Below, piece by piece: positions 1 through 40,500 of a DNA stretch of 40,500 nucleotides (position 1 is the first letter of the stretch; each line of letters starts with the position of its first letter). The translations under genes were made by a program, and so were the position numbers. This DNA comes from Spirochaetales bacterium (GTDB taxonomy: Bacteria; Spirochaetota; Spirochaetia; DSM-2461). The notes beneath the pieces are model-generated. The model saw nothing but the letters and a program-made list of their open reading frames with translations, did not search any database and was not told where the DNA came from. Location: NCBI GenBank assembly GCA_028532905.1, contig JAQQAM010000266.1, positions 1 through 40,500 on the forward strand, read 5' to 3'.

Positions 1-231
1 TGTGCTGAAATTCACAATTTCCTTGACCGAACCATCCAGTTCATTTATGAAATCTTTCACTTTTTTGTCGACTCCTCCGGCATAGACGGAACTTCCTAAA
101 AATAGAAGATCCACATCCTTTGGCAGTCCCTCATCTATCGAAAGAGCATCGACTCCCAGGGCTTTGGCGATGACTTCAGCCACTTTGCGTGTGTTACCGG
201 ATTTTGAATAGTATCTGACGGCAATTTTCAT
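1..231 (-). CDS. Flavodoxin-family protein (3' end outside the window)
   Basis: Only the first 77 codons are present; the gene runs off the left edge. The N-terminus reads MKIAVRYYSKSGNTRKVAEV, a beta strand followed by the phosphate-binding loop S/T-x-S/T-G-N-T that holds the FMN phosphate in flavodoxins. A second strand ending LLFLGSSVYAGG matches the next FMN-contacting loop. The likely role is a cytoplasmic one-electron carrier or a flavodoxin-like NAD(P)H-dependent reductase; the missing C-terminus prevents a finer call. The start is the ATG at 231, preceded by GAAAGGAG. It overlaps the 3' end of the upstream gene (194-640) by 38 bases, so the two are probably co-transcribed and translationally coupled. 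Confidence 0.85.
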   Translation of the reverse strand, partial: MKIAVRYYSKSGNTRKVAEVIAKALGVDALSIDEGLPKDVDLLFLGSSVYAGGVDKKVKDFINELDGSVKEIVNFST

Positions 232-640
232 TTTCTGCTCCTTTCTTAAAATACTTTTTTCCGGCATCAGGGCCTGCACTCTGATTAAAGGCTTCCACCG
301 GTTCAAACAGCCATACCCCATTGCAGGGCATGCCTTTCTTTTCAAGCTCTGCTTGTACATTTTCAAAAAAAGGCCCTGATGTCATACGTTCTTTGACATT
401 CGCTTTGACCTGATACGACTCAGTTCCCTTCACAGCCAGTACGCTGACATTCGAGTTCTGTGACAGATTCTTAGAGCTGGTCTTCATCAGAATTTCAGCA
501 GCGGCAATCAGCCCCTCTTCCGGAGCCATTGCAGAGCCTATTACGACGGTGTGGGGAACACCGTCTGAAGATACAGATGTAAGAACCTTGGTAGCTTCCG
601 GGTCATTTAACAGACCCATTACTTCTTTTGTCATTTTCAT
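194..640 (-). CDS. Pyridoxamine 5'-phosphate oxidase-fold (FMN-binding split barrel) protein
   Basis: A 148-aa protein of the small PPOX/general-stress FMN-binding split-barrel type. The N-terminus (MKMTKEVMGLLNDPEATKVL, then SSDGVPHTVVIGS) is the usual helix followed by the first barrel strands. LIAAAEILMKTSSKNLSQNS corresponds to the segment that packs around the flavin phosphate, and a VKANVKER strand follows. Family members bind FMN, F420 or heme and reduce small molecules; substrate is not predictable. An upstream in-frame start at 691 would add 17 residues, but the ATG at 640 follows AAAGGAATC at a normal distance and fits the family N-terminus. It overlaps the downstream flavodoxin and is divergent from a redox-type HxlR regulator, which suggests a flavin-based redox or stress module. 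Confidence 0.8.
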   Translation of the reverse strand: MKMTKEVMGLLNDPEATKVLTSVSSDGVPHTVVIGSAMAPEEGLIAAAEILMKTSSKNLSQNSNVSVLAVKGTESYQVKANVKERMTSGPFFENVQAELEKKGMPCNGVWLFEPVEAFNQSAGPDAGKKYFKKGAENENCRQILFKIR

Positions 641-694
641 AGATTTGATTCCTTTACAGTGATTATTGGTGTATGATAATAAAAAGAGCATATC

Positions 695-713
695 AAGTAT
701 TTTCGCAAAACTT
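695..713. promoter_or_regulatory. Imperfect inverted repeat between the divergent genes (possible HxlR operator)
   Basis: The spacer between the PPOX gene and the HxlR gene holds AAGTATTTTCGCAAAACTT. Its arms AAGT(A)TTTT and AAAACTT pair, with one extra A in the left arm. The position between two divergent starts suits an operator of the adjacent HxlR regulator. There is no further support. Confidence 0.25.
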
Positions 714-760
714 AGTCTCTTTAATTTACTTGGTATGATTTTAATACTATAGGAAGATTT

Positions 761-1141
761 ATGTCAATTGAAAAGTATGCAGCCGAGTGCTGCGTCTGTG
801 AAATAGATGCCAAAATTAAGGAATCACTCTGCCCTGTCTGTCTGACTCAAAGAGTTATGAAAGGAAAATGGAAGATCGTTATTATCTGGTTATTGAGAGA
901 GAAGGCGTTACGATTCTCAGAACTGAAATCTTCCATATTTAATATTACTCAGGCCTATCTCAGCAGTCAGCTTAAGGAGCTGGAATCCGATAATCTTGTG
1001 ATAAGGAAATCATATGACGAAGTCCCCCCGCGGGTAGAATACTCCCTGACAGAAGAAGGGAATAAATTTGTATCCGTTATCGAAACTGTCAATAACTGGG
1101 GAATGGATTATATGAAAATACAAAAGGGAAAAATGGAATAG
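761..1141 (+). CDS. HxlR-family transcriptional regulator with a five-cysteine N-terminus
   Basis: A 126-aa winged-helix protein. The HxlR core is clear: KGKWKIVIIWLL at about 34-45, LRFSELKSSI, an ITQAYLSSQLKELE recognition helix at about 62-75, and the wing PPRVEYSLTEEG at about 93-104. Family members are dimeric repressors or activators, several of which sense electrophiles or oxidants through a single N-terminal cysteine. Here the N-terminus has five cysteines (10, 11, 13, 24, 27) in the pattern CCVC-x10-CPVC, which looks able to bind a metal or form several disulfides. The start follows AGGAAGATTT. It lies divergent from the PPOX/flavodoxin pair, its likely target. Confidence 0.88.
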   Translation: MSIEKYAAECCVCEIDAKIKESLCPVCLTQRVMKGKWKIVIIWLLREKALRFSELKSSIFNITQAYLSSQLKELESDNLVIRKSYDEVPPRVEYSLTEEGNKFVSVIETVNNWGMDYMKIQKGKME

Positions 1142-1178
1142 GGCTTACCCTGTTCTCCAAGGGACAGCCCCTTTTCTT

Positions 1179-2270
1179 TCAGCGGTTTAAAATACAACTG
1201 TTGGGAGTTGTAGTCCAGCACTGATTACATGAGATACACTTTGGTTTATACTCACTGTTCTGTTCCCACTTGTTCACAAGATCCGTTTCACACAGTAAAG
1301 GACGCCCCAGAGAAAAATACTCAATATCCGTATTGTTCAGTATCTCTTCCATCACATCTACAGACCGGTTCCCTCCCATAAGTATTACCGGGGCATCAAC
1401 GCTTTTTGCTATTTTTGCTGTAGCCTCCCTGAAATAGGACTCCTTCTCTCTGGAATGGATTCCTTTTCTGGCAGGAGCCATACCTTTCCCGGAAGACTCA
1501 TTCACCGCGCTGACTTCAAAGAGATCCACTCCCCTCCTGTCGAGTTCCCGGAACACCTGTAAGGCATCATTAAACTCAAGACCTTCTCCCGTATCCATAA
1601 AATCACTCCAGTTAATCTTGTAAATGATGGGAAAATCGGCGCCAACTCTGCTCCGCACTTCTTCATAAACCTCATAAAGAATCCGGCCGCGATCATGAAT
1701 GTCTCCGTTGTATTCATCCTCTCTTTTATTATAAAAAGGAGTCAGAAAGGAGCTGAGAAAATACCCGTGAGCCCCGTGGATCTGCACACCGTCAAATCCG
1801 GCTTCCCGGGCCCGATATGCAGCATCTCCGAACAGCCGGACGATTCTTTTTATATCATCCCTTGTTGCTTCTTTGGGCATCAGACCGGTCACCCGATTTT
1901 CAATGGATGAAGGGGCCAGGATATTCATGGAACCGGCATCGGGATGGTGGGACTGAGAACCGCCGAAAACGATTTGCAGAGCGATTTTTGCCCCCTCTCT
2001 ATGAACAGCATCTGTCAGCGTCCGGTATTCCTCTATAAAAGAGTCATCATAAATGCCCAGCATACCCGGATTGGGCTGCTCTTCATCACTGATATAGGCA
2101 TACCCCGTAAGAATAAGGCCGGCACCGCCTGTTGCCAGCATTTTGTAGTGATCCAAAAGCTCCTGGGTCAGATGTCCTTTCTCATCAGCACCGGCCATCC
2201 AGACGGACGCCCGGACAAAGCGGTTCTTCAATGTTCCGCCGGCAAAGTCTGTTTCTTCAAATAATCTCAT
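1179..2270 (-). CDS. NADH:flavin oxidoreductase / old yellow enzyme family
   Basis: A 363-aa TIM-barrel FMN enzyme. Family marks are NRFVRASVWMA near the N-terminus (17-26), GGAGLILTGYAYI (48-60), the substrate-anion site HGAHGYFLSSFLTPFYN with His165 and His168, and the phosphate-binding end of the barrel (LMGGNRS, then FSLGRPLLCE). Such enzymes reduce activated C=C bonds or dienoyl thioesters with NAD(P)H. The C-terminus carries CISCNQCWTTTPNSC (Cys345, 348, 351, 359), reminiscent of the cluster motif of 2,4-dienoyl-CoA reductase-like members, but no second reductase domain follows. The ATG at 2270 has GAGGATAA before it; a longer reading frame to 2336 lacks a comparable signal. It is divergent from a LysR regulator at 2387. 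Confidence 0.88.
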   Translation of the reverse strand: MRLFEETDFAGGTLKNRFVRASVWMAGADEKGHLTQELLDHYKMLATGGAGLILTGYAYISDEEQPNPGMLGIYDDSFIEEYRTLTDAVHREGAKIALQIVFGGSQSHHPDAGSMNILAPSSIENRVTGLMPKEATRDDIKRIVRLFGDAAYRAREAGFDGVQIHGAHGYFLSSFLTPFYNKREDEYNGDIHDRGRILYEVYEEVRSRVGADFPIIYKINWSDFMDTGEGLEFNDALQVFRELDRRGVDLFEVSAVNESSGKGMAPARKGIHSREKESYFREATAKIAKSVDAPVILMGGNRSVDVMEEILNNTDIEYFSLGRPLLCETDLVNKWEQNSEYKPKCISCNQCWTTTPNSCILNR

Positions 2271-2324
2271 ATTTATCCTCAAATGTATTGTATTTTTCTC
2301 TGTCCCGATTAAAATAACAACAAA

Positions 2325-2354
2325 TTGATAAATCATTCAAATAATACATATTAT
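2325..2354 (+). promoter_or_regulatory. Sigma70-type promoter for the LysR gene
   Basis: TTGATA (2325-2330), an 18-base spacer and TATTAT (2349-2354) place the transcription start about 25 bases before the LysR ATG. Two tandem copies of TATAAATAT(C/T) at 2352-2371 overlap the -10 region. An opposing weaker pair, TTGAAT (2335-2340) and TTATTT (2312-2317), could serve the divergent oxidoreductase. The two promoters would overlap, as is common for LysR-regulated divergent pairs. Confidence 0.45.
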
Positions 2355-2386
2355 AAATATCTATAAATATTCTAATAGGAGATCCT

Positions 2387-3283
2387 ATGATAAACCTGGA
2401 GTGGTTCAGAACATTTAAAACCGTTTTCGAGAAGGGGAATATGACCTCTGCTGCAGAAAGCCTTTACATATCCCAACCGGGAGTCAGTCTGCATCTGAGC
2501 TCTCTGGAAAATCATATAGGCTTTAAGCTTTTTGACCGTCTGCCCCGGAAACTGGTGCCCACAGAAAGGGCAAAACTGCTGTACAACAGCATTATTGATC
2601 CTCTGCTGAAGTTGGAGGAAGCAGAGCAGACTTTTCAAAAGAATAATGATGAGGACAGGCCGACTCTGACCATAGGGATGTGCTTTGAGACTTTTCAGCT
2701 GATCCTTGAAAAGCATATCCCCCATATCCCGGCAAATCTGATTCTGGAATTCGATGAGTACAGAAAACTTCTGGAGAAACTGGAACAAGGCCTGATAGAT
2801 CTTGTGGTAACACCAAGGAAAATTGAGAAAAGGGATGTTACATACACAGCCTTCTCACAGGAAAACATACTCATTGTGGCCGGAAAGGATACAGATACCG
2901 GTGGATTTTATAAAGCTCAGGAAACAGGAAATCCGTCACAGGTTCTCGACTGGCTGATGCAGCAGAAGTGGTATGGCATAACAGGCGACAACGAACACCT
3001 GAAACGGTTCTGGAAAAGGAATTTTGATGAACATCCCGCTTTCCGTCCCAACTATATTGTTCCTAACATTCATTCCATCATACGCTGCCTGTCCCACTCT
3101 TCCGGACTGGCTGTTATTCCTGATTTTTTATGTCTGGAACAGATAAAAGAAGGTGTACTTCAACCTCTATGGAAGGGCCATACTCCCTTGAACAACACTC
3201 TGTATTTTGCACGGAACAAACAGGAACTTCATCCTGACTTGATCAATCTTATTGAAAACATTATAAGGGATGAGATGCCCTAG
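2387..3283 (+). CDS. LysR-family transcriptional regulator
   Basis: A 298-aa LysR protein of normal length. The N-terminal winged helix-turn-helix occupies about residues 1-60: LEWFRTFKTVFEKGNMTSAA, then SLYISQPGVSLHLSSLE and FKLFDRLPRKLVPTERAK. A two-lobed inducer-binding domain begins near residue 88 (RPTLTIGMCFE). SGLAVIPDFLCLE is the typical late strand-helix of that domain. The start follows AGGAGATCCT. It is divergent from the old yellow enzyme gene with 116 bases between the starts, and the classic arrangement implies that it controls that gene and itself. The effector cannot be read from the sequence. Confidence 0.9.
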   Translation: MINLEWFRTFKTVFEKGNMTSAAESLYISQPGVSLHLSSLENHIGFKLFDRLPRKLVPTERAKLLYNSIIDPLLKLEEAEQTFQKNNDEDRPTLTIGMCFETFQLILEKHIPHIPANLILEFDEYRKLLEKLEQGLIDLVVTPRKIEKRDVTYTAFSQENILIVAGKDTDTGGFYKAQETGNPSQVLDWLMQQKWYGITGDNEHLKRFWKRNFDEHPAFRPNYIVPNIHSIIRCLSHSSGLAVIPDFLCLEQIKEGVLQPLWKGHTPLNNTLYFARNKQELHPDLINLIENIIRDEMP

Positions 3284-3470
3284 GAGATCTGGTAGATTGC
3301 TCACATTGATGAATCTGTTGCTCTCTAAAAATAATATTCAATCTATGGGATGGGATGTGGATGACAAAGCTTGTTGGATGATTCAGAATCAGAGCGGATA
3401 TGGCCTGGTCGAAACAGAAAAATCAAGAAACGCTCTGATCCTTCAGACTTCCTAAAAGCAATATAATACA

Positions 3471-3520
3471 TTCCTGTATTGTCTTCCTATATTTTTTATC
3501 CAGAAAAGACAACACAGGAA
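3471..3520. terminator. Inverted repeat between convergent genes (possible bidirectional terminator)
   Basis: Fifteen-base arms TTCCTGTATTGTCTT (3471-3485) and AAGACAACACAGGAA (3506-3520) pair with one mismatch around a 20-base AT-rich loop. The hairpin lies between the convergent LysR and potD genes. Neither side has a proper T-tract, so termination may be inefficient or need a factor. The rest of 3284-3533 holds no gene I can support. Confidence 0.4.
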
Positions 3521-3533
3521 ACACCTTCAGTCC

Positions 3534-4580
3534 TTACCGGGCAGACTTGATCTCATCCCAGATGCGGCTATACAGCTCATTATCATCTCCCAGATCAAGA
3601 AGAATCTCGGAATTCTCCAGAACCTCATCGGTAATGAAAACCGCTGGATCATTCAGAATATCTTCACTCAGGAGTTTGTAGGCCTCTGTATTGGGAGCCA
3701 GATAGTAAACATACTCGATGTTGGCAGCGGCGACTTCCGCCTGGAGCATATAATCTATAAACGCATAGGCCTCGTCTGTATTTTTCGCCCCTTTGAGAAT
3801 GACCATGTTATCGATGGAGATGGCTGTGCCTTCCTCAGGGACGATAAACTGAAGATCCTCTCTCTCCTCCTGAACCTGCAGGATATCGCCGGAGTATCCC
3901 TGGCTGATCACAAACTCACTGCTCACCAGTCCGTTCTTGTACTGATCGTTCTCAAACTTAGCCAGGTTCTTTTTCCAGGCGATGAGAAGGTCTCTGGCTT
4001 CCGCCAGTTCGGCTTCCGACCGGGAATTGTAGGAATAGCCCAGGTACTTCAAAGCCGCTCCGATGGTTTCCCTCACATCGTTGAGCATAGTCATCTTAAG
4101 GGCATAATCGGAGGTTCCGAAAATATCCCAGGAAAGGCTGTCCAGTTCTCCCAGCTCGGAGGCCAGATAGCCGATACCGGTTGTGCTCACCATATAGGGA
4201 ACCGAATATTCCATATCATTGTCCACAGAGAGGGCTGTGAATTTCCGGTCAATATTGTTCAGATTGGACAGTCTGGAATGGTCTATCTGCTGCAGCATGC
4301 CGCTCTGGTTCATGATTTCCACCATATAACTTGTGGGGAAGACAATATCATACCCGTCACCACCGGAGCGGAGTTTGGCATACATGGATTCGTTTGAGTC
4401 AAAATAATCTGTAATAACCTGGATACCTGTTTCTTCAGTAAAAGTCTTTACCAGTTCTTCATCGATATAATCGGACCAGTTATACAGATAGAGTTTCCGG
4501 CTCTCCTCTTTGGAGCAGCCTCCCAGAAGGAATACAGAGAGAATAAGGGCGGCCATAAAGCTGCAGGTTCTAATTTTCAT
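3534..4580 (-). CDS. potD: Spermidine/putrescine ABC transporter substrate-binding lipoprotein PotD
   Basis: 348 aa, the same length as typical PotD. A lipoprotein signal ends LLGGC at Cys22, so the mature protein should be anchored in the periplasm. KLYLYNWSDYIDEELVKTF is the signature N-terminal strand of PotD/PotF, followed by FEEETGI-like TEETGIQVITDYFDSNESMYAKL and GYDIVFPTSYMVEIM. AISIDNMVILKGAKNTDEAYAFIDYML near 250-280 is also characteristic. It binds polyamine and delivers it to PotBC. It is the last gene of the minus-strand operon, and its start overlaps the end of potC by 11 bases. Whether it prefers spermidine or putrescine is not determinable by eye. Confidence 0.93.
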   Translation of the reverse strand: MKIRTCSFMAALILSVFLLGGCSKEESRKLYLYNWSDYIDEELVKTFTEETGIQVITDYFDSNESMYAKLRSGGDGYDIVFPTSYMVEIMNQSGMLQQIDHSRLSNLNNIDRKFTALSVDNDMEYSVPYMVSTTGIGYLASELGELDSLSWDIFGTSDYALKMTMLNDVRETIGAALKYLGYSYNSRSEAELAEARDLLIAWKKNLAKFENDQYKNGLVSSEFVISQGYSGDILQVQEEREDLQFIVPEEGTAISIDNMVILKGAKNTDEAYAFIDYMLQAEVAAANIEYVYYLAPNTEAYKLLSEDILNDPAVFITDEVLENSEILLDLGDDNELYSRIWDEIKSAR

Positions 4581-5352
4581 TGTTTAATCTCCTTGAGATC
4601 CGCTGATAAAACAGCAGGACTATAAAAGTAAATGCGATAAAAAGGGTCGATAGAGCATTGATCACCGGGGGTGAACCGTGACGGATCATGCTGTATATCT
4701 GAATGGGCAGGGTCGAGGCTCCCGGCCCCGCCGTGAAAAAGCTGATAATAAAGTCATCCAGCGACAGAGTCATGGCCAGCATGGCTCCCGACAGGATTCC
4801 CGGCGCCAGCAGGGGCAGGTATATTTTCCACAGGATCTGCCCTTTACCGGCTCCCAGATCCTGTGCCGCTTCAATCAGAGAAAAGTCGAAATTCTGAAAC
4901 CGGGCCTGCACTGTGGAGGCCACATAACTGACACAGAAAGTGATATGCCCGATAATGATTGTCAGAAGAGACAGCCTGATTCTAAATGAGATAAAAAAGA
5001 GCAGCAGGCTTATGCCGATCAGAATATCCGGCATGATCAGAGGCAGGGCGATAAATACGGAATGAACCTTCTGCAGCCGGCTTTTAAACCGGGCAATGCT
5101 GATTCCGGCCAGGCTCCCCAGAACCGTGGAACACAGAACTGATATGCCTGTGACTAAAACAGTATTTTTCACCGAGCGAAGGAGGTTCTGATCGCTGAAT
5201 AGCCTCTCATACCACTTAAGGGAAAACCCTCCCCACACCGAGGAGACCCGGGAGGCGTTAAAGGAGTTGACCACCAGTACAACCAGGGGAAGATAGAAGA
5301 AAATCACAATTCCGGCCAGTATGAGTACAGGAAGAACAGATTTCTTTTTCAT
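4570..5352 (-). CDS. potC: Spermidine/putrescine ABC transporter permease PotC
   Basis: A 260-aa inner-membrane permease with about six hydrophobic segments, the first at 8-28 (VLPVLILAGIVIFFYLPLVV). The EAA loop that contacts the ATPase reads EAAQDLGAGKGQILWKIYLP around 160-180. VWGGFSLKWYERLF early in the protein and SLDDFIISFFTAGPG late are typical of PotC/PotI. It pairs with PotB to form the channel. It overlaps potB by 4 bases upstream and potD by 11 bases downstream, consistent with tight translational coupling. Confidence 0.93.
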   Translation of the reverse strand: MKKKSVLPVLILAGIVIFFYLPLVVLVVNSFNASRVSSVWGGFSLKWYERLFSDQNLLRSVKNTVLVTGISVLCSTVLGSLAGISIARFKSRLQKVHSVFIALPLIMPDILIGISLLLFFISFRIRLSLLTIIIGHITFCVSYVASTVQARFQNFDFSLIEAAQDLGAGKGQILWKIYLPLLAPGILSGAMLAMTLSLDDFIISFFTAGPGASTLPIQIYSMIRHGSPPVINALSTLFIAFTFIVLLFYQRISRRLNNEN

Positions 5353-6206
5353 GTCTGCACCAGCTCCTTCCGGCCTTTGGCAAGGCTGTCCCTGTTAACC
5401 AGAGACACCAGGGAGGGGAGGAGGATCATCAGAATCAGAAAGCCCGAAAGAGCCCCGGCTCTGGGAATATTTCTGTCGACAAACACATACCGGGCAATCT
5501 TGTTTCCCAGCATTTCCGAACTTGGCCCCCCCACAATTTCCGGTATGATATAACTGCCCATGGCGGGGATAAAAACAACCAGGACAGCATTGATGATGCC
5601 CTGTCTGATTCCGGGAAGATAGACCCTTGTCACAAGCTGCAGAGTGCTGCTGCCCAGATCCCGCCCCGCATCCAGAAGGGTGAAGTCGAAATTCCCTGCG
5701 GCACTGTACAGGGGCAGAAGAGCAAAGGGCAGATAGGTATAGACCAGAACAAGAAGAACCGCCCCTTCCGTATAAAGGAGTGTGGCACCCTGGTCGAGAA
5801 ATCCTGCCCAGACAAGACAGTGCTTGATAAACCCGTCCGGATGGAGCAGCACTTTCCAGGCATAGATCCGAATCAGGAAATTCGTCCAGAAGGGAACAAC
5901 CAGAATGAGAAGCAGGATATTCTGCATTCTGCGGCTCATCCTGGACATGCCATAAGCTGCCGGCACGGCCAGCAGCAGACAGATGACTGTTGTGTACAAA
6001 CTGAGTCTGACTGTCCTGAGAATAACAGGCATCAGATGCATTCCCGCAAGGGACTGATAGGCTTTTACAGTCCAGACCGGCAGCAGGACACCATAGGAGT
6101 CACTGCCCCTGAAGCTGATCAGAATAATGAGAGCTGAAGGTATGATAAAAAAAACAGCAAGCCACAGAAACGAGGGCATTGTAAGGGCGAACTCGTTTCG
6201 TCTCAT
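5349..6206 (-). CDS. potB: Spermidine/putrescine ABC transporter permease PotB
   Basis: A 285-aa inner-membrane permease with about six hydrophobic segments. FLWLAVFFIIPSALIILISF near the N-terminus is the first. The EAA loop reads LLDAGRDLGSSTLQLVTRVY, followed by LPGIRQGI. MGSYIIPEIVGGPSSEMLGN in the C-terminal third is a PotB/PotH hallmark. It forms the heterodimeric channel with PotC. It overlaps potA by 4 bases and potC by 4 bases, in the standard potABCD order. Confidence 0.93.
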   Translation of the reverse strand: MRRNEFALTMPSFLWLAVFFIIPSALIILISFRGSDSYGVLLPVWTVKAYQSLAGMHLMPVILRTVRLSLYTTVICLLLAVPAAYGMSRMSRRMQNILLLILVVPFWTNFLIRIYAWKVLLHPDGFIKHCLVWAGFLDQGATLLYTEGAVLLVLVYTYLPFALLPLYSAAGNFDFTLLDAGRDLGSSTLQLVTRVYLPGIRQGIINAVLVVFIPAMGSYIIPEIVGGPSSEMLGNKIARYVFVDRNIPRAGALSGFLILMILLPSLVSLVNRDSLAKGRKELVQT

Positions 6207-7414
6207 GCCTCATCTCCGTCTTGATCCACAAGCATACCGGGCTGGGTATCCTGCTCCATCCGGGCAAATTTATCATCCGGATTTGTCAGCAGGGCTTCAT
6301 CCTGTTCCCTGTATTTCAACAGCATGAATCCGTCATCCTGATGCCAGCTGAGCCAGACTTCATCTTCCCACTCCGGGGGATTCCGGTCCAGAAGGAAATG
6401 CCTGTGGGCATCCAGAACCACAATAAGCCATTCGCCGCAGCGGACCCAGTACTTGGAAAAAGCTCCCAGATAGGACTTTTCTTCCACAACCCCTCTAAAA
6501 ACATTCAGACCCTCATTTTCAGAAGGCCGTGTCCTGGAGATTCTTATTTTCTCCGGTCTCAGGGAGAGATTGATGTGTTCCCCTGCCTGATGTTTCTGAT
6601 CGTTGTAGCAGCGTGCGGGGGGTAGTCCGTCAATATCCAGAAGAGAGTACTGCCCGTCTTCGCTGAGGGAGTGAACTCTGCAGTCGAAAAAATTCGTATC
6701 CCCGATAAAGGCTGCAGAAAAACTGCTTTTCGGGCTTTCATACACCTGGGAAGGAGTTCCCACCTGCTCAATCCGGCCCATGTTCATTACAGCGATTCTG
6801 TCGGAAAGACTCATGGCCTCTCCCTGATCATGGGTCACAAAGAGAAAGGTGATCCCCACTTCATCGTGTATCTGATCCAGTTCCAGAAGCATCTTCTGAC
6901 GGAGCTTGAGGTCCAGAGCCGCCAGGGGTTCATCCAGCAGCAGAAGCTGGGGCTTGTTGATGACAGCCCGTGCGATGGCGACCCGCTGCTTCTGCCCGCC
7001 GGAAAGTTCGGCAGGCCTGCTCCCGGCATAGTCTTTCATCTGAATCAGATCCAGAGCCCGGTCCAGCTCTTTCCGGATCTCCCCGGCAGACATTCCCCTG
7101 CGGGACACTTTGAGTCCGAAGGTGATATTCTCACTCACTGTCATATGGGGAAAGAGGGCATAATTCTGAAAAACCGTGTTGACCGGCCTCTTATGGCTGG
7201 GAAGGGACAGAATATCCCGGCCGTTCAGCAGAACACGTCCGGCATCGGGTTCTTCAAAACCGCCGCAGATTCTAAGGAGAGTCGTTTTGCCGCAGCCCGA
7301 TGGTCCCAGGAGGCTGAAAACCTCACCCTGCTCAATGCTGAGATTCAGATCTTTTATAACTTCAACATCACCAAAGGATTTGCTTATCCCTTCAAAAACA
7401 AGAAAATCCTTCAA
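6203..7414 (-). CDS. potA: Spermidine/putrescine ABC transporter ATPase PotA
   Basis: 404 aa from the proposed start. It has Walker A GPSGCGKTT (about 37-45), Q-loop FQNYALFPHMTV, signature LSGGQKQ (about 137), Walker B LLLLDEP (about 157-163) and H-loop FVTHDQ. A C-terminal TOBE-type regulatory domain follows (INLSLRPEKIRIS, then FRGVVEEKSYLG). It is about 25 residues longer than typical PotA, with an acidic tail after LLKYREQDEALL. I prefer the TTG at 7414, giving MKDFLVFEG, 16 bases after the upstream stop. A TTG at 7465 is also in frame, but GAGGAG lies only one base before it. No ATG is available, so the start is uncertain. Confidence 0.9.
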   Translation of the reverse strand: MKDFLVFEGISKSFGDVEVIKDLNLSIEQGEVFSLLGPSGCGKTTLLRICGGFEEPDAGRVLLNGRDILSLPSHKRPVNTVFQNYALFPHMTVSENITFGLKVSRRGMSAGEIRKELDRALDLIQMKDYAGSRPAELSGGQKQRVAIARAVINKPQLLLLDEPLAALDLKLRQKMLLELDQIHDEVGITFLFVTHDQGEAMSLSDRIAVMNMGRIEQVGTPSQVYESPKSSFSAAFIGDTNFFDCRVHSLSEDGQYSLLDIDGLPPARCYNDQKHQAGEHINLSLRPEKIRISRTRPSENEGLNVFRGVVEEKSYLGAFSKYWVRCGEWLIVVLDAHRHFLLDRNPPEWEDEVWLSWHQDDGFMLLKYREQDEALLTNPDDKFARMEQDTQPGMLVDQDGDEA

Positions 7415-7430
7415 CCCAGAGCCCCCGGCA

Positions 7431-7634
7431 TCAGCGGATGAATCCTTGATCCTGGGCGATATCAAACTCCTCAGGATAATCTTCCAGTTCAGAAATATTT
7501 AAATCGTAAAATTCATAGTAGCCGTAATCAGGATCGTCCTCATATTTTCTCATTTCCTGTTCAGCACTGTCTTTGCTGTCAAAAACAGCAATCAGTTGTG
7601 CTCCGTTGGTCACAAACCATAATTTTGAACTCAT
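7431..7634 (-). CDS. Small acidic, tyrosine-rich protein of unknown function heading the pot operon
   Basis: 67 aa. I do not recognise the family. The layout looks like a compact beta-alpha-beta fold: KLWFVTNGAQLIAVFDSKDS, then AEQEMRKYEDD, then PDYGYYEFYDLNISELED. There are no cysteines, signal peptide or membrane segment. The chain is rich in Asp, Glu and Tyr, so a cationic ligand or partner is conceivable, but that is speculation. It is believable as a gene because AAGGAG sits 6 bases before the ATG, it lies 16 bases before the proposed potA start, and it is the first cistron after a structured leader whose last helix masks this very Shine-Dalgarno. Confidence 0.7.
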   Translation of the reverse strand: MSSKLWFVTNGAQLIAVFDSKDSAEQEMRKYEDDPDYGYYEFYDLNISELEDYPEEFDIAQDQGFIR

Positions 7635-7829
7635 AAAAAACTCCTTATCGAAGGAGAAGAGAGAAGTTGCGCTGTCAGGGAAGGTCGAGACCGGTCCCCC
7701 GTTATACCAAACACGTAACTACTTATACCTTCAAACCAGTCTCCCTGATGGGGAGAATTCCTTCGAATAAAAAAGATATAAGCAGACATTGTTAGCATTA
7801 AGGGTCCTTTGTCTGCTATGAAATTGTTA
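7635..7829 (-). promoter_or_regulatory. Structured 5' leader with a Shine-Dalgarno-masking helix (candidate riboswitch or cis-regulatory RNA)
   Basis: In transcript order: a hairpin (7817-7781); a long-range helix of TCGAAGGA (7766-7759) with TCCTTCGA (7655-7648), 8 perfect pairs; an inner helix TCAGGGA (7748-7742) with TCCCTGA (7681-7675); and GAGACTGGT (7743-7735) with ACCGGTCTC (7695-7687), 9 pairs including one G-U, sharing two bases with the previous helix. About 40 unpaired bases (7734-7696) lie in the core. The 3' arm of the long-range helix is also the 5' arm of a hairpin CTCCTT-CGAT-AAGGAG (7656-7641) that buries the Shine-Dalgarno and is followed by TTTTTT. The two structures exclude each other. 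I do not recognise a known riboswitch consensus. Confidence 0.6.
7781..7817 (-). terminator. Terminator-like hairpin inside the pot leader
   Basis: AGCAGACA (7817-7810) pairs perfectly with TGTCTGCT (7788-7781) across a 21-base loop. The transcript continues TATATCTTTTTTATT. This has the shape of an early intrinsic terminator or attenuator, although the stem is only 8 pairs and the T-run starts 6 bases after it. Confidence 0.4.
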
Positions 7830-7835
7830 TGTCCC

Positions 7836-7863
7836 AATATAACTGATTTTTCATTCTTGTCAA
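7836..7863 (-). promoter_or_regulatory. Sigma70 promoter of the pot operon
   Basis: On the minus strand TTGACA (7863-7858), a 16-base spacer and TATATT (7841-7836) form a near-consensus promoter. The start would be about 7829, giving a leader of about 190 bases before the small acidic gene. Confidence 0.7.
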
Positions 7864-7911
7864 TGTCAGGAGATCAAAAAAACTACACAAACATTTCATA
7901 TCACATTGACA
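7858..7911. repeat. Inverted repeat TGTCAATG...CATTGACA
   Basis: Perfect 8-base arms at 7858-7865 and 7904-7911, 38 bases apart. The left arm contains the -35 box of the pot promoter. The right arm presents the same CATTGACA facing the other way, toward the small gene at 7981, but no -10 box follows it at normal spacing. It could be a two-site operator or a degenerate divergent promoter. Confidence 0.35.
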
Positions 7912-7980
7912 GGAGGTAGAAAAACCGGGGTCAGAATACTGTTGTTTAATTTATTATGAATACAGGAAATAGAAGATACT

Positions 7981-8205
7981 ATGAATAAATGCCCTTTTTA
8001 CAAAGAAGAACATCCCTATTTCAGCATAATCGGAGAAGACGGTATTGAAAACAAGATGATCCCTGTGTGCAGCCGGCCGGGAATTGAACTGCTGGGACTG
8101 GGCAGTGATATTGTTTTCTGTGAGGGGAAGGATGATCTGTGTCCCTTTCACAACAGCAAAAACTATTCAGACCATATCAAACCGGCGGTGACCGCAATAG
8201 CCTGA
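7981..8205 (+). CDS. Small four-cysteine protein of unknown function
   Basis: 74 aa, not recognised. It begins MNKCPFYKEEHPYF and has cysteines at 4, 30, 47 and 54 (KCPFY, PVCSRPG, VFCEG, DLCPFH). The repeated CPF near both ends suggests a small metal-binding or Fe-S-binding fold. There is no signal peptide or membrane span. The ribosome site is weak (GGAAATAGAAGATACT). It stands alone between the pot leader and the convergent histidine kinase. The regular spacing of the cysteines argues for a real gene, but the evidence is modest. Confidence 0.5.
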   Translation: MNKCPFYKEEHPYFSIIGEDGIENKMIPVCSRPGIELLGLGSDIVFCEGKDDLCPFHNSKNYSDHIKPAVTAIA

Positions 8206-8240
8206 ATGAGGCAGCCCTGCTTGAGGACGCTGTGCCGGTT

Positions 8241-10184
8241 TTACTCCTCAGCCAGCTGAGGGGCATTGGCCGGGAGGCGCAGAGTAAAGAGTGTCCCCCC
8301 GCCCGGCTCTGATTCAACTTCCAGATTTCCCCCCAGAACCTGTCTGGCACCGTTAAAGGCTATGCTGAGACCCAATCCTGTCCCCCCCTGCCCCTGCCTG
8401 GTGGTAAAGAAGGGTTCAAAGATCTTTTTGCTGACAGTTTTACTCATACCCTTGCCGAAATCCTGAATCGTAATAACCACTTCATCCTCTTCCAGCTGCT
8501 GAGAACTCAGAATGATCAGGCCCTCCTCGCCGGAGCCGTACCCGTGCTGTACGGCGTTGGTAATCAGATTGGTAATAATCTGTCCCAGAATACCGGGGTA
8601 GCTGTTCATGGAAATGCCCGGCTGCAGCTTCCTGATTATGGAGACAGGCGTTCTTTTGGTCAGGGGCTGCAGGGTCAGCAGGAGTTCAGAGAGCATATCC
8701 TCCAGTGAAAAACTGCGCCGCTTTGAGCTTGTCTGGTCTGCAGCAACCTGTTTAAAACTCCGTACCAGTTCGGCTGCCTTTTCAAGGTTTCTCTGGGATA
8801 TCTCAATACCCGTTCCCACATGCTCTTTATACGACTCCAGATCCTGGACTGTGAGATCCTCCCCGCTTATTCCCGTAAAGGCGAGATGGTGTTCATAAAC
8901 AGTGGATACGGCCATCAGAGCATTTCCAAGAGGGGTATTCAGTTCATGGGATACCCCGGCCACCAGCGCGCCGAGGGCCGACAGTTTTTCGGCTTCCACC
9001 AGTTCATCCCGCATCATATTCAGGTCCTGTACGCTTTTTTCCAGCTCCCTGTTGGCGGAACGCAGCTCTCTGGTACGTTGTACGACCCTGTCTTCCAGCT
9101 CTGAGTTCAGTTCTTTCAGTGAGTTCTCCCGCTGCCGGATCTCATCGGCCAGAAACTTAAGATTATCTGCCAGAACATTGATCTCCCGGACAGACTGGGA
9201 CACCCAGGGGGGCTGTACTTTAGAACCGGAAAGCTCAGAGGCATAAACCGCAAGATCCCTCATGCTCCGGGACACCGGACTGGAGGCCAGGGGGGTGATC
9301 ATGACAATCAGCAGTCCCTGGAAGATGACCAGAATAAACATATCAACAATGCGGGAGTAAATATCCGGGTGAGCCAGTCCTGCCGGCATTCTGGTCAGAA
9401 ATATCCAGCCCAGAAAATCGGAATGGGATGAGGCGACATTGTATCGGACTCCATTATAGTCTACATCCAGTAAAGTAATATTTTCTCTGGCAGCCTGTTG
9501 AACGAAGTCCAGCCCCATAAGATTGTCAACGCCGGGGGTAAAAACCCTTTCGGTATCAATCACAACCTCCCCCAGCCTGTCTATAACCCAGACATCAAGA
9601 TACTCGCTCCCCACAGCCAGCCTTATGGCGGATAAAAGGTAATCAATTGACACTTCGGCAATGGCGACATACTGCCCCCCGGGAACAGCGACACCAATGG
9701 TGGTGTCTCCGGCGAGGAGAGACAGATACTTGTCACTCCACACCGGCTTTCTGTACTCAATGGCATCCAGATAAAGGGGATTGTATGACAGATCATTACC
9801 GATCATGGTCTGGCCGCTCTGGTAGGATGGTCCCTTTATATCGGCTGCAACGGTAATACCCTTTTCATCCAGCAGCAGAAGAGCCTGAATGTCCTCATTA
9901 TCTTCCAGAAAATCATGGATCACCTCGTTCACCTGACCGGAAGACAGGAAATTACTGCTGGCGGCAAAAAGCCTCAGTTTTTCCAGTACCGAAGCCAGCA
10001 TAAGCTCGGACCGGGCAGCCATAACTTCTGATGCAACCGATACGGACCGTTCATTCTGCTTTTCCAGCTGGGGAAGCCTGTACAGCATTATATAGGAGGA
10101 AACCAGAACGAGTGAGACTGACCCTACAGAGATAAAAAGAATAATGAGATACAGTCTGAATGAAATGCTTCCGAACCTGGTCAC
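8241..10184 (-). CDS. Membrane sensor histidine kinase with an extracytoplasmic sensor domain
   Basis: 647 aa. A transmembrane segment lies at about 10-36. A periplasmic region of Cache-like style spans about 37-275 (ALLLLDEKGITVAADI, then YLDVWVIDRLGEVVIDT). A second membrane segment is at about 280-300, and a coiled linker runs from about 345 to 400. The kinase core has H-box SALGALVAGVSHELNTPLG with His413, N-box NLITNAVQHG (539-548), DFGKGM (575-580), FEPFFTT (589-595) and GTGLGLSIA (601-609). No receiver domain is attached. The start is GTG, overlapping the stop of the lipoprotein gene as GTGA. It is the last gene of a three-gene operon, and the operon's REC protein is the obvious phosphotransfer partner. 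Confidence 0.9.
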   Translation of the reverse strand: MTRFGSISFRLYLIILFISVGSVSLVLVSSYIMLYRLPQLEKQNERSVSVASEVMAARSELMLASVLEKLRLFAASSNFLSSGQVNEVIHDFLEDNEDIQALLLLDEKGITVAADIKGPSYQSGQTMIGNDLSYNPLYLDAIEYRKPVWSDKYLSLLAGDTTIGVAVPGGQYVAIAEVSIDYLLSAIRLAVGSEYLDVWVIDRLGEVVIDTERVFTPGVDNLMGLDFVQQAARENITLLDVDYNGVRYNVASSHSDFLGWIFLTRMPAGLAHPDIYSRIVDMFILVIFQGLLIVMITPLASSPVSRSMRDLAVYASELSGSKVQPPWVSQSVREINVLADNLKFLADEIRQRENSLKELNSELEDRVVQRTRELRSANRELEKSVQDLNMMRDELVEAEKLSALGALVAGVSHELNTPLGNALMAVSTVYEHHLAFTGISGEDLTVQDLESYKEHVGTGIEISQRNLEKAAELVRSFKQVAADQTSSKRRSFSLEDMLSELLLTLQPLTKRTPVSIIRKLQPGISMNSYPGILGQIITNLITNAVQHGYGSGEEGLIILSSQQLEEDEVVITIQDFGKGMSKTVSKKIFEPFFTTRQGQGGTGLGLSIAFNGARQVLGGNLEVESEPGGGTLFTLRLPANAPQLAEE

Positions 10185-11296
10185 TCTATTTTCCTGAACT
10201 GACCCTCTCTGATGACAGAAAAAACATTTTTCCTGCGGGTATCTCCAAACTCACTGATATTGAGGGGTTCCTGAATTCCTGTGTAGGGTCCGTTCAGGAG
10301 TATGGCCTCTTTCACGGTCTGATTCCTGCTCCTGCCTTCAAGAGCCTGGAAGAGCACAGAACAGGCATCATAGCTGAGTACTGAAGCGAAAGAAGGTTCT
10401 CTCTGATAACGCTGTTTATACTTATCTCTGAATTCCTGGAACTGAGGAGACTCATCGAAGGGATCGAATGACTGCATCACAATGGAGCCTTCCACCGCTT
10501 TCCCCCCCAGTTCGATAAGCTGCCGGGTTCCGGCCCATTCAGAAAAATACACCTGCAGGTCAGATCCGGTCTGCCTGAGCTGCTGAACCAGGGTTGCACT
10601 GTCAATTGAATTGGCAATGATCAGAAGCATTTCGGCACCCGAATCTATAACTGAGTTCAACTCCTCTGAAAAGTCGGTATCCAGTTTTGAATTGATTCTC
10701 TCACGGACCAGAATCCGCCCTCCTGCCGCTTCGTAGCTGCCGGCAAAATCATTCAGCCAGCTTTCGGTGAACTCCGCATTCTGGGTGTCATAAATAACGC
10801 TGCAGCTCATAACATCCGCCGCTGCCAGATAGGCGGTATACACCCGGCTGTTTTCACTGGTGGTATGATTCAGGCGGATCAGATTATCATCTTTTTCAAA
10901 AAACTCGCTTGATGACGCTGTTGGAGAAATCAGCAGCATATCTTTCGCTTCGGCGATAGGGATCATAATCCTGGTCATCACAGATGTATAGGGACCGATC
11001 ACCACATCAACACCTGCTCGTGTAAACTCACCGCTTATATGAGACAGCTGTTCAGGACTCATCTGGTGATCCTTGACGACCACTTTAACAGGTCTGCCCT
11101 TTATGCCGCCTGCCTTATTGTAATCTTCCACAGCTAGAAGAGCACCGTTCCGTCCCGCTTCTCCCAGATCCGCATTGGGACCGCTCAGACTTCCCAGAAA
11201 GCCAATCACCACCGGATCTTTGCCTGAACAGGACAGAAGGAAAATCAGCATGAGAAGAAGAGAGGAGCGGCGGAATACAGTTCTTAACCCGGTCAT
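10181..11296 (-). CDS. Periplasmic-binding-protein-type lipoprotein (Leu/Ile/Val-binding class) in a signalling operon
   Basis: 371 aa. The lipoprotein signal is MTGLRTVFRRSSLLLMLIFL with the lipobox cysteine at 23. VVIGFLGSLSGPNADLGEAG is the classic start of type I branched-chain amino acid binding proteins. GALLAVEDYNKAGGIKGRPV and VDVVIGPYTSVMTRIMIPIA follow the family pattern. Such proteins bind amino acids, amides or other small ligands. No permease or ATPase gene accompanies it: it sits between a REC-EAL protein and a histidine kinase, overlapping both by 4 bases. It is therefore more likely a ligand-sensing accessory of the kinase than part of a transporter. The ligand is unknown. Confidence 0.87.
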   Translation of the reverse strand: MTGLRTVFRRSSLLLMLIFLLSCSGKDPVVIGFLGSLSGPNADLGEAGRNGALLAVEDYNKAGGIKGRPVKVVVKDHQMSPEQLSHISGEFTRAGVDVVIGPYTSVMTRIMIPIAEAKDMLLISPTASSSEFFEKDDNLIRLNHTTSENSRVYTAYLAAADVMSCSVIYDTQNAEFTESWLNDFAGSYEAAGGRILVRERINSKLDTDFSEELNSVIDSGAEMLLIIANSIDSATLVQQLRQTGSDLQVYFSEWAGTRQLIELGGKAVEGSIVMQSFDPFDESPQFQEFRDKYKQRYQREPSFASVLSYDACSVLFQALEGRSRNQTVKEAILLNGPYTGIQEPLNISEFGDTRRKNVFSVIREGQFRKIE

Positions 11297-13467
11297 ACTT
11301 TATTCTTCCCCAGCCAGTTCAGGGCATCTTTAAACCCCATGGGCTTGCCGTAAAGGAATCCCTGCCCTTCAGGGCATCCCAGTTCAATGAGTTTCTGTGC
11401 CTGCTCCTCCGTCTCTATCCCTTCAGCCAGAACCTGAAGTCCCAGCTTTTTGCCCAGGGGAATCACAAGATCCACAATTCTGCCGCCAGTGTCCGCAGCC
11501 CCTATATTACTGATAAAGGCTCTGTCAATTTTCAGACGGTCTGCGGGCCAGCTGTCAATGTAGGAGAGGGAGGAGTATCCGGTGCCGAAATCATCAATAG
11601 CCAGCGTGACCCCCAGCTTTTTGAGTTTCTGAAAGAGGGAGACAACCCGGTCTGCCCCCAGAAGAGCAATGGACTCCGTAATCTCCAGTTCCACTTTTTC
11701 CGGCTGGACCCCCGAATCCTTCAAGGCTCCTTCCAGATTATAAATGAAGTCCGGGTCCCGGAGCTGGACGGCGGACACATTAATGGCCATATGGAGTCCG
11801 GGATATCCTTTTCTGTTAAAATCCGCCAGGGAATGCATGGCCATTCTGAGTATCCAGTTTCCCATGGGTATAATCAGGCCGCTCTGCTCTGCCAGAGGAA
11901 CGAATTTGGAGGGCGGAATGAAATGCCCCTCTTCAATCTTCCAGCGGATAAGAGCTTCAAAACCGATGACCCTGCCGTCTGCCAGATTCACCTGGGGCTG
12001 ATACATGAGAAAAATCCTTTCATGTGTGAAGGCAGACCGGAGATTCTGGAGCAGACTGATCCGTTCCCTTGTCTCCAGACCGATGACGGGCGTATAAAGC
12101 ACCGACTTACCGGGTCCTTCGCTTTTGGCCCGCTTCAATGCCAGATGGGCATTCCTCAGATAATCGGACCCGCTCACATCCTCCTCATTCAGAGCCACTG
12201 CTCCGATATTGACGGAGAGCTGACGGGACCCCTCCCCCACTGAGACCGGGAGAGAAAAGAAATCCTGCAGGTCCTCAAAGGGAATCCTGCCGGAAATAAC
12301 ACCAAAAACATCTCCCGAATCCCGTGCAATAAAAGAACCCGGAGGAAATGAAAATTTCAGGCGTTCCACAAAGGACAGGAGCACAATATCCCCGAAGTCA
12401 TGGCCTAAAAGATCATTAAGGACTCCAAACTGGCAGATATCCAGAAGATAGAGATATTTCTCAGAGGTATCCACAGAATCAATTTCCCTGATCAGCGCAC
12501 TGAGATTGGGGATAGCCAGACTCATATCTTCATACGCCAGACGTTCCATTCTGTGGTACATTCTGAAATTCTGCATAGTAAGAGACAGATGGGATGTAAA
12601 AATACTCATAAGAGGTATTTCATCAGGGTGGAAGTCGGGACTATCCATATAAAGGACATAGGCATACTCTTCACCGTCATCCAGATAAAGGCTGTTCCTG
12701 TTATTCAGATGCCGGGAGCGTCTGCTTCTCAGGCTGTCTTCGATAGTTTTCCTTACCATCTCCTCAGGCTGGCAATCGGGTGATTCATCACAAGTGAAAA
12801 CCTGATCATCCTCAATGCGGGCTATCCATTGAAAACGGGTGCTCCCCAGAGCGGTACGGCAGAAGACTCCCTTTCTGAGGGGACCGAAGAGACGGTTTAC
12901 CCTGTGGAGAAGTTCAACGGAGAAGTCAGAAAGATTCATATCGGGACGCAGAAAACGGCTGGATTCTATGATCTGTTCCATACCGATTTTCCCGTCGGCG
13001 ATAATCTTCAACTGACTGAAGGACCGGATGGCAGTAATAATGGATGTGAGGAGTCTGTTCTTGGTGAGCTCCCCCTTCGTTTTATAATCATTTATATCAA
13101 AACGGTGAATGGTATCCAGTTCGGGAGCACTCCCCGGCTGGCCGGTTCTCAGTATAATTCTCACCTGATGCATATGCCGGTCTTCTCTGATTGCCCTCAC
13201 GGCCTGAAGCCCCGCATCCTGAGTTTCCATAACCGCATCCATCAGAATAACAGCTGTATCGGGATTGCCGTCCAGCACCTCGAGACATTCCTGTCCGGAG
13301 CCGGCATGAAGGAACTGAAGGGATCTGCCCAGAACAACTTCCCCTTTCAGAGCGAATTCAGTGGTTTCGTGTACATCCGGATCATCATCGACAATGAGAA
13401 TCTTCCAGCTTTTTTCCGGAAGGGACTCCGTTTTCGGCCTGCTTTTGCTAAAAAACAGTTTGGACAT
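11293..13467 (-). CDS. Receiver / DUF3369-like / degenerate GGDEF / EAL protein (predicted c-di-GMP phosphodiesterase)
   Basis: 724 aa, cytoplasmic. The receiver domain occupies about 20-150, with acidic pocket D27-D29, phosphoacceptor Asp77 (ILMDAVM) and a late lysine in DYKTKGE. A middle domain (about 155-300) resembles DUF3369. The GGDEF-like domain (about 310-460) has SGDVF at 384-388 in place of GGDEF, so cyclase activity is unlikely. The EAL domain (about 475-720) keeps EALIRW, NVSAVQL, ELEITES, AIDDFGTGYSSL, KIDRAFI, AEGIETE and GQGFLYGKPM, so c-di-GMP hydrolysis to pGpG is expected. The ATG at 13467 fits the domain start, though AGGAG lies 13 bases away. It is first in the operon with the lipoprotein and kinase. 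Confidence 0.92.
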   Translation of the reverse strand: MSKLFFSKSRPKTESLPEKSWKILIVDDDPDVHETTEFALKGEVVLGRSLQFLHAGSGQECLEVLDGNPDTAVILMDAVMETQDAGLQAVRAIREDRHMHQVRIILRTGQPGSAPELDTIHRFDINDYKTKGELTKNRLLTSIITAIRSFSQLKIIADGKIGMEQIIESSRFLRPDMNLSDFSVELLHRVNRLFGPLRKGVFCRTALGSTRFQWIARIEDDQVFTCDESPDCQPEEMVRKTIEDSLRSRRSRHLNNRNSLYLDDGEEYAYVLYMDSPDFHPDEIPLMSIFTSHLSLTMQNFRMYHRMERLAYEDMSLAIPNLSALIREIDSVDTSEKYLYLLDICQFGVLNDLLGHDFGDIVLLSFVERLKFSFPPGSFIARDSGDVFGVISGRIPFEDLQDFFSLPVSVGEGSRQLSVNIGAVALNEEDVSGSDYLRNAHLALKRAKSEGPGKSVLYTPVIGLETRERISLLQNLRSAFTHERIFLMYQPQVNLADGRVIGFEALIRWKIEEGHFIPPSKFVPLAEQSGLIIPMGNWILRMAMHSLADFNRKGYPGLHMAINVSAVQLRDPDFIYNLEGALKDSGVQPEKVELEITESIALLGADRVVSLFQKLKKLGVTLAIDDFGTGYSSLSYIDSWPADRLKIDRAFISNIGAADTGGRIVDLVIPLGKKLGLQVLAEGIETEEQAQKLIELGCPEGQGFLYGKPMGFKDALNWLGKNKV

Positions 13468-13526
13468 AATCGATTCAGCACTCCTATTCTTATAAACATA
13501 GGAGAGTGCAGTATATAATTCAATGA

Positions 13527-13543
13527 ATACCGTACACCGGTAT
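13527..13543. promoter_or_regulatory. Dyad ATACCG-n5-CGGTAT upstream of the phosphodiesterase operon
   Basis: A perfect inverted repeat with 6-base arms (13527-13532 and 13538-13543) in the space between the REC-EAL operon and the divergent MarR gene. It is a good size for a dimeric regulator site; MarR is the nearest candidate. Confidence 0.4.
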
Positions 13544-13570
13544 ATCAAAAAAAACTCATATAAGGGGTAT

Positions 13571-13604
13571 TTGATATTATCTGTTACTTAGGGTAATATT
13601 ATCC
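13571..13604 (+). promoter_or_regulatory. MarR-gene promoter with an overlapping palindrome
   Basis: TTGATA (13571-13576), a 17-base spacer and TAATAT (13594-13599) make a strong sigma70 promoter. The near-palindrome GGGTAATATTATCC (13591-13604) covers the -10 box. The predicted transcription start falls at or next to the ATG at 13606, and no Shine-Dalgarno is visible. This implies a leaderless message and simple autorepression. Confidence 0.55.
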
Positions 13605-13605
13605 G

Positions 13606-14037
13606 ATGTTTCAGCTTGACAACTGTGTATATTATATGGCGACACTCGGACTCAAACAGGTCACAGAGTGCTACAATCAGACTCTCAAGGACTATGGAGC
13701 CACCAGAGTGCAGTGGATTGCCCTGTACTACATAGAAAAATCAGACGGTCTGAGACAGTCAGAACTCGCCCAGCTGATGCATGCCAAGGAAACGACCATT
13801 GCCAGACTCACCGGCCGATTGATCAAAAACGGGTATATTCAGAGAAAAACTGATCCCAGAGACCGCCGGGCTGTAAAGCTCTACTGCACCGAAGAAGGAC
13901 ATAAAATGTTCAACACCCTCCTTCCTGTGTGCGACTCGTTCTACCAGAAAATCATTCAGGACATTCCCCAGAATGAGCTGGATGTATTCAGATCCGTACT
14001 GGACCGCCTGGTAATCAACAGCATGGAAGAAGGCTGA
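13606..14037 (+). CDS. MarR-family transcriptional regulator
   Basis: A 143-aa winged-helix dimer-type regulator. The order is a dimerisation helix (about 1-30), RVQWIALYYIEKSDGLRQSE, the recognition helix region LAQLMHAKETTIARLTGRLI (about 55-75), and the wing IQRKTDPRDRRAVKLYCTEEG with the conserved D-x-R-D-x-R. C-terminal helices close the dimer (about 105-143). It lies divergent from the REC-EAL operon. The nearby dyads suggest that it represses itself and perhaps that operon. Its inducer is unknown. Confidence 0.9.
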   Translation: MFQLDNCVYYMATLGLKQVTECYNQTLKDYGATRVQWIALYYIEKSDGLRQSELAQLMHAKETTIARLTGRLIKNGYIQRKTDPRDRRAVKLYCTEEGHKMFNTLLPVCDSFYQKIIQDIPQNELDVFRSVLDRLVINSMEEG

Positions 14038-14130
14038 TCCCGGAATTTCCTTAAAATAAAATCCCTGAAAAATCAGAATAATTTCATTTTTTTTCAAAAT
14101 TTTATCCCGATCACTTGCATTCTTTGATTT

Positions 14131-14166
14131 TAATTACTACTATTTTACTAGCTATTATAGTAATTA
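14131..14166. promoter_or_regulatory. Long dyad before the Rrf2 gene (predicted autoregulatory operator)
   Basis: TAATTACTA (14131-14139) and TAGTAATTA (14158-14166) are perfect inverted 9-base arms separated by 18 bases, ending just before the ribosome site of the Rrf2 gene. The AT-rich core between the arms holds TATTTTACT. The position fits autorepression by the encoded regulator. Confidence 0.45.
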
Positions 14167-14177
14167 AGGAACCGGTT

Positions 14178-14612
14178 ATGAAACTTTCGACAAAATCAAG
14201 ATATGCAGTGCGCTTGATGATCAATCTGGCATGGAACTACCAGCAGGGTCCGTCTCAGCTGAATGAGGTTTCCAGAAAAGAGGAAATTTCCGAAAAGTAT
14301 CTGAGTCAGATTGTGATCAATCTGAGGGGAGCCGGGCTGATCCGTTCCATCAGAGGAGCCCATGGAGGATATCTGCTCACAAGAGATCCTGCCCTTATCA
14401 CCATCAGAGAGATTGTTGAAATTATGGAAGGAGGTCTGGACATAGTGGATTGTTTGAGTGACGAAGAGAACTGCAGCCGTTCGGGAATCTGCCTGACACG
14501 GAATGTTTGGGACAAAGTAAGTACAGCCATCAAGGAGACTCTTGAGGCAATCAATCTGGCAGAACTGTCGGAACAGGTCAATAAAAGTGATGACCCCATG
14601 TACTTTATCTGA
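14178..14612 (+). CDS. Rrf2-family transcriptional regulator (IscR/CymR-like)
   Basis: 144 aa. The N-terminus MKLSTKSRYAVRLMINLA is the Rrf2 signature, followed by the winged-helix recognition segment EEISEKYLSQIVINLRGAGL and the wing SIRGAHGGYLL. Cysteines 92, 99 and 105 (DCLSDEENC, then SGIC) fall close to the 92/98/104 cluster ligands of IscR, so a [2Fe-2S] cluster or redox switch is plausible. The ATG at 14178 has AAGGA 7 bases before it; the longer in-frame extension does not belong to the family. It sits directly before cysteine synthase and O-acetylhomoserine sulfhydrylase, so control of sulfur assimilation is the natural inference. Confidence 0.9.
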   Translation: MKLSTKSRYAVRLMINLAWNYQQGPSQLNEVSRKEEISEKYLSQIVINLRGAGLIRSIRGAHGGYLLTRDPALITIREIVEIMEGGLDIVDCLSDEENCSRSGICLTRNVWDKVSTAIKETLEAINLAELSEQVNKSDDPMYFI

Positions 14613-14621
14613 TGAGTCTTC

Positions 14622-14702
14622 ATGGCAACAGAACTGCTGTGGAGCAGACTTTCCGGCCTGCGCCTGAAAAGACGGGCAAGGTATTTTAACAGTAAGGAGT
14701 AA
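14622..14702 (+). CDS. Possible 26-codon peptide ahead of cysK
   Basis: An ATG at 14622 opens a 26-codon frame ([20 protein letters not shown], then YFNSKE) that fills the gap between the Rrf2 gene and cysK. Its stop TAA is 5 bases before the cysK GTG. The peptide is basic. The ribosome site is weak, and there is no cysteine or methionine run that would make it an obvious attenuator. It could be coincidence. Confidence 0.2.
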
Positions 14703-14707
14703 AGAAA

Positions 14708-15631
14708 GTGAAAGTAGCAAACAATATAACTGAACTGGTCGGGAATACCCCCCTGGTGAGACTGAATAAAACAGGTAAGGATGCTGAAATTCTGCTGAAA
14801 CTGGAGTTTTTCAATCCCCTGGGTTCTGTGAAAGACAGAATCGGAAAAAACATGATTGAAGCCGCCGAAAAAAGCGGAAAACTCAAAGCCGGTACAACCC
14901 TGATCGAACCCACCAGCGGAAACACAGGCATTGCCCTGGCCTATATATCAGCCCAGAGGGGCTATAAACTGATTCTGACCATGCCCGATACCATGAGTAT
15001 TGAACGGCGGAAACTCCTTAAGTTTCTGGGTGCCGAACTGATTCTGACACCCGGAAGCGGAGGTATGAAGGCTGCCATTGAAAAAGCAGAAGAACTGAAC
15101 CGGGAAATAGACGATTCCCTCATACTGCAGCAGTTTGCCAATCCTGCCAATCCGGAAGTTCACAGACAAACCACTGCTGAGGAGATCTGGGAAGCTACAG
15201 GCGGAAAAGTGGATATCGTGGTTGCCGGCGTCGGCACAGGGGGAACCATTACCGGCCTCAGTGAGGCTTTGAAAAAGAAGAATCCCGCCATAAAGACCTA
15301 TGCCGTGGAACCTGTGGGCTCCCCTGTTCTGTCAGGAGGTCAGCCGGGTCCCCATAAGATACAGGGAATCGGCGCCGGATTTGTTCCGGCTGTTCTCAAC
15401 ACGGAAATTTATGACGGTGTGATTAAAGTGGATGCCCCCGAGGCGGGTGAACGCTCCCGCCGACTGGCCAGAGAGGAAGGGATTCTTGTGGGAATTTCAG
15501 CCGGAGCCAATGTTGCGGCGGCGGAGATTGTGGCGGACCGGCCGGAAAACAAAGGAAAGACAATTGTCACAATCGGTTGTGACACGGGTGAACGCTATCT
15601 GAGCACCTGGCTTTTTGAAGAAATAAACTGA
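14708..15631 (+). CDS. cysK: Cysteine synthase (O-acetylserine sulfhydrylase)
   Basis: A 307-aa fold-type II PLP enzyme that makes cysteine from O-acetylserine and sulfide. [13 protein letters not shown] starts the chain. The PLP lysine is Lys42 in LGSVKDRIG, the substrate loop is [12 protein letters not shown], and the phosphate-binding loop is [10 protein letters not shown]. The C-terminal [11 protein letters not shown] and [16 protein letters not shown] match CysK, including the Ser-containing PLP N1 region. The start is GTG with AAGGAG 7 bases before it. It is followed after 56 bases by the homocysteine-forming enzyme, so one sulfide source feeds both cysteine and methionine. Confidence 0.94.
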
Positions 15632-15687
15632 CAACCGGCAGAATCCGGAAGACAACAATTTTACAATAACCATAGGAGAAACCAACC

Positions 15688-16977
15688 ATGCCCTTTTCAG
15701 AAATAAAGAATCCTTCATTCGAGACCACAGCCCTCCATGGGGGACAGACCATTGATTCTACAAAATCCAGAGCCGTGCCTATTCACAGGACAACAGCCTA
15801 CCTCTTTGATTCGGCAGAACATGCACAGAACCTGTTTGCCCTGAAAGAACTGGGAAACATCTACACCCGTCTGACAAACCCGACCCAGGGGATACTGGAA
15901 GAGCGGGTAGCCGCCCTGGAAGGGGGAGCTGCCGCTCTGGCGGTTGCTTCGGGAACCAACGCCATATTCTACTCCATCATAAACATTTGTGCCTCGGGAG
16001 ATGAGGTTGTTTCCAGCAGCAATCTCTACGGGGGCACCCATACCATGTTTAATGATATCCTTCCGGGATTCGGGATTAAAGTGAAGTTCGTTGACCCCAG
16101 AGACCCGGAAGCCATTAAAGCCGCCATCACAGACAAAACAAAAGTTCTGTATACAGAAACAATCGGCAACCCCTCTCTGGATGTGGCCGACCTGGAGACA
16201 TTCTCTGCCCTGTCAAAGGAGTTCGAGATTCCCCTGGTTGTGGATTCCACATTCACGACTCCCTATCTGCTCAGACCCATTGAACACGGGGCCCATATTG
16301 TCATCCACTCCCTGACCAAATGGATTGGCGGGCACGGTACGGCTATTGGCGGAATTGTGGTGGATTCGGGAACATTCAACTGGCAGAACCCCAAGTTCTC
16401 CCTGTATAACGAACCCGACGGCGGGTATCACGGACTCCGTTTTGCAACGGATCTGGGAGACCTGAATCCTCTGGCTTTTATCTTAAGAATGCGAACCGTT
16501 CCCCTGAGAAACCTGGGAGGGGCAATTTCTCCGGATAACTGCTGGTTCTTCCTGCAGGGCCTTGAAACTCTGGCTCTGCGAATGGAGCGGCACTCGGAAA
16601 ATGCTCTGGCGGTTGCCGAGTTTCTGGAGTCCCATCCCGATGTAGCCTGGGTCCGTTATCCGGGACTGAAATCAGATCCGGCTCACACCACGGCTCAGAA
16701 ATACCTGAAGAAGGGATACGGCGGTATGGTTGTCTTCGGGATCAAAGCCGGACGGGAAGCGGGGCAGAGATTTATTGAGAAACTGAATCTCTTTTCCCAT
16801 GTGGCCAATGTGGGTGACGCCAAAAGTCTGGCCATCCATCCGGCCTCCACAACCCATTCCCAGCTGTCCGAGGAACACCTGGTGGCCGCCGGAATATCAG
16901 GAGATCTGATCCGCCTCTCTATCGGAATTGAAAATATTGAAGATATCAAGGCCGATATTGACCAGGCTCTGAAATAA
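15688..16977 (+). CDS. metY: O-acetylhomoserine sulfhydrylase (MetY)
   Basis: A 429-aa Cys/Met-metabolism PLP enzyme of the fold-type I class, which makes homocysteine from O-acetylhomoserine and sulfide. [30 protein letters not shown], and [20 protein letters not shown] are MetY signatures. The PLP lysine is Lys211 in [16 protein letters not shown]. Its length (about 430 rather than about 390) favours MetY over cystathionine gamma-synthase. AGGAG precedes the ATG. It is the last gene of the sulfur operon and is closed by a strong terminator. Confidence 0.93.
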
Positions 16978-17003
16978 AAAATCAGAAACACCCTCAGAAG
17001 CAG

Positions 17004-17036
17004 AAGAGCCGGCACCTTTGCCGGCTCTTTTTTTTA
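17004..17036 (+). terminator. Rho-independent terminator after metY
   Basis: AAGAGCCGGCA (17004-17014), loop CCTT, and TGCCGGCTCTT (17019-17029) form an 11-pair GC-rich stem running straight into a T-tract. It ends the Rrf2-cysK-metY transcript. Confidence 0.92.
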
Positions 17037-17044
17037 TTGTTTTG

Positions 17045-17072
17045 TTGTATTTCCTGCTCTATCTTTTATAAT
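17045..17072 (+). promoter_or_regulatory. Promoter for the 564-aa unknown gene
   Basis: TTGTAT (17045-17050), a 16-base spacer and a perfect TATAAT (17067-17072) lie about 32 bases before the ATG at 17105, just after the metY terminator. The gene is therefore independently transcribed. Confidence 0.6.
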
Positions 17073-17104
17073 ACTACAGGATTTTTTTATCGGATAAATA
17101 AGAG

Positions 17105-18799
17105 ATGGAAGAGAAAAGAACAGATGTACCGGAATATTTCCGAATGGAGTCATTCAGACGGGAAGAATATCTCTCACAGGTAGGCAGCTTTACACAGGTT
17201 CAGTACCAGCTGTTTCACAATCTGTGCGACTTCTGGGATCCGGCTCTGGACTACAATCAGTTTATCCTCAAGAGTGCCAAATCCTTTCTGGCATCCAATA
17301 ATCAGCTGGAACTGCTTATGGGCAAGCTCAAGGCCGCTCATATAGGACTCCTTCAGTACGCTCTGATTGACGGGGAACTGAAAGCCTCCCGCATTGTGAT
17401 GACAGAAAAGGACGACCTTCTGTTCTACTACTATCTGGGAGAAGATCTTCTTGCCCGGCAGATTCACGACAACCCCCACCCCTATCTCACTGCCAAAGCC
17501 TATGATGATGACGGGATCAGCCTTCCCTCCGATATGATCACACCCCTGGAAACCTCCATGCTGAGCCCCGGCTATGCAGCGGAGAACAGGGAACCGATAA
17601 TCATCGGCATCAACAGGAAAATGAAAGCCCCCCTTCTGATTCCCTCCGGGATGATAGAAGAGTTTATTACAGCCCTCATCGGCCATATCCGTTCAGAGGC
17701 CGCTAGTCCCAGCGTTATGGAGAACATGTCCCGTATTGCAGATGTGAAGATCAGCGAACTGCAGGCTGGTCTGGGGAAAAGGAATCCCGATTTCTGGATC
17801 AATCTCTGTCATAAGATACAGGATCAGAAAGAAGAGCTGAAACTCCGCCTCAAGGGTCTGAATCCCCTGTTTTTTACATCGGCCCAGCTTCTGCACACAT
17901 ACTTTCAGAACACTCTGACCGAAATGAAGCAGAAGGAGATCGAACAGAGGGAGAAAAAAGAGGCTCTAAAGGAAATCATTCAGGAATTCCGGGAAAAGGA
18001 GACATCCTGGACCCATATCAGCCTGCTGGATGAAAAGCTCAAAGAGAAAGAGGAGAAATGGAAGGGATTCCGGGAGGAATTCAAAACAGCGGTCTTGGTG
18101 AGGGGAGAAGACAAGGAACAGCCTGATCTAGTCCTTCTGAACAATATGCTGATGCATAAGGATTTCCTGTTCCGGTATTTTACCACCTCCATAACAGAGC
18201 TGCGGAAAGATCTTCTTTTTATGTATCAAGGTCAGATGACCGACCTTCTCAGGCACAATAGAACAGACCGGTATTCCCAGTTTTTCAGCCGCAGTAATTT
18301 CCGTTCGGATATTCTTACCAGAGTGAAGGAACAGGAACTGCAGCTCTGGGAACTCCTTCAGAAACCCACCAGGGTTGCCGAGGCGGCGTTTCACTATCTT
18401 CAGGACATCAGAGGGATGAAAAGCTCCCGGGTGAAAGATGCCATGGGGCTCTATTTCCACTCTGACCTGAAGAGCTTCCGGAATGTGGATACCATCTTCC
18501 AGTTGAAACTTCTGACCCTCTTTGAGAATTCCTACAAGGAGCTGGGCTGGTTCGGCCGTTTTATCCTCCGCCTCACAGGACGCTACGACAGCTATATCTC
18601 CATGTTTTCCGATGATCCCACAGCTGTCAGTAAAAGACAGAGCCCCTCCCGGAGAAGCAGAAAGAAAAACAAGGGTGTTCCCGGACCGTCGGGAGTGAAA
18701 AACTACAGTGCCAAAGGTCCTGTGGAGCGCCCCTACACTCCCCGGGAGAAGAAGAAAGCCTGGGCTGAGTTTGACGACGCCATACACAGACAGAAATAA
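17105..18799 (+). CDS. Conserved-looking protein of unknown function, 564 aa
   Basis: I do not recognise it. It has no signal peptide or clear membrane span and is mostly helical. Residues 20-130 contain hydrophobic helices with an aromatic cluster (LLFYYYLGEDLLARQI). A charged, probably coiled-coil stretch covers about 270-325 (EMKQKEIEQREKKEALKEII, then LLDEKLKEKEEKWKGF). An alpha-helical domain of about 345-510 ends ELGWFGRFILRLTGRYDSYI. The tail from about 513 is basic and disordered (RQSPSRRSRKKNKG) and might bind nucleic acid or an acidic surface. It has its own promoter and no operon partners. A spirochaete lineage-specific cytoplasmic protein is my best guess. Confidence 0.85.
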   Translation: MEEKRTDVPEYFRMESFRREEYLSQVGSFTQVQYQLFHNLCDFWDPALDYNQFILKSAKSFLASNNQLELLMGKLKAAHIGLLQYALIDGELKASRIVMTEKDDLLFYYYLGEDLLARQIHDNPHPYLTAKAYDDDGISLPSDMITPLETSMLSPGYAAENREPIIIGINRKMKAPLLIPSGMIEEFITALIGHIRSEAASPSVMENMSRIADVKISELQAGLGKRNPDFWINLCHKIQDQKEELKLRLKGLNPLFFTSAQLLHTYFQNTLTEMKQKEIEQREKKEALKEIIQEFREKETSWTHISLLDEKLKEKEEKWKGFREEFKTAVLVRGEDKEQPDLVLLNNMLMHKDFLFRYFTTSITELRKDLLFMYQGQMTDLLRHNRTDRYSQFFSRSNFRSDILTRVKEQELQLWELLQKPTRVAEAAFHYLQDIRGMKSSRVKDAMGLYFHSDLKSFRNVDTIFQLKLLTLFENSYKELGWFGRFILRLTGRYDSYISMFSDDPTAVSKRQSPSRRSRKKNKGVPGPSGVKNYSAKGPVERPYTPREKKKAWAEFDDAIHRQK

Positions 18800-18884
18800 T
18801 TGATGTATCCGGATGCAGACCGGTTCAGTGAGACTCCCTCAGCATCGGCCGGACAGAGATTACCCTCTATCAGTCCGCCTTCTA

Positions 18885-18914
18885 TTGACCGGCGGAGAAT
18901 ATCTTTAGTATGAT
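18885..18914 (+). promoter_or_regulatory. Promoter of the thiamine transport operon
   Basis: TTGACC (18885-18890), an 18-base spacer and TATGAT (18909-18914) give a predicted start near 18921, right at the 5' edge of the TPP riboswitch. Confidence 0.6.
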
Positions 18915-18918
18915 CAAA

Positions 18919-19000
18919 CCCAATCCGGGGGTGGTTCCCCTTAAGGGAGCCTGAGATTATACCCATAGAACCTGATGCGGGTAATGCCGACGAAGGAAAG
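18919..19000 (+). ncRNA. TPP (THI-box) riboswitch
   Basis: Conserved elements occur in order: CCGGGGGTGG; a hairpin GGTTCCC-CTTAA-GGGAGCC; CTGAGA (18951-18956); ACCC; GAACCTGATGCGGGTAATGCCG; and the closing GAAGGAA. These are the pyrimidine- and pyrophosphate-sensing arms of the thiamine pyrophosphate aptamer. It sits between a promoter and the thiB-thiP-thiQ operon, so thiamine pyrophosphate should switch the importer off. Confidence 0.95.
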
Positions 19001-19017
19001 GCCGTATATGTCCCTAT

Positions 19018-19044
19018 CCCCCTGGTGAATTAAATTACCAGGAG
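19018..19044 (+). promoter_or_regulatory. Shine-Dalgarno-masking hairpin (riboswitch expression platform)
   Basis: CCTGGT (19021-19026) pairs with ACCAGG (19037-19042), which includes the first bases of the AGGAG ribosome site (19040-19044) of thiB. CCCCCTGG (19018-19025) can instead pair with CCGGGGG in the aptamer (around 18925-18931) with one bulge. That supplies a simple alternative fold: TPP bound hides the site, TPP absent exposes it. There is no T-tract, so control looks translational. Confidence 0.65.
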
Positions 19045-19050
19045 TAATCC

Positions 19051-20124
19051 ATGAAAAAAAGTATTTCAATTGTATGTCTCTTTCTGCTCACCTCCCTGTT
19101 GTTTGCAGGAGGCAGTCAGGAAAATGAAACTGTACCGGCAGAAGCCGCAGAATCTTCAGAAGCAGCCGCAGACGCAGCGGTTGAAGAAAAGATCCTGAAC
19201 ATCTACTGCTACGATTCATTTGCCTCTGAATGGGGTCCCGGTCCCGCCCTGGCTGAAAATTTCACTGCCGCCACTGGAATTGAAGTGAACCTGATGGCCC
19301 CGGGTGATGCGGTCACTGTACTGAGCAAAGTCATTTTGGAAAAAGAGAATCCCGCCGGAGACCTGCTCATCGGTCCCGACAACAATCTTCTGGCCAGAGT
19401 GCTGGCTGAAGATGTCCTGGAGCCCTATAATGCTCCCGCCCTGGCCGGAATTGCGGATGAACTGAAATTTGATGACACCAACAGCCTCCTCCCCTTTGAC
19501 TGGGGCTACTTTGCCATCTGCTACGACTCGGAAGTTCTCAGCAATCCCCCTGCGTCTCTGGAAGATCTGACAAAGGGGGAATATGCCAAATCTCTGGTCC
19601 TCATGGACCCCAGAACCTCCAGTCCCGGCATGGGATTTCTTCTGTGGACCCGTGCCGTTTACGGTGAAGATTATCTGGAATACTGGAACAGACTGGCTCC
19701 CTCTGTGCTGACGGTGACAGAAAGCTGGAGCAACGGATACGGACTGTTCACCAGCGGCGAGGCGCCCCTGGTTCTCAGCTATTCCACATCTCCAGTCTAC
19801 CACAAGATGTGGGAGGAAACAGATCGTTTCAAAGCCCTTGAGTTTAAAGAGGGAAACTACCTTCAGGTGGAAGGTGCGGGCGTCATCAAGGGTGCGGCTC
19901 ACCCCGAAGCGGCCCGTCAGTTTATCGACTATATGCTCTCTGAAGAAGGGCAGGCCATTATTGCTGTGAACAACATCATGATGCCTGCTGTGGGAGCAAC
20001 ACAGCTGCCCGAAGCCTTCGATATGGCATTCATCTCAGAGAAACCTCTTCTGCTGGACAAGGAAGAGATTGCCGCGGGAGAGAAAGACTGGGTTCAGTCC
20101 TGGGTTGAAAAATCAGGACTCTGA
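19051..20124 (+). CDS. thiB: Thiamine ABC transporter substrate-binding protein
   Basis: 357 aa. The signal peptide MKKSISIVCLFLLTSLLFAG lacks a lipobox cysteine and continues GSQENE, a style seen in spirochaete binding proteins. An Ala/Glu-rich linker follows (about 26-46). LNIYCYDSFASEWGPGPALA matches the TbpA/ThiB start, and WSNGYGLFTSGEAPLVLSYS and LQVEGAGVIKGAAHPEAA match the thiamine-site and hinge segments. It captures thiamine (or TPP) in the periplasm. It lies directly under the TPP riboswitch, and its stop overlaps the start of thiP as TGATG. Confidence 0.92.
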   Translation: MKKSISIVCLFLLTSLLFAGGSQENETVPAEAAESSEAAADAAVEEKILNIYCYDSFASEWGPGPALAENFTAATGIEVNLMAPGDAVTVLSKVILEKENPAGDLLIGPDNNLLARVLAEDVLEPYNAPALAGIADELKFDDTNSLLPFDWGYFAICYDSEVLSNPPASLEDLTKGEYAKSLVLMDPRTSSPGMGFLLWTRAVYGEDYLEYWNRLAPSVLTVTESWSNGYGLFTSGEAPLVLSYSTSPVYHKMWEETDRFKALEFKEGNYLQVEGAGVIKGAAHPEAARQFIDYMLSEEGQAIIAVNNIMMPAVGATQLPEAFDMAFISEKPLLLDKEEIAAGEKDWVQSWVEKSGL

Positions 20125-21839
20125 TGAGAACCGCTGTCTCTGTGGGATATGTAAAGTCTGTGAAAGAGGAGCTGAAACGGTCGGGGGAGCTCCGTCTCCT
20201 GCCTGTCCTGCTCTTCCTCTTTCTGACCTTCTACCTTCCGGTTGCGGTCCTTCTTCTGAAAGGACTGCAGTCTGAAGGGGTCTGGACCGCCTCATGGCTC
20301 AAAGAGATCATTCTGAGTCCCTATTACCGGCGGATCTTTGTCTTTACCTTTTCACAGGCCCTGCTGAGCACCCTGTTATCCCTTCTACTGGGTCTGCCCG
20401 GGGGATGGATTCTCTCCCATGTGGAGTTTCCGGGTAAAAAGATTCTGAAAGCCCTCACGACCATTCCCTTTATCCTCCCCTCCATCCTGGTGGTCCTGGG
20501 GTTTATCCTGTTCTGGGGCCGGCAGGGTGTGGTGAACACTCTGCTTATGAAGCTGACCCGGCAGGATCAGCCAGTACTGGATGTTCTGTACTCCTTTAAA
20601 GCCATACTTCTGGCTCATGTATTCTACAATTTCCCCATTGCCCTGAGGCTGATAGCCGCCTGGTGGGAAGGTCTGGGAGACAATCAGCACCAGGCTGCCC
20701 GGACTCTGGGAGCCTCAGAGAGACGGATATTCTCAACCATTACCCTGCCCCAGCTTCTTCCGGGAATGATCAGTGCCGGCTCTCTTATTTTTCTTTACTG
20801 CTTTATGAGCTTTGCGGTGGTCCTGGTTCTGGGAGGCGGGCCCCGCTACTCCACCCTGGAAGTGGAGGTGTACAGGCTTATCAAATACTCTCTGGATTTC
20901 GGACGAGGGGGAGCTCTGGCACTTGTTGAAACCGCGGCGACCCTCTTTCTCACCTGGTTCTACATCCGGCGGGAAAGGAAAACAATCCACCGGGAGAGTC
21001 TTGTGAAAAGCAGGATACCCTGGAAGGACCTGGGACTGCGGACAAAACTTTTTGCCCTGGGCTATTTCGTTCTGATTGTGATCATCATCTTCGGGCCGAT
21101 TCTGACTGTGATTGCCCAGTCCTTTCTGGTACAGACCACACGCACAGGTCCTCCCGAACTCTCTTTCCGCTGGTACAGAGAATTCGTCGCTCCCCCCGGA
21201 TCGGTCAGAGGAAACAGTGCCCGGCTCCTGGCGGATTCCATGAGGAACAGCCTGTTTCTGGGATTCTCCACCCTACTGCTGACCCTGACCATCGGCTCCT
21301 ATGCCTCCTGGGTTCTGGCCCGTTACCGATTCCGCTTTTCGGGACTGACGGAAACCGTGATTATGATGCCCATGGGGGTTTCATCGGTTGTCCTGGGAAT
21401 GGGTTACCTCTGGATCTTAAGAGGCGGCAGACTGGGAGACATACCTCCGAGACTCTCCATAATACTGGCCCACACAGTTATTGCCCTGCCCTTTGTGATG
21501 AGGGCTCTGACCCCGGCGATGCGGCGGATCAGGCAGAATCTGCTGGATGCCTCCAGGCTTATGGGCGCCGGAGGACTCAGGCAGTTTATCAGTATAGAAC
21601 TGCCCCTGGTAAAGCCGGGTCTTATCAGCGGAGGCGCCTTTGCCCTGGCCATTTCTCTGGGAGAGATCAATGCGACCCTCATCCTTTCGGATGCGGGAGT
21701 GCCTACCATCCCCATCGCCATACTGAGACTGATCGGAACCTATAAATTCTACAGTGCCTGTGCCCTGGGAACCATTCTGATTCTGATCTGCCTGGGGGCA
21801 TTTATTCTGATAGACAGCTTTGAAGGCTGGGAGAACTGA
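20124..21839 (+). CDS. thiP: Thiamine ABC transporter permease (fused two-domain)
   Basis: A 571-aa inner-membrane protein with about 12 hydrophobic segments in two homologous halves. Each half has its own EAA loop: QAARTLGASERRIFSTITLP (first half) and LDASRLMGAGGLRQFISIEL (second half). This double-permease layout is that of ThiP, which is slightly shorter (about 536 aa) in enterobacteria. The start overlaps the thiB stop by one base, and thiQ begins one base after its stop, so all three should be translated together. Confidence 0.93.
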   Translation: MRTAVSVGYVKSVKEELKRSGELRLLPVLLFLFLTFYLPVAVLLLKGLQSEGVWTASWLKEIILSPYYRRIFVFTFSQALLSTLLSLLLGLPGGWILSHVEFPGKKILKALTTIPFILPSILVVLGFILFWGRQGVVNTLLMKLTRQDQPVLDVLYSFKAILLAHVFYNFPIALRLIAAWWEGLGDNQHQAARTLGASERRIFSTITLPQLLPGMISAGSLIFLYCFMSFAVVLVLGGGPRYSTLEVEVYRLIKYSLDFGRGGALALVETAATLFLTWFYIRRERKTIHRESLVKSRIPWKDLGLRTKLFALGYFVLIVIIIFGPILTVIAQSFLVQTTRTGPPELSFRWYREFVAPPGSVRGNSARLLADSMRNSLFLGFSTLLLTLTIGSYASWVLARYRFRFSGLTETVIMMPMGVSSVVLGMGYLWILRGGRLGDIPPRLSIILAHTVIALPFVMRALTPAMRRIRQNLLDASRLMGAGGLRQFISIELPLVKPGLISGGAFALAISLGEINATLILSDAGVPTIPIAILRLIGTYKFYSACALGTILILICLGAFILIDSFEGWEN

Positions 21840-21840
21840 T

Positions 21841-22917
21841 ATGAAACTGACAATAGACAAGCTTGATCTGACCCTGGGAGAGTTCAGACTGACCTGCAGT
21901 CTGGAAATGCCCTCCGGGAAGCTGACCACCCTTCTGGGGCCCAGCGGCTGCGGCAAGACCAGTCTGCTGAAATCGATTGCCGGACTCTATTCCCCCTCAG
22001 CCGGAAGCATCCGGCTGGGAGACAGGGAGCTGAACGGCCTGGATCCCCGGTACCGGAAAATCGGCATGGTGTTTCAGGATTATGCCCTGTTTCCCCATAT
22101 GAATGTGCAGAAGAATATCGGCTACGGTATGCCCCTGAAAGGAAAAGAAGCAGCAGAGCGCTGCACGGAACTGCTGAAGCTTGTTGAACTGGAAGGGTTT
22201 GAAGAGCGGCGGATCGAAGAGCTGTCGGGGGGAGAGAAACAGAGGATAGCTCTGGCCCGGGCCCTGGCCTCAGAGCCTGATCTGTTGCTCCTGGATGAAC
22301 CTCTGAGCGCTCTGGATGCCCGCCTGCGGAAAATTCTGAGACGGCAGATCCGGGAGATTCAGCAGCAGACCGGCATCACCACGGTGTATGTGACCCACGA
22401 TCAGGAAGAGGCCATGGCCATATCCGATCAGGTGGTTCTCATGAACAAGGGAAAAATCGTTCAGGCCGACAGCCCTGAAGAGATATACCGCTCTCCTGCA
22501 GACAGTTTTGCAGGGGATTTTTTCGGCAATGCCAATATCCTGTCCCTGGCCGAAGGGGGCCGGCTGTTCACAGGGGAAATGCTGAATAAAATCCTCACGT
22601 CCCCAAGGGCTCCTTCTGAATCGGAAGCCGGAGCCCAGAGCAGAGGTACTACTGGTCCGGAATCTTCGGGGAAAGCTCTGTTCTTCCGCCCTGAAAGCTG
22701 CCGCATCCTCGAGGCAGATTCCGAAATAGATACAAATCAGGAGATTGGCGGCCGCGGCACTGTCTGCTACAGGGAGTTCGGTGGAGATTTTCACTATCTG
22801 GAACTGAAAGACAATGAGCTGAGCATCAAAATAAAGAGTCCCGGATACCAGGCTCCGGAAACAGGAAGTACAGTCTCCTGGGCAGTTTCCCTAAAGGAGT
22901 GCCGGATTCTGGCCTGA
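21841..22917 (+). CDS. thiQ: Thiamine ABC transporter ATPase
   Basis: 358 aa. Walker A GPSGCGKT (33-40), Q-loop FQDYALFPHM, signature LSGGEKQ (128-134), Walker B LLLLDEP (148-154) and H-loop VTHDQEE are all intact. Enterobacterial ThiQ is only about 230 aa; this one carries an additional C-terminal domain of roughly 120 residues (FFRPESCRILEA, then GRGTVCYREFGGDFHYLELK), which resembles the TOBE domain of PotA/FbpC-type ATPases. The function call rests on the riboswitch and the thiB-thiP neighbours. An in-frame start at 21820 lies inside thiP and lacks a better ribosome site. Confidence 0.9.
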   Translation: MKLTIDKLDLTLGEFRLTCSLEMPSGKLTTLLGPSGCGKTSLLKSIAGLYSPSAGSIRLGDRELNGLDPRYRKIGMVFQDYALFPHMNVQKNIGYGMPLKGKEAAERCTELLKLVELEGFEERRIEELSGGEKQRIALARALASEPDLLLLDEPLSALDARLRKILRRQIREIQQQTGITTVYVTHDQEEAMAISDQVVLMNKGKIVQADSPEEIYRSPADSFAGDFFGNANILSLAEGGRLFTGEMLNKILTSPRAPSESEAGAQSRGTTGPESSGKALFFRPESCRILEADSEIDTNQEIGGRGTVCYREFGGDFHYLELKDNELSIKIKSPGYQAPETGSTVSWAVSLKECRILA

Positions 22918-22928
22918 CGGATTTCCAG

Positions 22929-22950
22929 CCTGCCGTCACCATCCGGCGGG
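22929..22950. terminator. Stem-loop between convergent thiQ and the molybdenum hydroxylase operon
   Basis: CCTGCCG (22929-22935) pairs with CGGCGGG (22944-22950), with one G-U pair, around an 8-base loop. No T-tract follows on either strand, so it is a possible weak bidirectional terminator only. Confidence 0.35.
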
Positions 22951-22957
22951 GGTAGAT

Positions 22958-23452
22958 TTACTGTCCGTACTGATGGGTGATATGAGCGGTCATCATCCGC
23001 TTGGAGGCCAGTTCCACTGCATCCACAATGCTCTGATAACCTGTGCAGCGGCACAGATTTCCCCGCAAGGCCTTCCTGATGCTCTCCCTGTCGGGTTCAG
23101 GATTCTTATAAAGCAGATCCAGGGCGGACATAATCATACCGGGCGTACAGAAACCGCACTGCACCGCCCCGGCATCAATAAAGGCCTGCTGCACAGGATG
23201 GAGACTGCCGTCTTCCCGGATCAGCCCCTCCACAGTAAGAACCTCAGCCCCGGCGGCTTTGGCCAGTTTAAAACGGCAGGACCGGACGGCTTTCTGATCC
23301 ACCAGGACCGTACAGGCTCCGCAGGTTCCCTCGGCGCAGCCGTTTTTAGTCCCCGTCAGGTGGAGTTCCTCTCTTAAGAACTGTAAAAGGGTCAGGGATT
23401 CATGCTCCGGCCGTATTTCATATTCTTTTCCGTTCACAACTATGACATTCAT
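22958..23452 (-). CDS. Molybdenum hydroxylase small subunit, 2 x [2Fe-2S]
   Basis: A 164-aa protein of normal length for XdhC/CoxS/IorA-type subunits. The plant-type ferredoxin cluster ligands are Cys39, 44, 47 and 59 (NGCAEGTCGACTV, then RSC). The second cluster ligands are Cys99, 102, 134 and 136 (QCGFCTPGMIMSA, then GNLCRCTGYQ). It passes electrons away from the molybdopterin subunit, whose gene overlaps it by 4 bases upstream. It is the final gene of this minus-strand pair. Confidence 0.94.
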   Translation of the reverse strand: MNVIVVNGKEYEIRPEHESLTLLQFLREELHLTGTKNGCAEGTCGACTVLVDQKAVRSCRFKLAKAAGAEVLTVEGLIREDGSLHPVQQAFIDAGAVQCGFCTPGMIMSALDLLYKNPEPDRESIRKALRGNLCRCTGYQSIVDAVELASKRMMTAHITHQYGQ

Positions 23453-25713
23453 TCTGATTCCTTTAAGTGCAGAGACTTGATATCAAGGGGCAGAGAGGTC
23501 AGACGCTGCCCGGTGGCTGCGGCCACTGCATTGGCAATAGCCGGTGATATGAGTTCCAGAGCCGGTTCTCCGATTCCTTTCACACCCGTGGGAGACAGGG
23601 GGTCGGGGTTCTCAATAATATGGGCTGTGATATCCGGATAGTCCGTGGCTCTGGGAATCTTGTATTTGGAAAAATTCAGTGACAGAGCCTTGCCCTGTTC
23701 ATCCACAAGGAACTTCTCACTCAGGGCCATTCCCGCACCCTGAACGATCCCGCCGTGGATCTGTCCCGCCAGCATGGGCGGATTCACAGCCTTACCGATA
23801 TCATGGGAAGCCACTATATTCAGGACCCGGCAGCTCCCTTTTTCAGGATCAACTTCCACTTCCACAGCCTGAGAACTGTACACATAGGAGAAATAGGCAT
23901 CTCCCTGACCGTTTTCCTCATCCCAGGTAACCGGGGGGGCCTGAAATGTACCGAAGGCAAAGGGATAAACCCGGGCCAGATACATCTTCCGTCCGGCTTC
24001 CTCCCAGCTCAAAGACCGGCCCCGGCTTCCGTAAATCCGGTTATCCCGGAACTCGATCTCTTCTCCTTCATCCACCAGTTCCGCCTTCAGGGCTTCTGCG
24101 ATAATGACTTTCAGTTTATCCACCGCATCCTTGATGGCACCTCCCCCCACCAGGGTTCCTCTGGAGGCGACGGTGGTGCCCCCGTCGGGAATGGAGGCAG
24201 TGGATGAGGCCTGGTAATGGATCTTTTCAACAGGAACACCCAGCATTTCAGAGGTCAGTATGATCATGGCACTGGGAGCTCCCTGACCATTTTCAAAGAC
24301 AGAGACATCCATCACGATGGACCCGTCAAACTGGACATTCACAGTGGCGCAGCAGAAATCCTTACCTTCCGCACCGATGCTGCAGCCTCTGTAGGAACAG
24401 GCGATGCCCGCGCCGTAAAGTTTTCCGTCCTTCCCGGGCACTCCATGGGAGGACTGTTTCAGTTTTTCCTCAAAACCGATGGATGAAGCGGTCTTTTCCA
24501 TCACCTCCACAAGACTGACGGTATGATCATCCAGAACCTGACCGGTAATGGTGGTGCTGCCGTCTGTTACTGCATTTCTCCTGCGGATCTCCAGAGGAGA
24601 GAGGTCCAGCTTTTCCGCGGCCATGTCCATAATCTGTTCAAAGGCAAAGTTGGTCTGGGGAGAACCGAAGCCCCGCATGGCTCCTGTGAAAATATTATTG
24701 GTGGCCACGCCGTAGACGTCGGCTTTAATATCTTCCAGCACATAGGGACCGATATTCTGAGCCGCTGACCGCCAGGTGGACCAGGGCGTTGTGGAGGTAT
24801 AAGCCCCAGAATCGGAGAGGGTTCTGCTGATCACTGAGACGAGCCTTCCGTCTTTGGCGAACCCCGCCTTGTACCACATTTTATAGGGATTTCTTTTATA
24901 GCTTTCCCGCATGGACCAGGGCCGGTCATAGAGCATCTTCACAGGGCGGCCCAGAGCGGTTGCCGCCAGAGCAGCCCGGGCACAGACAATGGAAGCCGTA
25001 TCATCCTTGCCGCCGAAGCTCCCCCCAACGGCATGGGAATGGACGACAACCGAAGCCAGAGGCCGTCCCAGGTAGGCGCAGACAAATCGTCTGGTACTGA
25101 AGGGGTGCTGAACAGATCCGTATATTTCCAGAACCCCGTCATCCCGGGGGACACAGATGCCGCATTCCGGCTCCATATAGGCGTGTTCCACCAGAGGGGT
25201 TTCAAAAAACTCTTCAATAATCAGTTCCGCATCATTCATCCGGGATTCCGGATTTCCCCGGCGGACTTTATGGTGATTGATGATGTTGCCCGGCAGTCCT
25301 TCGGGAATGACAACGGCACCCTGTTTTATGGCTTCTTCCGTATCAAGAATAACAGGCAGGGGCTTTGCCTCGACCGTCACCTTTTCTGCGGCAGCCAGGG
25401 CCTGGGCACGGGATTCTGCGGTGACCACCGCCACCACATCTCCGGTACTCCGGATTCTGTCTTTCACAAGAATGGGATAATCCTGGTTGATCTGCCCGGC
25501 ACAGAGGGCGCCCGGAACATCCTTCCAGGTCTGCACAGCCAGAACCCCCGGCATATTCTGAGCCTCTTCCACACGGACAGCGGTGATCCGGGCATGGACG
25601 AAGTCACTGTACACCGGAACGGAATGAGCCATCTCCGGGAAGGAGAGATCATCTGCAAAACGGGCCGTACCGCATACTTTCTGAAGGGCATCATTCCTAA
25701 AACAGTTTTTCAC
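23449..25713 (-). CDS. Molybdopterin-binding subunit of a xanthine dehydrogenase/aldehyde oxidase-family hydroxylase
   Basis: 754 aa from the preferred start. The N-terminal a/b hammerhead domain (about 10-120: GTARFADDLSFPEMAHSV) precedes the Moco domains. HSHAVGGSFGGKDD, AMRGFGSPQTNFAFE and the C-terminal SPTGVKGIGEPAL with the catalytic glutamate at about 716 are diagnostic. It hydroxylates an N-heterocycle or aldehyde using water. The substrate is not determinable; xanthine, nicotinate-type, isoquinoline-type and aldehyde enzymes remain open. A TTG at 25725 lies too close to GGAGG; the GTG at 25713 has GGAGG 5 bases before it. No FAD subunit gene adjoins it. Confidence 0.92.
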   Translation of the reverse strand: MKNCFRNDALQKVCGTARFADDLSFPEMAHSVPVYSDFVHARITAVRVEEAQNMPGVLAVQTWKDVPGALCAGQINQDYPILVKDRIRSTGDVVAVVTAESRAQALAAAEKVTVEAKPLPVILDTEEAIKQGAVVIPEGLPGNIINHHKVRRGNPESRMNDAELIIEEFFETPLVEHAYMEPECGICVPRDDGVLEIYGSVQHPFSTRRFVCAYLGRPLASVVVHSHAVGGSFGGKDDTASIVCARAALAATALGRPVKMLYDRPWSMRESYKRNPYKMWYKAGFAKDGRLVSVISRTLSDSGAYTSTTPWSTWRSAAQNIGPYVLEDIKADVYGVATNNIFTGAMRGFGSPQTNFAFEQIMDMAAEKLDLSPLEIRRRNAVTDGSTTITGQVLDDHTVSLVEVMEKTASSIGFEEKLKQSSHGVPGKDGKLYGAGIACSYRGCSIGAEGKDFCCATVNVQFDGSIVMDVSVFENGQGAPSAMIILTSEMLGVPVEKIHYQASSTASIPDGGTTVASRGTLVGGGAIKDAVDKLKVIIAEALKAELVDEGEEIEFRDNRIYGSRGRSLSWEEAGRKMYLARVYPFAFGTFQAPPVTWDEENGQGDAYFSYVYSSQAVEVEVDPEKGSCRVLNIVASHDIGKAVNPPMLAGQIHGGIVQGAGMALSEKFLVDEQGKALSLNFSKYKIPRATDYPDITAHIIENPDPLSPTGVKGIGEPALELISPAIANAVAAATGQRLTSLPLDIKSLHLKESE

Positions 25714-25764
25714 TCCATCCTCCAAGCCCCGCCCCGGGGAGATATAATACTGACTGACTGATCA

Positions 25765-25793
25765 ATTATACCTCTGGATTAACTTACAATCAA
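25765..25793 (-). promoter_or_regulatory. Promoter of the molybdenum hydroxylase pair
   Basis: On the minus strand TTGATT (25793-25788), a 17-base spacer and a perfect TATAAT (25770-25765). The start near 25758 leaves a leader of about 45 bases. Confidence 0.65.
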
Positions 25794-25797
25794 CGTT

Positions 25798-26487
25798 TCA
25801 GAATAACTTTCCCTGTTTCCACTCCTCCGGGGCTTCGGCTTTCTCCCTTCCTCCCGGAAGGCATTCCCAGGCTTCCAGCTCTTCCTGATTCAGATGCCAG
25901 CGCTTTTCCTTCAGGTCCGGAGTGCCCTTTTCAAGCCACTGAGCGGCTCCTTCAGCACTGAGCATCACAGGCATTCTGAGTTTTTCATTATGGACCTCAC
26001 TCAGAAGATCTGTGGAGGCCGTTGTCAGGATGGAAAAGGATACTGGCGGCCAGTTTTCCGGAAGATGTCTGTTTTCCTGCCAGATGCATCCCAGATACAG
26101 GAGTTTTTTACGGCGGGACCGGATATACCAGGTGGTTTTCTGCTTACCTTCCACATGAGGTTCATAAAATCCCTCCACCGGGAGAATACAGCGCTTCTGC
26201 GGCCAGCTGTCCCGGAAGGACGGTTTCTCTTTCAGAGTTTCGGACCGGGCATTGAGGGTTCCCGATCTGATTTTTTTTGCTTTATCCGGATCTGTGACCC
26301 AGGAGGGTATGAGTCCCCAGCTGAGAATCTCCCCCCTGCCATCCAGACTCTCCCGCAGTACAGGGAGTCCGGGAAAACTGAAACCGGAGATTTTGAAACC
26401 GGGATTCTGATACAGCTCATCCAGCAGATGATGAAAACGGGGATCATTCTCTATGGTCTCTCTGGTTAGAGCAACACTGAAACACAT
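25798..26487 (-). CDS. SRAP-domain protein (YedK/HMCES family, abasic-site DNA-protein crosslinking)
   Basis: 229 aa. Family proteins shed their initiator Met so that Cys2 can bond covalently to abasic sites in single-stranded DNA. Here Cys2 is present (MCFSV, rather than the common MCGR). Other active-site positions are visible: Asn79 and Arg81 in LNARSET, Glu105 in ILPVEGFYEP, and His166 in SEVHNEKLRMPVML. It protects replication forks at abasic sites. GGAGG precedes the ATG. A TATAAT (26536-26531) on the minus strand and a perfect palindrome ATTCTAGAAT (26512-26521) lie just upstream; the palindrome could be an operator, but I do not match it to a known LexA box. Confidence 0.9.
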   Translation of the reverse strand: MCFSVALTRETIENDPRFHHLLDELYQNPGFKISGFSFPGLPVLRESLDGRGEILSWGLIPSWVTDPDKAKKIRSGTLNARSETLKEKPSFRDSWPQKRCILPVEGFYEPHVEGKQKTTWYIRSRRKKLLYLGCIWQENRHLPENWPPVSFSILTTASTDLLSEVHNEKLRMPVMLSAEGAAQWLEKGTPDLKEKRWHLNQEELEAWECLPGGREKAEAPEEWKQGKLF

Positions 26488-26632
26488 GCATGCCTCCTTC
26501 CTTAAGTCCTCATTCTAGAATCAAATACCGATTATATAAAGATGAACTTGAAATTGAACTTTTAACAGAACTTTGAAGCAGAGACGTTATTTGGATGAAG
26601 TCACTCAGGATTGGAAAAAATACAGTATCAAA

Positions 26633-26649
26633 AAAGGATTACATCCTTT
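26633..26649. repeat. Small hairpin in the spacer before the polysaccharide priming gene
   Basis: AAAGGAT-TAC-ATCCTTT is a perfect 7-pair stem. It is followed toward 26728 by CTGT-GAAA-ACAG and ACAGA-TTCAG-TCTGT hairpins. The 240-base spacer 26488-26727 holds no gene I can support and no JUMPstart/ops element. The run of hairpins may form a leader for the downstream gene. Confidence 0.3.
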
Positions 26650-26727
26650 ATACTGATCTGTGAAAACAGAGTAACCATAACAGATTCAGTCTGTATTGTT
26701 TGTTAAAGAGATTGAACAGGAACACTT

Positions 26728-28104
26728 ATGCTTAACCAACCATCTAAAACATACCTATTTTTTCATTATATTACCGATCTTGCTCTTGTCGCCTTTGCCT
26801 GGTTTTTGGCCTGCTATCTCCGGTTCATGGTCCTGCAGAATGAGTTCAGAACCTTTGTCCGGTTTATAATGATGACCCCCATACCCGTTCTGGCGGCGGC
26901 CTACCTGCTTTACAGAGAACGGTATTACGGACAGCAGATTCTCCATGCCTGGCACAGGGAGTTCTCCAAACTCTTTATGCTGAATATCAAGATTGCAATT
27001 CTCTTTGTGTTTGCCGGATACAACATTCAGTCCGACCGTATTTCCAGACTGACCCTGATCCTCTTCTTTCTGATTAATTTTGTTCTTCTGATTCTGAACA
27101 GGCTGTTCTTCAGAAATCACACCATGATGAAAGTGATCAAAGGGGAACTGAAACAGAGCATATTCCTTATCGGCCACGGGCTCCATGTAGACCGCCTTGT
27201 AGACAAACTGTTAAACAATCCCCAGGCGGCGGTCGAAATCTCCTGCTGGGCTGACTCGGAAGGCCGGGCGGAAGAGCTGGGGATTCCCCACTGCAGCTTT
27301 GAAGAGATTGATCAGACTGTTGAGAAGCTGAAACCCAAAAGCATCATGATCGGTTACTCGGGGCCCCATCTCGCCCGGCAGGATAAATACATAAAGAACA
27401 ACTATAATCAGGTGACTCCCATCATTCTGATCCCACAGGTGAATTATGCCCTTATCGGCACCACCATCGAAGACGTTCTGGGAGTGCCCCTTATCTTTAT
27501 CAACAAGCCCTCGGAAAACCATTTTGCCCTGCTGGGTAAAAGAATGATGGATGTACTGGGCGCCGGGTTCGGACTTCTGGTCCTCTCCCCCATGCTGCTG
27601 ATTGTAGGGATTCTGGTGAAGATCACCTCTCCGGGTCCCATCTTTTACGGACAGAAACGGATGACCCAGGACGGCCGGGTTTTCACCATGTGGAAGTTCA
27701 GATCCATGCGGGTGGGAGCGGACAAAGAGGACGGTTTTACCTGGACCACAGAGAATGATCCCCGGAAAACCAGATTCGGAACCTTTATCCGGAAAACCAG
27801 TCTGGACGAGTTCCCCCAGCTCTGGAATGTGCTGAAAGGGGATATGAGCCTTGTGGGTCCCCGTCCCGAGCGGCCTGAACTGATCGAAGGGTTCAAGGAT
27901 GAAATTCCCGGATACATGCTGCGCCATAAAATGAGAGCCGGCATTACCGGCTGGGCTCAGATAAACGGCTGGCGGGGCAATACAAGCCTTGAAAAAAGAA
28001 TCGAATTTGATATGTACTATATCCGGAACTGGAAACTGATCCTGGATTTCAAGATCCTCTTTCTCACAGTCTTCAACGGTTTCGTCAATAAAAACGCCTA
28101 CTAG
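26728..28104 (+). CDS. Undecaprenyl-phosphate sugar phosphotransferase (WcaJ-type polyprenyl glycosylphosphotransferase)
   Basis: 458 aa. Four hydrophobic segments lie in the first 140 residues (FFHYITDLALVAFAWFLACY and others). A soluble central domain follows (about 145-265), then a membrane hairpin (DVLGAGFGLLVLSPMLLIVG) and the catalytic C-terminus. Catalytic-domain motifs are KRMMDVLGAG, SPGPIFYGQKRM, FTMWKFRSM, SLDEFPQLWNVLKGDMSLVG followed by PRPERPE, and GITGWAQINGWRG. It transfers a sugar 1-phosphate to undecaprenyl phosphate, the first step of exopolysaccharide or capsule repeat synthesis. It is followed 8 bases later by the epimerase gene. Confidence 0.93.
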   Translation: MLNQPSKTYLFFHYITDLALVAFAWFLACYLRFMVLQNEFRTFVRFIMMTPIPVLAAAYLLYRERYYGQQILHAWHREFSKLFMLNIKIAILFVFAGYNIQSDRISRLTLILFFLINFVLLILNRLFFRNHTMMKVIKGELKQSIFLIGHGLHVDRLVDKLLNNPQAAVEISCWADSEGRAEELGIPHCSFEEIDQTVEKLKPKSIMIGYSGPHLARQDKYIKNNYNQVTPIILIPQVNYALIGTTIEDVLGVPLIFINKPSENHFALLGKRMMDVLGAGFGLLVLSPMLLIVGILVKITSPGPIFYGQKRMTQDGRVFTMWKFRSMRVGADKEDGFTWTTENDPRKTRFGTFIRKTSLDEFPQLWNVLKGDMSLVGPRPERPELIEGFKDEIPGYMLRHKMRAGITGWAQINGWRGNTSLEKRIEFDMYYIRNWKLILDFKILFLTVFNGFVNKNAY

Positions 28105-28112
28105 AGGAATTA

Positions 28113-29135
28113 ATGAAAAATATACTGATAACCGGCGGCGCCGGCTTTGTGGGATTCCATCTCTGTGGACACCCCTGGTTTGACTCATGCGACAAAGTGG
28201 TTCTCACAGACAATCTGAACGACTATTACAATCCGGCCCTCAAATACGGACGGCTGGCGGAACGGGGCTTCCAGGTAAGCCCTGAGACCCCGGACATGGA
28301 GCCTGTGAGCAATGAAAAGGGCCGGCTGTTCTACAGAGCCGATCTGAAGAATACAGAAGATATGAAAGCTCTGTTTAAAGAGCATAACTTTACCCATGTC
28401 ATCCATCTGGGAGCCCAGGCGGGTGTCCGGTACAGCATTGAAAATCCCCAGGCCTATGTGGACAGCAATCTGCAGGGCTTTATGAATATTCTGGAATGCT
28501 GCCGGCAGAACGGCATTGAGCATCTGGTCTATGCCTCTTCCTCATCGGTTTACGGAGCCAACACCAAGGTTCCCTTTCATGAGGATGATCCGGTGACACA
28601 GCCTGTAAGCCTCTATGCCGCCACCAAAAGATCCAATGAGATTCTGGCCCACTCCTACAGCCACCTCTACGGCATTCCCTGCACGGGGCTCCGGTTCTTC
28701 ACCGTTTACGGCCCCTGGGGGCGCCCCGATATGGCCTACTTCTCCTTTGCTGAAAAAATTGTGGCCGGAAAAAGCATACAGGTCTTCAACAACGGTGACA
28801 TGAAGCGGGATTTCACCTATGTGGATGATATTACTGAGAGTATTTCACGTCTGGTGGAGAAACCCATGACTGTGGAAGATAGAAAGGTACCGGCACGGAT
28901 TCTCAATATCGGTCACGGCTCCCCTGTGGATCTTCTGGAGTTTATCAGAACCATTGAAACCAATCTGGGGAGGAAAGCGGAAAAGGAATTTCTTCCCATG
29001 CAGGACGGGGATGTCCCCATGACCTGGGCCGACACCAGCCGCCTGGAAGAACTGACCGGATACTCCCCGAAGGTGACCTTGCAAGAGGGAATCGCCCGGT
29101 TTGCAGAGTGGTACAGAGCCTACAGAAAACTCTAA
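28113..29135 (+). CDS. UDP-glucuronate 4-epimerase-like NAD-dependent epimerase
   Basis: A 340-aa extended short-chain dehydrogenase. The NAD-binding GGAGFVG lies at 8-14, the nucleotide-contacting DNLNDYYNPALKYGRL at 33-48 is characteristic of UDP-glucuronate 4-epimerases, and the catalytic set is SSSSVYG (142-148) with Tyr168-x3-Lys172 (LYAATKRSNE). TVYGPWGRPDMA and FTYVDDI complete the sugar-binding side. It interconverts UDP-glucuronate and UDP-galacturonate, which implies uronic acid in the polymer. The helix after the glycine loop (FHLCGHPWFDSCDKV) is atypical but probably functional. It is co-transcribed with the priming transferase. Confidence 0.9.
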   Translation: MKNILITGGAGFVGFHLCGHPWFDSCDKVVLTDNLNDYYNPALKYGRLAERGFQVSPETPDMEPVSNEKGRLFYRADLKNTEDMKALFKEHNFTHVIHLGAQAGVRYSIENPQAYVDSNLQGFMNILECCRQNGIEHLVYASSSSVYGANTKVPFHEDDPVTQPVSLYAATKRSNEILAHSYSHLYGIPCTGLRFFTVYGPWGRPDMAYFSFAEKIVAGKSIQVFNNGDMKRDFTYVDDITESISRLVEKPMTVEDRKVPARILNIGHGSPVDLLEFIRTIETNLGRKAEKEFLPMQDGDVPMTWADTSRLEELTGYSPKVTLQEGIARFAEWYRAYRKL

Positions 29136-29153
29136 TTTCTCATATCCTAAAAA

Positions 29154-29204
29154 AAAAGGACCGAAGCTGATATGAGTACTCTCATATGACGGATCGGTCC
29201 TTTT
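29154..29204. terminator. Bidirectional Rho-independent terminator
   Basis: AAAAGGACCGA (29154-29164) pairs perfectly with TCGGTCCTTTT (29194-29204). A second hairpin nests inside (ATATGAG-TACT-CTCATAT). A-tract and T-tract flanks on both sides make it work in both directions, between the convergent epimerase and Wzi-like genes. Confidence 0.9.
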
Positions 29205-29242
29205 ATATCTGCCAGTCCCTCCCGAACAGGAGGGATATCCCA

Positions 29243-31093
29243 TCAGGGATAAATGGTCATGGTCAGGGAGACCAGGTGATCAAACTGATTCTTGTAGGCT
29301 CCGGAATTGATGGGTTTGAAGTTGCCGCTGCTCTGGTAGTCGCTGAAGTACTTGAACACAAAGTCGTAGTTGGCACCAAAGGCAATGGGTGTGCCCCGGC
29401 TGCTGAGATCCCAGCTTCCCCCCAGAGTAAAGACGTGGAACCACTCATACACCGCATCCTTCAGGAAGTCTTTGCGTCCCTCCTGGCCATAGGCGCCGTT
29501 GGGGTCGTTGTCGGGAGTGAGGGCCACACCATCTGTTTCCAGATCTTCTTCATCAATTATTGTACCGTTCTCATCAATATAATTCCCGTCTGCATCAGTC
29601 AGCCAGCCGCTGCCCCAGGCACTGAAATAACTGCCGGGATTGGTGCCGTGTCGGATCATTTTGTAACCGAACTCGGCGGTCACTCCCCGTTTGGGCTGGG
29701 AGCGGAACTTCAGCATCAGCTCGTCCGAATTGGGTTCCAGATTGTATCCCAGGTTCTCGCCGTTATTCAGATAATCGGTCTCCATATCCAGTCCGTAGTA
29801 CCAGGGAGCGCTGTTGACGGTGTAATGGGTATAGGTGAAGGGTTCCACCTTGGTGTACTGCAGCAGGGCTGTGGTCCAGGGAAGACCGGGAATGACGGCT
29901 TCCACACCGGTCTGATAGCTGTACATATTGGCGTAGTTGCCGAAGAAATCGGGGTGATTGAACCGGGCTTCATCCAGAAAGGCGGTAAAATAGGCCTTAC
30001 CCCATCCGGCTTTCTTCAGGGCGATGGTGCCCCCCATGGCCATATTGTCAAAGTCTCCCACATTGTTCTGATAGAAGAACTGGCTGTACAGGGGATTGAG
30101 ATATCCCATCTCGGGGCGTTTCATATACACAGCACTGTCTGTTAGTGAGAAATAGAGCCAGTCTGTGGGCATGATTTCCAGCTGGAGTATGGAAAACATA
30201 TTCTGCTGAGTCCGGGAAGTTCTCTTTATATTGTAGTCATCCACATTCCGGAAGCTCTCTCCGTATTCTAGAGTCCCCGTCAGAAAGGAGAAGTTAAACC
30301 AGTCCCAGGGATTGATGGCACCCTCGAATCCTGTAAAGGGACGGGCTGTGCCGCTCAGGAACAGATTCCCTTCCCCGATTCCCCAGTCCCGTCTGAGGCG
30401 TCCGAAGCGGATGTCCACTGCATTGTCCCAGAAGGAGGCGGCTATTTCGGTATCGTAGGAATAACCGAAGGCGATTCCATCAGGCATGGCTGCATAATTA
30501 TTCAGGGAATCAATGGGATGGATTCCCCCGTCCCAGAGTTTTGTATAGCTGTTGGGTGCCCAGGCTGTGGGACCGTTGCTGGTTTCCGTATCATATTCAT
30601 CTGCCACATAGACACCGCCCCCCAGATCGAGTCCCCAGGAGACCGCCGGGCCCACATCACCCTGAAGGTGAACATTGGCAATGACTTCTCCTCCCGAGGC
30701 TTTTACATCATTCAGTTTGGCCTGGGCATGGATGTCCGCATCGGCACCCGCTTTCAGGGTGAAAACATCTCCCTCTACTCTGAAGTCCCCGTCCTGCAGG
30801 ATGGGCAGATCCTCATCAACCACATACTTGTCGTAAAACTCCTGATACACCCCCTTCTCCAGGGAGCTCATCTTTGATTCATAGCGTTTCATATCCTCCA
30901 GAACAGAAACGACCAGGGAACGGGGATAGGGACGGACGGCTCTCAAACGTCCTGTATACCCTTTCATTTCCGCCTGTTCCAGAAACTGATACAAAGCAGC
31001 ATCACTTAAGGGGACGGCATTATGGGTCTGTGCCGCCAGTCCGGCTGTCAGAAACAGCAGAAGGGCTCCTGTCAGCAGTATCGATTTTTTCAT
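29243..31093 (-). CDS. Wzi-like outer-membrane beta-barrel (capsule assembly family)
   Basis: 616 aa with a cleavable signal peptide (MKKSILLTGALLLFLTAGLA, cut before QTHNAVP). A short helical region follows (about 25-85: AALYQFLEQAEMKGYTG, a segment typical of the family). The rest is rich in alternating aromatic/polar strands and Asn/Gly turns, as in porin-like barrels; IRFGRLRRDWGIGEGNLFLS is a strong Wzi-type motif. The chain ends in a hydrophobic strand finishing YP. In capsulated bacteria Wzi lectins anchor polymer to the surface. It is longer than enterobacterial Wzi (about 480 aa). It starts a run of minus-strand genes shared with glycosyltransferases, although its own start lies downstream of theirs. 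Confidence 0.75.
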   Translation of the reverse strand: MKKSILLTGALLLFLTAGLAAQTHNAVPLSDAALYQFLEQAEMKGYTGRLRAVRPYPRSLVVSVLEDMKRYESKMSSLEKGVYQEFYDKYVVDEDLPILQDGDFRVEGDVFTLKAGADADIHAQAKLNDVKASGGEVIANVHLQGDVGPAVSWGLDLGGGVYVADEYDTETSNGPTAWAPNSYTKLWDGGIHPIDSLNNYAAMPDGIAFGYSYDTEIAASFWDNAVDIRFGRLRRDWGIGEGNLFLSGTARPFTGFEGAINPWDWFNFSFLTGTLEYGESFRNVDDYNIKRTSRTQQNMFSILQLEIMPTDWLYFSLTDSAVYMKRPEMGYLNPLYSQFFYQNNVGDFDNMAMGGTIALKKAGWGKAYFTAFLDEARFNHPDFFGNYANMYSYQTGVEAVIPGLPWTTALLQYTKVEPFTYTHYTVNSAPWYYGLDMETDYLNNGENLGYNLEPNSDELMLKFRSQPKRGVTAEFGYKMIRHGTNPGSYFSAWGSGWLTDADGNYIDENGTIIDEEDLETDGVALTPDNDPNGAYGQEGRKDFLKDAVYEWFHVFTLGGSWDLSSRGTPIAFGANYDFVFKYFSDYQSSGNFKPINSGAYKNQFDHLVSLTMTIYP

Positions 31094-31121
31094 TTGTTTC
31101 TCCTTTCTCTATGGGCTTTTT

Positions 31122-32309
31122 TCAGCCCTGTTCTCCCCATGGGGAGCTGTACATCTTCATTATCTTCAACACATTATTCTCAGGGGACAAGTCCAGGCAT
31201 CGTGTTTCCGCCTCATTCACCATATCGGCGAATTCCCCCTTTTTCAGAAGCTCCAGAGCCTCTGTAATGCCTCGGGCATTATCCCCGGCATCACCGGGCT
31301 CTGTCAGTATGCCTGTCTTTCCGGGAATGATCAGATCCTTGTTTCCCACACAGTCGGTACCCACAACCGGAACCCGGCACAGAGAGGCTTCCACAACAGC
31401 CGTAGGGAGGCCTTCAAAGAGAGCCGTACTCCAGTACAGGTCAAAATGACGGATCAGGCTGCCCGCATCCTTCACAGAGCCCCAGAGAAAGATTCTTCCT
31501 TTTGCAGGGGACCTGTCTATCCGCTTTTTCACCGACTCCGCATAGTCCCGGTCCTGGGGAGTCTCTCCTCCCATCACATGAAGGGCGGCATCCGGATAAT
31601 CGGGTACAATCCTGTCAAAGGCATCCACCATGGTAATCAGATCCTTCTGGGGAGACAGCCTGGAGAGGGTCACCATATGGGGACCCGGAGTGTTCAGAAC
31701 CTCAGCTATTTCCCCGGGGAGAGCCGCTTCTTTCACATCAATGCCATTGGGGATCAGAAACAGACGGCTCTGATCCAGTCCCGGGATCATGGTATTCAGA
31801 AGATCCTTCTCCGATGGGGAAACCAGAACCGTTCCGTCCATCCGACCGGCGGCGGCCCGTTCGAAAGCCAGATACAGTTTGAGCTTTACACCGGAATACT
31901 TGATATGAAAGCCCCGCATGGTATGGAACATCCTGTAGGAGCTGTAGGCTCCGGACCGGCGGCCCGGTTTCCGGTAGGAGGTAAACAGGGAGGACACGAA
32001 ACCGTAAAAGGCGGCCCCCTTCCCGTTCACATGCACCACATGGGGGTTCAGTTCCCGGATCAGCCTGACCAGGGCAATCACACTGCCTGCACGGACAGAG
32101 GTCATATCCAGGGGATGAACCCTTGTGCCCGAAGCCTCGTACTCGGCCTGCAGGCTGTCATCCTGGGGAGCGGCAGCTACATGATGTTCAAAATCATCTG
32201 AGCTGGCATTGATAAAGCGGAGCACATTGATCTGAGCCCCGCCCCTCTTGAACTCGGGGAAAAGATGCAGGATACGTTTCTTCCGGGCAGCTGCGGCAGG
32301 ATCAGTCAC
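31122..32309 (-). CDS. GT4-family glycosyltransferase
   Basis: 395 aa, GT-B fold. The N-terminal domain opens RILHLFPEFKRGGAQINVLR with the glycine-rich acceptor loop. The C-terminal domain has PHMVTLSRLSPQKDLITMVD, LHVMGGETPQDRDYAESV, and the donor-site FEGLPTAVVEASLCRVPVVG followed by TDCVGNKDLI, containing the E-x7-E pattern. It adds a sugar from a nucleotide donor to a lipid-linked chain in the cytoplasm; the sugar is unknown. The start is GTG at 32309, overlapping the upstream glycosyltransferase by 8 bases with GGAG before it. It is the third transferase in the cluster. Confidence 0.9.
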   Translation of the reverse strand: MTDPAAAARKKRILHLFPEFKRGGAQINVLRFINASSDDFEHHVAAAPQDDSLQAEYEASGTRVHPLDMTSVRAGSVIALVRLIRELNPHVVHVNGKGAAFYGFVSSLFTSYRKPGRRSGAYSSYRMFHTMRGFHIKYSGVKLKLYLAFERAAAGRMDGTVLVSPSEKDLLNTMIPGLDQSRLFLIPNGIDVKEAALPGEIAEVLNTPGPHMVTLSRLSPQKDLITMVDAFDRIVPDYPDAALHVMGGETPQDRDYAESVKKRIDRSPAKGRIFLWGSVKDAGSLIRHFDLYWSTALFEGLPTAVVEASLCRVPVVGTDCVGNKDLIIPGKTGILTEPGDAGDNARGITEALELLKKGEFADMVNEAETRCLDLSPENNVLKIMKMYSSPWGEQG

Positions 32310-33348
32310 GGGGAGTCTCCAGAAAGGCTTCCACTTCCCGTCCCATACGGCTCAGGGAGAAGAACTCTTTAACAGTCTTCTGCCCCTCTGCTCCCACAGC
32401 GGCCAGTTCGTCTTTTTTCCTGTACAGCTCTTCCATCCGGCGGGCAATGGGCTGAACCTCTCTCTCAACAGCATAGCCGTTTGTATTATCCACAAGGAAT
32501 TCCTCTGTTCCTCCGGACAGGGTGGTGAGTACGGGCAGGCCCAGCATCATCCCCTCCAGAAGGGCATTGGAGATTCCTTCATTCTCTGATACCAGGGCAA
32601 AGAGATCCGCCTTCTGCAGAAAGGGGACGGGATCACTCTGGAAACCGGCCATCTCCACAGAGTCTTCTATTCCCAGATCCTTAATCTGCCGCATCAGCTC
32701 CGTCTTCATAAGTCCGCTGCCCACAATGGTCAGCTTTATATCCTTCCGGATATCCTCCCCAAGAGACGCCAGGGCATCAAAGAGAAGATGGAACCCTTTG
32801 CGGGGCGTCAGGGTTCCCACGGAAACAATATTCAGACGGCTGTCTGTCCGTTCCGGGGGATTTCCTGTCTGGATTTCCGGTATACCGTTGTAGATGAGCC
32901 TGATCTTCTCCTGGTCTACAAAATCATATTTCAGGAAGTTGTCCTTTGTCCGCCGGGCATTGACGATAATCCCCTCATTCAGGCGGGTATAGACAAAACG
33001 CCTCCAGGTGCTGTCCAGATCCCGGACAATACCCAGTCTCAGGATATGCCGGATACGGAACAGCCGGGTCAGAACTCCCAGAATAAAATATTCAGCCTTT
33101 TTGGTGCTGACCACAGCATCGGGTCTCCAGAACAGAAGAATGAAAAAGGCTGTCAGAAAGGTAAAAGGATCAAAGGGTGTCAGAAAAGGAGAAAAAAACC
33201 AGGGCTTCCCGAACTTACCGGCCAGCAGAGGATTCCTTAAAAGGATTCTGACGGAGTGTCCCTGACCTTCCAGTTCGTTCATGGCCATGGTGGACCATTT
33301 CTCATTCCCCCCCCATTCACGGGCGGAACAGACAAAGAGTATTTTCAA
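32302..33348 (-). CDS. GT4-family glycosyltransferase
   Basis: 348 aa. KILFVCSAREWGGNEKWSTM forms the N-terminal glycine-rich loop. LNIVSVGTLTPRKGFHLLFD, LTIVGSGLMKTELMRQIKDL and SENEGISNALLEGMMLGLPV, with the E-x7-E donor motif, mark the C-terminal domain. I chose the TTG at 33348, which overlaps the previous gene's stop as TTGA and has AAGGA before it. A longer frame from the ATG at 33375 would add nine residues within the upstream gene. It has no membrane span and probably acts on the lipid-linked repeat unit. Confidence 0.9.
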   Translation of the reverse strand: MKILFVCSAREWGGNEKWSTMAMNELEGQGHSVRILLRNPLLAGKFGKPWFFSPFLTPFDPFTFLTAFFILLFWRPDAVVSTKKAEYFILGVLTRLFRIRHILRLGIVRDLDSTWRRFVYTRLNEGIIVNARRTKDNFLKYDFVDQEKIRLIYNGIPEIQTGNPPERTDSRLNIVSVGTLTPRKGFHLLFDALASLGEDIRKDIKLTIVGSGLMKTELMRQIKDLGIEDSVEMAGFQSDPVPFLQKADLFALVSENEGISNALLEGMMLGLPVLTTLSGGTEEFLVDNTNGYAVEREVQPIARRMEELYRKKDELAAVGAEGQKTVKEFFSLSRMGREVEAFLETPRD

Positions 33349-34460
33349 GATATTTCCTTCAGGCGGGCCTGCCATTTTTCATCCACATAGGCAGAGATTT
33401 CCCGGTCAAAACGTTCATTGGAAAAGCCTTCGGCATGGCTGCGGATAAAATCGCTGTCCCATGTCATTCCTTCCAGTTCCTCCATGGCGGCGGTGAGGGA
33501 GGTAACATCCTGAGAGTCAAAGAAGACTCCCGTTTTTCCGGGGAGTACCGTATCCAGGGCACCCCCTTTCTTCAGGGCGATCACCGGCCGTCCGCAGGCC
33601 TGAGCCTCCACAGGGGTGATCCCGAAATCTTCAAGGGCGGGAAAGAGAAAGGCCTTGCACCCTCTGTAGTAATTCCGAACTTCTTCATCTCCCAAAGATC
33701 CCTTGAACTCGATGGTCGGACCGGCCAGCTCTCTCAGGCGCTGTTCATCCGGGCCTCCGCCGATAATAACCAGACGCCGCTTCAGGGCATTACAGGCTTC
33801 AATGGCCAGATCAATTTTCTTATAGGGAACAAAGCGGGAAATAATCATGTAATAATTATCCCCCTCCCCGGCGGCACCGGGATCGCCGGGAGTGTAGAAC
33901 TCCGTGTTCACCGGGGGAAAGATCACATCCGCTTCCCGGCGGTAATATTTTCTGATTCTTCTGGCAACAAAGTTGGAATTGGCAATAAAATGATCCACCC
34001 TCTGACTGGAGAGCATATCCCACTGCCTGATTGCCGGCATGGTCCGGCGCATCATCATACGGGCCAAAGCTCCGGAGGAGGCGTAGTATTCATGGTACAG
34101 ATCCCAGGCATAACGCATGGGGGAATGGACATAGGCAATATGAACCGAGTCGGGAGTGGTGAGAACCCCCTTGGCACAGGAGGATGAGGATGAGAGAACC
34201 ACATCGTATTCTGAAAGATCGAATTCCTCAAACGCCCGGGGCATTAGGCTGAGCATTTTCGTATAGTGTTTTTTGGAGAAGGGGACCTTCTGCATAAAGG
34301 AGGGGACAACCCGGGAACTGTCGAAAATATGACCGATTCTCCCTTTGTCAAAAACCGTTGTATAAACGGGGGCATCAGGGTACAGATCGAACCATCGTTT
34401 GACCACCTTTTCGGCTCCTCCGGGAACCGTCAGCCAGTCATGTGTTATAGCTAATTTCAT
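33345..34460 (-). CDS. GT4-family glycosyltransferase (mannosyltransferase-like)
   Basis: 371 aa. KLAITHDWLTVPGGAEKVVK and HIAYVHSPMRYAWDLYHEYY are hallmarks of a GT4 subgroup that includes WbaZ-type mannosyltransferases. NYYMIISRFVPYKKIDLAIE, LVIIGGGPDEQRLRELAG and FPALEDFGITPVEAQACGRP complete the donor-binding domain. It is the first of three overlapping transferase genes, so it may add the sugar next to the primer. Just upstream lies a palindrome GACTAAATAGTC (34469-34480), a possible operator. Confidence 0.9.
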   Translation of the reverse strand: MKLAITHDWLTVPGGAEKVVKRWFDLYPDAPVYTTVFDKGRIGHIFDSSRVVPSFMQKVPFSKKHYTKMLSLMPRAFEEFDLSEYDVVLSSSSSCAKGVLTTPDSVHIAYVHSPMRYAWDLYHEYYASSGALARMMMRRTMPAIRQWDMLSSQRVDHFIANSNFVARRIRKYYRREADVIFPPVNTEFYTPGDPGAAGEGDNYYMIISRFVPYKKIDLAIEACNALKRRLVIIGGGPDEQRLRELAGPTIEFKGSLGDEEVRNYYRGCKAFLFPALEDFGITPVEAQACGRPVIALKKGGALDTVLPGKTGVFFDSQDVTSLTAAMEELEGMTWDSDFIRSHAEGFSNERFDREISAYVDEKWQARLKEIS

Positions 34461-34606
34461 TAGTAAAAGACTAAATAGTCCTCAATCATCCGTCAAGTAC
34501 TATTCCTTTAAAGAAAATACTGTTAACAATAAAATAATCCCCACAGGAAAAGCCCCTTCCCCGGGCCCGGAAATGCGGGGAATATCAAAAGAAAAACAGG
34601 TGAACC

Positions 34607-35191
34607 ATGACTCCCGGAACCCTTAAAAACAAGTACTACCTTATGCGCCACGGCCGCAGTCTGGCCAATGAAGAGGGAATCATCATAAGCGATCCGTCCA
34701 ACGGCTGTTCCGCCTACGGGCTGGCTCCGGCCGGAAGGCGGCAGATCAGTGATACCCTGAAATCCTGCCCTTATCTGGGCCCTGAGACTCTGATTTACTG
34801 TTCCGATTTTCTGAGAACAAGGGAAAGCGCAGAACTGGCGGCCTCCCTGCTGGGAACAGAGCCTCCCCGGGCCAGCGAATCTCTGCGGGAACGGAATTTC
34901 GGACAATATGAAAAAACAGCAGATGTGCACTACAGGGAAGTCTGGGAAAAGGATGCGATGAGCGGGCAGAATAAAGACCGGGATGTGGAGAGCCCCGATG
35001 AGGTGCGCAGCAGATTTTTATCCTTCCTTTCGGAACTGGAACAGAACCATTCAGGAAAGAAGATTCTTCTCATCTCCCATGGGGATATCCTGCAGATAGC
35101 CCTCACCTGGCCGGAGGGGATTGAAGCAAAGGATCACCGCTTGCAGAAACATCTTGAAACTGCGGAGATCAGATTATTCAATCCCCGGTGA
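34607..35191 (+). CDS. Histidine-phosphatase-superfamily protein (phosphoglycerate-mutase-like)
   Basis: 194 aa. YYLMRHGRSLANEEG has the phospho-accepting histidine (RHG, His15). Later LRERNFGQYE provides the conserved Glu/Phe-Gly segment, and KILLISHGDILQIAL provides the second catalytic histidine. This is a small phosphatase of the CobC/GpmB style; the substrate is open. The stop codon TGA forms the loop of a perfect hairpin CCCCGG-TGA-CCGGGG (35183-35197), which may slow ribosomes or aid termination before the convergent NrpR gene. It stands alone between convergent and divergent neighbours. Confidence 0.88.
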   Translation: MTPGTLKNKYYLMRHGRSLANEEGIIISDPSNGCSAYGLAPAGRRQISDTLKSCPYLGPETLIYCSDFLRTRESAELAASLLGTEPPRASESLRERNFGQYEKTADVHYREVWEKDAMSGQNKDRDVESPDEVRSRFLSFLSELEQNHSGKKILLISHGDILQIALTWPEGIEAKDHRLQKHLETAEIRLFNPR

Positions 35192-35232
35192 CCGGGGCAG
35201 CAGCCGGGTCCTGTAACCTGCAACTGAGACCG

Positions 35233-36246
35233 TCAGCTTCCGCTTCTGATCTGACTCAGGGCACTGTACAGATCGGTGTACATAATAAGCTGATCGTACT
35301 CGATCATCCCGGACAGAGCCTTTGACTTTACCGGAATATCCGCTTCCGTCAGCGCGGAGATGGAATTCAGCCCCCCCGCTGTGATCAGTCCGATTCTCCC
35401 GTCGGCCACGGGAATATCCAGAAGGGAATGGCCCGAGTATCCGATTTTTAGGATGCCCCCCAGTCCCATTTCGGTCAGTTTCCCGTGTATTTCGGTCACC
35501 TGATCCAGACTGCCGGCGGGGATTTCCCGGAAACTGGCCCCGATAAAACCGTGTCCGGCCTCTGATGCCCCCCGGCAGTCGGTCATACCGCTGCTGATAT
35601 AAACCTCCAGAGGATCCACGCTGGTGCCGTTGTAGTTGATGATGGCTGCGAACCGGTCCGGCCGGCTCCCCGAAACTTCCAGAAGCCCCCCGAAAACTGA
35701 GGTCACCGGGATGCCGCAGCTCAGAAACACCCCATTCAGGGTAATGGAACACACCGTTCCCAGACCGAAGTATCCGGGAGGAACCAGAGTATCCCCTATT
35801 TTGTCTCCGGGCCGGAAGACCGCGACCTTCTGTCCCATGGTCAGTCCCGATTCAAAGACGGGAGCGATCAGATGATACACAACCGATGAATTCTCCAGAG
35901 GAACCAGACTCACATTCACCAGAACGGTTCCCTTTCTCTTCTTCCAGTCGAAGTTCATCTGATAGGACAGCTCATCAATCCGGGAAGAGAGGAATCCCAC
36001 CCGGTCATAGACCTGGTTTCGGGCTATCTCCTTATGACCGGCGGCCGTCAGGTATCGTCCTTTTTTTTCCTTGTATTCTGTCAGCCCCGCCTTGTCCAGG
36101 GCCAGCATATGAAAGCGCACCGTCCGCTCACTCAGGGCGGTTCCCCTCTCCTGGAGGCGCTCCTTTATGACCTGGCTGGAAAGGGGTTCATCCTCTTCCG
36201 ACAGAATCTTCAGAATCAGGAGCCGCTTGGCGTCGGTTTTCTCCAT
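35233..36246 (-). CDS. NrpR-type transcriptional regulator (winged helix plus DUF128/NrpR domain)
   Basis: 337 aa. An N-terminal winged helix (about 1-70: RLLILKILSEEDEPLSSQVI, then LSERTVRFHMLALDKAGL) is joined to one large domain (about 75-330) resembling the NrpR/DUF128 regulatory domain: GLTMGQKVAVFRPGD, GYFGLGTVCSITLNGVFL, RGASEAGHGFIGASFREIPA, GLITAGGLNSISALTEAD. In methanogenic archaea NrpR represses nitrogen-assimilation genes and is released by 2-oxoglutarate. This protein has a single regulatory domain. The start overlaps the stop of the LysR gene as TAATG, so both regulators are co-expressed. The ligand here is not established. Confidence 0.85.
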   Translation of the reverse strand: MEKTDAKRLLILKILSEEDEPLSSQVIKERLQERGTALSERTVRFHMLALDKAGLTEYKEKKGRYLTAAGHKEIARNQVYDRVGFLSSRIDELSYQMNFDWKKRKGTVLVNVSLVPLENSSVVYHLIAPVFESGLTMGQKVAVFRPGDKIGDTLVPPGYFGLGTVCSITLNGVFLSCGIPVTSVFGGLLEVSGSRPDRFAAIINYNGTSVDPLEVYISSGMTDCRGASEAGHGFIGASFREIPAGSLDQVTEIHGKLTEMGLGGILKIGYSGHSLLDIPVADGRIGLITAGGLNSISALTEADIPVKSKALSGMIEYDQLIMYTDLYSALSQIRSGS

Positions 36247-37148
36247 TATTCAAATTCTCCCTCTTCCGGAGATCCGGCAAGAAGGGATGTGAAGGCCCTC
36301 AGGACTGGTGTCTGACTCTTGCGGCGGTTTACACAGATCCCCACATTGTAGGGGTCAAGATCCAGAACATCCGGGAGAACCGTGATTTTTTCCTGTATAA
36401 AGCTGTTCTCTCTTACCAGAGACGGAACCACACCGAATCCGAATCCCAGACTGACCAGTGCGATAATAGCCTCATTGCCGTCCACCTCGGCATAGACATC
36501 CGGTTCGATATCCATGGCCTTGAAAAAGCGGTCCAGCCTCTTGCGGGCCAGTCCCTTCTCCGGAAGGATGAGGGGCAGATCATACCAGGCGGTTCCCTGT
36601 GTCTGCAGACGGTCTGTCAGATGACACTCGGTGGCCGGAGAAATCAGCTGAAGGGGCGTACTGGTCACCGGCAGGAACACCAGATTCTCGGGCATGGAAT
36701 CAGGCTCAGCGGCAACAGAGACATCGGCCATACCGTTCATAACCATGGCCACCGCATCGGCGGCGGATCCGGTTCTGAGATTGATATGGATACCGGGATA
36801 CTCCTGCCTGCATTTCTCCAGAAGCTCGGGAAGGATGGTGTAACAGGCTGTCACCGAACTGTAGACAATCAGTTCTCCCTTGACATCGCGGCTCTCTTCG
36901 GAAAGATCGCTCTGAAGCATCTGCCAGTCCTCCAGAACCGAGAGAGCATAGTCCCGGAACCGGCTCCCCGCAGGTGTGAGAACCACCCCCCGGTTGTCTC
37001 TGAAGAAGAGCTTCTGCCCCACCTGATCTTCCATTCTCTGGATGGTCCGGCTCAGAGCCGAAGGGCTTATGGCCATAAGATGGCTGGTTTTTGTGTAGTG
37101 CAAAGTTTCCGACAGTTTCAGAAAAAGCTGTAATTCGCGTATGTCCAC
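36246..37148 (-). CDS. LysR-family regulator resembling IlvY
   Basis: 300 aa. The winged helix reads ELQLFLKLSETLHYTKTSHL, then ISPSALSRTIQRMEDQVGQK and LFFRDNRGVVLTPAG. Its effector domain (VKGELIVYSSVTACYTILPE, then HINLRTGSAADAVAMVMNGM and VDGNEAIIALVSLGFGFGVV) follows E. coli IlvY closely from memory. IlvY activates acetohydroxy acid isomeroreductase in response to acetolactate or acetohydroxybutyrate, but no ilv gene lies in the window. The start is GTG, after GGGAG, which can fold with CTCCC into a short hairpin. It is followed without a gap by the NrpR-type gene. Confidence 0.87.
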   Translation of the reverse strand: MDIRELQLFLKLSETLHYTKTSHLMAISPSALSRTIQRMEDQVGQKLFFRDNRGVVLTPAGSRFRDYALSVLEDWQMLQSDLSEESRDVKGELIVYSSVTACYTILPELLEKCRQEYPGIHINLRTGSAADAVAMVMNGMADVSVAAEPDSMPENLVFLPVTSTPLQLISPATECHLTDRLQTQGTAWYDLPLILPEKGLARKRLDRFFKAMDIEPDVYAEVDGNEAIIALVSLGFGFGVVPSLVRENSFIQEKITVLPDVLDLDPYNVGICVNRRKSQTPVLRAFTSLLAGSPEEGEFE

Positions 37149-37177
37149 TGGGAGTTCTCCCTCATTGAATTTACCCT

Positions 37178-37205
37178 ATTATAGTGTATATTTCCTCAAG
37201 CACAA
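37178..37205 (-). promoter_or_regulatory. Promoter of the IlvY-like/NrpR-like pair
   Basis: On the minus strand TTGTGC (37205-37200), a 16-base spacer and a perfect TATAAT (37183-37178). The start near 37171 gives a leader of about 23 bases. On the other strand a TTGACA at 37227-37232 may belong to the divergent lipoprotein gene, but its -10 box is unclear. Confidence 0.55.
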
Positions 37206-37305
37206 ATACCCGATTTTTTACAGTGTTTGACAGGGGCTGCTTTTCTATTCACAATCTTTATTGTATCTTTTGTTGCCGGGTTTGTTTTATTACAAGGAGG
37301 GACCA

Positions 37306-38040
37306 ATGCCGAAAAAAGTTATTCTGATGCTCTTTCTGACATCCCTACTCCTGTCCTGTGCTGTGGATCAGCAGATAAATCTGAACAACGACGGGTCGGG
37401 AACCGTGGAAAGCGGCGTCTACCTGGAGTCCTTTTTTCTCACCACCCTGCAGGACCTCACAGACCTGAATAATTCGGGAACTAACGGCGGCAACAGGCTG
37501 GAAGCCGACTCGATTGCCGCAGAAATGGCACAGAACCCCTTCTTTTCGGACATACGGGTCGAATCTCCCTCTGAAGGGCAGTACACAGGCTCTTTGAAAT
37601 TCAATCATATTGAAGAACTCTTTCTCTCTGCCGGAGGGAGCCCGGAGAACAGGATTCTGGAGTATTCAGACCTGGGAGGCGGTGAAAAACAGCTGGACAT
37701 CAGAATCAATTACGACAACTTCAATCAGATTTTTCAGCTGTTTCCCATGCTTCAGGACCCCGGTTTCCAGTACTTCCTCCCCGAAAGAAGCATCAGTGAA
37801 GCCGAGTATACAGACATGCTTCTGTTCCTCTTCGAGGACAGCGAAGGAATCAGTGAACGGGCTCTGAAATCTCTGATACGGACAGCCTCCCTCAAGCTCC
37901 TGATCTCTGTGGACGGAACAATCACGGAACAGCAGGGAGGACAGAAACTGAATGATTCAACAATGAGAATATCACTGCCCCTGGTCAAGCTTCTTCTTCA
38001 TAAAGAGGAAATCAGCTACAGTCTGCGGTACAGAATCTGA
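37306..38040 (+). CDS. Lipoprotein of unknown function
   Basis: 244 aa. The signal MPKKVILMLFLTSLLLSC ends in a lipobox cysteine at 18, so it should be membrane-anchored and face the periplasm or surface. The mature start DQQINLNNDGSGTVESGVYL resembles small bacterial lipoprotein domains of the LppM/DUF3153 style, with an N-terminal beta strand and a D-G-S-G turn. The remainder has alternating polar strands and two acidic helices (ISEAEYTDMLLFLFEDSEG). AAGGAGG is 5 bases before the ATG; a longer in-frame start at 37261 would disrupt the signal. It is probably co-transcribed with gpsA, 47 bases downstream. Confidence 0.82.
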   Translation: MPKKVILMLFLTSLLLSCAVDQQINLNNDGSGTVESGVYLESFFLTTLQDLTDLNNSGTNGGNRLEADSIAAEMAQNPFFSDIRVESPSEGQYTGSLKFNHIEELFLSAGGSPENRILEYSDLGGGEKQLDIRINYDNFNQIFQLFPMLQDPGFQYFLPERSISEAEYTDMLLFLFEDSEGISERALKSLIRTASLKLLISVDGTITEQQGGQKLNDSTMRISLPLVKLLLHKEEISYSLRYRI

Positions 38041-38087
38041 CCCCTCAGGGGCAGTCTGATCCAGTGGAAACAGGAAAGGAAAGAACA

Positions 38088-39134
38088 ATGAATAATAAGA
38101 AAGTAGGAATTATAGGTGCAGGAGCCTTCGGCTCGGCCATAGCAAAAATTCTGGGACAGAAAGAGATCGACACGGTGATCTGGAGTTTCACAGAAAAGGG
38201 TGCCGACGACATCAACAACAAACGGGAGAACAGCGAGTTTCTTCCGGGGGTGAAAATTCCTGAATGCGTGAGGGCCACAACAGATATTGTGGAGGCCGCA
38301 ACCGGGCGGGACTACCTGATCCTGGCAACCCCCTCTCTCTTTCTGGTGGATACCCTGAAACAGATCCTTATGGTTCCCGATATTCTGGAAGGGGAAACCC
38401 TGATTGCCACCATAACAAAGGGCTTTGCTCCGGGAAAAAACGGTCCCCAGTTTATTCTGGACACACTGGAAAACTATCTGCCCGGTTTTTACAAGGGAAA
38501 CCTGGTGTATATTTCCGGTCCCAGCCATGCGGAAGAGATCGGCGCCGGAAAGATTACCGGTCTGATCTCCGCCTCCAGCAATCCGAGAAACTCCATTGAG
38601 TTCAGAGAGCTTCTCAGCTCTCCCAATATGCGGCTGTTCTCGTCACTGGATATCATCGGTGTACAGACCTGTGCGGCTCTGAAGAACGTGATTGCCATTG
38701 CCTTCGGTATTCTGGATGCCCTGAAGGAGACAACCGGCCAGGTGGGAGACAACACCGAATCCTTTCTGTTTGCCGCCGGTCTGAATGAGATTCAGCTTCT
38801 GGGAAAAAGCCTGGGGTCCACACATCCCGAAACCTTCACATCCATCGCCGGTGTGGGAGACCTGGATGTAACCTGCCGTTCCCAGTACGGAAGAAACCGC
38901 CGCTTCGGCCGGGATATCGTTCTGAAAAGAATCCATGAACAGTTCAAGGGGATTGATGATCTTATTGAGCATATCGGCAGCATCGGTTACCTCCCCGAAG
39001 GAGCCATAGCCGCCCAGTACGCCGTTGTGCTGGGAGAAAAAAACAACCTGAAACTGCCCATTATCAAACTGGTGTACTCCATTCTGAACAGGGAGATCAA
39101 ACCGGAAGAGGCGATCAATCTGTTTCTGAGCTGA
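38088..39134 (+). CDS. gpsA: Glycerol-3-phosphate dehydrogenase (NAD(P)+)
   Basis: 348 aa. The NAD-binding loop is GIIGAGAFGSAIAK (7-20), with ITKGF (109-113) and SGPSHAEEI (143-151) following. The catalytic lysine is Lys199 in TCAALKNVIAIAFGI, and the substrate loop is GVGDLDVTCRSQYGRNRRFG. The enzyme makes sn-glycerol 3-phosphate from dihydroxyacetone phosphate for phospholipid synthesis. VGDNTESFLFAAGLNEIQLL is more divergent than the usual N-T-x-A-A-L-I-T-R-G-L-x-E block, but all catalytic parts remain. The last 20 bases overlap the convergent radical SAM gene. Confidence 0.9.
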   Translation: MNNKKVGIIGAGAFGSAIAKILGQKEIDTVIWSFTEKGADDINNKRENSEFLPGVKIPECVRATTDIVEAATGRDYLILATPSLFLVDTLKQILMVPDILEGETLIATITKGFAPGKNGPQFILDTLENYLPGFYKGNLVYISGPSHAEEIGAGKITGLISASSNPRNSIEFRELLSSPNMRLFSSLDIIGVQTCAALKNVIAIAFGILDALKETTGQVGDNTESFLFAAGLNEIQLLGKSLGSTHPETFTSIAGVGDLDVTCRSQYGRNRRFGRDIVLKRIHEQFKGIDDLIEHIGSIGYLPEGAIAAQYAVVLGEKNNLKLPIIKLVYSILNREIKPEEAINLFLS

Positions 39135-40488
39135 GGGAGCTCTGAAACAGTTCCAGCCCCAGACGCCGGAACGCATCAATTTTATTCCTGTCCAGCTCCC
39201 GGCTCTCCAGGGGAAAGAAATTATTATTATGGAACAGGGGCTCCTCTGCCAGTGGATAGGGGCTCATTCTGATGCTCTGTTCCCAGAGCCCGGTACCGGG
39301 AACCGGTGAGTACTGGGCCAGACGGCAGCGCACCCCTGTTGCTGCAGCCGTCCGGATAGAGTGTTCCAGTTCTCCGGGGTCCTGCCCCGGCAGACCGGCC
39401 AGGACATACACCTGGCAGTGTTCCAGAGGAAACTCCGAATCCCGGATGGCCTGTATGGCTTTCTGAAAATCGCTGAGGGAGCTTTTTCCGTCGGAGAGCT
39501 TTTGAAAGGAATCATCCGATGATTCATATCCCATACGGATCTCCCGGAAACCCGCCCGGGCCATAAGATTCAGTTTCTCTGCATCCAGATAGCGGATATG
39601 CAGGGCATTGGGATTATAGAAATTCAGATTGCCTCCGGTCTCTCTGACAACAGTCTCCAGAAAGGGACCCAGAACACTGTCCCAGTTCACCAGCAGGGCA
39701 TCATCATAAAAGGCAAAATTCCGGCAGCCCTTCTCCCGGTACAATCTCAGCACAAAATCCACTGCCTCCTGAACCCTCCCCTTTTCAAACTCCGGCGATA
39801 TAAGAGAGGAGGCGCAGTAATCGCAGCGGAAGGGGCAGCCTTCATTGAGTCTCAAGGCGGCACTGTCCCGCCAGACGGGGTCCTGAACCAGGGGATGGAG
39901 GGGAGGTTTCCCGGCAGGAAGGGGCAGGCCTCTTGCTTCAAGATCTTGAAGCAGCCCCGGCCAGGCAGGACCTCTTGTCACAAAGTCCGCCTCACAGACC
40001 GCCAGGCAGTGATCCGGCATAAGGGTTCCGTAAATCCCGCCGCAGCCCACAGGCACCCGGGGAAAAACCTTTCTGCTGAGGCGGACCATCTCCCTCACCC
40101 CTAAATACCAGTAGGTCATACCGCTGGTCACAAGAATCAGATCAGGGGGGCTCTCAAGGGATCTCATCTGCTGTTCCAGACTCTCCGGGAGGACACCGTA
40201 GCGGCTGAACTGTCTGGGAATGGGGGGGACTCCCGGAGGCAATTGTGCGGGCTGCCGGAACAGTTTACCCCTGCCCTCAGACTTGCGTCTGCAGGCTCCC
40301 AGGCGTTCTATGCTGAGAGAATCTGTATAATCCAGAGCATTGATATGAACCACATCATATCCGGCCTGTTCCAGCCAGGCGCCTATTCTCAGAAGGCCGT
40401 AGGGCTTAACATAAAGGTCATAGAAGGCGAAATCATACACCGGGGGATTCAGCAGAAGGACAGTTGGTCTGGAAAATGAACCGCTCAT
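39115..40488 (-). CDS. Radical SAM protein with an N-terminal B12-binding-like domain
   Basis: 457 aa. The N-terminal Rossmann-like domain starts TVLLLNPPVYDFAFYDLYVK with PYGLLRIGAWLEQAGYDVVH, as in B12-binding radical SAM proteins. The D-x-H-x-x-G cobalamin ligand motif is not seen, so cobalamin may bind weakly or not at all. The [4Fe-4S] ligands are Cys218, 222 and 225 in NEGCPFRCDYCASS. A TIM-barrel follows (FAFYDDALLVNWDSVLGPFL, IRMGYESSDD, VYVLAGLPGQDPGELEHSI). The substrate is unknown. An internal stretch (about 60-105) is Pro/Gln/Arg-rich and unlike the core. It overlaps gpsA tail to tail by 20 bases. Its promoter lies beyond the window. Confidence 0.88.
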   Translation of the reverse strand: MSGSFSRPTVLLLNPPVYDFAFYDLYVKPYGLLRIGAWLEQAGYDVVHINALDYTDSLSIERLGACRRKSEGRGKLFRQPAQLPPGVPPIPRQFSRYGVLPESLEQQMRSLESPPDLILVTSGMTYWYLGVREMVRLSRKVFPRVPVGCGGIYGTLMPDHCLAVCEADFVTRGPAWPGLLQDLEARGLPLPAGKPPLHPLVQDPVWRDSAALRLNEGCPFRCDYCASSLISPEFEKGRVQEAVDFVLRLYREKGCRNFAFYDDALLVNWDSVLGPFLETVVRETGGNLNFYNPNALHIRYLDAEKLNLMARAGFREIRMGYESSDDSFQKLSDGKSSLSDFQKAIQAIRDSEFPLEHCQVYVLAGLPGQDPGELEHSIRTAAATGVRCRLAQYSPVPGTGLWEQSIRMSPYPLAEEPLFHNNNFFPLESRELDRNKIDAFRRLGLELFQSSLSSETD

Positions 40489-40500
40489 ATCCCACTGTTT

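Follow-up and report, generated by a model that had tools for sequence, protein, structure and literature searches.

The window (the whole stretch of 40,500 nucleotides of spirochaete DNA analysed here) encodes on its minus strand a small acidic protein of the DUF7336 family, followed by the genes of a polyamine ABC importer, potABCD, of which potA scores above the cut-off of the NCBIfam model TIGR01187, while the best matches of the other genes are PotB, PotC, and PotD. The operon is preceded by a leader (Table 1) in which the first-pass annotation had described a promoter, three helix pairs and a hairpin masking the Shine-Dalgarno sequence, and inspection of the minus strand located every one of these elements, and the leader itself, as proposed. 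Besides the outer helix (P4 in Table 1), these are the nested helices UCAGGGA (7748-7742)/UCCCUGA (7681-7675) and GAGACUGGU (7743-7735)/ACCGGUCUC (7695-7687), and the alternative hairpin CUCCUU (7656-7651)/AAGGAG (7646-7641), with the start codon at 7634. The stretches UCCCC (7754-7750) and GGGGA (7699-7695), for which a pseudoknot had been suggested, are likewise present, at slightly different positions, but no consistent counterpart was recognized by eye in relatives. The predicted folding energy of the leader is -43.9 kcal/mol (z = -1.6, 10 of 200 shuffles being as stable), and, as this is only mildly better than shuffles, folding of a single sequence cannot decide; the case for an above-chance structure comes from genome comparison, the folding energy alone being unremarkable. 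The minus strand also carries, upstream of the leader, a histidine kinase gene (8241-10184) whose product has a dCache sensor domain.

Table 1. Features of the leader and of the operon that follows it (window coordinates).
Feature	Position	Strand	Remarks and basis
Promoter	7836..7863	-	TTGACA 7863-7858, 16 nt, TATATT 7841-7836; sequence; TTGAC in 32/32 copies
Predicted transcription start	near 7829	-	from promoter
Leader of polyamine-import operon	about 7829 to 7635	-	between predicted start and first gene
P1 hairpin, putative aptamer	7781..7817	-	conserved block, covariance model matches, covariation
P2 5' strand CTGCTTATATCTT	7773..7785	-	overlaps 3' arm of P1; best-duplex test
P2 3' strand AAGGTATAAGTAG	7719..7731	-	best-duplex test; sequence varies by subtype, pairing kept
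P4 5' arm UCGAAGGA	7759..7766	-	outer helix of first-pass annotation; cognate-pairing permutation test
P3 hairpin TCTCCC/GGGAGA	7740..7756	-	within P2 loop; sequence and fold
P4 3' arm UCCUUCGA	7648..7655	-	adjoins Shine-Dalgarno; sequence and permutation test
Shine-Dalgarno AAGGAG	7641..7646	-	sequence
67-aa acidic protein, DUF7336 (PF24024)	7431..7634	-	Pfam E 1.6e-5
potABCD polyamine ABC importer	3534..7465	-	Pfam; NCBIfam; potA start codon uncertain

Distribution and conserved core of the leader RNA

A DNA search of 61 relatives revealed a block (7819-7773) with 87-98% identity in the nine genomes that match best and lower similarity in others; leader conservation, which the proposal of a conserved RNA implies, is indeed found. 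Two covariance models, the first comprising P1 and P2 and the second P1 with its loop, were run on 395 Spirochaetia genomes, and the second returned 32 copies at E<1e-9, the next match appearing only at E>3e-3. A divergent 33rd copy (24.7 bits) was recognized in genome G089, with a promoter immediately before it and a DUF7336 gene immediately after, for a total of 33 copies in 22 Spirochaetia genomes representing five families. A phylum-wide search (393 genomes) produced, outside Spirochaetia, only noise on inspection. Of the 16 contigs matched when 84,980 species were scanned with a pattern, 15 belong to Spirochaetia; the other, a Patescibacteria match (L114), was dismissed as chance, its context being unlike that of the other matches. 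No copy was found in the viral contigs searched. A cmscan of the whole window against Rfam 15 gave no match at the gathering threshold, and the loci of eight relatives gave none up to E=1; GadY and U6atac, which surfaced in the leader at permissive thresholds (up to E=10), were rejected as chance matches. A partial literature search found no paper describing the motif. The leader RNA thus appears to be restricted to one class, Spirochaetia, and is uncatalogued in Rfam, in agreement with the original suggestion of an undescribed conserved cis-regulatory RNA.

Within the leader, conservation is highest in P1, its loop included, and in the P2 strand AAGGTATAAGTAG, neither of which had been singled out before: the helices listed in the first-pass annotation are present, but the conserved, sensor-like part, made up of P1 and its exchange with P2, lies upstream of them. 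In the window, the P1 arms AGCAGACA (7817-7810) and TGTCTGCT (7788-7781) enclose a near-invariant loop, GGACCC...GCTAAC (7809-7789), and the consensus of the stem is (G/A)CAGA(C/U).../(G/A)UCUG(C/U). Its six pairs are intact in all 31 aligned sequences. Four of them never vary; of the other two, the outer one is GC, AU, or GU and the inner one CG or UA, both strands having changed, and the G089 copy, found later, also possesses the UA inner pair. Upstream of P1, the -35 box is found in every copy tested (Table 1), with a best promoter score of 19.8 versus 16.6 in shuffles, and the distance from the -10 box to the start of P1 is 9-20 nt in most copies and 34-42 nt in a second subtype. In members of this subtype (L059, L062, L069, L070, L072), an apparent extra hairpin, for example CCCATTGTTGATGGG, is seen between the -10 box and P1. 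P1 lies near the predicted transcription start and would be the 5'-terminal hairpin of the transcript, with the effector probably bound at its GGACCC...GCTAAC loop.

The 3' arm of P1 has a second potential partner. In the window, this arm and the adjoining strand (CUGCUUAUAUCUU) pair with the downstream AAGGUAUAAGUAG to form P2, and P2 is the best duplex, at the homologous position, in 31 of 32 copies (G068 being the exception), despite strongly divergent sequences of the subtypes, exemplified by G089, in which CUGCUUUUUAACUU pairs with GAAUUAAGAAGCAG. The combined shuffle p-value, 2e-22, is optimistic, the sequences being related. As some bases are common to both helices, full P1 and full P2 are mutually exclusive, and their overlap is, as judged by sequence comparison, a conserved strand-exchange switch. 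Mutually exclusive structures coupling a sensor to expression are a hallmark of riboswitches, and strand sharing between P1 and P2 in 31 of the 32 copies conforms to this design.

Pairing around the Shine-Dalgarno sequence

Within the P2 loop, the position of P3 is occupied in several relatives by a hairpin of other sequence (judged by eye). In the leaders of the pot type, P4 forms between a run of purines in the P2 loop and a run of pyrimidines located shortly 5' of the Shine-Dalgarno sequence, and over 12 leaders cognate arms pair with a mean energy of -14.7 kcal/mol versus -11.9 kcal/mol for non-cognate arms (permutation p=1e-4), examples from relatives being GAAGAGACG/CGUUUCUUC (G048) and GAAGCGGC/GCCGUUUC (G129). 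The pyrimidines of P4 are also able to pair locally with the Shine-Dalgarno sequence, and in several leaders P4 itself extends into it (UUUCUU with AGGAGAA). The platform proposed earlier, in which the outer helix and the masking of the ribosome-binding site exclude each other, is therefore only partly retained: P4 recurs in relatives, but, since it reaches the Shine-Dalgarno sequence in several of them, the two states are not simply exclusive. The P4/Shine-Dalgarno platform appears to be conserved, with a logic more complex than an alternative of outer helix or masking.

The outcome of the competition between P1 and P2 would set the downstream pairing, of both the P4 arms and the Shine-Dalgarno sequence, which would then set translation of the first gene and thereby of the whole operon; on this basis we infer translational control by the leader. 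The coupling of P1/P2 to the Shine-Dalgarno sequence is plausible but not uniform across leaders, and in G010 the Shine-Dalgarno sequence is located within P2. Constrained folds of 13 leaders, with P1 forced or with its 5' arm kept single-stranded, affected exposure of the Shine-Dalgarno sequence inconsistently, and because of this disagreement we claim no ON or OFF direction. Small translational riboswitches combine a short, conserved 5'-terminal hairpin with alternative pairing that involves the Shine-Dalgarno sequence. The spirochaete leader shares both traits, but it matches no such family in Rfam, even at permissive thresholds.

Genes behind the RNA

The most common direct neighbor of the RNA is not a pot gene but the DUF7336 gene, found directly 3' of it in 26 of the 33 copies. 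The AlphaFold model of the protein (pLDDT 87) has no significant match in the PDB (best E 0.19). Polyamine genes follow in seven cases. Four are pot operons: the window, G007, and G012 have DUF7336-potABCD, and G018 has DUF7336-potA up to the end of the contig. The other three are speA/carboxynorspermidine operons: G073 and G089 have DUF7336-speA-carboxynorspermidine synthase, and G010 has speA-carboxynorspermidine synthase-nspC without DUF7336. These operons recur across different families and RNA subtypes. The polyamine connection made in the first-pass annotation is thus stronger than originally proposed, as copies of the RNA lead biosynthesis operons in addition to import operons; the controlled genes named there, for a small acidic protein and potABCD, are confirmed, but many other copies lead non-polyamine genes. 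In the 22 carrier genomes the RNA leads three of eight speA genes and three of 11 potD genes; the remaining five speA genes and the majority of the potD genes are not led by it. As the genomes have tens of thousands of operons and only 33 sites, well under 0.1 such genes would be expected by chance, and the probability of at least six of 19 being led by the RNA is 2e-11 or less, that of at least four being about 4e-7 at the lowest operon count tried; both figures involve estimated operon counts and related genomes. In G073 (L074, about 7430-9860), a carboxynorspermidine decarboxylase gene 3' of speA and the synthase gene looks frameshifted and is followed by an agmatinase-like gene, the names agmatinase and nspC in these fragments resting on reading of the translations. 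In G004 (L059, G004:C14:62587-63778), potD ends just upstream of an RNA copy rather than downstream.

Other genes led by the RNA encode RRM proteins, ribosomal protein S21, a P-loop protein/GNAT pair, DUF1611-like clusters, RimK ligases, and proteins of ion transport and osmotic response (MscS, TrkH/TrkA, CorA). Riboswitches are structured 5' UTR RNAs of metabolically related genes, and the RNA described here is of this kind, though part of its genes are not obviously related; the non-polyamine targets fit cation and osmotic homeostasis, to which polyamines are tied. The P-loop/GNAT module is found behind the RNA in three genomes (L055, L056, L065) and consists of a 341-amino-acid P-loop protein with no good family match and a GNAT acetyltransferase.

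Candidate effectors

The leader has the build of a riboswitch; it is the architecture that suggests this status, and ligand binding is predicted. We favor, with moderate confidence, the view that it represents a new, Spirochaetia-restricted class of cis-regulatory RNA, most likely a riboswitch for a polyamine or for a cation state tied to polyamines. The many non-polyamine targets (RRM, S21, MscS, Trk, CorA, RimK, DUF1611-like) and the speA and potD genes that lack the RNA speak against this view. A small ligand at the invariant P1 loop is the simplest reading, and we infer a polyamine, or a cation state following the polyamine level, as the effector, a polyamine being the leading candidate. 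More tentatively, the RNA may be a polyamine riboswitch class proper, with an aptamer of its own (the GGACCC/GCUAAC hairpin, not SAM-I), whose strand exchange would coordinate import, synthesis, and cation/osmotic genes across a class of spirochaetes.

Riboswitches for polyamines, which are abundant cations that bind RNA, have long been sought. The only polyamine class found in the literature searched is the spermidine riboswitch, a rare SAM-I variant of Gram-positive genera that folds into a four-stem junction and controls polyamine synthesis genes by terminating transcription (Salvail et al., 2023, PMC10853860). Both are leader RNAs before polyamine genes with probable feedback on polyamine metabolism, but the spirochaete RNA relies on a single hairpin with strand exchange, is found only in Spirochaetia, leads pot operons in addition to synthesis genes, and has a platform centered on the Shine-Dalgarno sequence. 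The four-stem junction and conserved core of SAM-I are not seen in it, the core being a single hairpin, and no SAM-family Rfam match was obtained. If the polyamine reading is true, an independent, compact RNA before uptake and biosynthesis operons would present a second, directly testable polyamine system. It would also offer a way into DUF7336, the functionally uncharacterized family of small acidic proteins associated with the RNA, and into the regulation of stress responses in spirochaetes of marine and sediment habitats.

The RNA-less speA and potD genes and the wider gene set lend some weight to sensing of K+, Mg2+, ionic strength, or an osmolyte, with pot and spe genes as part of a cation/osmotic-stress regulon, a reading that we consider unlikely but worth keeping in view. 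It would account for RNA-led operons that contain TrkH, TrkA, MscS, and CorA (G098), MscS (G014, G048, G000b), or RimK ligases, and polyamine and Mg2+ levels are described as co-regulated in Salmonella (PMC9972920). However, speA-carboxynorspermidine and pot operons are repeatedly and specifically targeted, and control of the ion-transport genes by the leader is uncertain, as these are often several genes downstream.

A somewhat less likely alternative is that the leader binds not a small ligand but a protein, which would either repress translation or act as an antitermination factor. Autogenous leaders, such as those of ribosomal proteins, are bound by the product of the gene that follows, and the spirochaete leaders resemble them in being short, conserved 5' UTR hairpins, with an almost invariant loop and stem typical of protein sites too, and in usually preceding one gene family, DUF7336. 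This protein, however, is strongly acidic, and no match to it at E<=1e-5 was obtained in two RNA carriers, G008 (96% complete) and G010 (74% complete), which makes a trans-acting DUF7336 unlikely and speaks against an autoregulatory leader, for which the protein should be present in every carrier genome. No other protein is common to the loci, and a conserved exchange like that between P1 and P2 is seen more typically in switches driven by a ligand. A folding switch that acts without a ligand, be it an RNA thermometer or of the cold-shock type, is improbable. It would be compatible with S21 and RRM genes among the targets and with switching helices around the Shine-Dalgarno sequence, but a thermometer would not need an invariant unpaired loop, and the polyamine operons would be left unexplained. 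Least probable is a DNA element (an operator or a repeat), to which P1 as an inverted repeat near the promoter and the modest folding z-score might point. Against it speak the pairs that compensate in P1, P2, and P4 although the distances between the strands vary, the location of the element downstream of the predicted start, and its orientation with the gene.

Two additional arrangements concern the DUF7336 genes. Some RNA-less paralogues (L155, L156, L157, L158, L161) have a different leader in common, in which a TTGACAA box is followed by a conserved stretch like TATGCTAAATTTAAA. A back-to-back pair of RNA copies that differ in subtype is present at two loci (L060, G009:C248; L061, G018:C399), each copy leading its own divergent DUF7336 gene.
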